Below the pieces are notes generated by a model. That model was not told the origin of the DNA. It saw only the letters and a program-made list of their open reading frames with translations, and searched no databases. Shown here piece after piece: positions 1 to 64,000 of a stretch of 64,000 nt of DNA. Each line of letters starts with the position of its first letter. Position 1 is the first letter of the stretch. The translations under genes were made by a program, and so were the position numbers. The DNA comes from Persicobacter psychrovividus (GTDB taxonomy: Bacteria; Bacteroidota; Bacteroidia; Cytophagales; Cyclobacteriaceae): NCBI RefSeq assembly GCF_036492425.1, contig NZ_AP025292.1, positions 2,666,001 through 2,730,000 of the forward strand, in the 5' to 3' direction.

Positions 1-996
1 TTTGTGATTCTTTCCTACAGCTTCGGGGAAACCTACATTCCTAAATCAGAATTGAACAAAAACGGTATTATTGCCTATGACCTTGCCCAAGAAATTGGTT
101 TTAAGACTGGTGATAAAATTCAGAACATCAACGGGCAGGAGTTTGAGCGTTTCTCGGACCTGCTGAACCCTGAATTGATGATGAATGCCGGAAGCTATTA
201 TACGGTGGTTCGTAACGGCCAAACAGCCAAAGTAACGATCCCTGCTGGATTCATGGATAAAATCGCTACGAATAAAGAGGATGAAAAACCTCACTTTATT
301 GGTCCACGTCAGCCGTTTGAGGTTGGACAGGTCATGACCAACTCTCCTGCTGATATCGCAGGCCTGAGCCAGGGAGATAAGATTGTAAGCATCAACAATG
401 CTGATGTTACTTTCTTCGATCAGTTACAAAAAGAACTGGAGGACAATGCCGGCAAGCAGGTTTCCATGACCGTAAGCCGCAACAATGAAACAAAAACACT
501 TGAGGCCACTGTTGGTGAAGATGGCAAGCTGGGCTTCATGCCTGTGATGGGCTTGAAACTGGCAAGCATTCAGCCAAGCTTCGGTGAAGCCATCGGTTTG
601 GGTACGACAAAGGCCTTTTCTGTGGTTTGGCTGAACATTCAAGCTTTTGGGAAAATCTTCACCGGAGAGCTTTCTGCCAAAAAATCCCTTGGGGGGCCTA
701 TCGCCATTGCACAGTCTTTCGGAGGCACCTGGGACTGGTTCAGATTCTGGTCGCTCACAGGGCTTTTATCAATGGTATTGGCCTTTATGAACCTTCTGCC
801 AATCCCTGCGCTGGATGGTGGCCATGTGATGTTCCTACTTTATGAGATGATCTCTGGACACAAACCAAGCGACAAGTTTATGGAAGTGGCGCAAAAGATC
901 GGTATGGTCATGCTATTGGCCCTGATGGTCTTCATTTTTGCTAACGACATCATTAAGCTATTACCTACAAGCTGGGTTCAGTGGCTGGGATGGTAA
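1..996 (+). CDS. rseP: RIP metalloprotease RseP (site-2 protease), C-terminal part
   Basis: Intramembrane zinc metalloprotease of the site-2 protease family; in other bacteria it cleaves membrane anti-sigma factors and clears signal-peptide remnants. The frame is open to the left edge, so the N-terminus with the HExxH zinc motif lies outside the window. What remains shows two PDZ-type segments (around residues 30-75 and 105-150 of the visible part, the second with SPADIAGLSQGDKI), then the hallmark LLPIPALDGGH motif near bases 793-825, whose Asp is the third zinc ligand in the family, and a last hydrophobic helix before the C-terminus. A strong terminator follows. The family assignment is secure; the substrate is unknown. 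Confidence 0.93.
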   Translation, partial: FVILSYSFGETYIPKSELNKNGIIAYDLAQEIGFKTGDKIQNINGQEFERFSDLLNPELMMNAGSYYTVVRNGQTAKVTIPAGFMDKIATNKEDEKPHFIGPRQPFEVGQVMTNSPADIAGLSQGDKIVSINNADVTFFDQLQKELEDNAGKQVSMTVSRNNETKTLEATVGEDGKLGFMPVMGLKLASIQPSFGEAIGLGTTKAFSVVWLNIQAFGKIFTGELSAKKSLGGPIAIAQSFGGTWDWFRFWSLTGLLSMVLAFMNLLPIPALDGGHVMFLLYEMISGHKPSDKFMEVAQKIGMVMLLALMVFIFANDIIKLLPTSWVQWLGW

Positions 997-1000
997 GTTT

Positions 1001-1033
1001 TAGTGATTAATGATTAGTGATTAGTGATTAATC
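1001..1033 (+). repeat. Short direct repeat (TTAGTGATTAA unit)
   Basis: Right after the rseP stop codon the motif TTAGTGATTA/TTAGTGA occurs three times nearly head to tail. It looks like simple-sequence expansion in a 3' untranslated region; no function is apparent. Confidence 0.5.
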
Positions 1034-1051
1034 GCTGTACCAAAAATATAT

Positions 1052-1088
1052 AAAAGCCCCCTTTTCTTGCGAGAAGGGGGCTTTTTAC
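1052..1088 (+). terminator. Intrinsic terminator after rseP
   Basis: An AAAAGCCCCCTT stem pairs with AGGGGGCTTTTT across a short loop and ends in a T tract, 55 bases after the rseP stop. Because it is A-rich on the left and T-rich on the right it may act in both directions. Confidence 0.85.
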
Positions 1089-1218
1089 TTGTTGCCCACA
1101 ATGGGCTTTAAGATAAAATATTCGTCTGCTGAATTTAATTACTGTAGTGATTTCCAAAGCTTGGTCATCAGCTTACAAAAGCATTGCGAACAATACCAAT
1201 CATTCAACAGACCGTTAT

Positions 1219-2145
1219 TTATGCTCCAATGTGTAAAATATTAGGCACATCAACAATCACTTCCTCATCATCGATTAATGCCTTTAGGCGAACCGCACTA
1301 TTTTGTGCCTGATAGCGTTGAATATCACTGATCACCCAACTATTCAACCCACTATAACTTTTCAGTTCAAAAGAAGCATATTCCGCCCAATTAGAAATTC
1401 TGTTCCAATATCCGTCTGCTGTCTGATACTCGATCGAAAGCGTAACCATTTTTGAGCCATTTTCATCTGACATTGGCACGCCAAGCCCTACATAAACCAT
1501 ATTGTTATATACCATAGCCTCCACACTCAAGGAAGAACCATTAAAATAAGTGTGCATTCCATTAGGGAAGACAGTCAGTCGCTGCTCTACGGTACCCCAA
1601 TATTGATCAAGTAACTCTTCTTCAAAAACAACATTTGAATTGTTCGTAACATTTGCCCACATCTCGAGTTCTGTGAGTTCCCCCCTTTTTGCAAAAGTTT
1701 CCCGATCCATTCCCGACAGGCTAATATCACCATTAACATGATAATGATCAAAAAGAGGACTACTACTTGAGCGAAGGTTTTCTGTTACCAAATGCCCGTC
1801 AGCGACTACCGTTACATTCTCAATTAAAAATTTGTTCGATGGTGCTTCAAAATTCAACTTGAAACCGTTAAACACGCCTTCTCCCACACCACTGAATTGA
1901 TTGGTTTGGGGATCAAATACCCCACCATGAAGGGTATTGACAAAAAACCTGTAATTCATGTTAAGGTCCCAGTCTGCAGGTAGTCCGAGTGTATCAGGAG
2001 AGCTACAAACACCATACAACTGAACGGTTGTCTCTACAGGAAAAGCATTGATTAAAGCATCTTCATCATCTTTATTACAAGATAGTAAGGCAAAAGAGAC
2101 AAGAAGGGCCATAGCCCCAAGCTTGATGTTAGGTAAAAATTTCAT
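1219..2145 (-). CDS. Secreted lipoprotein of unknown function
   Basis: A 308-residue protein. I chose the ATG at 2145 because it begins a classic lipoprotein signal (MKFLPNIKLGAM, hydrophobic core, lipobox ALLSC followed by Asn-Lys-Asp-Asp); the frame runs eight codons further upstream but those residues are Cys-rich and unlike a signal peptide. The mature part is rich in aromatic and beta-prone residues and shows no catalytic motif I recognise. It stands alone between rseP, which converges on it, and a long AT-rich gap. An acylated protein of the outer membrane or periplasm is likely; the function is unknown. Confidence 0.7.
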   Translation of the reverse strand: MKFLPNIKLGAMALLVSFALLSCNKDDEDALINAFPVETTVQLYGVCSSPDTLGLPADWDLNMNYRFFVNTLHGGVFDPQTNQFSGVGEGVFNGFKLNFEAPSNKFLIENVTVVADGHLVTENLRSSSSPLFDHYHVNGDISLSGMDRETFAKRGELTELEMWANVTNNSNVVFEEELLDQYWGTVEQRLTVFPNGMHTYFNGSSLSVEAMVYNNMVYVGLGVPMSDENGSKMVTLSIEYQTADGYWNRISNWAEYASFELKSYSGLNSWVISDIQRYQAQNSAVRLKALIDDEEVIVDVPNILHIGA

Positions 2146-2169
2146 TAAACAATAGGTTGAACAACACAT

Positions 2170-2726
2170 CTAAATAACCAATGTGTTAAAATAAATATGA
2201 TAAAATTAAAAAAAGGCGTACTTACGCCTCATAAACAGTGATTAAAGTTATAAAAATTAATCATTTATTTAAATAATATATTTACCCAAACTAATGCACA
2301 CTAAGCAAACCCTCTATATATTAATTCTTTAATAGAAGAAAATAAATTCAACATACCCCACACTTAGCAACTATAAACCACAATTTATCCTCCAATATTT
2401 TATATATACTCGAAGGAACTCTATCATCAAGCCCCAACTATTCAACATTGATGAATATCATGCTATTTATTTTTACAAAGTGAAAACACTCAATTATTTC
2501 TAAATTCACCTTCGGATATCATATTTAAATCAGGCCTCCATTTTTTCATTCAAAATAAGAAGAATATTTTTTTATAATCTGCCAGTTAATAAACAAGCGC
2601 TATTATCACCTTCTTAGAAACAAGAGTGTACAACAAGCTGAAAGTACGCCATTTAGCAATAACGACAAGGATTTTTGACCAACCTGCTATACACTCTATT
2701 TGATAAAAGGAACTGAATAATCTCTT
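2170..2726. other. AT-rich intergenic region without a gene
   Basis: More than 500 bases that are strongly AT-rich and contain no convincing reading frame on either strand. The only structure I can support is a minus-strand terminator-like hairpin at its left end. The rest may be the 3' untranslated region of the metalloprotease gene or decayed sequence. Confidence 0.6.
2206..2229 (-). terminator. Minus-strand terminator-like hairpin
   Basis: Read on the minus strand, AGGCGTA pairs with TACGCCT around a two-base loop and is followed by a run of seven T. It lies about 500 bases downstream of the metalloprotease gene and about 60 bases upstream of the lipoprotein start, so it would insulate the lipoprotein gene from upstream transcription. 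Confidence 0.6.
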
Positions 2727-3773
2727 TTAGTAAGGATGGCCCTGCAAGCCTCTTAACATATCTTCACCAAAATAATAGGTAAACATATCGACATCGGCAC
2801 CAGAAGGCCACTTTGGCGACTGTAACAGCCCTTGAACAGACGGCTGAGTATTGAAGCCTGGAGCAACTACTGCCTGCACATAATAAGGAATATTATTGGG
2901 GTTCAGCAGGACATTTGCACCGTCATGGCTGTATCCCCAAGTGTGTGTGATTTCGTGCATTAACAAGCCAGCCGTCATGTAAAACGAACCTGTTGCCACA
3001 CCATGTTCATGTAGGTAAACTTTCAATTCACCTCCTAAGTCGCCATAGGCCTCACCACCATTCACCTGACTGTACAAAAACAGCTGATAGTTTTTCCCGC
3101 CATTGGTCATCGCATGATTCGCTACCTGCTTAAATGCCTCGAAATTGCTGGGAATATTTCGCGCAGGTGCCTGTGTAGCCCCATTAAAGGTATATTGCTG
3201 TAGTAAGCCTAAGTTGCGATTAAACACCTGCTTGAATTTTGGTGCATTGAACATGAACTTGATTAAGCCGAACATCCGCTGGATATTCTTCTGTGCCTGT
3301 CCGCTCCAGTACATGGGGCCTGCCAAAATTGCACCCCAGGATGCCGGTGGGTTAGTCGGTATTCCAAACTGATAGTGTACCCCTTCCATTAATCGATGCT
3401 GATCCTGTGCAACGGTCAATGCGTCTTGTCGGTGATTTTTCACTACGTATTGCGCGTCTTGTTGCTCAAGACCAAAATCTACCAGTCGCTGAACAATTTC
3501 GGTGTCCGTCAGCTGATGGATTAGTGCAGGGCTTAGGGAAGTCATGGGAATACCTTGATCGACAAGCTGAGCCGTGTCAAGTAATAGAGGCCTTATTGTG
3601 GAGTCAGAAACAGCCTCTTTGCCTTTCAGTTTATGGTGGTCTCTATCGCCCTGATGCCGAGCGGTTGTTTCTTTTTGAGGTAAAACAGGTTTGGGATCAT
3701 TGGATTTAGAACAGCCCCAAAAGCCCATAAGCAAACATAGCAATCCTGCTATTTTGATCGTAATTTTTCTCAT
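2727..3773 (-). CDS. Lipoprotein zinc metallopeptidase, metzincin-type motif
   Basis: A 348-residue protein starting at an ATG with a lipoprotein signal (lipobox GFWGC, Cys21). Residues 273-283 read HEITHTWGYSH, the extended zinc motif HExxHxxGxxH of metzincins: three His ligands plus the general-base Glu. Met330 lies 47 residues further on and could supply the Met-turn that the clan requires. The first ~130 mature residues are charged and look like a linker or propeptide. It would act outside the inner membrane on a protein substrate. It matches no metzincin family I can name, so the exact family is open. No operon partner is visible: it is flanked by gaps of more than 400 bases on both sides. 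Confidence 0.75.
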   Translation of the reverse strand: MRKITIKIAGLLCLLMGFWGCSKSNDPKPVLPQKETTARHQGDRDHHKLKGKEAVSDSTIRPLLLDTAQLVDQGIPMTSLSPALIHQLTDTEIVQRLVDFGLEQQDAQYVVKNHRQDALTVAQDQHRLMEGVHYQFGIPTNPPASWGAILAGPMYWSGQAQKNIQRMFGLIKFMFNAPKFKQVFNRNLGLLQQYTFNGATQAPARNIPSNFEAFKQVANHAMTNGGKNYQLFLYSQVNGGEAYGDLGGELKVYLHEHGVATGSFYMTAGLLMHEITHTWGYSHDGANVLLNPNNIPYYVQAVVAPGFNTQPSVQGLLQSPKWPSGADVDMFTYYFGEDMLRGLQGHPY

Positions 3774-3913
3774 AAGTTATGGTAGTGGTGATTACTATTG
3801 AATCTTTTTCACCAAAAAAGCCAAATATTATACCACTGAAACCACCCTCATTAATATCTAACAACTCCCTTATTCAATTGAATAAAAATCGCGATAAAGC
3901 CCATAAAAAAGGA

Positions 3914-3952
3914 AAAGGCCCGGTTACCCTATGAAGGAAAACCGAAGCCTTT
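3914..3952 (-). terminator. Probable minus-strand terminator
   Basis: AAAGGC...GCCTTT with an inner CGGTT/AACCG pair forms an imperfect hairpin; on the minus strand it is followed by TTTTCCTTTTTT. It could end the transcript of the GmhB-like gene 250 bases upstream. Confidence 0.45.
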
Positions 3953-4070
3953 ACCGGCAAGAAAACAACTTCCCGTCTTTATCAATTGAACTGCTCTAAC
4001 TCAAATTTGAACTGACCGAAACAATCGGTTCAACAAATTGAAAAATTACCCCAAGCCACCACCTGAACCT

Positions 4071-4088
4071 GTCGCGGGACTCTGCCTC
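4071..4088. repeat. Dispersed repeat fragment, copy A
   Basis: GTCGCGGGACTCTGCCTC occurs here and, with two base changes, at 58255-58272; both copies are intergenic. It may be a remnant of a small mobile or REP-like element. Confidence 0.45.
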
Positions 4089-4201
4089 ATGTTACGAATC
4101 ATAAATACCACATGATTTTTTTATCGTCCACAGTTTGCGCAGGTTCACACCGCTTTTTTTGGGCTAACGTGCGTGATTTTTTTATGCATCGATTCGCTTT
4201 T

Positions 4202-4711
4202 TTACGCTTTCAAAATATAGTCTGATGCTTCGAGCAGGCTGAAACAAAAATGATCCCCATCGGTCTCTACTTTCGTTGGCGCCACACGAACTGTTCCCAT
4301 GCCTAATTTTTTTGCTGGCACCAAATCGCGTTCCTGATCTCCTACCATAAAGCTTTGAATCGGATCAATGTTATATTTGGCGATCGCGCGTTCAAACATC
4401 AATGTACCAGGCTTACGGGCAATAGATTCCGATTTGGTGGGATGGTGCGGACAATAATAAATGGCGTCAATCAGCCTGCCGGTATTCGCCTGCAACTTCT
4501 CATGACACGCCAGCACATCGGCTTTAGTATATAAACCTTTGGCTATTCCTGCCTGGTTGGTAATCACTACCAAACGGTAGCCCGCATCCTTCAATCGCTT
4601 CAGCGCTTCACCAACGCCAGCTTCAATCTCAAAATCTTCCAACCGAAAGGTATATTCTCCTCTTTCTACATTCAGGACACCATCACGGTCCAAAAAGATG
4701 CACTTTTCCAT
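4202..4711 (-). CDS. gmhB: HAD-superfamily phosphatase, GmhB-like
   Basis: Related to D-glycero-D-manno-heptose-1,7-bisphosphate 7-phosphatase, which acts in LPS-core heptose synthesis. The 169-residue protein begins FLDRDGVLN (nucleophile Asp8, acid/base Asp10), then TNQAG (motif II), a Lys near residue 100 (RKPG), and GDQERD at 124-129 (motif IV). I chose the ATG at 4711; the frame extends three codons to a TTG. Odd: GmhB normally has a zinc loop C-x-H...C-x-C; here only CPHH (Cys87, His89, His90) is present, and the two later Cys are missing from a shortened loop before RKPG. It may therefore be a zinc-free variant or a related histidinol-phosphate-type phosphatase. No other heptose gene is nearby. 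Confidence 0.8.
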   Translation of the reverse strand: MEKCIFLDRDGVLNVERGEYTFRLEDFEIEAGVGEALKRLKDAGYRLVVITNQAGIAKGLYTKADVLACHEKLQANTGRLIDAIYYCPHHPTKSESIARKPGTLMFERAIAKYNIDPIQSFMVGDQERDLVPAKKLGMGTVRVAPTKVETDGDHFCFSLLEASDYILKA

Positions 4712-4781
4712 GAATAACAATTTTACTGTTTGCCCAAAATTACGAATTAATCGAATATCAAAGGCCTTTGGATTAAATATA

Positions 4782-4812
4782 TTGGGTTATTGTAATGCTT
4801 TTCTTAATTTTG
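4782..4812 (+). promoter_or_regulatory. Bacteroidota-type promoter for the glycosyltransferase gene
   Basis: TTG at 4782-4784 and TAATTTTG at 4805-4812, 20 bases apart, match the TTTG/TAnnTTTG consensus of the Bacteroidota primary sigma factor. Transcription would start near 4819, leaving a leader of about 87 bases. Confidence 0.6.
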
Positions 4813-4905
4813 CCCTTTACTTTGAGGGGCTGAATATTATTTCGGCAATATTTTTGATCAAAGACTATTGACTCCCACATCTTTGGGACTGAAAACACCA
4901 GATAT

Positions 4906-5712
4906 ATGAGTAAAAATATTGTAATCATACCTACCTATAATGAGAAAGAAAACATTGAAGCGATTATTCGCAAGGTATTTTCTTTGGAGGTAGATTTTCA
5001 TTTGCTGATCGTGGACGATGGTTCCCCTGACGGGACAGCGATTATCGTGAAAAAACTTCAGCAAGAGTTTGGCCACCGTTTACACATGATCGAGCGCTCA
5101 GGAAAACTGGGCTTGGGCACTGCCTATATCACTGGGTTCAAATACTGCCTGGAGCAAGGCTATGATTACATCTATGAGATGGACGCCGATTTCAGTCATA
5201 ATCCCGAAGATTTGGTACGACTCTACCATGCCTGTGCGATTGATGGCGCAGATATATCGATCGGTTCCCGCTATGTGTCGGGTGTCAATGTCGTTAATTG
5301 GCCCATGAAGCGCGTACTGATGTCTTATTATGCAAGTAAGTATGTACAATTCATCACTGGATTGCCTTTTAATGACACCACCGCAGGCTTTGTCTGCTAC
5401 AGTCGCCGAGCGTTGGCACACCTTGACTTCGACAAAATCAAGTTCGTTGGATATGCCTTTCAGATAGAAATGAAATTCACGATCTGGAAGCACGGATTCA
5501 ATATTGTGGAGGTGCCTATCGTATTTACCGACCGTACAGAAGGAGAATCGAAAATGTCTGGAGGTATCTTTAAAGAAGCCGTAATTGGCGTAATCAAACT
5601 GAAGGTCAATAGCTTTTTCAGAAAATTCGCTCCTTGTACAGCTCCTCAGCAGGAAAAAATCAGCATAGAAGAAACGAAAAAAAAGACGGAAGCCTCTCTG
5701 GTAGAGGCGTAG
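4906..5712 (+). CDS. Polyprenol-phosphate mannose synthase-like glycosyltransferase (GT2)
   Basis: Family 2 glycosyltransferase of the dolichyl-phosphate-mannose synthase type: it would move a sugar from a nucleotide donor to a polyprenyl phosphate at the cytoplasmic membrane face. The 268 residues show PTYNEKENI near the start, VDDGSPDGTA (first Asp pair), MDADFSHNP (the DxD metal site) and the late TEGESKMSGG motif typical of DPM1-like enzymes. It has no C-terminal membrane domain, so it is the short soluble form. The tail from about residue 240 is Lys/Glu-rich. It has its own promoter and a strong terminator, so it is probably a single-gene transcript. The true lipid or sugar cannot be told. 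Confidence 0.85.
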   Translation: MSKNIVIIPTYNEKENIEAIIRKVFSLEVDFHLLIVDDGSPDGTAIIVKKLQQEFGHRLHMIERSGKLGLGTAYITGFKYCLEQGYDYIYEMDADFSHNPEDLVRLYHACAIDGADISIGSRYVSGVNVVNWPMKRVLMSYYASKYVQFITGLPFNDTTAGFVCYSRRALAHLDFDKIKFVGYAFQIEMKFTIWKHGFNIVEVPIVFTDRTEGESKMSGGIFKEAVIGVIKLKVNSFFRKFAPCTAPQQEKISIEETKKKTEASLVEA

Positions 5713-5730
5713 ATAAAAAATAACACCATT

Positions 5731-5767
5731 AAAGGCTGTTGCTGACAAGTTCAGGAACAGCCTTTTT
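5731..5767 (+). terminator. Intrinsic terminator
   Basis: AAAGGCTGTT pairs with AACAGCCTTT around a 14-base loop and ends in TTTTT, 19 bases after the glycosyltransferase stop codon. Confidence 0.85.
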
Positions 5768-5793
5768 ACATTCCCATTGACCTGACCACTACT

Positions 5794-6504
5794 ATGTTTC
5801 AACTCAATACCCAAGGCCGTACATACGGTCAAAACCTGCGTTTGGCCATTTTTTTATCCTTCTCCGCAGGACTGATCAATATTATAGGCCTGTTGCAGTT
5901 CGGTGAACTGGTGACCCATGTAACGGGGCACTTTACCCACTTCGCCAATGCCCTGAGTACGGGCAACTTTACACTGATCCTCCAACGGTTTGGTTTTCTG
6001 TTCTCTTTTATCTTCGGCGCCATGGCCGCTTCGGTACTGGTCATTTATACTGGCCGATGGAAAGAACAATACTCACACACTTTTGCCCTACTGATCGAAA
6101 TTGCCATTTTGTTTTTTGTATTGAGCCACCCCAATTGGTCAGCACGCTGGAATGCCTATCTCCTGCTTTTTGCTATGGGCCTGCAAAATGCCCTGGTCAC
6201 CCGCATCTCGGGTGCGGTGGTAAGAACCACCCACCTAACGGGAATTTCTACAGACCTGGGGATAGAGCTCGTTTCGCTATTTCACAGCCAGGGCGAGGAA
6301 AGGAAGCAGATTACCCGCAGGCTGTCATTGCAATCCACCATTGTTACGGGCTTTGTTGTCGGAGGAATTGGCGCCGTATTCTTGTTCAGCAAATTTCATA
6401 TTCATGCCCTGCTTTTGCCCATTGCTATTTTAACCAGTGCACTGATTTACGACGCCGTACACTATCAGCTCCACCATAAAAAAGATTTATCCAAAATAAA
6501 CTAA
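5794..6504 (+). CDS. DUF1275 (YoaK) family membrane protein
   Basis: A 236-residue integral membrane protein of the YoaK/DUF1275 family, whose role is not established. The family signature is visible at the N-terminus: SFSAGLINIIGLLQFGEL followed by THVTGHFTHFA. About six hydrophobic segments fill the rest, and a second family-like stretch (MGLQNALVTRISG...VRTTHLTG) lies in the middle. It starts 27 bases after the previous terminator and converges on the permease gene. Confidence 0.85.
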   Translation: MFQLNTQGRTYGQNLRLAIFLSFSAGLINIIGLLQFGELVTHVTGHFTHFANALSTGNFTLILQRFGFLFSFIFGAMAASVLVIYTGRWKEQYSHTFALLIEIAILFFVLSHPNWSARWNAYLLLFAMGLQNALVTRISGAVVRTTHLTGISTDLGIELVSLFHSQGEERKQITRRLSLQSTIVTGFVVGGIGAVFLFSKFHIHALLLPIAILTSALIYDAVHYQLHHKKDLSKIN

Positions 6505-6511
6505 ACCAATA

Positions 6512-6571
6512 ATGCCCCCTATTTTCACGACGAGCTTTAAGTTCTAAACACGTTCTGAAAATAAGGGGCAT
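6512..6571. terminator. Long inverted repeat between convergent genes
   Basis: ATGCCCCCTATTTTCA and TGAAAATAAGGGGCAT form a stem of about 15 base pairs with one bulge across a 28-base loop. It lies exactly between the ends of the DUF1275 gene and the permease gene. A T tract is lacking, so it may block both transcripts by structure, or protect mRNA 3' ends. Confidence 0.5.
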
Positions 6572-6600
6572 CAGAAGCACCATGACCGAAAAGACCTTTA

Positions 6601-7821
6601 TCAGTCGAAGCGGATTGCCTTTATAGGTGTAATTTTTGAGGCCACGACTGTCGGCAACCACAATACCAGCGTTACAACAACGAAGGTAAGCAAATTGGAA
6701 CCGATCAGATACGTCCAGTCCCAGGAGATTGGTACATAGTTCATATAATAAGAAGACATCTCGAGCGGAATCAGGTGAAATTTCCATTGTAACCACCCAA
6801 ATCCCAAACCAATCAGGTTACCGTAAAGCATCCCTTTCAAGATCAGCAGCGAACCATTGTACATGAATATTTTCCGCACCTGATGATCCGTCGCCCCGAG
6901 GGCCTTGAGCATCCCAATCATTTGTGTGCGCTCCATAATGAGGATCAGTACCACTGATACCATATTGATACAAGCCACAAAAAGGATCAGGCTGAGGATA
7001 ATCACCACATTGTTGTCGAGCAATTTCAGCCAGTCGAAGAAATCAGCATGCCGATCGGTCACTTTGGTAACAAACAAATCAAAGCCCGCCAAATCAAACA
7101 GCTGTTCATGAATCTGATCGAGCTGCTCCATACTTTTCAGGTGAACTTCAAGGCCTCCAACCAAAGAGTCTGGCCACTGGTTCAGGCGTTGAATCATCCG
7201 CAGGTCACCAATGACCACCTTCTCGTCGAACTCCTCAAGCCCCGATTCATAAACCCCACTGACATACACTTTCCGAAAGCGTGGAGGGTCCTGAATAAAG
7301 TACATCCTGGTGGTATCGCCCACGTGCAAATCCAACAGGTTGGCCGTCGTTTTACTGACCATCACCTGCTGATCGTATCGTCGTGTGCTGTCAAACTGCG
7401 GAAAATGCCCCGCAATAATATTGGTGGCAAATTCCGAATGCTCATAGGACTGATCCACCCCTTTGAGGATAATCCCGGCCACCTCATCGTTATCTTTCAA
7501 CAAGCCCGGCTTACTGGAATAAGGGTAAACCCCCTCAATGCCTGAAATATCTTTCCACTGCTCCATCACAGGGTTATGAACAGATATCGGATCTTCTTCA
7601 TAAGAATTACTCAGTGAATAGCGCAACACCTGGCAATGCCCACTGAAGCTGACCACCTTACGGATGATATTTTCCCGAAAGCCCGTCAGTATCAAAAAAG
7701 AAATCAAGATCAGCCCAAGGCCCATAGCAATGGTGGCCACAGCCACGCGGTGAATCACTGCCGAGAAGGTTCCCTGACCGACTTTGTTAATTCTTTTGGA
7801 AATAAATAAAGATAGGTTCAA
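6601..7821 (-). CDS. ABC transporter permease, FtsX/LolE type
   Basis: A 406-residue permease with one N-terminal membrane helix (about residues 25-45), a large periplasmic MacB-like core domain and three C-terminal helices (about 275-400) ending in the FtsX segment. This layout is shared by LolC/LolE, which release lipoproteins from the inner membrane, and by other FtsX-like permeases. The start is unusual: the best first codon is TTG at 7821 and there is no ATG upstream in frame, so the true start may be non-ATG. No ATPase gene is adjacent; LolD would have to be encoded elsewhere. LolCE-like is the best guess given its stand-alone context. Confidence 0.75.
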   Translation of the reverse strand: MNLSLFISKRINKVGQGTFSAVIHRVAVATIAMGLGLILISFLILTGFRENIIRKVVSFSGHCQVLRYSLSNSYEEDPISVHNPVMEQWKDISGIEGVYPYSSKPGLLKDNDEVAGIILKGVDQSYEHSEFATNIIAGHFPQFDSTRRYDQQVMVSKTTANLLDLHVGDTTRMYFIQDPPRFRKVYVSGVYESGLEEFDEKVVIGDLRMIQRLNQWPDSLVGGLEVHLKSMEQLDQIHEQLFDLAGFDLFVTKVTDRHADFFDWLKLLDNNVVIILSLILFVACINMVSVVLILIMERTQMIGMLKALGATDHQVRKIFMYNGSLLILKGMLYGNLIGLGFGWLQWKFHLIPLEMSSYYMNYVPISWDWTYLIGSNLLTFVVVTLVLWLPTVVASKITPIKAIRFD

Positions 7822-7930
7822 TTTTATCTTTAATTTTAAAATTCAAAAAACTGACCCTTAAATTTAAGCGTCCTCCCCCAAAATGGGTTATATTCTCAAA
7901 ACTATCGAATATCAAGCAAGATTAATATAA

Positions 7931-9127
7931 ATGAAAGGTAAACTTTGGATATTATGCCTTTGGGCGATGTTTTTTTCACTCTCCTGTAAATCCCAGGCTA
8001 CTGAAACGTCGAAAGACCTCCCCAAGATCACTATGGGCGCTTCACAGACGGCACTCTACTTCCCACTGATCAAAGATAAAAAAATTGGGATGGTCGTTAA
8101 TCAGACCTCCGTAGTGGAAGGGCAACACCTCGTGGATTTCCTGTTGTCACAGAAACAGCAGGTGGTCAAGGTTTTTGCGCCGGAGCATGGGTTCCGAGGC
8201 AAAGCCGATGCCGGAGAACATGTGAAAGATGCCAAGGATACCAAAACAGGCCTGCCCGTCATTTCGCTATATGGAAAAAATAAGAAGCCTTCGGCGGAAA
8301 TGCTCAAAGATATTGACGTGGTAATTTTCGACATTCAGGATGTCGGCGTTCGTTTTTACACCTACATCTCCACCCTGCACTTGGTGATGGAGGCCTGTGC
8401 TGAAAACAACAAACCGCTGATTGTCCTCGACCGCCCGAACCCCAATGGCGATTATGTGGATGGCCCCGTGCTGGAGCCCAAGTTCAAATCATTCGTTGGA
8501 ATGGATCCACTCCCTATCGTCCATGGGCTGACTATCGGCGAGCTCGCCAAGATGATCAATGGCCAAAAATGGCTAAAAAACGGCCTTCAGTGCAACCTGA
8601 CGGTGGTAAAGATGAACCATTACTCCCACAAGCGTTTTTACGATTTGCCCATCAAGCCATCGCCAAATTTACCCAATTATCAGTCCATCCGACTGTACCC
8701 GTCTTTATGCCTGTTTGAAGCCACCAACATTAGCGTTGGTCGCGGAACCACCATCCCTTTTCAGATTTATGGTTACCCAGACAAATCTGCTGGCGCTTTC
8801 TCTTTCACCCCGAAAAGCATTCCAGGGATGTCGAAACACCCTAAGTTTGAAAATCAAACCTGCTACGGTGCCGACCTCCGAGATAATATTTCGGCGAGAA
8901 CCTTCACGCTCACTTACCTCCTGGACACTTACTACCATTACAAGGATAAGGAAAATTTCTTCCTCAAAAATAACTTCTTCGACAAGCTGGCAGGAACCGA
9001 TGAATTAAGGCATCAGATTGAAGCCAACCTGACCGAAGATGAAATTCGCCTTTCGTGGCAAACCAACCTTACAGCCTACAAAAAAATGCGGAAACAGTAC
9101 CTGCTGTATCCCGACTTTGAACTGTAA
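7931..9127 (+). CDS. DUF1343/NamZ-like exo-beta-N-acetylmuramidase, lipoprotein
   Basis: Member of the DUF1343 (YbbC) family; the characterised member NamZ removes terminal N-acetylmuramic acid from muropeptides, so a role in murein recycling is likely. The 398-residue protein has a lipoprotein signal (SLSC, Cys19), then the family hallmarks VVNQTSVV, FAPEHGFRG, VISLYGKNKKP, VVIFDIQDVGVRFYTYIST and LDRPNPNGG-like LDRPNPNGD. A late segment around VGRGTTIPFQIYG is also typical. It is followed after 16 bases by fmt and then folA, suggesting one transcript. Confidence 0.88.
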   Translation: MKGKLWILCLWAMFFSLSCKSQATETSKDLPKITMGASQTALYFPLIKDKKIGMVVNQTSVVEGQHLVDFLLSQKQQVVKVFAPEHGFRGKADAGEHVKDAKDTKTGLPVISLYGKNKKPSAEMLKDIDVVIFDIQDVGVRFYTYISTLHLVMEACAENNKPLIVLDRPNPNGDYVDGPVLEPKFKSFVGMDPLPIVHGLTIGELAKMINGQKWLKNGLQCNLTVVKMNHYSHKRFYDLPIKPSPNLPNYQSIRLYPSLCLFEATNISVGRGTTIPFQIYGYPDKSAGAFSFTPKSIPGMSKHPKFENQTCYGADLRDNISARTFTLTYLLDTYYHYKDKENFFLKNNFFDKLAGTDELRHQIEANLTEDEIRLSWQTNLTAYKKMRKQYLLYPDFEL

Positions 9128-9143
9128 ACAATAGCATACCAAA

Positions 9144-10058
9144 ATGAAATCACTCAAAATTATATTTATGGGTACGCCAGAATTTGCCGTACCATCCCTG
9201 AAAGCACTTGTTGAAGCTGGAAAAAATGTGGTAGCCGTTATTACGGCACCCGACAAGCCCAAAGGCCGCGGACAAAAACTGGCCTTTTCCCCGGTAAAAG
9301 AATATGCCGTAAGCCAGGAGCTGCCGGTACTTCAACCTACCAACCTGAAAAACCCTGCATTCCTCGAGGAACTTCGCAGCTATGAGGCCGACCTGCAGGT
9401 GGTTGTGGCTTTCCGTATGTTGCCAGAGGCTGTATGGGATATGCCCAAAGAGGGGACCTTCAATTTGCATGCCTCCCTGCTGCCGCAATACCGTGGTGCT
9501 GCCCCAATCAACTGGGCGATTATCAATGGAGAAAAAGAAACTGGCGCCACCACTTTCATGCTCAAACATGAGATTGATACTGGCAGTGTGATGTACCAGA
9601 TTAAGGAGCCTATTCACCCAGAGGATAATGTCGGTACGGTTTACGAACGCCTGATGAACAACGGTGCGCAGCTGGTGGTAAAAACGGTCGATAAAATTGA
9701 AAGTGGCCAGTACGATTTGGTTCCACAGAATGAAGATCAGGAACTTAAGCACGCCCCAAAAATCTTCAAGGAAACCTGTGAAATCGACTGGAACAAAACC
9801 AGCGAAGCTATTCACAACCTGGTTCGTGGACTTTCCCCTTACCCTGCGGCATGGACACACCTTAAAGACAAAAGCCTGAAAATCTATCAGACGGAAATCA
9901 TTGACAAAGCACTTGCTGCCGGAACAGTGGACTCCGATGGAAAAACCTACCTCCACTATGGTACTGCTGATGGTGCCCTGAGCATCCTTGACCTTCAGTT
10001 GCAAGGGAAAAAGCGCATGAAAGTAACCGATTTTTTAAGAGGATATAAATTTAACTAA
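9144..10058 (+). CDS. fmt: Methionyl-tRNA formyltransferase
   Basis: Transfers a formyl group from 10-formyltetrahydrofolate to initiator Met-tRNA. Length 304 is normal. Visible: IIFMGTPEFAVPSL at the N-terminus, the catalytic core NLHASLLPQYRGAAPINWAI with the Asn and His of the formyltransferase site, ETGATTFMLKHEIDTG, and a C-terminal OB-like tRNA-binding domain from about residue 205. It lies four bases upstream of folA, linking two folate-dependent functions in one operon. Confidence 0.97.
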   Translation: MKSLKIIFMGTPEFAVPSLKALVEAGKNVVAVITAPDKPKGRGQKLAFSPVKEYAVSQELPVLQPTNLKNPAFLEELRSYEADLQVVVAFRMLPEAVWDMPKEGTFNLHASLLPQYRGAAPINWAIINGEKETGATTFMLKHEIDTGSVMYQIKEPIHPEDNVGTVYERLMNNGAQLVVKTVDKIESGQYDLVPQNEDQELKHAPKIFKETCEIDWNKTSEAIHNLVRGLSPYPAAWTHLKDKSLKIYQTEIIDKALAAGTVDSDGKTYLHYGTADGALSILDLQLQGKKRMKVTDFLRGYKFN

Positions 10059-10062
10059 GTCG

Positions 10063-10551
10063 ATGCAAATCAATGTTATCGTTGCCACAGGAAAAAACCT
10101 GGCAATAGGCAAAGACGGGCAGATGCCCTGGCACTTACCTGCCGACCTAAAGTACTTCAAGAAAACAACCCTCGGCCACCCCGTCATTATGGGGCGTAAA
10201 ACCTATGAGTCTATCGGGCGCCCACTGCCTGGCAGACTCAATATTGTGGTCAGCAGAAACCATGAATATCAAGCGAAAGGATGCCAGACGGTATCTTCGC
10301 TCCCTGAAGCCTTTGCGCTGGCCAAAACCGAAAATGAGCAGGCCTGTTTCATGATTGGCGGCGGGCAATTGTATCAGGAAATCATTCCTCTCGCCGACCG
10401 CTTGTTCATCACTGAAATTCAGGAAAACTTTGAAGCCGACACCTTCTTCCCTGCCGTGGGAGCAGAATGGAAAGAGGTGGAAAGAACAGCACATCAGGCG
10501 GATGAAAAAAACCCTTACGACTACCACTTTGTGGTCTATGAAAAAGCATGA
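10063..10551 (+). CDS. folA: Dihydrofolate reductase
   Basis: Reduces dihydrofolate to tetrahydrofolate with NADPH. The 162-residue protein has the typical order: IVATGKNLAIGKDGQMPWHLPADL (substrate loop; the acidic residue is the Asp of PADL), GRKTYESIGRPLPGR (cofactor site), FMIGGGQLYQEI and the Tyr/Thr-rich C-terminal strands. It directly follows fmt. Confidence 0.97.
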   Translation: MQINVIVATGKNLAIGKDGQMPWHLPADLKYFKKTTLGHPVIMGRKTYESIGRPLPGRLNIVVSRNHEYQAKGCQTVSSLPEAFALAKTENEQACFMIGGGQLYQEIIPLADRLFITEIQENFEADTFFPAVGAEWKEVERTAHQADEKNPYDYHFVVYEKA

Positions 10552-10687
10552 TCGCTCACCTATTGAATATTTTCGGGGATAATGTGGAAATTATTACTCA
10601 TCCGCAAAGGATAATTCCCGATTGACTGCCCATGCAGCAGCAATTATCACTAACTTACCCTCGCAATTTTAATTATACCTTATTTAC

Positions 10688-11848
10688 ATGATAGATACTT
10701 CCGAATTTGATGCCATACGCCCATACCGGGACCACGAGGTAGCTCAAGCGCTCAAGGAGCTTATGTCTTCTGATTTTCTGTCGGAAGCTTTGCACTTTTT
10801 TTTCCCCAACCAAAATCGGGAACAAATCATTCAGTTTGTAAATAACATTAATGATATCAACAGCTTCCAACGCAATGTTATCGTGTCGTTTCTCGATAAT
10901 ATGTTGAAAACCCAGATCAATGAGTTCTCTCATGCCGGGATGGAAGCCTGTGCCCCTCAAACTCCAGGTTTATACATCTCCAATCACCGAGATATTATCC
11001 TGGACTCTGGCCTACTGAATTATGCACTGCTGAAAGCTGGTTTTCAGACCACTGAAATCGCTATCGGCTCCAACCTGCTCGAACACCCTGACGTCAAAAG
11101 ACTCGCCCGCCTGAACAAAAGCTTTGTGGTTCACCGCAATGTACCACCAAAAGAGATGTATGCCATCTCCCAGCGATTGTCCAACTACATCATGCACCAA
11201 ATTACCCAGGAACAGCAGTCCATCTGGATTGCCCAAAGGGAAGGACGTGCAAAAGATGGGAACGATTTCACACAGACAGGCCTGCTGAAAATGCTGAATA
11301 TGTCGGGAGGAAAAGACATCAAAGCCACTTTCCGTGAATTGAACATCCGTCCTTTCGCCATCAGTTATGAGTATGATCCCTGTGATGCCCTCAAGGCTCA
11401 GGAGGAATACAACAAATCCATGAACCCAGATCATAAAAAAGGGGCCCTGGATGATATCATCTCGATGCAAACCGGCCTGAAAGAATACAAGGGCAACGTA
11501 CATATTGGCTTTGCCGAATGCCTGAACGATCACCTCGAGGACCTGGATCAGATTAAAAACCGTAACGAATACATTTTTGCGGTTGCCAAGAGAATCGACA
11601 ACCTGATTCATTATAACTACAAACTGTGGCCTTCAAACTACATTTGTGCCGATATGATCTCGCAATCGCAGCCGTTCAAGGATTACTACACCCCTGCACA
11701 GAAAGCGGAATTCATGACTTATATTGAAAACAAAATCTTGCAGATCAATGGGCACGTGGAGGCATATATGCCGTATATTCTTAGAATGTATGCCAACCCT
11801 TTAACCAACTACTATCAGGCCAAGGCATCCCTTGAAAAAGAAGGTTAA
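10688..11848 (+). CDS. PlsC-like acyltransferase
   Basis: A 386-residue member of the glycerolipid acyltransferase superfamily. The catalytic region reads SNHRDIILDSG (His100), and REGRAKDGND supplies the usual second block (EGxR). The canonical HxxxxD is here H-x5-D if Asp106 is the partner, or His-Arg-Asp if Asp102 is used; this spacing is an oddity. Both flanking regions are longer than in PlsC, making this a distinct, larger subfamily. No N-terminal membrane helix is obvious. It is 20 bases upstream of cinA. The acyl donor and acceptor are unknown. Confidence 0.8.
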   Translation: MIDTSEFDAIRPYRDHEVAQALKELMSSDFLSEALHFFFPNQNREQIIQFVNNINDINSFQRNVIVSFLDNMLKTQINEFSHAGMEACAPQTPGLYISNHRDIILDSGLLNYALLKAGFQTTEIAIGSNLLEHPDVKRLARLNKSFVVHRNVPPKEMYAISQRLSNYIMHQITQEQQSIWIAQREGRAKDGNDFTQTGLLKMLNMSGGKDIKATFRELNIRPFAISYEYDPCDALKAQEEYNKSMNPDHKKGALDDIISMQTGLKEYKGNVHIGFAECLNDHLEDLDQIKNRNEYIFAVAKRIDNLIHYNYKLWPSNYICADMISQSQPFKDYYTPAQKAEFMTYIENKILQINGHVEAYMPYILRMYANPLTNYYQAKASLEKEG

Positions 11849-11868
11849 TCCATAAATTTTAAATTGAT

Positions 11869-13122
11869 ATGCAAATATACGCTGAGCTCCTCACCATCGG
11901 GGACGAGTTACTTTATGGTCAAACACTCGATACCAATACCCATTGGATGAGTGGTCAGCTGGACCAATTAGGCATTAAGGTCATCAGAAAAACGACCGTT
12001 GGAGATGTTAGAGAGGAGATGTTGCAAGCCTTTAAAGAAGCTGAAGAGCGTGCGCATATCACTTTAATTACCGGCGGACTCGGCCCGACGAACGACGACC
12101 TGACCAAACCACTGCTTGCGGAATTTTTCGACAGCGAAATGGCCATGCACCCTGAAGCACAGGAAGAGGTCAGCCGTTATTTTAAAAGCCGTGGGCGAGA
12201 AGTTACCGGGCTGAATTTACTCCAGGCCGAGTTGCCGATCAAGTGCACGAAAATATCGAACCATAATGGCACAGCCCCGGGAATGTGGTTTGAACGCAAT
12301 GGCCGTGTGTTTGTCAGTATGCCTGGTGTACCACATGAAATGCGCCTGATGATGCAGGAAACCGTCCTCCCTAAGTTACAGCAAAAGTTTGCCCTGCCCG
12401 TGATTGTCCATCGGATGATCAAGACCGCTGGAATTGGGGAGTCCTTCCTTGCTGAAATTATCAAAACCTGGGAAGACCAGCTGCCAGCACATATCAAGCT
12501 CGCCTACCTGCCTTCCCCTGCACAGGTAAAATTACGCCTGACAGCCACCGGCGAAGATAAAACACTACTCACCACAGCCATCGATGCTGAGGTCGAGAAG
12601 CTGTTGCCTTTGGCACATCCCTATGTTTTTGGCTTTGATGAAGACACCCTGGAATCTATCATTGGTAAATTACTGATGGAAAAAGACCTGACATTGGCTA
12701 CCGCAGAAAGCTGCACAGGGGGGAATATTGCCCACCTGATCACTTCAGTACCCGGAGCGTCAGCTTATTATCAGGGCAGCATTGTTGCCTACCAAAATGA
12801 GGTAAAAGTCCGTATGCTGAACGTCAATCAGGCTACCCTCGATGCCCATGGCGCTGTTTCCGAACAAACCATTATTGAAATGGCCGAGGGAGTACGCAAG
12901 ACCCTCAATACCGATATCGGAATTGCCACCAGTGGCATTGCCGGACCTTCGGGAGGTACAGAAGAAAAACCGGTGGGAACAGTATGGATCGCCCTCTCTG
13001 ACGGCGAGCAAACCATCACCAAAAAGTACCTGATGGGTAAAAATCGAGACTGGAATATCAAGCTCAGTTCTTTCAGTGCGCTGAACCTCCTTCAGCGTTA
13101 TTTAAACGGAACTTGGAAATAA
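11869..13122 (+). CDS. cinA: CinA family protein (nicotinamide-nucleotide amidase domain)
   Basis: A 417-residue two-domain protein. Residues 1-170 form the molybdopterin-binding-like domain (TIGDELLYGQTLDTN, GGLGPTNDD), associated in CinA with ADP-ribose pyrophosphatase activity. Residues ~255-415 are the PncC amidohydrolase domain (ATAESCTGG, SGIAGPSGGTEEKPVGTVW) that deamidates NMN in pyridine-nucleotide recycling. Full length and intact. It follows the acyltransferase closely and ends in a terminator. Confidence 0.95.
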   Translation: MQIYAELLTIGDELLYGQTLDTNTHWMSGQLDQLGIKVIRKTTVGDVREEMLQAFKEAEERAHITLITGGLGPTNDDLTKPLLAEFFDSEMAMHPEAQEEVSRYFKSRGREVTGLNLLQAELPIKCTKISNHNGTAPGMWFERNGRVFVSMPGVPHEMRLMMQETVLPKLQQKFALPVIVHRMIKTAGIGESFLAEIIKTWEDQLPAHIKLAYLPSPAQVKLRLTATGEDKTLLTTAIDAEVEKLLPLAHPYVFGFDEDTLESIIGKLLMEKDLTLATAESCTGGNIAHLITSVPGASAYYQGSIVAYQNEVKVRMLNVNQATLDAHGAVSEQTIIEMAEGVRKTLNTDIGIATSGIAGPSGGTEEKPVGTVWIALSDGEQTITKKYLMGKNRDWNIKLSSFSALNLLQRYLNGTWK

Positions 13123-13136
13123 GCTATTTAAACAAT

Positions 13137-13180
13137 GCCCTCAATTGATTATATTTACAATAGTCAGATGAGGGCTTTTT
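13137..13180 (+). terminator. Intrinsic terminator after cinA
   Basis: GCCCTCA pairs with TGAGGGC across a 25-base loop, followed by TTTTTATTTTT. Confidence 0.7.
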
Positions 13181-13279
13181 ATTTTTGAACGATTCACAGA
13201 ATAATCATTGGTAATCGCTCAATTTTGACAAAGATGATTTTTATCAAAATCATCGAATCAAGAAACGAAATTTGGAATC

Positions 13280-13298
13280 AGACACTTTTTTGGTGTCT
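13280..13298 (+). other. Small hairpin in the leader of the E2 gene
   Basis: AGACAC and GTGTCT pair around a seven-base T-rich loop, 17 bases before the E2 start codon. It could affect translation or mRNA stability; no T tract follows directly. Confidence 0.35.
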
Positions 13299-13315
13299 AT
13301 TAGCAATTTTTTGAC

Positions 13316-14935
13316 ATGGCAATTGTAGAAATGGTATTACCCGCAATGGGTGAAAGTGTATTTGAGGCAACCGTCAATTCATGGCTTAAAGGAATTGGTG
13401 AAAATGTCGATCAAGACGAAGCGCTCCTTGAAGTTGCGACGGACAAGGTGGACACCGAGGTGCCTGCTTCACACGCTGGTACGCTTCACGAAATATTGGT
13501 TCAAGAGGGTGAAATTGCAAAAATTGGACAACCGATAGCATTGATCAATACCGCAGAAGAGACGCCTTCAAAAAATGAGGCTACTCCAAAAGTGGAGGCT
13601 GCACCGCAAGCCACTGCCGCTACCGATCAGGAGATGGTATTGTCGCCGATGGGTGAGAGCGTTTTTGAAGCGACCATCAATACGTGGTTATTCGCCGAAG
13701 GCGATCAGGTTACTGCTGACGAATCCCTGCTGGAAGTCGCCACTGACAAAGTGGATACAGAAGTTCCTGCGGCTTTCAGTGGCATCCTGAAAACCATCCT
13801 TGTAAAAGAAGGAGAAGTGGCTAAAATCGGTGAACCGATCGCCATTATCACTACCGCTGAAGGAGGCCAGGCCACCGTTTCGGCACCTGCTGAACAGGGC
13901 AAGGATACTGCCAAGGCAGAAATTTCCCCAGCTCAGGAAGCTCAGGCAAGCCCTGTGGCCAATATCAGCAGAAAAGAATTAACCGCTAAGGGAGAACGTT
14001 TTTACTCTCCGCTGGTGAAGAAAATCGCCCTTACCGAGGGTATCTCTGCCGAAGAACTCGAGCGGGTAGCAGGAACGGGTCTTCATGGAAGAGTCACCAA
14101 AAAAGACATGATGAACCACCTTGCTGACCGCGGACAACGTACCAGTACGGCAAGACCCGCTGCTGCGCCAATAAAATCGGCACTAGTCATGAACAGCCAG
14201 CCGCTCGTTCAGGCTACCGCAGGACAAAACGATGAAATTGTGCAGATGGATCGTATGCGCAAGATGATCGCCGACAGAATGGTGGATTCCAAGCGTCAGG
14301 CACCACACGTTTCCTCTTTTGTGGAGGCTGATGTTTCTGAAATCGTTCAGTGGAGAAATACCAATAAAACGGCCTTCCAACAACGATACAGCCAAAAACT
14401 CACCTTCACTCCTATCTTTGTGCAGGCGATTGTAAAAGCTATCCAGGATTATCCGGCGATCAACGCCTCGGTGGATGGCGATAAAATCATCATCAGAAAA
14501 GACATCAATATCGGAATTGCCGTTGCCCTGCCTTCGGGGAACCTGATTGTACCCGTTATTAAAAATGCCGACCGCCTTTCACTTGCTGGTCTGGCGGAAA
14601 AGGTCAATGAGCTCGCCAAACGGGCAAGAGAAAATAAACTGACACCAGACGACCTTTCAGGAGGCACTTACACGGTCAGTAATATTGGTTCGTTCGGTAA
14701 TATTGCCGGCACACCAATCATCATGCAGCCACAGGTAGCCATTATGGCGCTGGGGGCAATTGTGAAAAAACCTGCCGTAGTGGAAACCCCACAGGGCGAT
14801 TTCATTGGCATACGCCAGAAGATGATCCTCTCCCACTCTTATGATCACCGTGTGGTAGATGGGCAACTCGGAGGCCTGTTTGTCAAGAGAGTAAGCGATT
14901 ACCTCGAAGCCTGGAACAAAGATGTTCAGTTGTAA
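13316..14935 (+). CDS. Dihydrolipoamide acyltransferase E2 of a 2-oxo acid dehydrogenase complex
   Basis: Core E2 subunit that carries acyl groups on lipoate from E1 to CoA. The 539 residues contain two lipoyl domains in tandem (lipoyl Lys44 and Lys145, each in the sequence EVATDKVDTEVPA), a peripheral-subunit-binding domain around residues 225-265 (YSPLVKKIALTEGI...GLHGRVTKKD) and the acetyltransferase domain from about 310 with active-site His511 in DHRVVDG. Linkers are Ala/Pro/Glu-rich as usual. No E1 or E3 gene is in view. Sequence alone does not decide between branched-chain, pyruvate and 2-oxoglutarate type; the leucine-type cluster 8 kb away makes branched-chain plausible. Confidence 0.93.
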   Translation: MAIVEMVLPAMGESVFEATVNSWLKGIGENVDQDEALLEVATDKVDTEVPASHAGTLHEILVQEGEIAKIGQPIALINTAEETPSKNEATPKVEAAPQATAATDQEMVLSPMGESVFEATINTWLFAEGDQVTADESLLEVATDKVDTEVPAAFSGILKTILVKEGEVAKIGEPIAIITTAEGGQATVSAPAEQGKDTAKAEISPAQEAQASPVANISRKELTAKGERFYSPLVKKIALTEGISAEELERVAGTGLHGRVTKKDMMNHLADRGQRTSTARPAAAPIKSALVMNSQPLVQATAGQNDEIVQMDRMRKMIADRMVDSKRQAPHVSSFVEADVSEIVQWRNTNKTAFQQRYSQKLTFTPIFVQAIVKAIQDYPAINASVDGDKIIIRKDINIGIAVALPSGNLIVPVIKNADRLSLAGLAEKVNELAKRARENKLTPDDLSGGTYTVSNIGSFGNIAGTPIIMQPQVAIMALGAIVKKPAVVETPQGDFIGIRQKMILSHSYDHRVVDGQLGGLFVKRVSDYLEAWNKDVQL

Positions 14936-15064
14936 ATCCTGATATTTCCACGGAATAAATTCCATGTCTATTGCGAAAAGTCCTTTCAGGACTGGTGTAC
15001 CGAAGGTACATTTCAAAATAGCTTCGGATTTTAATCCGAAGAAACAAAACATTATACAAAAGCA

Positions 15065-15098
15065 AAGGCAGTGAAGATCAAACTTCACTGCCTTTTTT
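15065..15098. terminator. Terminator between convergent genes
   Basis: AAGGCAGTGAAG pairs with CTTCACTGCCTT, with TTTTTT on the right. It ends the E2 transcript and may also stop the opposing lipoprotein transcript. Confidence 0.8.
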
Positions 15099-15191
15099 AT
15101 TTAACTAATCGCAGTTATGCAAAGAAAAGAACACCGCCCCCACCACAGAAGCAGTGTTTCAAAAATATATGAATTGTAATTGCTTCCTTTT

Positions 15192-17930
15192 TTAACTTGC
15201 AGAAGGGCAAGTGCCCACTGTAGCTCCTAAACTCGCTGTTCCTCCTTTACTCCATTCAGTACCTGATGCAGAAACAGCTTTACGAACATTGATTGTTCCG
15301 CCAGCAACTCCCTTCACCAAGAACCATGAGTTTGCCGGCACAATGGTTTCAATAGAAGGACCTCCATAGATTCCAATCGTGAAAGTCTGCGCTTCGCCTG
15401 TACCATTCTTTAACTGATAAACATCTGTCCCCTGCATAGCAGACACAGCAAGTCCATCAAGTGCTGATCCACACCATAGGTACTTAGTAGCATCAACAGA
15501 TTCACCTACGACACCACATGCTGATAATTGTGGGATAATCAGTGTATTTACAGGATCAACTTTCATCGTTGAATATCTAAAACCACCATCTACTCGTCTG
15601 CCATATTTTGAGTTTGTCCCCAGAACAAACTTCTGACAAGATCCATCTTTTGAAATCGTTCCTATGATATCTGTACCATCAAAGGAAACAAACTCAAATG
15701 AGTGTCCTGCCACCCCAAGGCCTCTTCCATATAAGCTGCCATCAGTAACACCCAAATACGATGGGTTTGTAGGTCCTTTAGGCATCGCAAGCAAAGATTG
15801 ATCAGCCATATTTGTACCTCCTTCTCCCCAACTTTGACTTGAAAGCCCTCTTACCTTACAGTTATTCAAAATCTCGTAACCATGTAACCTTCCATCTATT
15901 TTGAATACCGCCAATCCTATTGCCAATGGATCTTTTCGACCATTTTCTTGCAATGTTATACCGTCAAACTCTACTTTAGAATCACCGATACTTCCAAAAA
16001 TCTGAAACTCCTCAAGTTGATCTGCTGAAGGTATTTGGAAAGCATCTACACCGTCAAGGAACATTTCTTTAGAAGGGTGGATAAAATCATAAGCAGTGAT
16101 ATCGCAAGCTAAGCCAGTCTCTGACGCAGGCAAAATGATAGGCTCCTCATAAGCGGCCACAAAATTAATATCAAAACCATCTTTACCTGATTTGGATTCA
16201 GCACTTACAATTTTCACCCAAGAAATTTCATCATCTGCATTTAGTTCAGCAACACCAGATAAAGAAAACTCATTATTAGAAATATGCGCATTGCCTACTT
16301 CAACCCACACGGTGTTTGCATCAAAGGTTCCATCATAATACCTTTGTGTTGAGGTCGACACATAAACTGTGGCATTTTCATGATAGGCATCATTTGCATC
16401 ACCCTTGCTATCATACTCTGCAGCCTTATTGTGTGAAGTTTCTACCACCTGTAGCACTCCATTGGCTACTTTTACAGGGGTTGCAAATTTAAGCAAAGCA
16501 ACGCCCATTTTATCTCCAGAAGTTTTTCCTAAAGATACAAATCGGTTACCATTCTTACGATAATCAGCAATATCTGCATTGGCTGCGTTACCTCTTGTTT
16601 CTGCAGGGACACCACCATTATCATCTAAATCAGCAACATCATAGGCTGATTTATTTGGTAGATTCCCTGCTCTAAAAAGCTTAATTTCTGCGTACTGATG
16701 ACCTTTCTCAGCTCCGTGGTACCAATCTTCCTTTCTATCACCAAAAATTTCTTTATTTGAACCATCAGTAGTTTCTCCTGCCAAATGATCGAAAGACTGA
16801 GTCGATGCCATGTCTCCCCAGTTATGCCCCTTTCCATCATCTATAAAACCACCTTCCATTTCTACTTCGGCAATTTTTTCTCCATGTAAGTTCCACAGGA
16901 ATAGCGCCGTGTTTTTATGGTGAGAGGTCATTACATGGTTATCACCAATTAAGCAAGCACCTGTTACCCTTTCAACTTTCTTACCGTTGTCCCCCATTGC
17001 TTTCTTATGAAACTCGCTACCACTTCCTCCAAACAATTTACCTGCATTAAAGGAAATTGTTGGCCAATCCCACTTTAAGTCGAGAGCGATGGCCGTATTG
17101 CCTTGCATCTGAGAAAAAGAAATTAACCTTTGTTGTTCGAAACCATTGGTTTCATCACTGTTTTGAGTGAAAAGAATATCCCCTCCAAGAAATTTGGCCT
17201 TTTTAGGAGAAAGCGTGGTTACCTCATCAAAATAATCTTCACCATCTTCAAGTGTTTCAACAAAATTACTCTTGTCTAAAGTATATTTTGCCACATGAGC
17301 CCATACCTGTCCTTTCACGTCATCATCCTTCAACGTTTTATCCTTATCATTCCAAATATCACCACCATTAACTTTTGTAGGGTCAACTGTTCCGTTACCA
17401 TTATCTGCAACAACTCTATAAAAGCCTGCCTTACCCGCAAGGAAAAGGTAACCTTCTTGATCAATATCCACCTGAGTAATTTTTCCTGTGAAGCGGTTCT
17501 CGTCATAATGATCCTTATCTGGCACAACACCATTCGGGTCATGATTTAAAAGTTTTATTTCCTTTACATCTTTAGTATCAAGGTCAACTATATAGATACT
17601 TCGCCCTTCAAAGTCCTCACTATAGGCCACGACTGTCAAACTTTTGTTATCCGGAGAAACACACATGTGACCACCTTTAGGGAGCTCTACTCCGATATCA
17701 TTAAGAGTTGCTTTACCTTGTAAGCCTTGAAAGTTATATTCGATTTCATAGATTCTCGATTTATCAGTAGAATTAAGAATAAAAGCTCTTTGATTAAAAG
17801 GCATACGGAGGGACTCTTCCCGTTCCCGATCAGGGCTGTTGACATCAGCGAACTGATCCTTACAGGAAATCATTAGGCTACTTACTAAAAGAAGTAGGCC
17901 CAGCATCAATTTTGAAAAATCGCGCATCAT
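15192..17930 (-). CDS. Large lipoprotein of unknown function
   Basis: A 912-residue protein. I chose the paired ATGs at 17930/17927, which start a clear lipoprotein signal (MMRDFSKLMLGLLLL... LMISC); the frame extends 12 codons further. The first third of the mature part has recurring segments such as HMCVSPDNKSLTVVAY and DQEGYLFLAGKAG that resemble blades of a beta-propeller. The middle is Asp/Asn-rich and the last ~100 residues are Gly/Ser/Thr-rich. I see no enzyme motif and no type IX secretion tail. Its DNA looks more AT-rich than the neighbouring metabolic genes and it sits beside an 880-base AT-rich gap, compatible with an accessory or acquired gene. Confidence 0.65.
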   Translation of the reverse strand: MMRDFSKLMLGLLLLVSSLMISCKDQFADVNSPDREREESLRMPFNQRAFILNSTDKSRIYEIEYNFQGLQGKATLNDIGVELPKGGHMCVSPDNKSLTVVAYSEDFEGRSIYIVDLDTKDVKEIKLLNHDPNGVVPDKDHYDENRFTGKITQVDIDQEGYLFLAGKAGFYRVVADNGNGTVDPTKVNGGDIWNDKDKTLKDDDVKGQVWAHVAKYTLDKSNFVETLEDGEDYFDEVTTLSPKKAKFLGGDILFTQNSDETNGFEQQRLISFSQMQGNTAIALDLKWDWPTISFNAGKLFGGSGSEFHKKAMGDNGKKVERVTGACLIGDNHVMTSHHKNTALFLWNLHGEKIAEVEMEGGFIDDGKGHNWGDMASTQSFDHLAGETTDGSNKEIFGDRKEDWYHGAEKGHQYAEIKLFRAGNLPNKSAYDVADLDDNGGVPAETRGNAANADIADYRKNGNRFVSLGKTSGDKMGVALLKFATPVKVANGVLQVVETSHNKAAEYDSKGDANDAYHENATVYVSTSTQRYYDGTFDANTVWVEVGNAHISNNEFSLSGVAELNADDEISWVKIVSAESKSGKDGFDINFVAAYEEPIILPASETGLACDITAYDFIHPSKEMFLDGVDAFQIPSADQLEEFQIFGSIGDSKVEFDGITLQENGRKDPLAIGLAVFKIDGRLHGYEILNNCKVRGLSSQSWGEGGTNMADQSLLAMPKGPTNPSYLGVTDGSLYGRGLGVAGHSFEFVSFDGTDIIGTISKDGSCQKFVLGTNSKYGRRVDGGFRYSTMKVDPVNTLIIPQLSACGVVGESVDATKYLWCGSALDGLAVSAMQGTDVYQLKNGTGEAQTFTIGIYGGPSIETIVPANSWFLVKGVAGGTINVRKAVSASGTEWSKGGTASLGATVGTCPSAS

Positions 17931-17963
17931 AAGTGTACAGTTAAGGTTTAATGTTGTAATTAT

Positions 17964-17971
17964 CAAACTTA
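17964..17971 (-). promoter_or_regulatory. Candidate -7 element for the large lipoprotein gene
   Basis: TAAGTTTG on the minus strand matches TAnnTTTG and lies about 34 bases before the start codon. A -33 TTTG at correct spacing is not visible, so this is tentative. Confidence 0.35.
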
Positions 17972-18759
17972 TCCTACCTGCGTACCTTTAGATTGTGGAT
18001 CAAGAGGTAAACAATTTTCATCCTCGAAGAGCGCTTCACACTCACTATCATTACCGATAAGTGATAATTAATACTATTTGAATGCAATAAAAAGGGATTA
18101 TTTTCAAAAATCCTAAAGCTTCAAAAAGTTTAAATGACTGAAAAACAGGATGATATTACATGTGTACCAATCAACAAAAAGCTGCACCAACCTCCTCACT
18201 TCAGCGTAACACTAAAGGCTATACAAAAATTACATACTCAAATTAATTCAATAATTAAACCTAAAGTTCAGCGGTGTTGCTTTGTTTAAAATCCAACCAA
18301 CCGCATAAATCCAAAGCTCTTCAACTATAAAATAAAAAATAAATAGTTAAAAAAATCATATTATGAGCCCCTACTGTACCTTCTATTATAAAGCATAAAC
18401 AGTAGAGATTGAAAAAAAGAATCCGATTCAATTTATTGAAAAACACGAAAAACATTACCTGAAACCATGTAAACAATCACTTGAAATAAATCAAAAAAAC
18501 ACCCATCAAACACAAAAATAATTCAATTGAATTACTTATCTCCACTCATTTCACTCATCAAATCCTGATGTTTTCGCAAGCTTACAATGCTAATCGGGCA
18601 GGACACGCAACCCCACGCGTAACAACTAATGATCAATGGGTTAGCGACAAAAAAACAAGCCGACACTGTTCGCTAACGGACACTTCCGCCCCTAAACCGA
18701 ACACCTCCAAGCCCTCAAAAATTTTAAAAATAGCCTATACAGCTCAAAATTGAAGATTA

Positions 18760-18767
18760 TACTTTTG
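18760..18767 (+). promoter_or_regulatory. Candidate -7 element for the small secreted protein gene
   Basis: TACTTTTG matches TAnnTTTG and lies 44 bases before the ATG at 18812. No clear -33 partner is seen. Confidence 0.4.
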
Positions 18768-18811
18768 GCACTGATATAGTATTGAAAGAAGTGTACTTAA
18801 ACTTAACGACA

Positions 18812-19168
18812 ATGAAAACGCTTCTTTTACTTCTACTGATTATCGGCAGTCTTTCTTCTCAGGCTTTTGCTCAAATTCCTATTCAGCATTCACAATCCAA
18901 AGCCCAGGTGATTATTTCACAGGATGGCCAAACCCTTACCGTGGACATGACCAACCGAAGCTGCGGGGCACACACCACCATTGACCTCTCTAAAGGTGAT
19001 GAACTGGGTTACAAAACCAGGGTGGTGAGGTATTTTGGTGGTTTGCTGAAGCAAGACACCTACCCATTAAAAAATTTGGTCATCATTACTGCCGAAAAAG
19101 AGGAAGAGCTCCTCTTTAATCGCAGCAATATCAATCTTTTGGTGCATTCATTGATCGACCTCCAATAA
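18812..19168 (+). CDS. Small secreted protein of unknown function
   Basis: A 118-residue protein with a cleavable signal peptide (MKTLLLLLLIIGSL...AFAQ). I chose the ATG at 18812; the frame extends ten codons upstream to a TTG, which would bury the signal peptide. The mature part is about 95 residues, beta-strand-prone, with a single Cys. No family recognised. It converges on the nitroreductase gene. Confidence 0.6.
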   Translation: MKTLLLLLLIIGSLSSQAFAQIPIQHSQSKAQVIISQDGQTLTVDMTNRSCGAHTTIDLSKGDELGYKTRVVRYFGGLLKQDTYPLKNLVIITAEKEEELLFNRSNINLLVHSLIDLQ

Positions 19169-19204
19169 ATGAAATAAGTCCGGCGACCAATCGCACCATA
19201 ATGC

Positions 19205-19834
19205 TTACTTTCTGATAATGATGGTACTCAGCGGTTTCCTGACTTTCGCCTGCTGTGCCAGCTCATCACTTTCATCTCTAAAACCAATCGGGCACATTAC
19301 AGTGCTTCGCAAACCCTCCGCTGGAAGATCGAGAATCCGATCAATTTCCGCAGGTGCAAAACCTTCTATCGGGCAGGCATCAACGCCTTCCGCCGCACAA
19401 ACCGTCAGCAAATTACCCAAAGCCAGATAAACCTGATGATCCAACCAAACGGCCTGCTGCTCGGCGCTTAACCCTTTCAAATAACCATGGATCATGTTTG
19501 CGTACCCCGTCAGGGAATCCGTGCTCACTGATCGCGTATTGGCCATTAAGTCCACCATCTCTTCTACATCTGTGGCCTCCACTTCTTCCTGCCGACAAAG
19601 AATCAAAAGGTGGGAAGCATCCGTTACCTGCGACTGATTCCAGGAGTGCGTTTTGATCTCCTCGCGCAAAGATTCAGTCTCCACCACCACAATCTTCCAT
19701 GCCTGTAAACCCAGCGAAGAAGCCGACCAGCGCACGCCCTCTAAAATCCGCCTCAATTGTGATTCTTCAAGTTTTCGTGCACTGTCAAATTTTTTGGTGG
19801 CATACCTCCACTGAAGCTGATCTAAAATATCCAT
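19205..19834 (-). CDS. Nitroreductase family NAD(P)H-dependent oxidoreductase
   Basis: FMN-dependent oxidoreductase of about 209 residues. It begins with the family pattern RYATKKFD near residue 10 (FMN phosphate contact), has SSLGLQAWKIVVVE (residues ~38-52) and the late LRSTVMCPIGFRDESD segment. This arrangement resembles the NfsB-type or YfkO-type enzymes that reduce quinones, nitro compounds or flavins; the natural substrate is not deducible. A minus-strand TATTTTTG at 19857-19864 may be its -7 element. Confidence 0.88.
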   Translation of the reverse strand: MDILDQLQWRYATKKFDSARKLEESQLRRILEGVRWSASSLGLQAWKIVVVETESLREEIKTHSWNQSQVTDASHLLILCRQEEVEATDVEEMVDLMANTRSVSTDSLTGYANMIHGYLKGLSAEQQAVWLDHQVYLALGNLLTVCAAEGVDACPIEGFAPAEIDRILDLPAEGLRSTVMCPIGFRDESDELAQQAKVRKPLSTIIIRK

Positions 19835-20088
19835 ATTATTTAATGCTATGAGTTCTCAAAAATAGGTATCGTTTTTAAACGTCTTGATATCGTATATCAT
19901 CTGTTTAACGAACAAGATCCACAGCCCTGCAAGAAAGCGCAAACATTTGCATAAAGATTCGATATAAATCTTTTCGATCTAAGATTGAAGAATGATATTT
20001 ATGTCTAAATTATGAGAATAATGAATAAATAAGCCTATTTTTTCACACCTTAAGGCAAAAATAATATCCACGATTGTATTTTGAAAAG

Positions 20089-22812
20089 ATGAAAATCCAA
20101 TTCAATATTGATTATCACACCCAATGGGGTCAGCAAGTGTATGTTTGCGGTACCATTCCTGAGTTAGGGAATGGCCTTCCTGCACAGGCGCTTCCCCTGA
20201 ACATTATAGCCAATGAACACTGGCAGGCAACCGTCGAACTTCCTTCAACAACAGCCGATTTTAATTACTTTTATTTTGTTGCCAGTAACCCCGCCACTGA
20301 AATCGATAAAGAATGGGGAAGTCGGTACCTGAAGCTGGAAAAAAGCAAAAACAGCTACCTTCTAAAAGATGCCTGGCGACCAAAAAGCCGCGAGGAGAAC
20401 ACCTTTTTCACCACCGCCTTTCAGAATGCCCTTTTGCCAAAACCCGCTGCGGCAGGAAAGAAAAAACGCATTACCCTGAAAAAATCTGAAAACCTGTTTC
20501 GCTTTCAGATTCAGGCAGCGCGTGTTCCTGAAGGTCATCAACTTTGCTTGCTCGGAAGCTCCTCAGCATTGGGCAACTGGTCGCATCAGGAGGCATTACT
20601 GATGACTTGTAACGATGAAGCCCTATGGTCTGTGGATGTTGCGCTGAATTCCATTGCGTTGCCGCTGGAATACAAATACGGCTTTTACAATATTGAGAAA
20701 AAAGACATTGTGGCCTGGGAATCCAGGGATTTCAATCGTGTCCTCAGGGCTGATATTACCGAAGAGAAAACCGTTCAGGTTATTACTGATGAAGCCATCA
20801 GCTACCCATTTGCGAACTGGAAAGGGGCTGGCGTGGCCATTCCTGTATTTTCCCTGAGAAGCAAAAGTGGCATGGGGGTGGGTGAATTCAATGACCTGAA
20901 GCTCCTCGCCGACTGGTCTGAAAAAGTCAATATCAAGCTGATACAGATTTTGCCGATCAACGACACCGTTGCCAACCATAACTGGAAAGATTCTTATCCT
21001 TATTCGGCCATATCGGTATTTGCGCTCCATCCCATGTACCTGAATATGGAACACTTGGGTCAGCTGGCATCAAAAACCACCCGCAAGATTATTGCTGAAG
21101 TCCGCGACAAGCTCAATGAGTCGGAAACCGTCGAATACAACGATGTGATGCGCACCAAAAGCCGTTACATCAAAATGATTTACGGCGAAACCAAAGAGCA
21201 ATTCTTCAAGGACAAAAAAGCACAGCAATTCCTGAAAGAAAACGCTCACTGGATCAAGGCTTATGCTGCTTTCTCTTTCCTTCGGGATTTATACCGAACC
21301 CCTGATTTCAAGCAGTGGGGAGCTTATGCTACTTTCGATGAAAAAGTGATTGATGAACTGGTCAAACCAAGCTCACAACACTACGATGAAATCGCCATTC
21401 ACTATTTCATTCAGTATCATTTACACCTGCAACTCCTTGATGCCGCAGACTACGCAAGGAAGAAAGGAATTGTGCTTAAAGGAGATATTCCCATCGGAAT
21501 TTACCGCTACTCGGTTGATGCATGGATGAACCCTTCTCTCTATCGTATGGACTGCCAGGCAGGCGCGCCACCCGATGCTTTTGCTGTAAATGGGCAAAAC
21601 TGGGGTTTCCCTACCTATAACTGGGAGGAAATGGCTAAAGACGGCTTCTCTTGGTGGAAAAGCCGAATGACCAACATGGGCACCTATTTTGATGCTTTCC
21701 GTATTGATCATATTCTTGGATTCTTCCGTATCTGGGAGATTCCCTGGGATGCCGTTCAGGGAATCTTGGGGTACTTCAACCCTTGTTTGCCAATCACCAA
21801 ACAGGAGTTCTACGACAGGCAGATCCATTTTGATTATGACCGACTGGTGAAACCTTACATCCGCGAACATTTCCTTCATGAAATTTTCGGGGAAGACACA
21901 GCGGCAGTCAAGGCGCAGTATCTGAACGAGTATCAGCAAGGCTGTTTCGAAATGAAGCCCGAATTCGACACCCAGAGAAAGGTGGAAGAGTTTCTTGCCC
22001 ACGACGAAAGCCTGACCAACGATGAGCAGGCCTACCGTGAGCAAATTAAGCTGGGGCTTTTTGGACTGATTGCCAATGTTGTTTTGGTGGAAATTCCCAA
22101 AACCAACCACGAGCATTTCAGCCCAAGGATTGCCATGCATCAAACCCGCTCTTACCAGGAGCTTGATGAATACAGCAGGGCAAAGCTCAACGAAATGTAT
22201 ATTGATTTCTTTTACCACCGCCAGGAGGACTTCTGGAGAACACAGGCCATGGTCAAGCTTCCTGCACTAAAAGAGGCCACCAATATGCTGATCTGCGGAG
22301 AAGATTTAGGGATGGTTCCTGATTGCGTTCCGCCCGTAATGGACGAACTGGGCATGCTGAGCCTTGAAATTCAGCGTATGCCAAAAAATCCGAAGGTGGA
22401 ATTTGGACATCCGGCGCACGCACCATATTTATCGGTGGTTACCCCTTCATGTCATGATATGTCCACCATTAGAGGATGGTGGGAAGAAGATCCAGACCAA
22501 ACACAGGCCTTTTTCAACCATATGCTTGGCCACCATGGCGGCGCACCGTATTACTGTGAAACCTGGCTTGCTGAAGAGATGGTCAATCAGCACTTGTGGT
22601 CGCCTGCAATGTGGGCAATTTTCCCCATTCAGGATTTAGTGGCCATGAATGCCGACCTCAGAAAGCAGGACGCGAAGAGCGAACAGATCAACGTGCCGGC
22701 CAATCCGAATCATCAGTGGAAATACCGTTTCCACCTCAACCTCGAGGACCTGATGAAGGAAACCGAATTTAATGAGCATGTAAAGCAAATGATTCAAAAT
22801 TGCGGTAGATAA
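20089..22812 (+). CDS. malQ: 4-alpha-glucanotransferase, DPE2 type with two CBM20 domains
   Basis: Glycoside hydrolase family 77 enzyme that transfers glucan segments between maltose/malto-oligosaccharides and larger glucans. I start it at the ATG at 20089; the frame begins at a TTG five codons earlier. The 907 residues comprise two N-terminal starch-binding CBM20-like modules (about 1-110 and 135-240) and the catalytic barrel (about 250-890). The nucleophile is Asp540 in FRIDHILGFFR and the acid/base Glu738 in ICGEDLGMVPD; SCHDMSTIRGWW supplies further active-site residues. The barrel is interrupted by an insert, as in plant DPE2. It ends in a terminator and stands alone; it is probably cytoplasmic since there is no signal peptide. 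Confidence 0.94.
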   Translation: MKIQFNIDYHTQWGQQVYVCGTIPELGNGLPAQALPLNIIANEHWQATVELPSTTADFNYFYFVASNPATEIDKEWGSRYLKLEKSKNSYLLKDAWRPKSREENTFFTTAFQNALLPKPAAAGKKKRITLKKSENLFRFQIQAARVPEGHQLCLLGSSSALGNWSHQEALLMTCNDEALWSVDVALNSIALPLEYKYGFYNIEKKDIVAWESRDFNRVLRADITEEKTVQVITDEAISYPFANWKGAGVAIPVFSLRSKSGMGVGEFNDLKLLADWSEKVNIKLIQILPINDTVANHNWKDSYPYSAISVFALHPMYLNMEHLGQLASKTTRKIIAEVRDKLNESETVEYNDVMRTKSRYIKMIYGETKEQFFKDKKAQQFLKENAHWIKAYAAFSFLRDLYRTPDFKQWGAYATFDEKVIDELVKPSSQHYDEIAIHYFIQYHLHLQLLDAADYARKKGIVLKGDIPIGIYRYSVDAWMNPSLYRMDCQAGAPPDAFAVNGQNWGFPTYNWEEMAKDGFSWWKSRMTNMGTYFDAFRIDHILGFFRIWEIPWDAVQGILGYFNPCLPITKQEFYDRQIHFDYDRLVKPYIREHFLHEIFGEDTAAVKAQYLNEYQQGCFEMKPEFDTQRKVEEFLAHDESLTNDEQAYREQIKLGLFGLIANVVLVEIPKTNHEHFSPRIAMHQTRSYQELDEYSRAKLNEMYIDFFYHRQEDFWRTQAMVKLPALKEATNMLICGEDLGMVPDCVPPVMDELGMLSLEIQRMPKNPKVEFGHPAHAPYLSVVTPSCHDMSTIRGWWEEDPDQTQAFFNHMLGHHGGAPYYCETWLAEEMVNQHLWSPAMWAIFPIQDLVAMNADLRKQDAKSEQINVPANPNHQWKYRFHLNLEDLMKETEFNEHVKQMIQNCGR

Positions 22813-22834
22813 AAGCCCAAAACAATACACTGAC

Positions 22835-22871
22835 AAAAGCACTGAAATTGATTTCTTCAGTGCTTTTTTTT
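22835..22871 (+). terminator. Intrinsic terminator after malQ
   Basis: AAAAGCACTGAA pairs with TTCAGTGCTTTT around a nine-base loop and ends in eight T. Confidence 0.9.
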
Positions 22872-23087
22872 GCGCCAAAACTTCAGGAAACTCCCCAAAC
22901 AACCCATCACTTTTCAGTAGGAAAACACACCATTACCGTGTATTTTTTATTATATTATATATTGACATCAAAAGATTTACCAAAACCACAGCATCTACAA
23001 AACGTTCAACAACAGGAAACTCTTTGTATTATCCTGTGGCGATTGTTCACCTGAAATAAAATGTCAACCACCAACTAAAGAACCTGA

Positions 23088-24671
23088 ATGCAACCTATCC
23101 ACTCCAATATCATCCCCCAATCGGAAGGTTATCAGCGAAACCTTTCCAATATGGAGGAATTGCTGAATACTTTGGCGCAGCATTTACACGAAGCCCGATT
23201 TGAAGGGCCTGAGAAACACCTCCAAAAAGCCCGAAATCAGGGCAAATACCTCTCGCGCGAAAGAATTGAGCTTTTGCTGGATCAGGACTCCCCCTTTCTT
23301 GAGTTGCTCCCCCTTGCAGGTATTGGTCGCGATGGCTTCGGACCCTGCGGAACCCTGGTGGCTGGCATTGGGCTGGTCAGTGGTAAAATATGCCTGATTG
23401 CCTCCAATATAGGTACCAAAAAAGGGGGCGCCATAGATCATGCCACCGTGCAGAAACATCAGCGCATTGCGGAGATTGCTTATGAAAATCACCTACCGGT
23501 AATTAACCTCGTGGAATCCGCTGGCGTCAATTTACCAGAACAGGAAAACATCTTTAACAATGCTGGCACCATGTTCCGGGAAATCACCAAACGATCCAAG
23601 CTTGGTGCCCCCACTATTTCGGTGGTTTTCGGCAGCAGCACCGCTGGTGGGGCGTATATCCCTGGCATGTCAGATTATGCGATTTTCGTGAAAGATCAGG
23701 CGCAGGTATTCCTTGCCGGTCCTCCACTGGTAAAAATGGCCACGAATGAGGATGCGGTTGCCGAAGAACTTGGTGGCGCGAGCATGCATAGCAAAATCAG
23801 TGGAGTATCCGATTATCTCGCCGATGATGAGCTCGATGGCATCAGGAAAGCCCGGGAGATTATGGCCTTTTATGAACCCGCCCAAAGCAATAACCCCCGT
23901 CAGGAAGTAAAGCCGCCGTTATATGCTGCGGAGGAAATTCACGGCATCCTCCCCCCCGATATTAAGCAACCTTTCGACGCCCGCGAAATTATCGCAAGAG
24001 TGGTCGATGGCTCTGCCTTCCATGAATTCAAAGCTGAATTCGGCCCCACCCTGATCACCGGCTATGCACACATCAATGGGTTCAGGGTCGGAATTATTGC
24101 CAACAATGGCGTACTGTTCAGCGATGCAGCCAATAAAGGAGCGCATTTCATTCAGTTGTGCAATATGAATGCCGTCCCTATTGTCTTCTTTCAGAACATT
24201 ACTGGTTTTATGGTAGGAAAAAAATATGAACAGGAAGGGATCATTAAGCATGGTGCCAAGCTGATCAATGCGGTTTCCAACAGCGAAGTCCCCGCCATCA
24301 CCATCATGACTGGCGCCTCTTATGGTGCTGGAAATTACGCCATGATGGGCCGTATGTACAAACCCCGATTTCTGTTCACTTACCCCAATGCCAAAATCTC
24401 TGTGATGGGTGGTGAACAGCTCGCCGGTGTGATGGACATCATCAGGCGCGGGGGTGGCAAGGTGGTGGATGAGCAACAGCTTGCGGCCGATAAACAAGCC
24501 CTTGTTGACGACATCGAGCGAAAATCAACGCCATATTACTCCTCAGGACACCTTTGGGACGATGGCGTAATTCAACCCTCTGACACCCGAATATACCTCA
24601 GCATGTGCCTGGAGGTGATTCACCTGCAAACCATCGAAAGCAGCCGAAACTTTGGCATCTTCCGCATGTAA
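23088..24671 (+). CDS. Acyl-CoA carboxylase carboxyltransferase (methylcrotonoyl-CoA carboxylase beta-like)
   Basis: Biotin-dependent carboxyltransferase subunit of 527 residues. The segments FFQNITGFMVGKKYEQEG, ITIMTGASYGAGNYAMMGR and YPNAKISVMGGEQLAGVM follow the methylcrotonoyl-CoA carboxylase beta pattern more closely than propionyl-CoA carboxylase. It would carboxylate 3-methylcrotonyl-CoA in leucine breakdown. It is the first gene of a + strand cluster with an acyl-CoA dehydrogenase, the biotin carboxylase partner and an enoyl-CoA hydratase, which supports this role. Geranyl-CoA carboxylase is the main alternative. Confidence 0.9.
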   Translation: MQPIHSNIIPQSEGYQRNLSNMEELLNTLAQHLHEARFEGPEKHLQKARNQGKYLSRERIELLLDQDSPFLELLPLAGIGRDGFGPCGTLVAGIGLVSGKICLIASNIGTKKGGAIDHATVQKHQRIAEIAYENHLPVINLVESAGVNLPEQENIFNNAGTMFREITKRSKLGAPTISVVFGSSTAGGAYIPGMSDYAIFVKDQAQVFLAGPPLVKMATNEDAVAEELGGASMHSKISGVSDYLADDELDGIRKAREIMAFYEPAQSNNPRQEVKPPLYAAEEIHGILPPDIKQPFDAREIIARVVDGSAFHEFKAEFGPTLITGYAHINGFRVGIIANNGVLFSDAANKGAHFIQLCNMNAVPIVFFQNITGFMVGKKYEQEGIIKHGAKLINAVSNSEVPAITIMTGASYGAGNYAMMGRMYKPRFLFTYPNAKISVMGGEQLAGVMDIIRRGGGKVVDEQQLAADKQALVDDIERKSTPYYSSGHLWDDGVIQPSDTRIYLSMCLEVIHLQTIESSRNFGIFRM

Positions 24672-24702
24672 ATTCTACCCTTGACAAACAACAATTCCCC
24701 CT

Positions 24703-25893
24703 ATGAAAAAATACCATGAAGAACATCAGTTACTGAGAGATTCCCTCAGACAGTTTATAGAAAAAGAAATTACGCCAAACCTGCAACAGTGGGAAGACCA
24801 GGAGGAATGCCCCAAACATCTTTTCAAAAAAATGGGGGAGCTGGGCTTTATTGGCGCAAACTTCCCTGAAGAGGTCGGGGGCAGCGGCATGGACTTTCTG
24901 GCCTCTGAGATCGTAATGGCAGAACTATCCTATGCCAATATTGGTGGCTTCACGGGCTCCTATTACGCACACACCTTCCTGCCGTTGCCACTGCTGAATG
25001 CCATGGGTACAGACGAGCAAAAGGACAAATACCTGCGCCCAGCGATTCAGGGAGACATGATCGCCTCTTTGGCCATCACCGAACCTGGTGCAGGCTCCGA
25101 CGTCAAGGGCATATCCACTTTCGGAGAAGATGCAGGCGACCACTTTATCCTGAACGGTTCAAAAATCTTTATTACCAATGCCAACATCGGTGATTTTATG
25201 GTGGTGGTTACCCGCACAGGAGAAGGGCACAAAATGACCCTGCTGATTGTTGAAAACCATTGGGAGGGCGTCAGTTGCTCCCCTATTGATAAAAAACTCG
25301 GCTGGCATACTTCGGATACCGCACAGGTGTTTTTTGACAATGTAAAAGTGCCCAAAGAGAATGTTATCGGCGAGATCAACAAAGGATTTTATTACCTGAT
25401 GAACAATATTCAGGAAGAGCGTTTACTGATGTCGGTTATGGCTACCCACACCGCTCAGTATGCCTATGACGAGGCCGTCAAGTATGTCCGTGACCGAAAA
25501 GCCTTTGGCAGCACCCTTAGCAAATTGCAGGTTATGCGCCATAAAATTGCCAAAATGGCCACCCAGCTCGAATCCTGCCACGCCATGACCGACCGCGCTT
25601 TGCTGGCATTTATGGATATCGGGCCAAAGGCTACGGAAGTCATTACGATGTCGAAAGTCTATACTGCCGAAACCGCCATGGAAATTATCAATCAGGCCAT
25701 TCAAGCCCATGGGGGAAATGGCTATGTGGAGACTTATGGTGTGGCCCGCGCCTGGCGCGATACCCGACTGTTTTCAATTGGTGCAGGCTCGTCGGAGATC
25801 ATGTATGAGATCATCAGTAAATTTGAAATTGATCGCATTAAACACGAAAAGCAATTTGTCGCCTCAAGAAGCGGGAAAATGTCCACTACATAG
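24703..25893 (+). CDS. Acyl-CoA dehydrogenase, isovaleryl-CoA/long-chain type
   Basis: FAD enzyme that introduces the alpha,beta double bond in acyl-CoA. The 396 residues show the usual ITEPGAGSD signature (125-133) and AHGGNGY near 336. The position that carries the catalytic Glu in medium-chain enzymes (IYEGT) reads IGAGSS here (359-364), with Ala361. Isovaleryl-CoA and long-chain enzymes also lack it and use a Glu in the preceding helix; QEER at 237-240 fits that (Glu238 or Glu239). In a cluster with methylcrotonoyl-CoA carboxylase subunits, isovaleryl-CoA dehydrogenase is the natural reading. Confidence 0.88.
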   Translation: MKKYHEEHQLLRDSLRQFIEKEITPNLQQWEDQEECPKHLFKKMGELGFIGANFPEEVGGSGMDFLASEIVMAELSYANIGGFTGSYYAHTFLPLPLLNAMGTDEQKDKYLRPAIQGDMIASLAITEPGAGSDVKGISTFGEDAGDHFILNGSKIFITNANIGDFMVVVTRTGEGHKMTLLIVENHWEGVSCSPIDKKLGWHTSDTAQVFFDNVKVPKENVIGEINKGFYYLMNNIQEERLLMSVMATHTAQYAYDEAVKYVRDRKAFGSTLSKLQVMRHKIAKMATQLESCHAMTDRALLAFMDIGPKATEVITMSKVYTAETAMEIINQAIQAHGGNGYVETYGVARAWRDTRLFSIGAGSSEIMYEIISKFEIDRIKHEKQFVASRSGKMSTT

Positions 25894-26054
25894 GGCGCTA
25901 CGCATACTCAGGATGTGTAACCATTTTCAATAAAACCCAAATGAAGATGGTAAAAGGTGACCAATGATCAGCGTACCGAATAATTCACGTCACTTTGTAC
26001 CTGGCATCTAACAGCATACTAAAAAATCAACCCCTTACCCAACACCACCAAATT

Positions 26055-28028
26055 ATGAACCCTAAATCTTTCAATAAAATACTGATTGCCAACCGTGGGG
26101 AAATTGCCCGCAGAATTATTCGTACCTGCCACAGGCTCGGCATCAATACGGTGGCGGTGTTTTCTGAAGCGGACAAACATGAGGCCTTTGTATATGAAGC
26201 CAAAGAGGCTGTAGCCCTCGGCGGTAATCGGCCCGACGAATCCTACCTCCGTCAGGAACTGATTATCGAGGCAGCACAAAAAACGAACGCACAGGCCATT
26301 CATCCTGGCTTCGGCTTCCTCTCGGAAAACACAGACTTTGCCGCAAAATGTGAAGCGGCAGGCATCACGTTCATCGGGCCCAATGCTGAAGCAATACGAC
26401 TGATGGGCGACAAAAAAACAGCCAAACAACTTATGGCAGAAAATGGCGTGCCTGTGGTTCCTGGCTACAATGGAGATGACCAATCGCTGGAAGCATTTAT
26501 CCGTGAAGCGCGAGAAATTGGCTATCCAGTTTTACTGAAAGCAACAGCGGGAGGAGGAGGAAAAGGGATGCGTGTGGTTAATAGTGAAGAAGAAATGTCT
26601 GATGCTTTTGATGCCGCCAAACGGGAGGCTAAATCCGCTTTTGGCAACGACCTGATGCTCCTCGAAAAATATTTTGCCTCCAGCAGGCATATCGAATTTC
26701 AAATCTTTGGAGATCAGCATGGGCAGGCAATTCATCTTTATGAGCGTGATTGCTCCATTCAGCGGCGCCACCAAAAAATTATTGAAGAAAGCCCCTCTCC
26801 CGCCCTCAATGAAGTTACCCGCGCCCGCATGGGTGGTGTTGCGGTGAAGGCTGCCGAAGCCTTGAATTATGACAATGCAGGCACCGTAGAATTTCTTTTT
26901 GCGGAAGACAATTCCTTTTATTTCCTGGAGGTCAACACCCGATTGCAGGTGGAACACCCTGTTACGGAAATGATCACTGGCCTCGATCTGGTGGAATGGC
27001 AGATCAGAATTGCACAGGGGGAGAAACTACCAATGGAGCAAGCCGAAATCCCGCAGCAGGGGCATGCCCTTGAGGTGCGGGTTTATGCCGAAGACCCTTC
27101 AAACAACTTCCTGCCACAAACAGGAAAAATCCTAAAATTCGATTATCATCAGCACCCACAGGTACGGGTTGATGCAGGTGTGGAGACTGGTTCGGAGGTC
27201 AGTATTTATTACGACCCAATGATTGCCAAGGTCATTACACACAGTGCCACAAGGGCTGAAAACCTGCGCCTCATGCATTACACATTGGAGCAAACCGCCC
27301 TGATTGGCGTCAATAATAATATTGATTTCCTGAAAGGGATTATGCGGCATGAGGTATTTCAGTCTGGTGAATTCGACACCCAATTTTTGGTAAAATACCA
27401 AGTTGAAAGTCAGCCCTCCACCACCCTTACGGAGGAAGCTTTATGCGTTACGCTGATTTACGAATGGCTCGAAAGAAGTAAAAAACAGCCTTATTTCCGC
27501 CATATCCCCAGTGGGTGGCGCAACAACCTTTCTATGTTGCAACAAATAACGTACAAAATAGCAGGGTCATCGACCAACATTGCCTATAAGCGCACTAAAA
27601 CGGATACATTGGAATGCGAATTCAATGATAAGCAATTCACCACTGAAATCATCAAACAGGCCGGCGACAGTTGGATTATTCAAATTAATGGAACGATCAG
27701 AAAGTGGCAGATATTTCCATCAAAAACAGGCTACTTTATATACACCCCCACAGAAGGAACGGTTAAGGTTGATACTGTACCCCGCTACCCCACATCGCAA
27801 GCCAGCAAAAGTGATGACGCTTACACCTCTCCGATGCCTGGCCAGATCATTAAGGTAATGGTAAAGGCAGGTGATGAGATCAAAACTGGTGATCCCTTAC
27901 TGGTGCTGAGTTCCATGAAAATGGAAAATACAATTTACGCACATTCGGAGGGCATCATTGAGGAGGTCTTTGTAAAGGCTGATGATATGGTAGAATCTGA
28001 TAAAGTTTTTCTGACCATTAAATCATAA
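26055..28028 (+). CDS. Biotin carboxylase/biotin carrier subunit of acyl-CoA carboxylase
   Basis: ATP-dependent alpha subunit that carboxylates its own biotin. I use the ATG at 26055 (MNPKSFNKILIANRGEIA), the standard N-terminus; the frame runs 20 codons upstream. The 657 residues have the carboxylase domain with ATP-grasp Gly-rich loop (KATAGGGGKGMRVV near 160-175), RDCSIQRRHQKIIEE and EVNTRLQVEHPVTE, a middle domain, and a C-terminal carrier domain with biotinyl Lys622 in SSMKMEN. The partner carboxyltransferase lies two genes upstream. This makes a complete two-subunit methylcrotonoyl-CoA carboxylase-type enzyme. Confidence 0.93.
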   Translation: MNPKSFNKILIANRGEIARRIIRTCHRLGINTVAVFSEADKHEAFVYEAKEAVALGGNRPDESYLRQELIIEAAQKTNAQAIHPGFGFLSENTDFAAKCEAAGITFIGPNAEAIRLMGDKKTAKQLMAENGVPVVPGYNGDDQSLEAFIREAREIGYPVLLKATAGGGGKGMRVVNSEEEMSDAFDAAKREAKSAFGNDLMLLEKYFASSRHIEFQIFGDQHGQAIHLYERDCSIQRRHQKIIEESPSPALNEVTRARMGGVAVKAAEALNYDNAGTVEFLFAEDNSFYFLEVNTRLQVEHPVTEMITGLDLVEWQIRIAQGEKLPMEQAEIPQQGHALEVRVYAEDPSNNFLPQTGKILKFDYHQHPQVRVDAGVETGSEVSIYYDPMIAKVITHSATRAENLRLMHYTLEQTALIGVNNNIDFLKGIMRHEVFQSGEFDTQFLVKYQVESQPSTTLTEEALCVTLIYEWLERSKKQPYFRHIPSGWRNNLSMLQQITYKIAGSSTNIAYKRTKTDTLECEFNDKQFTTEIIKQAGDSWIIQINGTIRKWQIFPSKTGYFIYTPTEGTVKVDTVPRYPTSQASKSDDAYTSPMPGQIIKVMVKAGDEIKTGDPLLVLSSMKMENTIYAHSEGIIEEVFVKADDMVESDKVFLTIKS

Positions 28029-28031
28029 CCT

Positions 28032-28859
28032 ATGCTTGCTTATCCACAACATCAGGCGGAAAACTTACAACAATACCAATTTGGTTTTTTATCAGTTGAA
28101 GGTGATGACCACTTCCTGAACATTACCCTCAACAGGCCTGAAAAGAAAAATGCCATGCCGCCGCAAATGATGAATGAAATTGCTTTTGCGCTCAACCATG
28201 CACACTACAATCCCGAAATATGGGGCGTTACGATCAGCGCAAAAGGCGATACTTTTTCAGCAGGCGCCGACCTCAAGGCTTTCGCAGGACTGCCTGTTGA
28301 CATCAAGGGGTCGACCATTCCCGAGCCCAAAAAACCAGTAAAACTTGGTGATGCTTTCATGAAGTTGCATAAACCATGCATCGCAATTGTAGAGGGGAAT
28401 GTGTATGCTGGTGCATTCCTTATTTTGGCAGGCTGCTCCCACGTGGTCTGTCTGGAAAATGTGGAGCTCAGTCTCCCTGAAGCCAAGCGAGGCATCTGGC
28501 CAATGCAGGTCATGGCTTCCCTTGCGCCTATTGTTCCAAAGCGAATTCTGCTCGATTGGTGTATGCGCGCGGAAATGATTTCAGCACAGGAAGCAGAACG
28601 GTGGGGACTCATTACGAAAGTGCTCCCTCCTGAAGACCTGCGGCCTTACCTTGACAAACTTTTTCAGCAGCTCAAACAGGTCGCTCCGCTGGCTGTTCAA
28701 CGCGGGCTCAAGGCTTATGATGAAATGCTCAACCTCTCGCCAGTCGCGCAGCATTCCTATCTTTTGGAGCAACTTCAGGAACTGATTAAAACCAAGGACG
28801 CACAGGAAGGCTTAACGGCTTTTCGGGAGAAACGCCCCCCTGTATGGCAAGGTGAGTAG
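28032..28859 (+). CDS. Enoyl-CoA hydratase/isomerase family protein
   Basis: Crotonase-fold protein of 275 residues, starting three bases after the biotin carboxylase stop. NRPEKKNAM, SAGADLKAF (oxyanion loop) and EGNVYAGAF (second oxyanion strand) are visible. In this cluster it would most simply be 3-methylglutaconyl-CoA hydratase, the step after the carboxylase. In the position of the hydratase catalytic Glu the sequence reads VELSLPEAKRGIWPM, which keeps a Glu. The exact reaction is an inference from context. Confidence 0.85.
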   Translation: MLAYPQHQAENLQQYQFGFLSVEGDDHFLNITLNRPEKKNAMPPQMMNEIAFALNHAHYNPEIWGVTISAKGDTFSAGADLKAFAGLPVDIKGSTIPEPKKPVKLGDAFMKLHKPCIAIVEGNVYAGAFLILAGCSHVVCLENVELSLPEAKRGIWPMQVMASLAPIVPKRILLDWCMRAEMISAQEAERWGLITKVLPPEDLRPYLDKLFQQLKQVAPLAVQRGLKAYDEMLNLSPVAQHSYLLEQLQELIKTKDAQEGLTAFREKRPPVWQGE

Positions 28860-28890
28860 TTTTTGTTAGCTTGCAAAAAATATCACTTCT

Positions 28891-29607
28891 ATGCACTTTA
28901 AAAGAATAGTTCTGGTGATGGCCATGCACGCCGAAGCCAAACCCATACGCGAGCAATTAAAACTTCAGCCTGTTGAGAAACTTCACTCAAAGCTTCCCAT
29001 GGACACCTATCAGGGGAAGGTCAACGATTCTGAGGTATTTGTGGTCGTCAATGGCATTGATCCTCGATTTAATATCGACAGTATTGGCACGACCCCTGCC
29101 GCCGTTGCGACGCTCACAGCTATTAATCAACTTCAGCCCGACCTGATCATCAACGCTGGAACCTGTGGTGCTTTCAAAAGTAAAGGCAGCGAGATTGCCA
29201 AAGTTTACTGGGCAAATAATGTGATGCACCACGACCGCCGGATTTCTATTCCAGGCATGGAGGAATACGGCATCGGAAATTATCGCTGCTGGACAGACGA
29301 CACCCTCGCCAATAAGCTGAAAATGGATTATGCGACCATCAGCACGGGAAATTCACTCGATATGTGTGATACCGATTATGCGATTCTGGAAAAACAGGAG
29401 GTAGTCGTCAAAGAAATGGAGGCTGGAGGAATCGCCTATATTTGTGAATTGCTCGATATGCCTTATCTGGGCATTAAGTCTGTAACCGATTTAGTCGATG
29501 GCGGCATGTTACCTGCGGACGAATTTTTGATCAACCTGAAAAAATCATCTGAAGCATTGAAAGAAAAGGTTTTGCAGGTGATTGATGCACTGAGTACCGA
29601 AAAATAA
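28891..29607 (+). CDS. Phosphorylase-superfamily nucleosidase (MTA/SAH nucleosidase-like)
   Basis: A 238-residue protein of the nucleoside phosphorylase fold. AMHAEAKPIREQL at the N-terminus corresponds to the 'AM..E' start of MTA/SAH nucleosidases, NAGTCGAFKSKGSEIAKVYW is the nucleobase/ribose region, and VKEMEAGGIAYICEL (ribose 2'-OH contact) plus KSVTDLVDGG (catalytic Asp region) complete the family pattern. It would cleave 5'-methylthioadenosine or S-adenosylhomocysteine. It starts 31 bases after the hydratase, so it may share its transcript although the function is different. Confidence 0.83.
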   Translation: MHFKRIVLVMAMHAEAKPIREQLKLQPVEKLHSKLPMDTYQGKVNDSEVFVVVNGIDPRFNIDSIGTTPAAVATLTAINQLQPDLIINAGTCGAFKSKGSEIAKVYWANNVMHHDRRISIPGMEEYGIGNYRCWTDDTLANKLKMDYATISTGNSLDMCDTDYAILEKQEVVVKEMEAGGIAYICELLDMPYLGIKSVTDLVDGGMLPADEFLINLKKSSEALKEKVLQVIDALSTEK

Positions 29608-29624
29608 AAGGACATTATAATGTA

Positions 29625-29656
29625 GAGACGTTCGGAAGGACGTCTTTTTTTATTTT
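29625..29656 (+). terminator. Intrinsic terminator after the nucleosidase gene
   Basis: AGACGTTC pairs with GGACGTCT around a short loop and is followed by a T-rich run. The stem shares the GACGT core with the nearby palindromes. Confidence 0.75.
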
Positions 29657-29667
29657 AGACCACTTTG

Positions 29668-29730
29668 GTTCAAGCGTCCCGCTTGGATCAAAGTATTTAT
29701 ATGAAATCAATCCAATCGGGACGCTTGAAC
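29668..29730. repeat. Intergenic inverted repeat
   Basis: GTTCAAGCGTCCCG(C)TTGGAT at 29668-29688 pairs with its complement at 29710-29730 with one bulged base across a 21-base loop. No T tract follows, so it is not a normal terminator; it resembles a REP/MITE-like structure. Confidence 0.7.
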
Positions 29731-29738
29731 TGATAAGA

Positions 29739-29767
29739 ACGTTGCATTAGACGTTAAAAATAACGTC
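29739..29767. repeat. Palindromic intergenic repeat, divergent member
   Basis: ACGTTGCATTAGACGTTA followed by TAACGTCT: a diverged version of the ACGTTGCATGCAACGT element seen at 58.43 kb, with its own 8-base inverted repeat (AGACGTTA/TAACGTCT). Confidence 0.5.
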
Positions 29768-29821
29768 TCCACAGGACAGCATGCTTGACTAAATAACCTT
29801 GCCTACTTCAGTATAGACCAA

Positions 29822-29853
29822 AAAAAAGCCGATCATTACGACCGGCTTTTTTT
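29822..29853 (-). terminator. Terminator of the tRNA-Asn array
   Basis: On the minus strand AAAAGCCGGTCG...GATCGGCTTTTTTT forms a stem of about nine base pairs ending in seven T, two bases after the last tRNA gene. Confidence 0.85.
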
Positions 29854-29854
29854 G

Positions 29855-29928
29855 CTCCCAAGGTTGGGCTCGAACCAACGACCCTCTGATTAACAGTCAG
29901 ATGCTCTAACCAACTGAGCTACTTAGGA
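29855..29928 (-). tRNA. tRNA-Asn(GUU), array copy nearest the terminator
   Basis: 74 bases folding into a full cloverleaf: acceptor TCCTAAG/CTTGGGA with a G-T pair, D-loop GTTGGTTAGAGC, anticodon loop CTGTTAA with GTT, T-loop GTTCGAGCC. CCA is not encoded. The last copy to be transcribed in an eight-gene tandem array. Confidence 0.97.
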
Positions 29929-29968
29929 ATATTCTTCAGACCTAACATCCAAGGCGTTTTTACCTTTG

Positions 29969-30042
29969 CTCCCAAGGTTGGGCTCGAACCAACGACCCTC
30001 TGATTAACAGTCAGATGCTCTAACCAACTGAGCTACTTAGGA
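29969..30042 (-). tRNA. tRNA-Asn(GUU)
   Basis: Sequence identical to the copy at 29855-29928; it starts exactly 114 bases from it. Confidence 0.97.
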
Positions 30043-30082
30043 ATATTCTTCAGACTTAACGTCCAAGGCGTTTTTACCTTTG

Positions 30083-30156
30083 CTCCCAAGGTTGGGCTCG
30101 AACCAACGCCCCTCTGATTAACAGTCAGATGCTCTAACCAACTGAGCTACTTAGGA
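30083..30156 (-). tRNA. tRNA-Asn(GUU), variant copy
   Basis: Same as its neighbours except at plus-strand base 30109, where C replaces A (T to G in the RNA sense), in the variable loop. The cloverleaf stems are unaffected, so the gene should be functional. Confidence 0.95.
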
Positions 30157-30196
30157 ATATTCTTCAGACTTAACGTCCAAGGCGTTTTTACCTTTG

Positions 30197-30270
30197 CTCC
30201 CAAGGTTGGGCTCGAACCAACGACCCTCTGATTAACAGTCAGATGCTCTAACCAACTGAGCTACTTAGGA
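30197..30270 (-). tRNA. tRNA-Asn(GUU)
   Basis: Identical to the consensus copy; next 114-base unit. Confidence 0.97.
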
Positions 30271-30310
30271 ATATTCTTCAGACTTAACGTCCAAGGCGTT
30301 TTTACCTTTG

Positions 30311-30384
30311 CTCCCAAGGTTGGGCTCGAACCAACGACCCTCTGATTAACAGTCAGATGCTCTAACCAACTGAGCTACTTAGGA
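30311..30384 (-). tRNA. tRNA-Asn(GUU)
   Basis: Identical to the consensus copy; next 114-base unit. Confidence 0.97.
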
Positions 30385-30424
30385 ATATTCTTCAGACTCA
30401 ACATCCAAGGCGTTTTTACCTTTG

Positions 30425-30498
30425 CTCCCAAGGTTGGGCTCGAACCAACGACCCTCTGATTAACAGTCAGATGCTCTAACCAACTGAGCTACTTAGGA
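30425..30498 (-). tRNA. tRNA-Asn(GUU)
   Basis: Identical to the consensus copy; next 114-base unit. Confidence 0.97.
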
Positions 30499-30538
30499 AT
30501 ATTCTTCAGACTTAACGTCCAAGGTGTTTTTACCTTTG

Positions 30539-30612
30539 CTCCCAAGGTTGGGCTCGAACCAACGACCCTCTGATTAACAGTCAGATGCTCTAACCAACTG
30601 AGCTACTTAGGA
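30539..30612 (-). tRNA. tRNA-Asn(GUU)
   Basis: Identical to the consensus copy; next 114-base unit. Confidence 0.97.
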
Positions 30613-30652
30613 ATATTCTTCAGACTCAACGTCCAAGGCGTTTTTACCTTTG

Positions 30653-30726
30653 CTCCCAAGGTTGGGCTCGAACCAACGACCCTCTGATTAACAGTCAGAT
30701 GCTCTAACCAACTGAGCTACTTAGGA
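30653..30726 (-). tRNA. tRNA-Asn(GUU), promoter-proximal copy
   Basis: Identical to the consensus copy and first to be transcribed. Upstream sequence (30727 onward) is unique; I could not find a promoter with both boxes in good position. Confidence 0.97.
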
Positions 30727-31153
30727 GTGTTTCATTACGTCAGGCAATAATTTAGCGATCTGCTTTGCTTAACGGATTGCAAAGGTGCACTATCGTCTTT
30801 AATTATGCAAGTATGCCCACAAAATTTTTTTCATCAAATCATCCTTCAGGAACCAATAGGCTCATTTTCAATTTTTTTACTGACTGATTTTTTTCCGTCC
30901 GCAAAGTACTCCTATTAACAAATCTGACCAACATGGTGTACTCCCTTGAGGAAATCATGAAAATCTGTCGGACGAATAAGGTCAGCCTGTCGTAATTTAT
31001 GACAACCCCAAGCCACGCCACTGACAGCCCGAAGCCCTTTTCGGCTGCTGTTGTTAAATAATGTTAAGGTTTCCGATTGTATTTTGCTATGGCGCGAGCT
31101 TTGCCGTTATTTCAACTGTAATAAGAATCTATTCACAGAAATATAATATATCC
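30727..31153. other. Intergenic region between the tRNA-Asn array and htrA
   Basis: Holds the upstream region of the tRNA array (minus strand) and of the protease gene (plus strand). A small inverted repeat CTTTGC/GCAAAG lies at 30763-30784, and a hairpin of AGCCcGAA with TTTCGGCT type at about 31023-31051. The frames that cross this region have no coding character. Confidence 0.5.
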
Positions 31154-32635
31154 ATGAGTAATCGAAAGTTATTTCTTGCATTATTCGCGGCCTCATTATT
31201 AGGCGCAATCATCGCCGTTGGAGGATTTCAACTGGTAGCGCCACAACAAGAAGCTGCCACTCCCCAAAACGACGCTATTCAACAGCACACCAAATTAACA
31301 AACTACTTATCCCAGACGGACGCCTCGGTTCCCGAAGGACTGAACTTCGTGATGGCTGCTGAAGCCACCACCCCTTGTGTAGTACACATTAAATCAACGA
31401 TTACAGAAAGCTCAAACTACGGCGGACAACGCAGCGAACAAATGGAGGAATGGCTTCGACAGTTCGGCTTCGAGCCTCGCCGCCAACAGCCCCGATCAGG
31501 TCAGGCTTCAGGCTCAGGGGTCATCATCTCTAAAGATGGTTATATTGTGACCAACAACCACGTGATCGACAAAGCAAGCGACGTAAAAGTGGTGTTGAAT
31601 AATAACAAGAGCTACGAAGCGAAAGTCATTGGTACCGATCCTGCAACAGATTTGGCGGTCATCAAAATTGATGGCGATGGCGACGACTTCCCATTTGTAA
31701 AATTCGGTGATTCCGATGGCATCAAGGTTGGGCAGTGGGTACTCGCTGTAGGAAATCCATTTGAACTGAATTCTACCGTAACTGCGGGGATCATCTCCGC
31801 CAAAGGTCGAAACATCAATATCAACAGAAGCCAGTATGGTATTGAGTCTTTCATTCAGACGGATGCTGCGGTAAACCCGGGCAACTCAGGCGGCGCATTG
31901 GTCAATCTTAAAGGAGAGCTGATTGGCATTAACACAGCCATTGCCTCACCAACAGGATCGTATGCGGGTTATTCATTTGCTGTCCCTGCTTCACTGGTTA
32001 AAAAGGTAGCCATGGATCTCAAAGAATTCGGTATTGTACAGCGTGCATTGCTCGGGGTTGCAATTCGTGAAGTAAACGCTGATTTGGCCAAAGAAAAAGA
32101 CTTGGATGAAGTACAAGGCGTATTTGTAGCGGGAGTAAACGAAAACTCATCGGCAGACGATGCAGGCTTGGAAGAAGGCGATGTGATTTTGAAAATTGAC
32201 GACAGTCCAACCAATACCGTTGCGGGCTTGCAAGAATCCATTGCACGCCACCGTCCTGGCGACAAAGTAAAAGTTACCTTCAAACGTGGCAGCAAACGCA
32301 AAACAACAACGGTTACCCTCAAGAACATGATGGGCGAAACCACTGCGGTAAAATATGCAGGCTCGACAAAAATCGAAGGCGCAACTTTTGCCAACCTGAC
32401 CCCAAAAGACAAAGAAGCTCTCGAGGTTAAAGGCGGTGCCAAGATCATGGAACTTAAAGCAGGGAAATTCAAAGATGCTGGTCTCCGCGAAGGTTTCACC
32501 ATTACCCAAATCGATAAACGCCCGATTCACAATACCGAAGACCTGAGCCGTGTGCTTTCGTCGAAAAAAGGCGGTATCCTCATTGAAGGGAAGTACGAAG
32601 AAGGTGATCCTGTTTACTACGCTTTAGGCTGGTAA
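31154..32635 (+). CDS. degP: Do/HtrA-family periplasmic serine protease with two PDZ domains
   Basis: Envelope quality-control protease. I use the ATG at 31154, which begins MSNRKLFLALFAASLLG, a signal peptide or anchor; the frame extends 31 codons upstream. In the 493-residue protein the triad is His136 (TNNHVID), Asp166 (TDLAVIKID) and Ser245 (NPGNSGGALVN). Two PDZ domains follow (about 280-375 and 395-490); the second ends in a typical carboxy-terminal strand. Length is normal. It is a single gene closed by a strong terminator. In related bacteria such genes respond to envelope stress. Confidence 0.95.
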   Translation: MSNRKLFLALFAASLLGAIIAVGGFQLVAPQQEAATPQNDAIQQHTKLTNYLSQTDASVPEGLNFVMAAEATTPCVVHIKSTITESSNYGGQRSEQMEEWLRQFGFEPRRQQPRSGQASGSGVIISKDGYIVTNNHVIDKASDVKVVLNNNKSYEAKVIGTDPATDLAVIKIDGDGDDFPFVKFGDSDGIKVGQWVLAVGNPFELNSTVTAGIISAKGRNININRSQYGIESFIQTDAAVNPGNSGGALVNLKGELIGINTAIASPTGSYAGYSFAVPASLVKKVAMDLKEFGIVQRALLGVAIREVNADLAKEKDLDEVQGVFVAGVNENSSADDAGLEEGDVILKIDDSPTNTVAGLQESIARHRPGDKVKVTFKRGSKRKTTTVTLKNMMGETTAVKYAGSTKIEGATFANLTPKDKEALEVKGGAKIMELKAGKFKDAGLREGFTITQIDKRPIHNTEDLSRVLSSKKGGILIEGKYEEGDPVYYALGW

Positions 32636-32663
32636 ATCGCCTCAATATAAATTCTTCATTTTT

Positions 32664-32700
32664 TAGGCCTGAGTAATCGTTTACTCAGGCCTATTTTTTT
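32664..32700 (+). terminator. Intrinsic terminator after htrA
   Basis: TAGGCCTGAGTAA pairs with TTACTCAGGCCTA around a tiny loop; seven T follow. Confidence 0.9.
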
Positions 32701-32803
32701 ATATTTCGAGACAAAACAGGCCTTTTTAGACTCCATTCAAGCGTTTCGAGATTTTGATCATGAAAAAAAATGACATATGCGTCGTTTTTTTTACCATTCT
32801 AAA

Positions 32804-32832
32804 TTGAACAATCTGAAATTTAATTATTTTTG
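32804..32832 (+). promoter_or_regulatory. Candidate promoter for gcvP
   Basis: TTG at 32804-32806 and TATTTTTG at 32825-32832 are 18 bases apart, close to the Bacteroidota consensus spacing. It would leave a leader of about 120 bases. Confidence 0.4.
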
Positions 32833-32959
32833 CCTGCACAATTGGTTCGCTATATCAATGGCTTGCCATGCAGAAAAAAGATAACCCGAAACCCCAATTT
32901 CAAACCTTTGGGGTGGAACACTTTTTTAGCTTTTATATACTATACTTACAACAGAACTA

Positions 32960-35863
32960 ATGACGAAGATTCGATTAACCGAGGCAGATCGTTTTGAGCG
33001 CCGCCACAATGGCTCTCGAGAAGTAAGAACACAAAAAATGCTGACGAAAATTGGCGTGGACAGCGTGGATGAACTGATAGATCAGACCATCCCTGCGGCC
33101 ATTCGACTGAAGCAACCCCTACAATTGCCTGCCGCACAAACCGAGCACGGCTTTCTAAAAAGCTTTAAAAGTATTGCTGATAAAAACCAGGTATTCCGCT
33201 CGATGATTGGATTGGGTTATCACGATACCATTACACCAGGCGTAATTCAGCGTAACATCCTGGAGAACCCAGGCTGGTACACGGCCTATACGCCATATCA
33301 GGCAGAAATCGCCCAGGGCCGTCTGGAGGCTTTGATCAATTTCCAGACCATGGTAACCGACCTGACAGGTATGGAGCTGGCCAACGCCTCCTTACTTGAT
33401 GAAGGAACTGCCGCCGCTGAAGCCATGTCGATGCTTTTCGCAACCCGCAAAGGAAAGAAAAAGAAGGCCGCCTTCAAGTTCTTCGTAGATCAGCATACCT
33501 TGCCACAAACACAGTCAATCCTGAACACCCGCGCAACGCCTATCGGTATTGAACTGGTAACTGGAGATGTGGCTGAATTTGATGCTACTGATGAATCATT
33601 TTTCGGAATCCTGTTACAATACCCTAACAGTGAAGGGGACATCCTCGGATACCCTGCTGTGGCTGAGAAAGCAAAAGCCAACGACATTAACGTTGCCGTT
33701 GCGGTGGACTTACTCGCTATGGCACTACTTACCCCTCCGGGTGAATGGGGTGCCGACGTAGTGGTTGGAACAACCCAAAGATTTGGTGTACCATTAGGCT
33801 TTGGTGGCCCACACGCCGCTTTCTTTGCGACAAAAGAAGCCTACAAGCGCCAGATTCCAGGCCGAATTATTGGGGTATCGCAAGACCGCGACGGCAACAA
33901 AGCCTACCGCATGGCCTTACAAACCCGCGAGCAACATATCAAAAGAGAGCGTGCAACTTCCAACATTTGCACCGCACAGGTTTTATTGGCCGTTATTGCG
34001 GGAATGTATGGCGTTTATCACGGACCTGAAGGCATTAAGACCATCGCCACCAACGTACACGGACACACTCAGCTGATTGCAAAAGGGGTAGAAGCTTTCG
34101 GCTTTAAGCAATTGAATGGCGCCTATTTCGATACCATCAAAATTGAAGCCACTGCTGCGCAAATAGCGACTGTACGCACCCTGGCTGAAAAGGCGGGCAT
34201 CAACTTCCGCTATGCCGAAAATTTCATCGGCATTGCCGTTAACCAGACCACAGCGCTTGAAGACGTTCAGGATATCCTGACTATTTTTGCTGAAGCTGCA
34301 CAGGCCGATGTGAAATCCTTCGACCTGACCGCTGCCGCCGATCAGCTGGAAATCTCCTGGGCTGATCAGTTCAAGCGCAGCTCTGAGTACATGACACACC
34401 CGGTGTTCCATGCTTACCGCTCAGAACACGAATTGCTTCGCTATATGAAGCGCCTTGAAAATAAAGATATTTCTCTTGCCCACTCGATGATTTCGCTGGG
34501 CTCCTGCACCATGAAGCTGAATGCTACCGCAGAGATGATTCCGATCACCTGGCCATCGCTGGCAAGCATTCACCCTTTTGCGCCTGCCAACCAAACAGAA
34601 GGTTATTTTGAGATTTTCCGAAACCTCGAAGGCTGGCTGAATGAAATCACAGGCTTTGCAGGCACCTCCCTTCAGCCCAACTCTGGCGCACAGGGTGAAT
34701 TCGCAGGACTGATGGTCATTAAGGCCTATCACGAAGACCGTGGCGATCACCACCGAAATATCTGTATCATCCCTACTTCTGCACACGGCACCAACCCTGC
34801 CTCAGCTGCTTTGGCAGGAATGAAGATCGTTTTGGTGAAATGTGATGATGCGGGTAATATCGACGTAGCGGATTTGCGTGAAAAAGCGGAAGCGAATAAG
34901 GAAAACCTTTCAGCACTGATGGTTACTTACCCTTCTACGCACGGGGTTTATGAAGAATCAATCATTGAAATCTGTAACATCATTCATGAGAATGGCGGAC
35001 AGGTTTACATGGATGGTGCCAACATGAACGCACAAGTGGGCTTAACCTCCCCTGCCAATATCGGTGCGGATGTTTGCCACCTGAACCTTCATAAAACTTT
35101 TGCCATTCCTCATGGTGGTGGCGGACCAGGCATTGGCCCAATCTGTGTTGCTGAACAATTGGTACCTTTCCTTCCTGGAAGCCCATTAACGGATCTTGCA
35201 GGTGGCGAGAAAGCCATTACAGCCATCTCTTCTGCACCTTGGGGCTCGGCTGGTGTATTGGCGATTTCTTATGCTTACATTGCCATGATGGGCAGCGAGG
35301 GCTTAACGAACGCTACTAAATTGGCCATTCTGAATGCCAATTACATTCAGTCCAGATTAAAAGACCATTTCCCGGTATTGTATGTTGGCGCTAATGGCCG
35401 CAATGCCCATGAACTGATCCTTGATTGTCGTCAGTTTAAAACAATCGGCATTGAAGTTGAGGATATCGCCAAGCGACTGATTGATTATGGTTTCCATGCA
35501 CCAACGGTTTCTTTCCCTGTTGCAGGCACACTGATGATCGAGCCTACGGAGTCTGAATCTTTGGAAGAACTGGATCGTTTCTGCGATGCTATGGTGGCGA
35601 TTCGTCAGGAGGTAAAAGAAATTGAAGACGGAAAAGCCGAGGCGGAAAATAACGTGCTGAAAAACGCACCACATACGCAGGCCCTGGTATTGAATGACAA
35701 CTGGGAGATGCCATACAGCCGCGAGAAGGCGGGCTACCCACTGCCATACCTTAAGGAAGCTAAAATATGGCCTTCTGTCAGAAGAATTGACAACGCTTTT
35801 GGCGACCGTAATTTGATGTGTTCCTGCATCCCTGTAAGTGAATATGCAGAGGCAGAAGCTTAA
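32960..35863 (+). CDS. gcvP: Glycine dehydrogenase (decarboxylating), P protein
   Basis: PLP-dependent subunit of the glycine cleavage system. The 967-residue chain is the fused form, with an N-terminal half (about 1-450) and a C-terminal half (about 460-967). The PLP lysine is Lys712 in [32 protein letters not shown] and the phosphate-binding [11 protein letters not shown] are also typical. The lipoyl H protein and aminomethyltransferase genes are not in the window. It has its own promoter and terminator. Confidence 0.97.
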
Positions 35864-35885
35864 AAAATAAAATTGCGAATCACTA

Positions 35886-35924
35886 AAAAAAGCCTGAAGG
35901 ACAACATGGTTCTTCAGGCTTTTC
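35886..35924. terminator. Terminator after gcvP, probably bidirectional
   Basis: AAAAGCCTGAAG pairs with CTTCAGGCTTTT across a 12-base loop, with A-rich and T-rich flanks on the two sides. Confidence 0.85.
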
Positions 35925-36104
35925 TTTTGCTTAGATTGTTGAGCACGCGTTTAAAAATTGATCATCCTTCGGAAAATTCAGACTACTGGAAATTGATGCT
36001 GAATAAATTTTCAACAATAGCATCGCCAAATTTCCCGCACAGATTTCAAGTTTTAAACACCCACTGTATTTTTTCAGGCCTTAACTCAATGGCTCTGCGG
36101 TTGT

Positions 36105-36503
36105 TTAGCGCAGGTAAAGCGTATGCTTTTCCCATCCCTTTTCTTTCAGCTTGTACGTCTTAAGCACCAGCTGATCTGCCTTAATTTTCTTCACCTGCAT
36201 ACGCTCAGACATTGTCGCGTGATGCTCGGCATCCTGATATTGCAGCACCAGATATTTGCCATCAAGTACCCAGGTACCGTGCGAATAAGGATCATTAACA
36301 CTCTCGATGTAAAATTTGCCATCATGATGAAAATTGATCTTTTCTCCCATCTGGAAGCGGTCATCTACACGGCCGTCCACTCGAACTATTTTCCATGTTT
36401 TCTGAACAAGATACGATTGCGCCTGCGTTGCTCTGCGGTTTTGCCCGAAAGTAACGGCTGCCAACAGGCAAAGCACAAGACTTAGGAAGAGGTGTTTTTT
36501 CAT
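36105..36503 (-). CDS. Small secreted lipocalin-like protein
   Basis: A 132-residue protein with a signal peptide (cleavage near TFGQN). The mature sequence has alternating beta-prone segments with WKIVRVDG near its start and GTWVLDGKYLVLQ in the middle. This pattern is common in the small lipocalin-like or DUF families of Bacteroidota that begin 'W.l......dg'. No ligand can be predicted. It lies 42 bases downstream of the TPR-SH3 gene on the same strand and is probably co-transcribed. Confidence 0.65.
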   Translation of the reverse strand: MKKHLFLSLVLCLLAAVTFGQNRRATQAQSYLVQKTWKIVRVDGRVDDRFQMGEKINFHHDGKFYIESVNDPYSHGTWVLDGKYLVLQYQDAEHHATMSERMQVKKIKADQLVLKTYKLKEKGWEKHTLYLR

Positions 36504-36545
36504 GGTCGTATTTTTTTAGATTGATGATGCTTATTATACGCTGAA

Positions 36546-37268
36546 TTACAGCAATTGAAGGTTATGATCTTTCACATAAACCGCTTTCCCTTCCCACAAA
36601 ATTTTCGTCCACACATCCTGATGCCCAACAACCTCTACACGGTGGCCTGCACCAATCATCCCGACTACATCCCCACCTGCTGAAGGGGCATCAAGCATGG
36701 CCGTTTTCGGAAAAGATACAATGGCACGGTGGCCATCAACTTTAATGTTGAGCTCAAGGCCCCAAAAGAGAATCAGTGCCCAGGAAGCCGCAACAAATGA
36801 CCACTTCGCCGTTACTGATTTATTGTTGTAGTACAAAAACCCCGCCAACAATAAGGATAATATCAAGAAAATTAAGACATTAAATAAGTCATAATATTGT
36901 TGATATAAGTTTGAAAAATAAGCACGATCGCCAAATTCATAACCCTGAAGCTGTGCATTCTTGGCTAAAGTGTCCATTTTTTTCAATACCCCCTGATCGA
37001 GTGTCCGATCATAATATTTATTCAGAAAATACATCGTCGCCCCATAATCCTTCATCCCCTCTTTGATGAACGCCATTTTCAATAACATTGAATTACTCAC
37101 TAATTGCTTATCAAAAACTAATTCTTGATATAATTCAAAAGACTCCGTGTAGTGCTTCTGAGCGAACAAACTGTCCGCTTTTGCTAACTGTTCATTATCC
37201 GATTGTTTTCCAAACGATTGCGAAAACACACCAAAAAAAACTGTCAAAAACAAAATAATTTTCTTCAC
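36546..37268 (-). CDS. TPR, two-helix, SH3 membrane protein (BatE-like)
   Basis: About 240 residues with, in order, a signal peptide, a periplasmic region with helical repeats of TPR type (residues ~25-120: QLAKADSLFAQKHYTESFELYQ), two close membrane helices (~133-170) and a C-terminal bacterial SH3-like domain (~180-240, SAGGDVVGMIGAGHRVEVVG). The same order is found in BatE of Bacteroides aerotolerance operons, but no BatA/B/D gene is near. The start is not ATG: TTG at 37271 or GTG at 37268; I use the GTG because it fits the Lys-Lys signal peptide. Confidence 0.7.
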   Translation of the reverse strand: MKKIILFLTVFFGVFSQSFGKQSDNEQLAKADSLFAQKHYTESFELYQELVFDKQLVSNSMLLKMAFIKEGMKDYGATMYFLNKYYDRTLDQGVLKKMDTLAKNAQLQGYEFGDRAYFSNLYQQYYDLFNVLIFLILSLLLAGFLYYNNKSVTAKWSFVAASWALILFWGLELNIKVDGHRAIVSFPKTAMLDAPSAGGDVVGMIGAGHRVEVVGHQDVWTKILWEGKAVYVKDHNLQLL

Positions 37269-37273
37269 CAAAC

Positions 37274-37304
37274 TTTGCGTTTAAAGACTAACCTACTACA
37301 TTTG
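37274..37304 (+). promoter_or_regulatory. Strong Bacteroidota-type promoter
   Basis: TTTG at 37274-37277 and TACATTTG at 37297-37304 are separated by exactly 19 bases, a full match to the TTTG-N19-TAnnTTTG consensus. Transcription would begin near 37311, running to the right. Confidence 0.65.
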
Positions 37305-37310
37305 CATTCC

Positions 37311-37396
37311 AATTACGGAAAGATCGAAACAAAACGATCACTGCTTCAAATATGATGTATTGATCTCAGAATCCGAAATAAGCCTCGGATTTTTTA
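37311..37396 (+). ncRNA. Candidate small RNA (or tRNA-Lys leader)
   Basis: Between the promoter and a terminator-like hairpin lie about 85 bases with no reading frame. Within them GATCG/CGATC at 37325-37339 can form a small hairpin. This is the layout of a small regulatory RNA. It could instead be the untranslated leader of the tRNA-Lys array, with the hairpin acting as a partial terminator. Confidence 0.35.
37370..37396 (+). terminator. Terminator-like hairpin upstream of the tRNA-Lys array
   Basis: AATCCGA pairs with TCGGATT around an eight-base loop and is followed directly by TTTTA. No plus-strand coding gene precedes it. Confidence 0.6.
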
Positions 37397-37418
37397 TTGC
37401 TTTCTATTTTTCATCTCA

Positions 37419-37491
37419 GATTCGGTAGCTCAGCTGGTAGAGCATCTCCCTTTTAAGGAGAGGGTCCTGGGTTCGAACCCCAGCCGAATCA
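37419..37491 (+). tRNA. tRNA-Lys(UUU), copy 1 of 5
   Basis: 73 bases: acceptor GATTCGG/CCGAATC, D-arm GCTCAGCTGGTAGAGC, anticodon loop CTTTTAA with TTT, T-loop GTTCGAACC, discriminator A, no encoded CCA. First of five identical copies. Confidence 0.97.
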
Positions 37492-37570
37492 CAGAAATAA
37501 ATTTCTGTAAAGATCACAGATTGGCATAACTTTTTCTGCCTCTCTTTAGTCATATTTCAGACCAATAATT

Positions 37571-37643
37571 GATTCGGTAGCTCAGCTGGTAGAGCATCTC
37601 CCTTTTAAGGAGAGGGTCCTGGGTTCGAACCCCAGCCGAATCA
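37571..37643 (+). tRNA. tRNA-Lys(UUU), copy 2 of 5
   Basis: Identical to copy 1; 152 bases further on, after a unique spacer. Confidence 0.97.
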
Positions 37644-37673
37644 CTCCAAAATAATACTTGCGTAATAACGCAC

Positions 37674-37746
37674 GATTCGGTAGCTCAGCTGGTAGAGCAT
37701 CTCCCTTTTAAGGAGAGGGTCCTGGGTTCGAACCCCAGCCGAATCA
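37674..37746 (+). tRNA. tRNA-Lys(UUU), copy 3 of 5
   Basis: Identical sequence; 103 bases after copy 2. Confidence 0.97.
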
Positions 37747-37776
37747 CTCCAAAATAATACTTGCGTAACAACGCAC

Positions 37777-37849
37777 GATTCGGTAGCTCAGCTGGTAGAG
37801 CATCTCCCTTTTAAGGAGAGGGTCCTGGGTTCGAACCCCAGCCGAATCA
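37777..37849 (+). tRNA. tRNA-Lys(UUU), copy 4 of 5
   Basis: Identical sequence; 103 bases after copy 3. The spacers before copies 3 and 4 differ by a single base. Confidence 0.97.
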
Positions 37850-37878
37850 CAACCTAATAAATCCGTGTTAACACACAC

Positions 37879-37951
37879 GATTCGGTAGCTCAGCTGGTAG
37901 AGCATCTCCCTTTTAAGGAGAGGGTCCTGGGTTCGAACCCCAGCCGAATCA
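37879..37951 (+). tRNA. tRNA-Lys(UUU), copy 5 of 5
   Basis: Identical sequence; 102 bases after copy 4, followed by a terminator. Confidence 0.97.
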
Positions 37952-37956
37952 CATTG

Positions 37957-37987
37957 AAAGTCGATCTTTTTGATCGGCTTTTTTTGT
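37957..37987 (+). terminator. Terminator of the tRNA-Lys array
   Basis: AAAGTCGATC pairs with GATCGGCTTT (one G-T pair) around a four-base T loop; seven T follow. Confidence 0.85.
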
Positions 37988-38138
37988 TTACAAACGGGTT
38001 ACATTCCTCCCTTCCGCAAAAGAAGCACCTCCACAAATGCGCCGTTGATAGGCTTTCGGCGAACGTTGGTTGAAAAATTTCACTCCCTTGAAAGCATTCC
38101 GATAGTTTTGAGTCCAAATTCAACCACACTATCAATAT

Positions 38139-40856
38139 ATGTATCGCTTTTTAACATTGGCCACTTTTTCGTGCCTCAGCCTATTGATCCCTATAATGGG
38201 GTTTGCCCAGAAAACACCGATCGATCAAAAGATAAAAGTTACCCACAATTACCTGGGACGAACAAAAAACCAAATTCTCCAGCACCTTATCGTTCATAAA
38301 AACCTTCGTAAAGATGGCCCTGAGAAGATTTTCTCCGACGAACTTACGGATATGAAATTCTATCGAAAAGCACCCATCAAGGAGGTTTTGGATGATTTAT
38401 TTGAAGGGACTGACTTCCATTATAAACTGATGGCAGACCGCACGCTGGTCATCAGGAAAACAGATGTGAAGATTAATGCCCTGGATCAGATAGACGCCAC
38501 ACGAAGCAATTTCTCCTTATTGGGTACCGTCAAGGACTTCGTAACGGGGGAGCCCCTGCCCTATGCAACCATACAATTTGCTTATGGTACGGGCAAGGTG
38601 AGCAGCACAACCAACCTCGAGGGCTTGTTCAACCTCAAAAATGTTGCTTCGGACACGGTAACACTTTTGGTGAAATACCTCGGCTACCAGACGGTCAATT
38701 ACAAACTCACCCCCGAGCGCATCAAAAATAATCATGTGACCATCCTGATGGAGAACGATGCCATGGAACTTGAGCAGGTGGTGATTTCCGATTTCAAAGA
38801 AAACCAGATTATGAAGCTCTCTGGCGAGCCTGGCCGAATGGCAATTTCCCCAGCACAGTTACGGGGGCTTCCGTCGTTGGGCGAGAAGGATATTTTCCGA
38901 TCGCTTCAGCTTCTGCCAGGTATTAGCGGCACCAACGAAACAAGTAGTGGGCTTTATGTGCGCGGAGGAACGCCAGATCAAAACCTGATCTTACTGGATC
39001 ACATCCCTATTTTCCATGTCGATCACCTTTATGGCTTCTTTTCGGCTTTCAATACACAGGCCCTGAAGGATGTTCAGGTTTACAAAGGCGGCTTTGGTGT
39101 TCCTTATGGCGGCAAAATGTCCTCTGTCGTGGATATCACTGGAAAGAAAGGAAATGCTGAATACTGGCAGGGGAATGTCAACCTGAGTGGACTCAGTGCA
39201 AGTGCTTTACTCGATGGGCCGATCAACAATGGAAAAGGCAGTGCCCTTATTGCCTTCCGACGTTCATTTCAGTCCTCTTTGTTCAATAATATCAATGATG
39301 TTTACGACAATGGCAATACCGTTGCGCCAACTCCTCCGGGTGGTGGACCAGGAGGCGGACGGCCTGGTGGTGGTGGCGGCGGTGGTCGTGTGCAATCTCA
39401 GCCTTCCTTGTATTTCTGGGATTTAAATGCCAAAGTGAGTCACCAGTTGGGGGAGAAAGATCAGCTTTCTTTTAGCTACTATCAGGGGAAAGATAATATG
39501 GACAACTCCCGTTCCTTCAGTATTTCGAGGCCAGGAACCGAGTCCGTCGATATTTCAGCAATTGATGAAAACTACTGGGGAAACATCGGCAGTAATATGC
39601 AATGGAACCGCCAGTGGAATCACCGCTTATTTTCTTCCCTGAATTTGAGCTATTCGCAGTACTTCAACAACCGCGAACGCAGTGCCAATGTGGGACGAAA
39701 CGAGGAAGAGCCTCCAATGGATATTGAAAACAACAGTATTGAAGATTTGCGCCTGCAATGGGATTTTGATTATAACCTCAGTGACCGACATCAGTTAAAA
39801 ATGGGTTCACAAATCGATTTTAACCGTGCGCAATACGAATGGTACAATCAGGACACCACCTATGCCGACCATCAGCTTCAGGGGAATACTTTTGCTTTCT
39901 ACCTACAGGATGAATGGAAGATTGGCAGTGCCCTTAGCCTGACAGGAGGGCTGAGAACAACCTACTACGATATTACTGATCAGTTTTATTCTTCCGCACG
40001 GCTCTCTGCCCGGCTGAAGATCGCCCCGAACACCCACCTTAAAGGTGCTGTGGGCAATTACTATCAATTCAGCAGTCGCATTACCAGAGACAATATTGAC
40101 GACCGCCCACGGGAATTCTGGCTGATTGCCGACGGCGACCATCTCCCTGTGGGGCAATCGACCCATTACCTTTTGGGCCTTACCCATGAATGGAATAATT
40201 TGGTACTGGATGCCGAGCTTTTTTATAAAACCATTGATGGCCTTTCAGAATACAGTTCCGCAGGTCCTGCAAATTCAGGCCGACCAGGCGGATCGATCGA
40301 TATTGGCGAGGAGAATTTCTATCAGGGAACGGGCTACACACAGGGAATGGAATTGTTGCTTCAGAAAAAGGCAGGGAATTTCACGGGCTGGGTGGGCTAC
40401 ACCCTCTCCCAGGTCGTTTATGATTTTCCAGAACTGACGGATCAGCCATTCTATGCGCTGCACGATCAGACCCATGAATTTAAAATGGTGGGGAATTATA
40501 AATGGAACAGCTGGATTTTCGCGGGCTCGTGGATCTACGGAACAGGCAAACCCTATACCGCTGTACTGGGCAGTTACACCTCCACCCTGCCGGATGGCAG
40601 CCTGGATTACCACCCCATTCTGTCGGATAAAAATGAATACCGCCTGCCCGACTACCACCGTCTTGATGTCTCCATCACGCATGAATGGAAGCTGAGTCGC
40701 CGTTCTGCCCTTGATGTGGGCATTACCTTCTTCAATCTTTACAATCGGGATAATGTATGGTATAAGCAATACGACATTGTAGAGGGGGAACTCATCGAAA
40801 CGGAAGTGAACACCCTGGGCTTCACGCCAAACTTTTTCATCAATCTGAAATTCTAA
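38139..40856 (+). CDS. TonB-dependent receptor with STN and CarboxypepD-reg-like domains
   Basis: Outer-membrane active transporter of 905 residues. In order: signal peptide (ends GFAQ), STN/secretin-like domain (about 45-110), a carboxypeptidase-regulatory-like beta domain (about 125-205: GTVKDFVTGEPLPYATIQF, TTNLEGLFNLKN), the plug (about 225-340: SGLYVRGGTPDQNLILLDHIP) and a barrel to the C-terminal Phe. A Gly-rich insert (residues ~398-417, PPGGGPGGGRPGG type) interrupts an early barrel loop. STN domains normally contact an anti-sigma factor, but none is encoded nearby. The next gene encodes a lipoprotein and starts three bases after the stop, as with receptor/lipoprotein pairs. The substrate is unknown. 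Confidence 0.93.
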   Translation: MYRFLTLATFSCLSLLIPIMGFAQKTPIDQKIKVTHNYLGRTKNQILQHLIVHKNLRKDGPEKIFSDELTDMKFYRKAPIKEVLDDLFEGTDFHYKLMADRTLVIRKTDVKINALDQIDATRSNFSLLGTVKDFVTGEPLPYATIQFAYGTGKVSSTTNLEGLFNLKNVASDTVTLLVKYLGYQTVNYKLTPERIKNNHVTILMENDAMELEQVVISDFKENQIMKLSGEPGRMAISPAQLRGLPSLGEKDIFRSLQLLPGISGTNETSSGLYVRGGTPDQNLILLDHIPIFHVDHLYGFFSAFNTQALKDVQVYKGGFGVPYGGKMSSVVDITGKKGNAEYWQGNVNLSGLSASALLDGPINNGKGSALIAFRRSFQSSLFNNINDVYDNGNTVAPTPPGGGPGGGRPGGGGGGGRVQSQPSLYFWDLNAKVSHQLGEKDQLSFSYYQGKDNMDNSRSFSISRPGTESVDISAIDENYWGNIGSNMQWNRQWNHRLFSSLNLSYSQYFNNRERSANVGRNEEEPPMDIENNSIEDLRLQWDFDYNLSDRHQLKMGSQIDFNRAQYEWYNQDTTYADHQLQGNTFAFYLQDEWKIGSALSLTGGLRTTYYDITDQFYSSARLSARLKIAPNTHLKGAVGNYYQFSSRITRDNIDDRPREFWLIADGDHLPVGQSTHYLLGLTHEWNNLVLDAELFYKTIDGLSEYSSAGPANSGRPGGSIDIGEENFYQGTGYTQGMELLLQKKAGNFTGWVGYTLSQVVYDFPELTDQPFYALHDQTHEFKMVGNYKWNSWIFAGSWIYGTGKPYTAVLGSYTSTLPDGSLDYHPILSDKNEYRLPDYHRLDVSITHEWKLSRRSALDVGITFFNLYNRDNVWYKQYDIVEGELIETEVNTLGFTPNFFINLKF

Positions 40857-40858
40857 CT

Positions 40859-41647
40859 ATGCGCTATTTACTGATCATTTCCTGCCTTCTGTTTACTGCC
40901 TGCCAGCAGGTAGAGGAGTCTGATTTTTCCATCATGACCCTGCAGACCTATCTGTACCCCAATCAGAAAGCCAACTTACAATTCGCCTATTATGATTATT
41001 ACGATTCACTGCCTCAGTTTCCTTCAAATATCAACCCTTCACTGCGTGTTGATGGCGAGGATTATGCCTTGATCCACCTTGACTCTGGGCACTTTCAGTC
41101 CGTAAATACCCTCCCTGCGAATGAAGCCTCAGTATTTGAAGTTGTGGCACTGGATGGCTCCCTGACCTCCACAGCCACCATGCCTGAAGCACTTGGATCC
41201 GTTGCGCTGATTGACAGCACCGAGCTTTACAAAGATCAATTTCACACTTTCATGGAGGCGAGAGCATACCAGAGGGCGACGGCACTGCAAATTTATGTTG
41301 AGAAAGCCAGTGGGCAGTATTATTACTATCAGATGAAACGCCCCGAGGAAGGGGAGTATATTTATGATGAAGACTATTGGGCGAGCGATGTGGATTTACC
41401 TTGTGGGGTCTCCGCTTCAGATTCCCTGTTTATTGATGGGGCTTACCTTGAAAAACTGGGCGAATATGAGCTGGTGGTGGCCTCCTGTTCCGATGAGTTT
41501 GTCCGTTATTTTCAGGGAGGAATAAACACAGGAAGTATCGACCCGAATTACTCCAACATCAGTGGTGGCGTGGGTGTTTTCACTGCCATGAATCCTGACA
41601 CCCTTGTTTTCAGCCTGAAACGAAATACCGACAGCGAATCCTTGTGA
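40859..41647 (+). CDS. Lipoprotein paired with the TonB-dependent receptor
   Basis: A 262-residue lipoprotein (MRYLLIISCLLFTAC, lipobox LFTAC). Its position two bases after the receptor stop and its early beta-rich region suggest a DUF4249-like surface partner, though it is shorter than usual and I cannot confirm the family. The mature part contains many Tyr and Asp and two late Cys (VASCSDEF). It likely helps capture the ligand of the receptor. A bidirectional terminator follows. Confidence 0.65.
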   Translation: MRYLLIISCLLFTACQQVEESDFSIMTLQTYLYPNQKANLQFAYYDYYDSLPQFPSNINPSLRVDGEDYALIHLDSGHFQSVNTLPANEASVFEVVALDGSLTSTATMPEALGSVALIDSTELYKDQFHTFMEARAYQRATALQIYVEKASGQYYYYQMKRPEEGEYIYDEDYWASDVDLPCGVSASDSLFIDGAYLEKLGEYELVVASCSDEFVRYFQGGINTGSIDPNYSNISGGVGVFTAMNPDTLVFSLKRNTDSESL

Positions 41648-41667
41648 GCAAGGTGGTAAATGCAGAC

Positions 41668-41700
41668 AAAAAAAGGCCCCCATTACGGAGGCCTTTTTTT
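41668..41700. terminator. Bidirectional terminator
   Basis: AAAAAAAGGCC...GGCCTTTTTTT between two convergent genes. Confidence 0.88.
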
Positions 41701-41717
41701 ATTCTTGATCAGTGTTT

Positions 41718-42752
41718 TCAGTTTAAAGCCGTCAGTTCAACGGGCTTCATTTTCAGTATTTTTTCCGCAAACTCAAAAGAGGCCTTTTCAACCCCTTCAA
41801 CATCTTTACTGAAACTGCGCCCCGCAATTACATGATTACCTGCATTGGGGAAAGCCACCTTTTGCTTAAGGGCTTCCGAAGTTCCAAGCTGATCATACAT
41901 TTTCAGTACAGAAGCCACGTCCACCGTGGGGTCCTGATGCGCTTTATCTTTATAGTAGTAACCCACAAATGTCGGTTGCTTAATCTTCTCGAAAGTTTTC
42001 TTGGTCATGGTAGCATCCATGAGTGAACGCAGAGCCACCAGCGCCTCGATGCGGTATTTTTTATTCCAGTACCGATCCACTTCCTTGGTGCTGCCCTTGT
42101 CTTCGCGATATTTGCCTCCCAACACCAAACGGGCAATTTGAAGCCCCCAGGGTTTTGTCAGCAAAATCGATGATTTATCAACGATGTCCACATTGGGAGA
42201 ATAACAGATCAAACCATCCACCAAATCGGGATTGTTTGCCGCAAGGTACAAGGCCAGCGTCCCCCCCGTAGAGGTACTCATCAGCAACACCTTCTTGCCC
42301 AGCTGGTGCCCAATGGCGATGGCACGTTTAGCGGAATTCACCAAGCCTTCAGGAGCCAGGTCCTTCAGTTCATTCTCCGAAGCCACCCCATGCGCCTGCA
42401 ATCGTGCAAGGTAGAGGTTGCAACCGAATCTTTTGGCAAAATCGCGGTGGGTAGGGTTCCCTTCATATTTACTTGCTGAAAAGCCATGCAGGTACACCAC
42501 ACACCATTCCGTTTTTTCCTTCAGGCTGTCGTTTGCCCAGACAATTTCAGCCTCATTGTTCGGTTTGATATTTGGCACCGCCGCTTCGGCTTTTTTCACC
42601 ACAGCCTCCACTTCAGAGGGCTGCATATCAGGCAAAAGCTTGATTTTCGGATCGAGCTTAGGCTTGGGACTTTGGGGCCCTATGAAATAAGCGCCAAAGA
42701 GCAATACCGCCAGCCCTCCCATTAAGAATTTTGATCGTCTGTTTATACTCAT
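41718..42752 (-). CDS. Alpha/beta hydrolase
   Basis: A 344-residue protein with one N-terminal hydrophobic anchor (about residues 10-25), then an alpha/beta hydrolase domain: VVYLHGFSAS (oxyanion strand, residues 86-95), nucleophile elbow S-T-Ser161-T-G-G (the usual Gly before the elbow is Ser159), a candidate Asp in the HQDPTVD segment and the His of GNHVI. It resembles carboxylesterases or monoacylglycerol-lipase-like enzymes. It is probably membrane-anchored facing the periplasm. The substrate is unknown. Confidence 0.82.
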   Translation of the reverse strand: MSINRRSKFLMGGLAVLLFGAYFIGPQSPKPKLDPKIKLLPDMQPSEVEAVVKKAEAAVPNIKPNNEAEIVWANDSLKEKTEWCVVYLHGFSASKYEGNPTHRDFAKRFGCNLYLARLQAHGVASENELKDLAPEGLVNSAKRAIAIGHQLGKKVLLMSTSTGGTLALYLAANNPDLVDGLICYSPNVDIVDKSSILLTKPWGLQIARLVLGGKYREDKGSTKEVDRYWNKKYRIEALVALRSLMDATMTKKTFEKIKQPTFVGYYYKDKAHQDPTVDVASVLKMYDQLGTSEALKQKVAFPNAGNHVIAGRSFSKDVEGVEKASFEFAEKILKMKPVELTALN

Positions 42753-42901
42753 GGTGTATTGTTTATTTTTTCAGAAGTCGTTAGGTGGAATGTCGTTGGT
42801 CTACATGGGTTCAAACACAATGCACCAACAAAATAATATTTCTTTTACTTATTTACCACGGCTTTGCACCCGCGGAAAACATAAAGTAAAATAATACCCA
42901 T

Positions 42902-43561
42902 TTATTTATTCAACTGCTCAAAAACCTCCTCACTAAAATCGGTCAACGAGTCCAGCAACACATCTGCCACCTGAAATCGCGGCTGATCCTTTAATTCTGC
43001 CTCAGGCACTCCTATGGCTGTCATCTTCGCTGCTTTTGCGGCCACCAAGCCGTAAAAAGAATCCTCAAAAACCAGGCATTCTTCGGGCAGTACGCCCATT
43101 GCTTTGGCCGTATTGATGAACACCGAAGGGTGTGGTTTGCCGTACTCCTCCTGCATCCCTGAACGCATCACCGTCAGATCGTCGGCAATTCCCATTTTCT
43201 TGACAAAAGAAGTAATCAAAGACATTGGCGAGGAGGAAGCCAGCGCCATAGGTATCCCCTGCTTATGAAAAAAGGCGATGGTCTTTTCAACACCAGGCAT
43301 TGTGCCGCCCTTTTCCCACACCAGCCGATCTACTTCAGCAAGAATGTCGGCATTCACTTCTTCAATGGTACGGTCCCGCCAGGGGTACTTCCGTTGCCAG
43401 TAGGCAATCACTTCATCCATGCGAAGCCCCATGGTTTGCAGGGCCATTTCCCAGGTCATGGGCACGCCCAATTGATTAAAAATGGAAATCATCGCTTCCC
43501 TCCACAATGGCTCTGAATCAATCAGAAGGCCATCCATATCAAAGATTACTGCTTTTATCAC
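42902..43561 (-). CDS. HAD hydrolase, HxpB/beta-phosphoglucomutase-like
   Basis: A 219-residue HAD protein: FDMDGLLIDSEPLW (nucleophile and acid/base Asp), a four-helix cap (about 15-85), ASSSP (motif II), a Lys in YGKPHP (motif III) and FEDSFYGLVAAKAA (motif IV). The DGLLIDSEPLW start is closest to the hexitol/2-deoxyglucose-6-phosphate phosphatases (YniC/HxpB). It begins with a GTG codon. Phosphorylated sugars are likely substrates. Confidence 0.85.
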   Translation of the reverse strand: MIKAVIFDMDGLLIDSEPLWREAMISIFNQLGVPMTWEMALQTMGLRMDEVIAYWQRKYPWRDRTIEEVNADILAEVDRLVWEKGGTMPGVEKTIAFFHKQGIPMALASSSPMSLITSFVKKMGIADDLTVMRSGMQEEYGKPHPSVFINTAKAMGVLPEECLVFEDSFYGLVAAKAAKMTAIGVPEAELKDQPRFQVADVLLDSLTDFSEEVFEQLNK

Positions 43562-43791
43562 TGCTATATCGTTATTTTTTTTACTGCTGAAGTGTCCTTG
43601 CTTGTTACGGCATTTAGGGTTTAGCGTACCGCTTCAATGAAGCGCGTGTTTAAAACTTAAAATTTGGAGTATTGTAGCAATGCTGAAGGAATATTTTGAG
43701 CGAATAGTATTGCTGAAAATAGTTCAAAATCAACTCCAATTATCCGAATTTCAGATAGGTAATAAATTGATAAACACGCCCTAAGGTGCAC

Positions 43792-44922
43792 TTACTTTTT
43801 ATAGTTTGCCAATACCTGCTGATAGTAAGCCTCATATTTAGGCAGAATATTCGAAATATCAAACTCCTTGGCACGGGCAAGTGCATTGGCTTTAAAAGTC
43901 GGCAGGTGGTCATCATCGAGGATCTTTTTAGCCTTCTCCACCATATCGTCGATATCGCCTATCGGAGATAAATAACCCGAATAGCCATCTTTGTTCAGCT
44001 CGGGAATTCCCCCAGCATCAGACGACAAAACGGGCACTTCGCAGGCCATAGCTTCAAGAGCGGCCAATCCAAAGCTTTCTTTTTCGGAAGGCATCAGGAA
44101 TAAATCGGCGACAGAAAGGACCTCTTCCACGGCATCGAGTTTTCCGAGGAAACGGACATCCGCACAGGTACCGAGCTTACGGCAGAGGGCTTCCGCTTCT
44201 GGGCGGTCGGGGCCATCACCCACCATCAGTAATTTACAGGGCATGGATCTTCGCACCTGGTCAAAAACCCGAATCACATCATTGACCCTCTTTACGGAAC
44301 GAAAGTTCGAGGTGTGCACCAGCAATTTTTCCCCATTAGGGCAAATGGCGGTTTTGAAGTGTTCTTTGGGTTGCTTCTTGAAGCGTTCCAGATCAATAAA
44401 ATTGGGAATCACCTCGATGGGCTTCTGAATATCGAAATGGCTGAGGGTGTCTTTTCGCAGATCATCAGAAACCGACGTGATGCCATCAGAAGCATTGATA
44501 CTGAAAGTAACTACGGGCGTATAGGTGGGGTCTTTTCCTACCAAAGTGATGTCGGTACCGTGCAGGGTGGTCACCACTGGAATAGAAATGCCCTCGGTCG
44601 CCAAAATCTGCTTGGCCATAAATGCTGCAGAAGCATGCGGAATGGCATAATGTACGTGTAGAATATCCAGCTGCTCATATTTCACCACATCGACCAGTTT
44701 GGAGGCCAGGGCCAACTCATAGGGTGGGTATTTGAAAAGCGGATAGGAACGCACCCCTACCTCGTGGTAATACAGGTTCTCGTTAAAGAAATCCAGTCGG
44801 CGTGGTTGCGAATAGGTAATAAAATGGACTTCATGTCCTTCGAGTGAAAGTGCTTTCCCAAGTTCGGTGGCAACGACTCCGCTGCCGCCGTATGTAGGAT
44901 AACATACTATTCCTATTTTCAT
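43792..44922 (-). CDS. bshA: N-acetyl-alpha-D-glucosaminyl L-malate synthase BshA
   Basis: First enzyme of bacillithiol synthesis: joins GlcNAc from UDP-GlcNAc to L-malate. The 376-residue GT4 protein shows the BshA-specific N-terminus MKIGIVCYPTYGGSGVVATELG, HVHYAIPHA, LHGTDITLVGKDP, and the GT-B donor motif EKESFGLAALEAMACEVP. It starts two bases after the stop of the fusion murein enzyme upstream, so they share a transcript. BshB and BshC genes are not in the window. Confidence 0.93.
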   Translation of the reverse strand: MKIGIVCYPTYGGSGVVATELGKALSLEGHEVHFITYSQPRRLDFFNENLYYHEVGVRSYPLFKYPPYELALASKLVDVVKYEQLDILHVHYAIPHASAAFMAKQILATEGISIPVVTTLHGTDITLVGKDPTYTPVVTFSINASDGITSVSDDLRKDTLSHFDIQKPIEVIPNFIDLERFKKQPKEHFKTAICPNGEKLLVHTSNFRSVKRVNDVIRVFDQVRRSMPCKLLMVGDGPDRPEAEALCRKLGTCADVRFLGKLDAVEEVLSVADLFLMPSEKESFGLAALEAMACEVPVLSSDAGGIPELNKDGYSGYLSPIGDIDDMVEKAKKILDDDHLPTFKANALARAKEFDISNILPKYEAYYQQVLANYKK

Positions 44923-44924
44923 GT

Positions 44925-47888
44925 TTACAGTTTATTGTCGTAAAGATCTGTAATCTGCTGATCTGTAATAGATTTGTAGATAAAATCTTGAATCGTGGGT
45001 CTAATATTTAAGGTAACTAATTTTTTGTTACGAGAGGTTGGATAGGTTCTATTTGATAAGAAAATATACACTAAATCGTATTGGGGATCTACCCAAACCA
45101 ACGTCCCTGTAAAGCCCGAATGCCCGTAGGAATCGCGGCTTGCATAGCGCGAGGCGGAACTCATCATGGGGTCTTCCAGGTGGGGTTTGTCCCAGCCCAA
45201 CCCGCGTCGGTTGAGCGTGTATTGCTGTGCGGTGAAGGTATCAATGACCGCAGGCATAAAGTACCGCACCCCTCCGAAGGAACCTCCTTGCAGGTTCATC
45301 TGCATGAGCTTTGCCAGATCAATGGCATCGCCAAAAAGGCCCGCATGTCCCCAGGCCCCTCCATGCATGGCGGCATGCGGATCATTCACATCGCCCCGTA
45401 ATTCCTCATGCCTGAAGAAGTCATCTTTCTCCGAAGGGATAATTCTTGAAAGAGGCAATTTCCGCTTTGGGTTGAAACATAAAGTGGAAGCCCCGAGAGG
45501 TTCATAGAAGTTGTTCATCACAAATTCCTCCATCGGTTCTGAAAGTAATTTGGAAGCCAGCTGGTACATGATGTACATGCCAATATCCGAATAGCGGTAA
45601 TCGTAAGGCTTGTTCAGGCGGTCCGCAGGTTTTTCGCGCAGCGGAGAATTAATTGCCCAATGCCAGAGGGAATCTGGCAATGAGTGGCGCCCAAAAACCC
45701 CTTTGGCTACGGGCACATCGTAATCTTTTATTTTTTTGACGGAATAGTATTTGGGATCAATGCGCTTGGCCACCATGGTGCTGTCCCAGAAAGGGTAATA
45801 AGGAAACAGCCCAGCCTGATGGCTGATGATATCGCGGATGATCAGGTCTTCCTTATTGGAGCCTTTGAGTTCTGGCAAATAGTAGGAAGCCTTTTTATCG
45901 AGGTCGATCAGGTTTTGCTGATACAAATACATCAGCACCTGCGTGGTGGCCGCCACCTTGGTTACCGAGGCCAAATCATACACTACATCTTCCTGTACTT
46001 TCACTTTTTTTGCATAAGTCTGATAGCCATAATCACGATCAAAGACAATACTACCATTTCTGACCACCAAAATCTGCATTCCTGGTGCTGCTTTTTGCTT
46101 AATAGTCTCGGCAGCGACACTGTCAATCTTGTTTAATATCTGGCTGTCCATTCCTTCCGACTCAGGGTTCCCGCATCTGAGCCGACGCAGATTTTGCGTC
46201 CCCAGCCCTGTACCAGCGGGGAACTTGGGCCCCGCAGAAACGGGCAGCTTCCCTTTGGCGGGAATCGCTCCAAAAATTAAGGCTGCTGCTGCCTGATGCG
46301 CTTCCTCCACATCGTCATAGGCACAAATGAGGTGCTCAGCATCGCCCATAAACTGTACGGCATAAGGGTTGCCAAATACGGTGACCACCACGCGGTGCCC
46401 AGCAAGCTGAAGCCGTTCGATCATCATTTGTTCTTCCCGATTGATGCCATACCGCTGACTCGCCTTACGACTCATGTGGTGAATGCCAACCACAATGGTT
46501 CCATAGGTTTTTAGCTTTGCCTCCATACTCCTGATCTGTGCAGAGGTAGCCTTTTTCCCGAGATGGTAGCCATCGAACTCAATATACCTGTTCAGGTATT
46601 TGTAGTAAGTATTATGCCCTGTATTGCTGTTAAGCCCCAAATAGGCAAATTTGGTGGTGTCCAGCACCTGAATCGGCAGGTAATTGTCTTTGTTAGTGAC
46701 CAGGGTGGCGGCCTGTTCATACATTTTATAGCGGAGGGCTTTAACTTTTGGCGTATTGAGCCTTTCTACCAACCCATCGGTTGGCAGGGGCTGCCAGTCG
46801 TTCAGGCCCGCCTTTGCCTTGGCGAGCAAAATCTTTTTAACCTTGTGGGCCACCTCTACAGAATCCAGTGTGCCATCTGCGAGGGCTTTTTCAATGGCCG
46901 TAACTCCTTTGGCGACATTGGCAGGAAATAACAGGACGTCGTTTCCCGCCTGCAAGGCAAGTACTTCCGCCTGCCCCGGACTAAAATTATCCGATACGGC
47001 ATGCATGTTCAACGCATCGGTAAACACCAGTCCATCGAAATGCAGATCGTCCCTTAAAATTCCCTTGATTATTTTATCTGATAATGATGCGGGACGGTTC
47101 TTGCGCCCATCAATTTTAGGCAACTCCAGATGCCCCACCATTATGCTTTCCACCCCCGCTTGAATGAGTCCGCGGAAAGGCTTCAGCTCCACCTCATCGA
47201 GCCGTGTGCGGCCATAAGGAATAACTGGCAAAGCATAATGAGAGTCCTTACCCGTATCGCCATGTCCAGGAAAATGCTTGGCATTGGCAATAATCCCATT
47301 GCTTTGCAGCCCTCGCATATAAGCGATGGTTTTACTTTCCACATTATGGGTATTCTCCCCGAAGGAACGCGTACCGATCACAGGGTTTTTGGGATTAACA
47401 TTCACATCAGCCACAGGCGCAAAATCAATCTGCATTCCCAGGGCTTTGAACTGATCGGCCACCACGGCGCCCATCTCATGCACAAGTTCACTTTGCGGCA
47501 TGGCGCCCAAAGTCATTTGGCGGGGAAAAGCGGGAACACTATCAAGTCGCATCGAGACACCCCACTCGGCATCCATCCCGACCCATAGTGGCGTTTTACT
47601 GACCGACTGATAATGATTCAGCAGGTTTGTCTGACGAACAGGTCCACCCTGAAAGAATATCAGTCCACCGACATGGTACTGTTTGATGAGCCGCTCGACC
47701 ATCTGCTGCTCGGGCTTTCCTTGGTTGGAATAGGCAGCCACCATAAACAACTGCCCAATTCTTTCCTTTGGACTCATGTGTTGGTAAACGCTGTCGGCCC
47801 AGTGTTTTTGTGCTTCAGTGGGCTGAGCGAACAAATAGCCATGCGATATGATCAGGGTAAAGAGAAATAAAGTAACTTTTTTCAACAT
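44925..47888 (-). CDS. GH3 beta-N-acetylhexosaminidase fused to a beta-lactamase-like domain
   Basis: I use the ATG at 47888 (MLKKVTLFLFTLIISHGYLFAQ, a signal peptide); the frame runs 37 codons upstream. The 987-residue exported protein has a NagZ-like GH3 domain (about 20-370) with KHFPGHGDT at 204-212 and nucleophile Asp291 in FTDALNM. A GH3 C-terminal-like domain follows (about 400-570), then a serine beta-lactamase/DD-peptidase domain (about 600-987) with Ser641-Val-Thr-Lys644, YSD in place of the common YxN, and HSGFTGT as the third motif. It probably trims murein fragments or peptides in the periplasm; such fusions occur in Bacteroidota. It is upstream of bshA. Confidence 0.9.
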   Translation of the reverse strand: MLKKVTLFLFTLIISHGYLFAQPTEAQKHWADSVYQHMSPKERIGQLFMVAAYSNQGKPEQQMVERLIKQYHVGGLIFFQGGPVRQTNLLNHYQSVSKTPLWVGMDAEWGVSMRLDSVPAFPRQMTLGAMPQSELVHEMGAVVADQFKALGMQIDFAPVADVNVNPKNPVIGTRSFGENTHNVESKTIAYMRGLQSNGIIANAKHFPGHGDTGKDSHYALPVIPYGRTRLDEVELKPFRGLIQAGVESIMVGHLELPKIDGRKNRPASLSDKIIKGILRDDLHFDGLVFTDALNMHAVSDNFSPGQAEVLALQAGNDVLLFPANVAKGVTAIEKALADGTLDSVEVAHKVKKILLAKAKAGLNDWQPLPTDGLVERLNTPKVKALRYKMYEQAATLVTNKDNYLPIQVLDTTKFAYLGLNSNTGHNTYYKYLNRYIEFDGYHLGKKATSAQIRSMEAKLKTYGTIVVGIHHMSRKASQRYGINREEQMMIERLQLAGHRVVVTVFGNPYAVQFMGDAEHLICAYDDVEEAHQAAAALIFGAIPAKGKLPVSAGPKFPAGTGLGTQNLRRLRCGNPESEGMDSQILNKIDSVAAETIKQKAAPGMQILVVRNGSIVFDRDYGYQTYAKKVKVQEDVVYDLASVTKVAATTQVLMYLYQQNLIDLDKKASYYLPELKGSNKEDLIIRDIISHQAGLFPYYPFWDSTMVAKRIDPKYYSVKKIKDYDVPVAKGVFGRHSLPDSLWHWAINSPLREKPADRLNKPYDYRYSDIGMYIMYQLASKLLSEPMEEFVMNNFYEPLGASTLCFNPKRKLPLSRIIPSEKDDFFRHEELRGDVNDPHAAMHGGAWGHAGLFGDAIDLAKLMQMNLQGGSFGGVRYFMPAVIDTFTAQQYTLNRRGLGWDKPHLEDPMMSSASRYASRDSYGHSGFTGTLVWVDPQYDLVYIFLSNRTYPTSRNKKLVTLNIRPTIQDFIYKSITDQQITDLYDNKL

Positions 47889-47980
47889 CAGGGGGTTGAG
47901 ATTTTGACCTAAAATGAAATATCCGCTAATTTTACGGTTGGAAGCGAAAATGCGATGATATAACTTCAAATCAAAATCAT

Positions 47981-47988
47981 TAATTTTG
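47981..47988 (+). promoter_or_regulatory. Candidate -7 element upstream of the small membrane protein gene
   Basis: TAATTTTG matches TAnnTTTG, 29 bases before the ATG; the -33 box is not convincing. Confidence 0.4.
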
Positions 47989-48016
47989 CATCCGGCCATT
48001 AAATGTAAAAAATGTC

Positions 48017-48370
48017 ATGAAACTTCCTTCTCTGTTTAAAATTCCGAAGCATCAACAATTCAATGTTAAGCCCCGCTATTATGATCCCGTAAAGGAGCAT
48101 GTGGAAGAACGGCGCCGAATTGTTGAGCAACAAATGGCCCGTGAGGCCAGGGGAGAGTCAGATGCCGCCTATGCGTCCTCGATTCGGGAGGGCTTTCAGC
48201 GCAACCGCAAAAAAAACAGCCCAGTACGTGCTGGGATGGCGCAGGGGCTGATGGTCATTGGGCTGATCAGCTCTGTACTGATCTACTGGTTCTACGGCGA
48301 TTGGGCATTTTATTTCTTCGGAATTTTTATTGCTGCCTACATTTACCTAAAAGTCAAAGGAATCCTTTAA
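48017..48370 (+). CDS. Small two-helix membrane protein, mutL-linked
   Basis: A 117-residue protein: a basic/acidic N-terminal half (YYDPVKEHVEERRRI..., about 1-75, likely helical), then two closely spaced hydrophobic helices (about 75-115). I do not recognise a named family; small proteins of this layout sit upstream of mutL in related bacteria, which I recall but cannot check here. It is 44 bases upstream of mutL. Confidence 0.65.
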   Translation: MKLPSLFKIPKHQQFNVKPRYYDPVKEHVEERRRIVEQQMAREARGESDAAYASSIREGFQRNRKKNSPVRAGMAQGLMVIGLISSVLIYWFYGDWAFYFFGIFIAAYIYLKVKGIL

Positions 48371-48414
48371 ATTTGCCCTATTCCTACTGATTAATCTTTT
48401 AAGGTCCACATTGC

Positions 48415-50409
48415 ATGTCTGATATTATCAAACTTCTTCCTGACGCATTAGCCAACCAAATTGCTGCGGGTGAGGTCGTTCAACGCCCTGCCTCCGTAGT
48501 TAAAGAGTTGGTAGAAAATGCGATTGATGCCCATGCCACCGCCATTCAGGTGATCGTAAAAAATGCAGGAAAATCCCTCATTCAGATCATTGACAATGGT
48601 AATGGGATGAGCCCTTCGGATGCGCGCATGAGTTTTGAGCGGCATGCGACCTCCAAGATTACCTCTTCGGAAGACCTATTTTCTATTCGCACCATGGGGT
48701 TTCGTGGCGAAGCGATCGCTTCTATTGCCGCCGTATCTCAGGTGGAGCTGAAAACTCGGCAGGCCGAGGATGAAGTAGGAACACTTATTATTAATGAAGG
48801 CGCTGAATTTAAGGAGCAAACACCGGTAGCCACCGCTGTGGGCACCTCTTTTGCGATCAAGAACTTATTCTTCAATGTTCCTGCACGCCGAAAATTTCTA
48901 AAAAGTAACCAGGTAGAGCAGAAACATATTATTGAAGATTTTCAGCGCCTCGCACTGGCACACCCTGATGTGGCCTTCTCGCTGAACCTCAACGAGCGGG
49001 AGATTTTCAAGCTGCCACGCACGAAGCTTTCGCAGCGCATCGTCAATATTTTCGGTAAAAATTACCGCAGCCAGATGGTCCCTATGGAAGAAGAGGTACC
49101 ACATTTAAAAGTATCGGGCTATGTAGGGAAACCCGAGGGGGCAAAAAAAACCCGTGGCGAGCAATTTATCTTTGTGAATAACCGCTTTATAAAAAGCAGT
49201 TACCTGAACCATGCCATTACGAATGCTTATGACGGCCTGCTGAACAAAGATACTTACCCATTTTATGTCATCTTTCTGGAGATGGACCCTGAGCAGATTG
49301 ACATCAATGTGCACCCGACCAAAACAGAGATTAAGTTTGATGATGAAAAAACGGTATATGCCATTTTGCAGGCAACCGTTCGTCAGGCCATTGGTGCGCA
49401 TCACCTGGCTCCTGCCCTTGATTTTGACAGTAACGTCAATTTCACACCCCTACTGAATATCGACCTCAACCCCGAGGAACTTGACAAAGAGATGATCAGT
49501 ACCAAAGGACAGGATGATACGCCCGTTATTCCACGTGAGGAACCCAAAACCTTTCTGAAAGGATTTTCCTCTGCGGCTTCCCCTTCCAGTGAGCAAGCCG
49601 ATGTGTTCAGGCCTTCCCCGGGGAAAAGCCAGCAATGGGAACAGATGTTTGAACAGAGCGACAACACACCGTCCACTTACCAGCCAACGACTGGGCGTTC
49701 GGAAAATACGGATAACAATTTTGAAACCAGGACTTTCCAATCTCGCGGACAGGAACAAACAGGGGCGATTACTTTTGAAAGCGCCGCCAATCAGTTGCGA
49801 AAAAAAGACCGCCTGAGTTCGGAGTTTTTCAATACGGAAGATTCCCTGAGCCCTTTTCAGGTACTGAATCAGTTTATTGGTTTGCCTTCGAAAACAGGGC
49901 TGATGCTCATTGATCAGCAAGCGGCACATGAACGCATTCTGTATGAAAAATACGCAGCGACACTGGTTACTAAAACAGGCTCCTCTCAGCAATTTCTATT
50001 TCCTCAGAGTATTCAACTCAATGCCGCTGACTACAATCTGGTGATGGATCTTGAAGATGAAATTCGTTACCTCGGCTTTGATTTTGAACTTCGTGAGCAA
50101 AACATGATTAGCCTTAACGGCATCCCCTGCGACTGCAATACCCACGGCAGCGGTGAACAAGCGCTTTTTGAGGGCTTGCTTGAGCAGTACAAACAAAATC
50201 AGCAAGACCTTTCCCTGAACCGACAGGATAACATTGCCCGCGCAATTGCCCGTCGGTCAGCGATAAAAAATGGCACAAAACTGACCATCGAAGAGATGAG
50301 AAACCTGCTCGAGCAACTGTTTGCCTGCGCAAACCCGAACTATGCCCCCAATGGACAAAAAACCTATACGGTACTCGATGGGGACCGCATGGCGGGTTTC
50401 TTTAAGTAA
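48415..50409 (+). CDS. mutL: DNA mismatch repair protein MutL
   Basis: ATP-dependent coordinator of mismatch repair; 664 residues. The N-terminal GHKL ATPase is intact: LPDALANQIAAGEVV, VKELVENAIDA (catalytic Glu), DNGNGM, TMGFRGEAIASI. A Pro/Ser/Gln-rich linker covers about 330-460, and the C-terminal dimerisation domain follows. The endonuclease motif DQHA(x)2E(x)4E reads DQQAAHERILYE at 500-511, with His replaced by Gln, and the late motifs ACxxA and CPHGRP are absent (RRSAIKNG and CANPNYAPNGQK instead). This suggests that it does not nick DNA itself. A TAAATTTG at 48368-48375 may give it its own promoter. Confidence 0.95.
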   Translation: MSDIIKLLPDALANQIAAGEVVQRPASVVKELVENAIDAHATAIQVIVKNAGKSLIQIIDNGNGMSPSDARMSFERHATSKITSSEDLFSIRTMGFRGEAIASIAAVSQVELKTRQAEDEVGTLIINEGAEFKEQTPVATAVGTSFAIKNLFFNVPARRKFLKSNQVEQKHIIEDFQRLALAHPDVAFSLNLNEREIFKLPRTKLSQRIVNIFGKNYRSQMVPMEEEVPHLKVSGYVGKPEGAKKTRGEQFIFVNNRFIKSSYLNHAITNAYDGLLNKDTYPFYVIFLEMDPEQIDINVHPTKTEIKFDDEKTVYAILQATVRQAIGAHHLAPALDFDSNVNFTPLLNIDLNPEELDKEMISTKGQDDTPVIPREEPKTFLKGFSSAASPSSEQADVFRPSPGKSQQWEQMFEQSDNTPSTYQPTTGRSENTDNNFETRTFQSRGQEQTGAITFESAANQLRKKDRLSSEFFNTEDSLSPFQVLNQFIGLPSKTGLMLIDQQAAHERILYEKYAATLVTKTGSSQQFLFPQSIQLNAADYNLVMDLEDEIRYLGFDFELREQNMISLNGIPCDCNTHGSGEQALFEGLLEQYKQNQQDLSLNRQDNIARAIARRSAIKNGTKLTIEEMRNLLEQLFACANPNYAPNGQKTYTVLDGDRMAGFFK

Positions 50410-50420
50410 GACAGCAGCTG

Positions 50421-50445
50421 TACGGACGTTGCCTGCGGCGTCCCT
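50421..50445. repeat. Palindromic intergenic repeat, divergent member
   Basis: TACGGACGTTGCCTGCGGCGTCC just after mutL: GGACG and CGTCC pair, flanked by GCAGC/GCTGC. It is a diverged version of the 20-base palindrome at 58432-58451. Confidence 0.55.
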
Positions 50446-50491
50446 GCTGCCACAAAAACACTTTATCCCTCCTTTTGTAAATTATATTATT

Positions 50492-50499
50492 TACATTTG
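50492..50499 (+). promoter_or_regulatory. Candidate -7 element of the first rhomboid gene
   Basis: TACATTTG is a full match to TAnnTTTG, 53 bases before the ATG. The nearest TTTG lies too close (14 bases) to be a standard -33 box. Confidence 0.4.
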
Positions 50500-50551
50500 A
50501 ATTCTACAGACGGACATCCGTAAATATTGTAAATTCAAAAAGATAATTTAT

Positions 50552-51391
50552 ATGATGGGAAGAATCACTCCTATGGTGAAAAACCTGCTGCTGATCAATA
50601 TCGCAGTATATATTCTAACCAGTGTCATCCACACCCCACTTTCTAACCTGATCACCAACTATGGTGCCCTTCGCTATCTGAACAGCCAGTGGTTCCTTCC
50701 TTTTCAGGTGATCACTTATATGTTTATGCACGGAGGCTTCTGGCATATCGCCTCCAACATGCTCGGGCTGTTTTTTCTCGCCCCGCTATTGGAACAGGTG
50801 TGGGGACCAAAAAAATTCCTTATTTATTATATGGCCTGTGGTATAGGTGCCGGGATTCTTTATGCCGGTGCGGGTTCTGTGGAATCTATGTATGTCAATA
50901 AAAACATCAACTCCTACCTTTCTATTGAACATCCCACACCCCAACAATACAATGATGTGGTGGACATACTTGATCGGCATGCTGATAATTATATCAATAT
51001 TCCTGGTCTGCGCGATCTTTATTATGACTACAGCGAACAAGGCGCCAGCCAGTCTAATTTTGAAAGAGACAGCAAACGGATCATGTTTAAGGTGAGTGAG
51101 GTTTACAAAGCAAGCAGGGACCGTTTCCAGCTTATTGGAGCTTCAGGCGCTATTTTCGGTATTATCCTCGCTTTCGGCATGATGTTCCCCAACCTCGAAC
51201 TCATGTTACTGTTCCCCCCTATCCCCATCAAAGCAAAGTATTTTGCCCTCATGTATGGGGCCTATGAACTCTTCAGGGGCGTCAATCAATCGCCGGGAGA
51301 TAATGTTGCTCACTTTGCGCATATCGCCGGGATGATTGTTGGATTTATTATATTACGACAGTGGAAAAAGCAACATGGCAGTTTTTATTAA
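50552..51391 (+). CDS. Rhomboid-family intramembrane serine protease with inserted loop
   Basis: A 279-residue polytopic protein. HGGFWHIASNML (60-71) is the rhomboid helix-2 signature, GASGAIFG holds the nucleophile Ser198 and AHFAHIAG the catalytic His257. Between the third and fourth helices (about 110-192) is a hydrophilic insert of roughly 80 residues, rich in Tyr, Asp and Asn, which standard rhomboids lack. It precedes a second rhomboid gene by 68 bases. Substrates are unknown. Confidence 0.9.
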   Translation: MMGRITPMVKNLLLINIAVYILTSVIHTPLSNLITNYGALRYLNSQWFLPFQVITYMFMHGGFWHIASNMLGLFFLAPLLEQVWGPKKFLIYYMACGIGAGILYAGAGSVESMYVNKNINSYLSIEHPTPQQYNDVVDILDRHADNYINIPGLRDLYYDYSEQGASQSNFERDSKRIMFKVSEVYKASRDRFQLIGASGAIFGIILAFGMMFPNLELMLLFPPIPIKAKYFALMYGAYELFRGVNQSPGDNVAHFAHIAGMIVGFIILRQWKKQHGSFY

Positions 51392-51459
51392 AGCTTGCCC
51401 CGCAGAATCGAACCGACAGAATGATTCTGCGTTAATCTTGTTGTAAGAAAAGCACTAAA

Positions 51460-52365
51460 ATGAACGGTATATTTAACGAAATAAAGAATTCCTGGAATCG
51501 CCCCAATAATGGGCTAATGCAATTGATTATCGTCAATGTAGCAGTATTTATCGCAGTAATCCTCACGAAGGTAGTCATGACATTAGCCGGATATCATCAG
51601 GTTTATGTAGAGATGATGTCCTACTTAATGCTTCCTGCTGATATTCATACTTTCATTTACCGACCGTGGACGATCTTCACCTACTTCTTTTTACATGAAG
51701 CGCCACTGCATCTGCTGATCAATATGTTTGTATTGTATTGGTTCGGAAGTATCCTGCTTCAGTTCAAAGGGCAGGGAAAGCTGATTACTTTATATAGCCT
51801 CGGTGGGGTTGTCGGTGGTTTATTTTACCTGTTACTTTTTAATACGCTTCCATTCTTCTCGGAACAAGTGGCTCTGAGCCAAATGTTAGGTGCTTCGGGA
51901 GGGGTATTTGCCGTAGTGGTTGGTGCAGCGACACTCGTTCCCAATTATCGGGTAAATTTATTTTTACTCGGTGAGGTGCGCTTAAAGTTTATTGCACTGG
52001 TGTATGTGTTGTTTTCACTTGCTGATACCACAGGTGCAAACGCTGGAGGAAATATTGCGCATATCGGTGGAGCATTGGCTGGTTTTATTTATGTGCTCAG
52101 CCTGCGGAATCATAATGGCGATATTTCTGATATTTTCTCAGGAGTCAGGGGTTGGTGGAACAGTTTGTTTACTAAACCTTCGAAGATTAAAGTAACGCAT
52201 AAAGCGGAGTTTCAGACCAAATACCGCTATAACAACAAGCCCAATGTAGGGATGGATGTAGATCAGGCCGTGATTGATTCAATTCTTGATAAAATCTCTG
52301 CCAATGGCTATGAAAGCCTCACTAAAGAGGAAAAAGAAAAGCTTTTTAATGCCAGTAAAAAGTAA
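51460..52365 (+). CDS. Rhomboid-family intramembrane serine protease
   Basis: 301 residues with six helices (to about residue 225) and a charged cytoplasmic tail (about 225-301) ending in a short helical motif (TKEEKEKLFNASKK). HEAPLHLLINMF (79-90) is the helix-2 signature, GASGGVF carries Ser146 and GGNIAHIGGALAGF the His. It differs enough from the preceding rhomboid that they are not a recent duplication. Confidence 0.92.
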   Translation: MNGIFNEIKNSWNRPNNGLMQLIIVNVAVFIAVILTKVVMTLAGYHQVYVEMMSYLMLPADIHTFIYRPWTIFTYFFLHEAPLHLLINMFVLYWFGSILLQFKGQGKLITLYSLGGVVGGLFYLLLFNTLPFFSEQVALSQMLGASGGVFAVVVGAATLVPNYRVNLFLLGEVRLKFIALVYVLFSLADTTGANAGGNIAHIGGALAGFIYVLSLRNHNGDISDIFSGVRGWWNSLFTKPSKIKVTHKAEFQTKYRYNNKPNVGMDVDQAVIDSILDKISANGYESLTKEEKEKLFNASKK

Positions 52366-52387
52366 TTAAACAGGAAATTCAAGGTCT

Positions 52388-52437
52388 AAAAAAAAGCCAC
52401 ATTGAAACCGATTTTTTGGTTTTAATGTGGCTTTTTT
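52388..52437. terminator. Bidirectional terminator
   Basis: AAAAAAGCCACATT...AATGTGGCTTTTTT with an inner AAACC/GGTTT pair, between convergent genes. Confidence 0.9.
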
Positions 52438-52454
52438 GTTGAGCATGTTTTCGA

Positions 52455-52892
52455 TCAGTAACGGTAAATAAGAAGGTTACCGTTACCTTCATCTGCAACC
52501 TGATAGGGTAAAAGATCATTTAACGCAGGCCCTGAAAGATATCTACCTTGGCGACTGAAATGTGATCGACACCCTTCGCTGGGGTCTATGATCTGACTAT
52601 AACCCGTATCTTCATCCATTACCAAAGCCTTGCAATCATGCTCTGTAAAATAGGAACACAGCCTGTCAAATGCCCGATAGCTCCCATCATTGTTATTGAC
52701 CAACAGAATCCCTTTGATCCCCACATCATTTAAATACATGAAGCCATTGTGTTTGGTTAATTCTGGGTAATTATTCACGTTTAACCGCTTTTCAACGCGC
52801 TTATACGGCCAGCCTACCTGTTGAGTGTCAGGCCCACAAGCTTGCATAAAAGTGGCCACGGCTAAAAATAGGACAATCAAAAATTTCTTCAT
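52455..52892 (-). CDS. Rieske-like lipoprotein with incomplete cluster ligands
   Basis: A 145-residue lipoprotein (MKKFLIVLFL...FMQAC, Cys19). I use the ATG at 52892; the frame extends 23 codons upstream. The mature part follows the Rieske fold pattern: YRAFDRLCS near 72-80, then GCRSHFSRQGRYLSGPA (107-123) matching the second cluster loop (C-x2-H...G...GPA), then LPYQV. The first loop should read C-x-H; here it is CSYFTEHDC (Cys79, His85, Cys87). The cluster may be lost or bound in an altered way. Its partner is unknown. Confidence 0.65.
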   Translation of the reverse strand: MKKFLIVLFLAVATFMQACGPDTQQVGWPYKRVEKRLNVNNYPELTKHNGFMYLNDVGIKGILLVNNNDGSYRAFDRLCSYFTEHDCKALVMDEDTGYSQIIDPSEGCRSHFSRQGRYLSGPALNDLLPYQVADEGNGNLLIYRY

Positions 52893-52911
52893 GGGAATAA
52901 AAATAATGTTC

Positions 52912-52948
52912 AAAAAAAAAGACATCCAAGCGAACCGAGATGTCTTTT
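52912..52948 (-). terminator. Terminator of pheS
   Basis: On the minus strand AAAAGACATC pairs with GATGTCTTTT and a run of T follows, 21 bases after the pheS stop. Confidence 0.88.
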
Positions 52949-52968
52949 GAAAGCAGTACAAGACCTGC

Positions 52969-53997
52969 CTATTTTATATTTTTAAACTGCTTCAGGAAGC
53001 GGACATCGTTTTCGGTAAACAATCGCAAATCGTTGATCTGATACAACAACATGGTGATACGCTCGATTCCCATCCCGAAAGCAAATCCTGAATATTTCTC
53101 AGGGTCAATATTTGAAGAGGTCAATACGTTAGGATCAACCATACCTGCACCACCGATTTCTACCCAACCAGTATATTTACAGATATTACATCCTTTTCCC
53201 TTACAGATATTACATGAAATATCTACCTCCACAGAAGGCTCAGTAAATGGGAAATAAGAAGGACGGAAACGGATTTTGGTATCTTTTCCGAAAAGCTCTT
53301 TCACAAAATGGTAAAGCGTCTGCTTCAAATCTTTGAAAGATACATTCTCATCAATGTACAAACCTTCTACCTGATGGAATACACAGTGTGCACGTGCTGA
53401 AATCGCCTCATTACGATATACACGACCAGGAGACAAGGTACGGATTGGAGGCTTCTGATTTTCCATCACACGTACCTGCACCGATGAAGTATGCGTACGC
53501 AATGCGATATCAGGGTTACGCTCAATAAAGAAAGTATCCTGCATCTCACGCGCAGGATGATTCTCAGGAAAGTTCAATGCCGAGAAGTTATGCCAGTCGT
53601 CTTCTACCTCAGGACCTTCCGACAAGTTGAATCCGATACGCTCAAAAATCTCAATGATTCTTGCCTTAGTGGCCAAAATTGGGTGCTGTGCGCCCAATTG
53701 GTCTGCTACAGGAGGCAAAGTCAGGTCTGGCACATTGGCTAATTTCTCACTGCCTTCTTTGGTCTCCAAATCATCTACAAACGATTTAAATCGGTTTGTT
53801 GCGATGTTTTTCAGCTCATTCAGTGTACGGCCCATCTCGCGTTTCACCTCTTGGTCGGCTGTTTTCAGTTCATTGAATAAATCACCAACAACCGATTTAC
53901 GGCTAATAAACTTCATTCTGTACTGCTCCAATTCCTCAGCAGTCTCTACAATATAGGCTTCGATCTCTTTTTTGAGCTCTTCAACTTTCTCTTTCAT
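52969..53997 (-). CDS. pheS: Phenylalanine-tRNA ligase alpha subunit
   Basis: Catalytic alpha chain of the (alpha-beta)2 enzyme. 342 residues with an N-terminal coiled-coil tRNA-binding arm (about 1-90), motif 2 [37 protein letters not shown], a double CxxC segment ([17 protein letters not shown]) seen in many bacterial PheS, and motif 3 [14 protein letters not shown]. pheT is not adjacent. Single-gene unit with its own terminator. Confidence 0.97.
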
Positions 53998-54356
53998 AGA
54001 TCATCTATCATTCACGGCACAAGACCGATACAAATCAATATTTTAGACGGTAAATTTAATCAAACCCAATGGAAATAAAAATTAATGGGACGCATAAGCA
54101 TAGGACGGGCTTATTTTATTGTCCAGAGATTATTTTTGTGATGATCTAAATCCCACCGCTTTGGAGACCTCAGCCACAAGTCTTTCCCATGAAAAATATA
54201 CTTGTCAGAATTCCTCGCCTACTTGGACGCTCCTGCATGGAGGCTCAAATCAATTCAAACAAAAAGCCCGACAAGTATCTTCACAACACTTATCGGGCTT
54301 TGGGTAGTTGCTATCAAGAAGCGGGATGCTCTCAATAGCAATATAAAAATCAATGC
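53998..54356. other. Intergenic region between cysN and pheS
   Basis: About 360 bases. Apart from the cysN terminator I see no structure or credible gene; the reading frames crossing it overlap the terminator and show no coding character. Confidence 0.6.
54257..54301 (-). terminator. Terminator of the cysCDN operon
   Basis: On the minus strand AAAGCCCGATAAGT pairs with ACTTGTCGGGCTTT (one mismatch) around an 11-base loop, followed by TTGTTTG. It lies 55 bases after the cysN stop. Confidence 0.85.
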
Positions 54357-55631
54357 TTACAACATCATTCCTGCCGCAACAGTAACGTTTGTAGCCTCAT
54401 CAATCAAAATGAAAGAACCTGTATGACGGTTGGTTTCATATTTATCGATAAACAATGGCTTTGTCGTACGGATTTTCACTTTAGCGATATCATTCATTCC
54501 TACCGTTTTGTCTTCTTCCATACGGTGAAGTGTATTGATATCCATTTTGTAAACCACCTCTTTGATCATACAACGCGCATCGCTTGAAGTATGACGCAAA
54601 GCGTACTTTCCATTTGGCGTCATGCCTTTCTCGTTCATCCAGCAAACCATCGCCTCAATATCCTGCGTAGATTCTGGCTGATTGTTCACTCGAACAATCA
54701 TATCACCACGACTGATGTCTATTTCATCTTCCAAGGTAATAGTTGCCGCCATTCCTGCGAAAGCTTCCTCAAACTGTTCGCCATTTAACTCAATGGTTTT
54801 GATTTTCGAAGTAAATCCAGAAGGCAATACTGCAACATCATCTCCTACTTTGAAGACTCCACCAGCCACCTGACCAGCATAGCCACGGAAATCGTGGAAT
54901 TCATCAGACTGAGGGCGAATCACATATTGTACAGGGAAGCGGCAATCAATCAGGTTCTCATCAGAGCCAATATGAATGTTCTCCAAAAGATACAACAAAG
55001 TTGGGCCTTCATACCAAGGTGTTTCTTCCGAGCGGTTCACCACGTTGTCGCCTTTCAGGGCTGAAATTGGCATGAAATGAAAATCTTTCACTTTCAATTT
55101 AGCGGCAAAAGCTTCCGCCTCCGCTTTAATTTCGTGGAATCTTTCTTCAGAATAATCTACCAAGTCCATTTTATTGATACAGAATACGATATGTGGTATT
55201 CCCAATAAGGACGCGATAAAAGTATGACGACAAGTTTGTTCAATCACACCTTTACGGGCATCGATCAGGATAATCGCCAAGTTAGCCGTTGATGCACCCG
55301 TTACCATGTTACGAGTGTACTGAATATGGCCTGGTGTGTCGGCAATGATGAACTTACGCTTAGGAGTTGCGAAGTAACGGTAGGCCACATCAATTGTGAT
55401 CCCCTGCTCACGCTCTGCACGCAGACCGTCCGTCAGCAATGCAAGGTTTACATTTTCGTCTCCACGGCGGCGCGAAGATTCCTCCACGGCGTCCATTTGA
55501 TCCTGAAAGATTGATTTTGAATCGTACAGAAGACGACCAATAAGTGTAGATTTTCCATCATCCACACTACCTGCAGTTGTAAACCGCAGCAATTCCATAT
55601 TTAGATAAGCAGAATTATTATGCTGTTCCAT
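54357..55631 (-). CDS. cysN: Sulfate adenylyltransferase subunit 1 (GTPase)
   Basis: Regulatory GTPase of ATP sulfurylase, which makes APS from sulfate and ATP. The 424 residues show an EF-Tu-like G domain: GSVDDGKST (P-loop), DTPGH (G3), NKMD (G4), with two beta-barrel domains after it. No APS-kinase extension is present; the kinase is the separate cysC. It follows cysD after about 85 bases and is last in the operon. Confidence 0.96.
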   Translation of the reverse strand: MEQHNNSAYLNMELLRFTTAGSVDDGKSTLIGRLLYDSKSIFQDQMDAVEESSRRRGDENVNLALLTDGLRAEREQGITIDVAYRYFATPKRKFIIADTPGHIQYTRNMVTGASTANLAIILIDARKGVIEQTCRHTFIASLLGIPHIVFCINKMDLVDYSEERFHEIKAEAEAFAAKLKVKDFHFMPISALKGDNVVNRSEETPWYEGPTLLYLLENIHIGSDENLIDCRFPVQYVIRPQSDEFHDFRGYAGQVAGGVFKVGDDVAVLPSGFTSKIKTIELNGEQFEEAFAGMAATITLEDEIDISRGDMIVRVNNQPESTQDIEAMVCWMNEKGMTPNGKYALRHTSSDARCMIKEVVYKMDINTLHRMEEDKTVGMNDIAKVKIRTTKPLFIDKYETNRHTGSFILIDEATNVTVAAGMML

Positions 55632-55715
55632 TTTTTTAATACTAATCGGGAGGGTGATCCCGTGATGAAGAGTTGTGAAAAGTTCAAAGCGCAGATCAAC
55701 TGCTACCGACAGATT

Positions 55716-56621
55716 TTAGAAATATCCTTGTTTCTTTCTGTCCTCCATCGCTGCTTCAGAACGCTTGTCATCGGCACGGGTACCACGCTCAGTTGTACGG
55801 GCCGCAGCAACCTCATTGATAATATCAGCCAAAGTCGATGCGTCAGAATCTACAGCACCAGTACAGGTCATATCACCGATAGTACGGAAGCGCACCACGC
55901 GCTTTTCAACAGTTTCTGTTTCACGGCGGTTGATGAAATCTGAATTACCATAGATCACGCCATCACGAACAAATACCTCACGCTCATGTGCGAAATAAAT
56001 CGAAGGGATGTCGATATTCTCCATCAGGATATACTGCCAGATGTCCATTTCTGTCCAGTTTGAAATTGGGAATACACGGAAGTGCTCCCCCATATGCTTA
56101 CGACCATTGTAGAGGCTCCACAATTCTGGTCGTTGGTTTTTAGGATCCCATTGCCCGAAATCATCACGGTGAGAGAAGAAGCGCTCTTTGGCACGTGCTT
56201 TCTCTTCGTCGCGGCGACCACCACCGAGGGCAGCGTCAAACTTGTTACTTTCGATCGTTTCCAACAAAGTAACGGTCTGCAAAGCATTTCGAGAAGCATT
56301 GAATCCTTTCTCCTCCACAACTTTACCCTCATCAATAGACTGCTGAACAGAGCCTACGATCAGATTGGCGTTAATGTCCTTCACAAATTTATCGCGGAAC
56401 GCTATGGTTTCAGGAAAGTTGTGACCGGTATCCACATGCACCAATGGGAAAGGAATACGACCAGGGTAAAATGCTTTTTTGGCCAGGTAAGCCATCACAA
56501 TGGAATCCTTTCCTCCTGAAAACAACAGGGCAGGGTTCTCAAACTGTGCAGCCACTTCACGAAGGCAATAAATAGCCTCTGCCTCCAAGGCTCTTAAGTG
56601 TGTTAGATTGTATGAATTCAT
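55716..56621 (-). CDS. cysD: Sulfate adenylyltransferase subunit 2
   Basis: Catalytic PP-loop subunit of ATP sulfurylase. 301 residues; FSGGKDSIVMAYLA is the PP-loop and GGRRDEEKARAKERFFSHRD the family block; the C-terminus ends ...MEDRKKQGYF as in CysD proteins. It lies 18 bases after cysC. Confidence 0.97.
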   Translation of the reverse strand: MNSYNLTHLRALEAEAIYCLREVAAQFENPALLFSGGKDSIVMAYLAKKAFYPGRIPFPLVHVDTGHNFPETIAFRDKFVKDINANLIVGSVQQSIDEGKVVEEKGFNASRNALQTVTLLETIESNKFDAALGGGRRDEEKARAKERFFSHRDDFGQWDPKNQRPELWSLYNGRKHMGEHFRVFPISNWTEMDIWQYILMENIDIPSIYFAHEREVFVRDGVIYGNSDFINRRETETVEKRVVRFRTIGDMTCTGAVDSDASTLADIINEVAAARTTERGTRADDKRSEAAMEDRKKQGYF

Positions 56622-56639
56622 TTTATAACGATTATATGC

Positions 56640-57251
56640 TTATTTATTAGGGGCGGGTTGAATTTTTCCGAGTACGTAGTTCACCAAAAGGTCGAGACTT
56701 TCATTTAACTCATGCGCCGCCGTATTGACCACGATGTCTGCATCAGTCGGAGCTTCAAAAGGAGAGCTGATTCCTGTAAAATCCTTAATTTCCCCTTTAC
56801 GTGCTTTGGCATACAAGCCTTTGACATCCCGTTGTTCACAGACCTCAATAGGACATTCAATGAATACCTCTTCAAATGTGTCTTGACCAATAATTTCCTT
56901 TGCCATCTTACGGATTTTTTCCGTTGGACTGATCAGCGAACAGATCGTGACCAAGCCAGAACTGGCAAATAATTTTGATACTTCTGCTGCACGGCGGATA
57001 TTCTCGGTACGGTCTTCCTGAGAAAAGCCCAGGTTATTGTTGATCCCTGTACGGAGGTTGTCGCCATCGAGCAGCATGGTTTTAAACCCCTTTTCAAACA
57101 GGGCATTTTCCAGGGCGCGGGCAAGTGTGCTTTTCCCTGAACCTGAAAGGCCTACCATCCAGAATACTTTGGCGGTTTGCCCAAGCAGTTGCTCCTTGTC
57201 TTTAGGCTGCAGAATAGTGTCAAAAATAGGATATATATGGTTGTCGCTCAT
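56640..57251 (-). CDS. cysC: Adenylylsulfate kinase
   Basis: Phosphorylates APS to PAPS. 203 residues with Walker A GLSGSGKSTLA (about 34-44), LDGDNLRTGIN (APS site), and DTFEEVFIECPIEVCEQRDVKGLY. First gene of the cysC-cysD-cysN operon and divergent from cysQ. Confidence 0.96.
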   Translation of the reverse strand: MSDNHIYPIFDTILQPKDKEQLLGQTAKVFWMVGLSGSGKSTLARALENALFEKGFKTMLLDGDNLRTGINNNLGFSQEDRTENIRRAAEVSKLFASSGLVTICSLISPTEKIRKMAKEIIGQDTFEEVFIECPIEVCEQRDVKGLYAKARKGEIKDFTGISSPFEAPTDADIVVNTAAHELNESLDLLVNYVLGKIQPAPNK

Positions 57252-57280
57252 AAAATTAAAAGATAGTACACATTATATTG

Positions 57281-57312
57281 CAAAAGTACGATTTTTATTG
57301 GATTAATAAACC
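57281..57312 (-). promoter_or_regulatory. Candidate promoter of the cysCDN operon
   Basis: TACTTTTG on the minus strand (57281-57288) matches TAnnTTTG about 30 bases before cysC; a TTTA about 18 bases upstream is a near-match to the -33 box. Confidence 0.45.
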
Positions 57313-57464
57313 CCCTAAAAAGTACGGAATTGTTACATTTCTATAGACGAGATAAATTGTATTGAACTTAACGCACCACAATTTGAAACGTTCTTTTTAT
57401 TATTAACAAAAAATATTCGCAATTTGTCATTTTAAAATGATTTGAACATTACTAATAGATTATT

Positions 57465-58226
57465 ATGAATATCGAGCAACTTCTCCCTATAGCTAAAGAT
57501 GCTGGCGCAGCAATCTTAAAAATATACAACAATCCCGACCAATCCAAAGTCGTTGATTACAAAGCTGATGACTCCCCACTAACCCTGGCTGATCAGGCTG
57601 CAAATGAAGTGATTGTGGCGGCTTTGCGCAAAAACTTCCCTGAGGTTCACATCATCTCTGAGGAAGGTAAGGATATTCCCTACCCTGTCCGCAAGGACTG
57701 GGAAACTTTTTTCCTTGTAGATCCTTTGGACGGCACCAAAGAGTTCATCAAACGTAATGGCCAATTTACGGTCAATATTGCACTGATTGAAAATGGCAAA
57801 CCAACTATGGGAGTGGTTTATACTCCAGTAACTGACACGATGTATTTTGGCGATATTCACAAAGGCGCATTCAAACAGGTAGGAGAAGAAGCTGTACAGC
57901 CCTTGCAGGTTAATCATAAATCGACTGAACGAGTGGCGGTACGCAGTGCATCGCATGCTTCACCGGAAGAAGAGACTGTATTGAAAAAATATGATGTTCA
58001 GGATGAAATTTCTGTGGGAAGTTCTCTCAAGTTCTGTATGGTTGCTGAAGGAAAAGCAGACTTGTATTACAGACATGGTCCAACGATGGAGTGGGACACC
58101 GCCGCAGGGCAAGCAGTGGCATTGGCCGCTGGTGCAAAAATGTATGTTGGCAATACCGAAGAAAAAGAATTCACTTACAACAAAGAATCTTTGCTCAATA
58201 GCGGATTTTTGGTGTTGGGCTTTTAG
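57465..58226 (+). CDS. cysQ: 3'(2'),5'-bisphosphate nucleotidase
   Basis: Hydrolyses PAP, the by-product of PAPS use, to AMP. 253-residue inositol-monophosphatase-fold enzyme: EEGKDIPY (metal Glu), DPLDGTKEF (metal Asp loop) and WDTAAGQAV near the C-terminus. Divergent from cysC, sharing a 213-base intergenic region, so both PAPS synthesis and PAP removal are encoded together. Confidence 0.95.
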   Translation: MNIEQLLPIAKDAGAAILKIYNNPDQSKVVDYKADDSPLTLADQAANEVIVAALRKNFPEVHIISEEGKDIPYPVRKDWETFFLVDPLDGTKEFIKRNGQFTVNIALIENGKPTMGVVYTPVTDTMYFGDIHKGAFKQVGEEAVQPLQVNHKSTERVAVRSASHASPEEETVLKKYDVQDEISVGSSLKFCMVAEGKADLYYRHGPTMEWDTAAGQAVALAAGAKMYVGNTEEKEFTYNKESLLNSGFLVLGF

Positions 58227-58250
58227 ATTATTTTAGTTCAAGCATGGAGC

Positions 58251-58335
58251 AGCTATCGCGAGACTCTGCCTCGGAATAGTTACCAATGAACAGTCATCAA
58301 TAGTTAGCCATCACAAAGGGACGCTCGCGATAACT
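58251..58335. repeat. Intergenic inverted repeat
   Basis: AGCTATCGCGAG at 58251-58262 and CTCGCGATAACT at 58324-58335 are near-perfect complements about 60 bases apart. Inside lies repeat fragment copy B (58255-58272). Confidence 0.55.
58255..58272. repeat. Dispersed repeat fragment, copy B
   Basis: ATCGCGAGACTCTGCCTC, two bases different from 4071-4088. Confidence 0.45.
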
Positions 58336-58342
58336 ATATCAT

Positions 58343-58364
58343 ACGGACGTTGCATGCTACGCCC
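58343..58364. repeat. Palindromic intergenic repeat, degraded copy
   Basis: ACGGACGTTGCATGCTACGC: same as the copy at 58.43 kb in its left half, with changes in the right half. Confidence 0.6.
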
Positions 58365-58380
58365 CTTCTACCCAAAAACA

Positions 58381-58418
58381 ACAAAACCTCCAAGTCCGAA
58401 AACTTGGAGGTTTTGTTT
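58381..58418. terminator. Bidirectional terminator between cysQ and ugd
   Basis: AAAACCTCCAAGT and ACTTGGAGGTTTT form a 13-pair stem with a short loop; A and T runs flank it. Confidence 0.9.
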
Positions 58419-58428
58419 TATATATACG

Positions 58429-58455
58429 TACGGACGTTGCATGCAACGTCCCTAC
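58429..58455. repeat. Perfect palindromic intergenic repeat
   Basis: GGACGTTGCATGCAACGTCC (58432-58451) is a perfect 20-base palindrome with TAC/CTAC flanks, close to the 3' end of ugd. Confidence 0.75.
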
Positions 58456-58458
58456 AAA

Positions 58459-59766
58459 TTACGCATCCTTACGCCCAATCGAAGTATAGTAGAACCCTTG
58501 CTCACGCATGTTCTCTACACTGTATAAGTTACGACCGTCAAAGATCGCAGGATTTTTCAATGCCTTTCGGATCTTATCAAAATCAGGAGTACGGAACAAT
58601 TGCCATTCTGTCATGATCATCAGCGCATCCGCACCTTCCAAAGCAGCGTACTCATTCGCAGCGAAAGTGATCTTGTCACCCATCACGCCTTGTACATTTT
58701 CCATTGCTTCAGGGTCATAACAAACCACCTCTGCACCTGCAGCCAATAAAGCCTCAATATTATAAAGCGCTGGTGCCTCACGAATATCATCCGTCTCCGG
58801 CTTAAAGGCCAAGCCCCAAAGTGCAATCTTCTTGCCTTTCAGGTCGCCATCAAAATATTGCGACACCTTCGCCATCAACTTCGTCTTCTGCTTGTGGTTT
58901 ACATCCATCACCGCCTTCAAAATGCGGAAATCATAATCCACCTCATTTGCAGACATTGCCAAGGCTGAAACATCCTTAGGAAAACAAGATCCACCGTAGC
59001 CAATACCCGCAAACAAAAAGCGGTTACCAATACGACTGTCCGTACCAATTCCTTTACGTACCAAATCTACATCAGCCCCTAAAAGCTCACACATGTTGGC
59101 GATTTCATTCATAAAGGTGATTTTCGTCGCCAAAAATGAGTTCGCCGCATATTTGGTCAATTCTGCAGAACGTAGATCCATATGAATAATTGGATTACCC
59201 GAACGTACCAAAGGCTCATATAGACGATCCATGATTTTGGCTGCCTTGTCAGATGTCGATCCGATCACTACACGATCCGGCTTCATGAAATCTTCCACAG
59301 CAACCCCTTCTCTCAGGAATTCAGGGTTTGAAACCACATCGAAATCAACCGTAGCATTGGCAGCGATTGCCGCCTGAACCTTCTCGCCCGTCCCCACAGG
59401 CACGGTAGATTTGTCCACCACTACCGCATAATGATCCAGCATTTTACCCAAATCATCCGCTACACGCAAAACATACTGCAAATCCGCTGCTCCATCAGCA
59501 CCAGGAGGTGTAGGCAATGCCAGGAAGATCACTTCAGCATCCTTAATGCCCTCTTCCAAAGAAGTGGTGAACTTCAGTCTGCCCTGTTCAATATTTCGGT
59601 GAAAAAGCAAATCAAGGCCTGGCTCATAAATGGGCACAATACCATTCTGCATTTTCTCCACTTTATTCTTATCGATATCTACACAGGTTACTTCTACACC
59701 TGTTTCAGCGAAACAGGTACCAGAAACCAAACCTACGTAACCCGTTCCTACTACGGCTATTTTCAT
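58459..59766 (-). CDS. ugd: UDP-glucose 6-dehydrogenase
   Basis: Oxidises UDP-glucose to UDP-glucuronate for polysaccharide synthesis. 435 residues with the NAD fold MKIAVVGTGYVGLVSG, catalytic Cys261 in GGSCFPKDV, and WGLAFKPETDDIREAP. On the minus strand in the same direction as the polysaccharide genes to its right, separated from them by about 90 bases. Confidence 0.96.
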   Translation of the reverse strand: MKIAVVGTGYVGLVSGTCFAETGVEVTCVDIDKNKVEKMQNGIVPIYEPGLDLLFHRNIEQGRLKFTTSLEEGIKDAEVIFLALPTPPGADGAADLQYVLRVADDLGKMLDHYAVVVDKSTVPVGTGEKVQAAIAANATVDFDVVSNPEFLREGVAVEDFMKPDRVVIGSTSDKAAKIMDRLYEPLVRSGNPIIHMDLRSAELTKYAANSFLATKITFMNEIANMCELLGADVDLVRKGIGTDSRIGNRFLFAGIGYGGSCFPKDVSALAMSANEVDYDFRILKAVMDVNHKQKTKLMAKVSQYFDGDLKGKKIALWGLAFKPETDDIREAPALYNIEALLAAGAEVVCYDPEAMENVQGVMGDKITFAANEYAALEGADALMIMTEWQLFRTPDFDKIRKALKNPAIFDGRNLYSVENMREQGFYYTSIGRKDA

Positions 59767-59857
59767 GATGTTGTAAATTATTTTTTAGGGGAAACATCCC
59801 CGAATTAATCCTATAAAATTATCAGATTATAATAACAAAAAATAAGATTTCCGTCAG

Positions 59858-61219
59858 TTAATATGCTTTTTCTTCGCCGTTAAGCATCGAATTAACAGTC
59901 ATAACGATAATCTTCACATCGAACCAAAAAGACCAGTTTTCGACATAAAAACGATCCATCTTCACACGGTCAGCCATCATCTTCACCGTTTCCGTTTCCC
60001 CACGATAGCCTTTGGCTTGCGCTAAACCTGTAATGCCTGGTTTTACTTTATGGCGTTGATTAAACTTCTCGATCAATGGTCGATACTCTTCATTATGCTG
60101 TACTGCATGAGGCCGTGGCCCAACAACAGACATCTCTCCCTTGAGTACATTAATAAATTGAGGCAATTCATCAATGCTTGTTTTCCGAATAAAGGCGCCA
60201 ATCTTTGTGATTCGAGGATCACCTTTCGTTGCCTGCACCACTTTTTTATCATCATGGACGCGCATGGACCTGAATTTCCATACCTTGAAAGGTTTGTTGC
60301 CCTCCCCTCCACGGGGTTGTTTAAAAAATACGGGCCCTTTGGACTCCAAACGGATTAACAACGCCATTAACGGAAACAACCATGCCCCTATAAAGATCAG
60401 AAAAAACAGACTGAAGCCGATATCAAAAGCCCGTTTGAGCCATTGATTCATTGGGTTATCAAAAGGGTGCGGCTTTAGCTTTAGTACTGGAACATGACCA
60501 TACAACTGGACATCCATTCCCTTAAAGATATACCCCCTGAAATCAGGGACAATTTTTAAGGTAATGATATTATCATCCGTGAACTCAACCAACCGCTCCA
60601 AAACCTCGGGCTCAATGTGCCCAGGGTGACAAAACACCTCCTGAATTTCATTGACAATAAGGAAGTCAAAGAACTTCTCTAAATCAGCTAAAATCTCCCG
60701 ATCGAAAATTCCCTTGACCTTAAAACCCAGATCTGCTCGGGAAAAAATGATTTGCTTAAGATCACTGGTTACTTCAGCATCGCCAAGCAAGACAATATTT
60801 TTAATATTATACCCCGCCCTCCGGTAGAACTTCAAAAAAACAATGAAGCCCATATGAAAGCCTATAATTCCAAAGGATGAAGCCAAATAAGTTACGCAAA
60901 CATACTGCGGAGGAAGACTAACCAACGAAAGACCATATACCCCGAAAATGGCTAACAGGAAGATCGTCAGCGCATTCAACAGCCTGGAGAACACCCGCTC
61001 AAGCTGCAAACTCCGCGCAGTCTCATGAATCTCGAGGAAAGAAGATGAAAACAACCATGCAAAGTTGTAAATCAGCAACAACACCTTCATACTCCGATGA
61101 GGAAAAGCCTCCGAAGACACAAAAGTCTCGAACAAAAATTGCCCGAGAAAATAGAAAACGTTCAGCGCAATAAGATCGCCAAGTAACTTGACTTCTTTAA
61201 GGTATTTTCCGTATCGCAT
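59858..61219 (-). CDS. Polyprenyl-phosphate sugar-1-phosphate transferase (WcaJ-type)
   Basis: Starts exopolysaccharide repeat units by moving a sugar-1-phosphate onto undecaprenyl phosphate. 453 residues: four to five N-terminal helices (about 10-140), a nucleotide-binding-like CoA-binding-type domain, another helix (about 270-295), then the bacterial sugar-transferase core from RAFDIGFSLF onward with KVWKFRSMR, TSIDELPQFINVLKGEMSVVG and PGITGLAQ. Glucose- or galactose-1-phosphate are likely donors. It starts three bases after the Wzi-like gene's stop. Confidence 0.93.
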   Translation of the reverse strand: MRYGKYLKEVKLLGDLIALNVFYFLGQFLFETFVSSEAFPHRSMKVLLLIYNFAWLFSSSFLEIHETARSLQLERVFSRLLNALTIFLLAIFGVYGLSLVSLPPQYVCVTYLASSFGIIGFHMGFIVFLKFYRRAGYNIKNIVLLGDAEVTSDLKQIIFSRADLGFKVKGIFDREILADLEKFFDFLIVNEIQEVFCHPGHIEPEVLERLVEFTDDNIITLKIVPDFRGYIFKGMDVQLYGHVPVLKLKPHPFDNPMNQWLKRAFDIGFSLFFLIFIGAWLFPLMALLIRLESKGPVFFKQPRGGEGNKPFKVWKFRSMRVHDDKKVVQATKGDPRITKIGAFIRKTSIDELPQFINVLKGEMSVVGPRPHAVQHNEEYRPLIEKFNQRHKVKPGITGLAQAKGYRGETETVKMMADRVKMDRFYVENWSFWFDVKIIVMTVNSMLNGEEKAY

Positions 61220-61222
61220 TAA

Positions 61223-62899
61223 TTACTTTTTTCTCGAAAAATGACATACACCTGTCCACTTGACTCCAAGCGTAACACCAAAGTTATTGGTTATTTCTCC
61301 AAAATCATAGCCTAAGCCCGCAGTAAACGACCACTCTTTTGCTTTTGGTAACTGAAAAGAGGATTCAAAATAGGTATACCATTGCGTTAAACCTCCATAG
61401 TATTTGTAGTTGGGGTCGGGGGTGAAGTTGGGGGTGAAACGACCAATAATATCAAAGTCATCTAAAGCGTATTTATCCCAATTCCCATAGTTTAATGAAT
61501 ATGCAACATTAACTCTATAGCCTATAGAGCGACTTAACTGCCCTGAAGCGCCTAAAGAAAGAACTTTCACTCTATTATTTTCAGAGAGAATATTCCTTAC
61601 TTCTTCTTTATTCTCTTCGTAGGCTTGAACCTGTACATTTGTAGTAAGAAAAGGGTTCCCAAAACCACGACCTCTGTAGCCTAAATTATACTCAGAATGA
61701 TTATAGTAATCTCCTCTTCCACCATAGTCATGTCCATTATTAAAGGTATTTTGTACCCATGACCATAACTCCTCATTATTCATTGCAGCTGTTTCTTGCG
61801 GATATGCTTCCCGGATTATATCACCATCTTTTGTATTACCCCACATCAATAAATTTCCATTCCCTGTAGAACCTGTTAGCAATCTATCATTTTCATCATA
61901 AACCACAACATCCGGTAAACCCATTCCATTTTGAACATCACTCTTAATAAATTCAAGTTTGATTTTATTAATTATATGCTCTTTTGATTTAAAATCAACT
62001 TGGAGTCCTAAAAAATAATCTTTATTTCTACCAAATAAATATTTAGAGGAACGATCAACTATCGGTTTTTGTACATACAACACTGTACTAAAATTGGACA
62101 AATCAACATCAAAACCAAACTCCACAAAACCATTATGACTTCCTACTACGTTTGTTCGGTCTCCCGCAATGGGAGAACTTGGGTCAGACTTTGCAAAGAA
62201 AACACTCTTGAATGATGGGTTAGGGCTAATTCCATTTCCATCTTCGCCACCATACATAGCGAAGTGTGCTATACCTCCATGAATATTTACTTTACCAACA
62301 TTAGACTTTAAATAGAAAAACTTATCGTGAATAGAAGGTCCTAAAAATCGCCCATAAGAATTATCTTTTTCCAATTTACCAACACTAAGCCCACCTTTGA
62401 ATAAAAGTTTCCCAAAGGTAAAAGGCACTTTTCGGTAGTCATAAACCCCTAAAGCGATTCTATTGTAGGGAGAAGCATTTGTTCCTAAAATATATCCACC
62501 TGACGAAAGCTGATCTCCATAAACACCCACGGAATACTCCTCACGCCCAACAACAGCTGTCAATCCCAAGTACTTAATTTTAAAATACAATTGTTGCACA
62601 AAAAAATCATTTCCACCGGTCCGTCCAACACCTTCAACTCCAGAGGAAATTGATAATTCTTTATTTATCACAAGATCGTATTTTAAATTAAGATCAGTAT
62701 AAAGATTATTCTGAAAGTAACCGAATTTCCCAAAATCATTCGCTTGCTGCCAAAATAAAGATGCCTTATTGGTTGAGCCACTTAACATTGTGGTATTGGT
62801 AATACTGAGCGAATCAACTTGCGCCCAAGAATGTACGATGACCATCTGTAGAGCCAGAAACAGCCCAACAAACCTTAAGCATTTAATTTCTAAATACAT
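61223..62899 (-). CDS. Capsule assembly Wzi-family outer-membrane protein
   Basis: A 558-residue protein with a signal peptide (ends HSWAQ) and beta-strand-rich sequence throughout, typical of the Wzi family of outer-membrane barrels that anchor or export capsular polysaccharide. The last strands (ending VTLGVKWTGV) are barrel-like. Overlaps the preceding glycosyltransferase by 17 bases, indicating translational coupling. Its DNA is clearly more AT-rich than the housekeeping genes to the left, as is common in surface-polysaccharide loci. Confidence 0.78.
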   Translation of the reverse strand: MYLEIKCLRFVGLFLALQMVIVHSWAQVDSLSITNTTMLSGSTNKASLFWQQANDFGKFGYFQNNLYTDLNLKYDLVINKELSISSGVEGVGRTGGNDFFVQQLYFKIKYLGLTAVVGREEYSVGVYGDQLSSGGYILGTNASPYNRIALGVYDYRKVPFTFGKLLFKGGLSVGKLEKDNSYGRFLGPSIHDKFFYLKSNVGKVNIHGGIAHFAMYGGEDGNGISPNPSFKSVFFAKSDPSSPIAGDRTNVVGSHNGFVEFGFDVDLSNFSTVLYVQKPIVDRSSKYLFGRNKDYFLGLQVDFKSKEHIINKIKLEFIKSDVQNGMGLPDVVVYDENDRLLTGSTGNGNLLMWGNTKDGDIIREAYPQETAAMNNEELWSWVQNTFNNGHDYGGRGDYYNHSEYNLGYRGRGFGNPFLTTNVQVQAYEENKEEVRNILSENNRVKVLSLGASGQLSRSIGYRVNVAYSLNYGNWDKYALDDFDIIGRFTPNFTPDPNYKYYGGLTQWYTYFESSFQLPKAKEWSFTAGLGYDFGEITNNFGVTLGVKWTGVCHFSRKK

Positions 62900-63635
62900 A
62901 CTTCAAATTCCACTTAAGCAAGAATTTAATCATGCTACACAAATTCCAATAATTATATTTTGAAAAAATACTAACTGAGCTGCTTTCTTGTAATTCATGG
63001 AACACATTAATTTCTTCTGTACCCACAACTTTAAAGCCTTTTACTTTAGCGTTAAAACACACATCTACATCTTCACAATAAAGACGGTATCGCTCATCAA
63101 GGAGCTTGGTAGGAGATAACATTAATTCCCGTCGTACAACTAAACAGGCTCCTAGTGCCCAATCGATATTACCCGAAGAAATGATCTTTTCATCAGTAAT
63201 GCTCCTTAGACCTAACCTCTTTAAGACCCCATGATGAAGTTTTGGAAAGGCTTTCCAAGACTTTTGAATTTCGCCATTTGGATAATAGAGTTGCGGGCAT
63301 AAAACTCCAACATCAGGGTTTTGATCCATGTATTCTACACATTTAGTAAATACATCACTATCAACATAGGCGTCAGGATTCAAAAGCATGAAATAATCAG
63401 GGTCTAGCTCGAATGCTCTAATTAGATCATTATTATTCTTACTGAATCCATATAAAGTTGAATTCGTTATTGTATTACTTGAAAATTTGGATTGATTTAA
63501 AATCTCAAAGGAGTTATCAGTAGAAGCAGCATCACAGAAATACGCATTCTCAAAACCACTTCGTTCAATAGAATCAATTAATTTGCCGATTGAACGCGCA
63601 TGGTTATGCACAACGGTTAAAGATACTATTCGCAT
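62883..63635 (-). CDS. Glycosyltransferase family 2 (rhamnosyltransferase-like)
   Basis: A 250-residue enzyme. VSLTVVHNHARSI at the start, DAASTDNS in place of the usual DNxSxD, and LLNPDAYVDSDVF (the NPD metal motif typical of rhamnosyl- and related transferases). IDWALGACLVVRR and EDVDVC complete the GT2 pattern. Acts in the cytoplasm on the growing repeat unit. It overlaps the next gene and starts three bases after the truncated glycosyltransferase. Confidence 0.88.
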   Translation of the reverse strand: MRIVSLTVVHNHARSIGKLIDSIERSGFENAYFCDAASTDNSFEILNQSKFSSNTITNSTLYGFSKNNNDLIRAFELDPDYFMLLNPDAYVDSDVFTKCVEYMDQNPDVGVLCPQLYYPNGEIQKSWKAFPKLHHGVLKRLGLRSITDEKIISSGNIDWALGACLVVRRELMLSPTKLLDERYRLYCEDVDVCFNAKVKGFKVVGTEEINVFHELQESSSVSIFSKYNYWNLCSMIKFLLKWNLKYVFRN

Positions 63636-63638
63636 ACT

Positions 63639-64000
63639 TTACAATATTTCTTTAATTTTAGTGATCATGGCATTCAACTGAAAATAATCCATGAATCGTA
63701 TATACATTTTTCTATTCAACCCTTCTTTAACGGAATCTGCGCTCTCCCTAAATTTATTAAGACAATTAGAAAGAGATTTAGCGTCTCCCACTTGAAATGT
63801 GAATGGGTAATCATCCCCTAAAGTTTCAACATTAGGTGGAATATCAGAAGCCAAAATACCTAAATTTTGAGACATAGCCTCAACCAATGTAAATGGCAAT
63901 CCCTCTGAATAAGAGGGTAATATTAACAAATCGAACAGGGATATGATCTCTACAGGATTACTAACAAAGCCACAGAATTTAATTTGACTACTATAACTTT
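63639..64000 (-). CDS. Glycosyltransferase family 4 (GT-B), C-terminal fragment
   Basis: The frame is open to the right edge; only the last ~120 residues are in view. LFDLLILPSYSEGLPFTLVEAM is the donor-binding motif of GT4 enzymes (Glu-rich loop E...GLP...E). The N-terminal acceptor domain lies outside the window. It is part of the polysaccharide cluster. Confidence 0.85.
   Translation of the reverse strand, partial: SYSSQIKFCGFVSNPVEIISLFDLLILPSYSEGLPFTLVEAMSQNLGILASDIPPNVETLGDDYPFTFQVGDAKSLSNCLNKFRESADSVKEGLNRKMYIRFMDYFQLNAMITKIKEIL

Follow-up and report, generated by a model that had tools for sequence, protein, structure and literature searches.

An array of eight tandem tRNA-Asn genes in Persicobacter psychrovividus, a genome rich in repeated tRNA arrays

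Tandem duplication of tRNA genes has been described across the Persicobacteraceae, a family whose rRNA operons are reported to reside on plasmids only (Anda et al. 2023, PMC10645730). That paper gives the P. psychrovividus type strain 6,148,614 bases in 13 contigs and 173 tRNA genes; describes 20–25 tRNA clusters per genome, the largest being a 22-gene cluster in P. psychrovividus; and reports between one and fifteen gene copies on the chromosome for each anticodon together with a correlation with amino-acid composition. The dosage argument is already made there. In the main text of PMC10645730, a search found no passage on gene conversion, spacers, homogenisation, unequal exchange or recombination, and the word 'concerted' only in the title of a reference. 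For Flammeovirga pacifica, an excerpt of another report gives 83 tRNA genes (PMC5385347).

Here we describe an array of eight tRNA-Asn genes in a 64,000-nt stretch of P. psychrovividus DNA (contig NZ_AP025292.1; hereafter the window), taken from a genome that likewise has 6,148,614 bases in 13 contigs. The window array belongs to the published set: tandem tRNA duplication on the chromosome and a tRNA total far above that of relatives are both found, and our arrays and the excerpted account of Anda et al. (PMC10645730) share the species, the tandem duplication, a 22-gene cluster (present in our stretch L016) and the correlation with amino-acid use. Because Anda et al. 2023 report 173 tRNA genes and tandem duplication, this kind of feature is already in print. 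What is added here is an old tRNA-Asn site beside a Deg/HtrA-like gene, uniform but genome-specific seven-copy arrays at that site in two relatives, and a leader and terminator for the array.

The tRNA-Asn array and its flanks

ARAGORN places eight tRNA-Asn(GTT) genes in tandem on the minus strand between positions 29854 and 30726, an array of 0.87 kb (Table 1). All eight adopt a tRNA fold with a GTT anticodon, and the Rfam model RF00005 recovers the same eight genes, each at 70 bits against a gathering threshold of 29. The unit of 114 bases consists of a 75-base gene, by the ARAGORN boundaries, and a 39-base spacer; the first-pass annotation had given the spacers 40 bases. Its reading of eight tandem genes with a constant 114-base period stands, as the step is exactly 114 in each of the seven intervals and TRF reports a period of 114 with 7.7 copies, 98% matches, 0% indels and a score of 1703. 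The 3' CCA is not encoded. Seven of the genes are identical and the remaining copy is off by one base. The seven spacers share a mean identity of 96% (minimum 92%), compared with 60% for shuffled spacers; spacers 4–6, which are neighbours, are identical to one another, and the spacer variants are distinct and follow a fixed order along the array. Chance as the source of the repeat was ruled out by the exact period and the identity of genes and spacers.

Table 1. Features of the tRNA-Asn array and its surroundings (window coordinates)
Feature	Position	Strand	Remarks
tRNA-Asn(GTT), eight genes	29854-29928, 29968-30042, 30082-30156, 30196-30270, 30310-30384, 30424-30498, 30538-30612, 30652-30726	-	ARAGORN, Rfam, TRF
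Variant tRNA-Asn copy	30082..30156	-	G replaces T in the variable loop; no other difference from the other seven
Seven 39-base spacers	Within 29929..30651; first 29929-29967, next ones every 114 bases	-	Identities in the text
Promoter-like element, TTG-N20-CACCTTTGC	30779..30810	-	53-84 bases ahead of the first gene
Intrinsic terminator	29820..29853	-	Directly past the last gene; -17.3 kcal/mol, z -5.85
Deg/HtrA-like serine protease gene (presumed)	31061..32635	+	Head-to-head with the array; kept beside tRNA-Asn in part of the relatives
Nucleosidase/phosphorylase-like gene (presumed)	28891..29607	+	Beyond the 3' end of the array
tRNA-Lys(TTT), five identical genes	37419..37952	+	Second tandem array in the window; ARAGORN

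The common form of the spacer (for example 30043-30081, minus strand) folds into two small hairpins at -7.9 kcal/mol, with a z score of -2.5 relative to shuffles. The folded spacer is perhaps a processing site between the tRNAs.

A promoter-like element lies ahead of the array, with equal spacing ahead of the arrays of two relatives (genomes G001 and G011; the P. psychrovividus genome is G000). Its pattern, devised after inspection of the leaders, matches 22 of 23 leaders where 0.20 are expected from mononucleotide shuffles; it also has three matches inside the G001 array and two in the window's leader, the second of these weaker-placed and further upstream. A scan for sigma-70 promoters of the E. 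coli type returned no match for the array. Downstream, a similar hairpin and T run follow the last gene in G001 and G011, as judged by eye rather than by folding. From their sequences we take the head-to-head neighbour to encode a Deg/HtrA-like serine protease and the gene beyond the terminator to be nucleosidase/phosphorylase-like. The latter occupies the matching place in G001; in the G011 stretch searched (L153), tblastn gave no match to it.

Just outside the array, at 29662-29776, lies a palindromic dispersed repeat. The query 29605-29790 has 67 matches in its own genome, counting the query itself and scoring the two palindrome strands separately; several copies lie about 206 bases apart at C1:893841-895710. 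A second repeat, of 35 bases, adjoins the palindrome. These look like elements of the REP or MITE type.

Near-identical tandem repeats are prone to assembly error, and the eight genes could in principle be a smaller number wrongly expanded. We regard such an artefact as highly improbable, because the published assembly is long-read: according to the published methods, on which we rely here, it is a hybrid of HiSeq data and a PacBio library size-selected at 17-50 kb, compared with 0.87 kb for the array (PMC10645730). The distinct spacer variants in fixed order, and the seven-copy arrays that two other assemblies show at this site, also argue against it. Thus the artefact that the first-pass annotation had named as a possible refutation was not borne out.

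Very probably, the array is a real polycistronic operon that arose by in-place tandem duplication of one tRNA gene and is maintained by homologous recombination and dosage selection. In the mechanism we propose, a single tRNA-Asn gene would have been duplicated in tandem where it stood. One transcript, cut at the spacers, would yield eight tRNAs, to which an enzyme would add CCA. Homologous recombination between units, by unequal crossing-over and gene conversion, would change their number and keep them alike, and selection for ample tRNA in a cell that grows fast and has many copies of the rRNA operon would hold the number high.

A tRNA-Asn site in three genomes

A strict tRNA-Asn pattern matched in 23 of the 39 genomes of relatives searched; lack of a match in the other 16 need not mean that the gene is absent. 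Seven matches each were found in G000, G001 and G011 (the pattern misses the variant copy in G000, hence seven for eight genes) and one or two in each of the other 20. At the site itself, G000 carries eight copies and G001 and G011 carry seven each, a copy number that varies between species, and in all three a Deg/HtrA-like gene stands head-to-head within 1 kb. The flanks examined come from 16 of these 20 genomes without an array; a single full tRNA-Asn gene is present in 15 and two in the remaining one. The protease-like gene, its distance counted to the start of the tblastn match, is head-to-head within 1 kb in 7 of the 15 single-copy relatives; among the other eight it lies 2.7 kb off in one, on the opposite side in one, and was not found in the examined stretch in six. 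The simplest reading is that the arrays grew by local amplification at an old site that may have held a single tRNA-Asn gene.

Horizontal transfer of a mobile or phage-type array, which might serve, for instance, as a decoy or in anti-defence, is conceivable since tRNA arrays are known on phages and plasmids, where an excerpted report calls them a putative antidefense system (PMC12803027). A horizontal or mobile origin was rejected on synteny: the neighbours of the window array are shared with relatives. The array also has a single anticodon and its own terminator and promoter-like leader, and we give the idea very little credence.

Spacer identity within a genome is 0.96 in G000, 0.82 in G001 and 0.92 in G011. 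Between genomes it falls to the level of shuffled spacers: 0.575 versus 0.563 shuffled for G000–G001, 0.343 versus 0.358 for G000–G011, and 0.365 versus 0.351 for G001–G011. Over its first 45 bases the gene is uniform in 8/8, 7/7 and 7/7 copies of G000, G001 and G011, respectively, and differs between the genomes; the stem-base differences between genomes are common to the copies within each. Relative to G000, the G001 gene has one acceptor pair changed on one side and one changed on both sides; in G011, both sides are changed in four acceptor pairs and one T-stem pair, and a further acceptor pair is changed on one side. At one and the same locus, copies thus resemble each other more closely inside a genome than across genomes, as in concerted evolution. 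The recent amplification or ongoing gene conversion that the first-pass annotation had proposed is therefore supported by spacers uniform within genomes and at shuffle level between them, and by the genome-specific stem bases. The other refutation it had named, relatives with the same eight diverged copies, did not hold: the two relatives have seven, uniform inside each. For Asn, uniform arrays with their own spacer and stem bases may reflect either concerted evolution or amplification after the split, as both would leave the same picture.

In the G001 assembly, three of the seven tRNA-Asn genes are short of one G at the 3' end, and the Lys genes have scattered one-base losses; these are probably sequencing errors. 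The G001 stretch L152 has scattered one-base losses in tRNAs and broken reading frames, which suggests that a long-read assembly was left uncorrected, and copy counts there need care.

The age of the array relative to the species split is informed by its presence at the same site in three genomes and by the Gly/Leu and Phe arrays, which bear on pre-split age for arrays other than Asn. The eight genes of a Gly/Leu array follow one another in identical order in G000 and G001, and the array therefore predates their split. The Val-Thr-Cys array has 13 genes in G000 versus 10 in G001, a difference of one whole three-gene unit. In the Phe array of G001 (L178), six of seven genes have a paired change at positions 6-67 (our own numbering) and one keeps the G000 form. 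This pattern would fit gene conversion limited to the tRNA bodies; selection could also contribute.

These observations bear on a rival account, a recent burst in P. psychrovividus only, in which one tRNA-Asn gene lately became eight without long-term homogenisation and the relatives amplified separately. Spacers that are so nearly identical, three of them completely, fit such a burst, as do the species-specific spacers and gene bodies. So do four tRNA-Asn arrays of family f59 (L163-L166) with no Deg/HtrA-like gene within the examined 10 kb; arrays therefore also occur at other sites. However, all three array-bearing genomes of the family use the same site, and certain other arrays are older than the divergence of the two Persicobacter genomes (the Gly/Leu order and the one-of-seven Phe form). 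We see a recent burst as possible but rather doubtful.

Arrays across the genome and tRNA dosage

ARAGORN finds 171 tRNA genes in 23 stretches of the P. psychrovividus genome, which were picked through Rfam matches (150, from 150 candidates scored) and through 100 of the 172 places that fit a T-loop pattern, rather than by a full scan; two stretches picked by the T-loop pattern, L150 and L151, have no tRNA gene inside. Eighteen clusters in the 23 stretches are arrays with a repeated anticodon, ranging from Arg to Val, and hold most of the 171 genes. The second array of the window, tRNA-Lys, has a counterpart of nine copies (three of them misread by ARAGORN) at the corresponding location in G001, where it lies some 7 kb away from the Asn array. 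With Rfam, G001 gives 151 tRNA matches and G011 gives 137; for six other members of the family the counts are 40, 35, 38, 49, 39 and 29. 16S genes were sought in G000, G001 and G011 by model and by pattern with no match, the model having scored 14 of the 76 G000 candidates and 9 of 14 controls being positive; matches were obtained in G016 only (1 of 13 genomes by model, 1 of 7 by pattern).

Arrays differ in how far their spacers are homogeneous within G000. The Asn, Arg, Met and Leu(CAA) arrays have highly homogeneous spacers; the spacers of Phe, Asp-Asp and Ser(TGA) are at shuffle level, and those of Leu(TAG) are close to it. All eight genes of the Asp array are identical, with spacers at 0.52 versus 0.51 shuffled, and all eight bodies of the Phe array are alike, with spacers at 0.38 versus 0.37.

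tRNA gene number follows amino-acid use (Spearman rho 0.73, p 0.0008) over 17 amino acids and 242 ORFs; Ala, Ile and Met were excluded because their genes are partly on the rRNA plasmid or unassignable. Lys, which makes up 6.4% of residues and has 5 genes, falls below the trend. Within a ribosomal-protein stretch of 19 kb (30 ORFs, not all ribosomal), AAC makes up 133 of 240 Asn codons versus 2269 of 5185 in the sample, and codons ending in C are up for Asn, Phe, Tyr and His and down for Asp. Correlation and codon use agree with the dosage role suggested by the first-pass annotation, but they do not show it for Asn: the correlation spans the tRNAs and Asn is not singled out.

Alternatively, recombination could have left the copies behind as neutral remnants that play no part in dosage. 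It favours this view that the dosage role is a prediction from sequence; against it, the Asp and Phe genes are uniform though their spacers are at shuffle level, and gene counts follow amino-acid use. We consider neutral leftovers unlikely.

Returning to recombination under dosage selection, we tentatively extend it to the family, as a conjecture that may well prove wrong. Persicobacteraceae might keep about 20 dispersed tRNA arrays in long-term concerted evolution, in which young arrays would turn over by whole units and old ones (Phe, Asp) would convert bodies only, with compensatory stem pairs passed between copies and spacers left to drift. Copy number would then be a dial tuned by recombination and matched to the dosage of plasmid rRNA operons. 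If the concerted-evolution reading is true, the family would be a good natural system for how bacterial tRNA supply rises: numerous arrays that differ in age share one genome, and the rRNA operons of the clade have moved to a plasmid, so that unit turnover, gene conversion and dosage selection could be distinguished.

Tandem tRNA-Asn genes elsewhere and known tRNA arrays

At least 119 stretches of other named genomes have three or more tandem tRNA-Asn genes at a period of 89-119 bases, in a survey that counted copies up to three. Among the matches listed are Pseudoalteromonas, Halomonas, Shewanella, Parabacteroides and Flammeovirga; we take those listed to be largely Gammaproteobacteria and Bacteroidales. 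At the level of the order, three or more tandem tRNA-Asn genes occur in 6 of 194 genomes, the window's included, and in 3 of 94 genera. The array had been called unusual for a single isoacceptor; with 18 repeated arrays found, that does not hold in this genome, and tandem tRNA-Asn stretches are also numerous elsewhere. A search of a plasmid collection gave only a 75-base match in Persicobacter sp. JZB09 and one of 54 bases in Bacteroides. Tandem tRNA-Asn as such is not rare, and what is notable is eight copies in a genome full of arrays.

In one further genome (G034:C23), a complete tRNA-Asn gene is accompanied, 18,994 bases away, by a second copy consisting of just its 3' half (L174 and L175), a pattern such as might be left by an element integrated into tRNA-Asn.

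The tRNA array units of mycobacteria, phages and plasmids resemble the window array in being dense runs of tRNA genes, as far as the excerpts of PMC5966550 and PMC12803027 describe them. According to PMC10645730, the arrays reported earlier have a larger anticodon repertoire, whereas the window array has a single anticodon, which sets it apart from many-anticodon array units, and conserved chromosomal neighbours. Closer in kind are E. coli glyV, glyW, glyX and glyY, identical tandem tRNA genes ascribed in PMC4539685 to within-genome duplication. That array has three or four copies, whereas the window array has eight, in a genome in which 18 repeated arrays were found.
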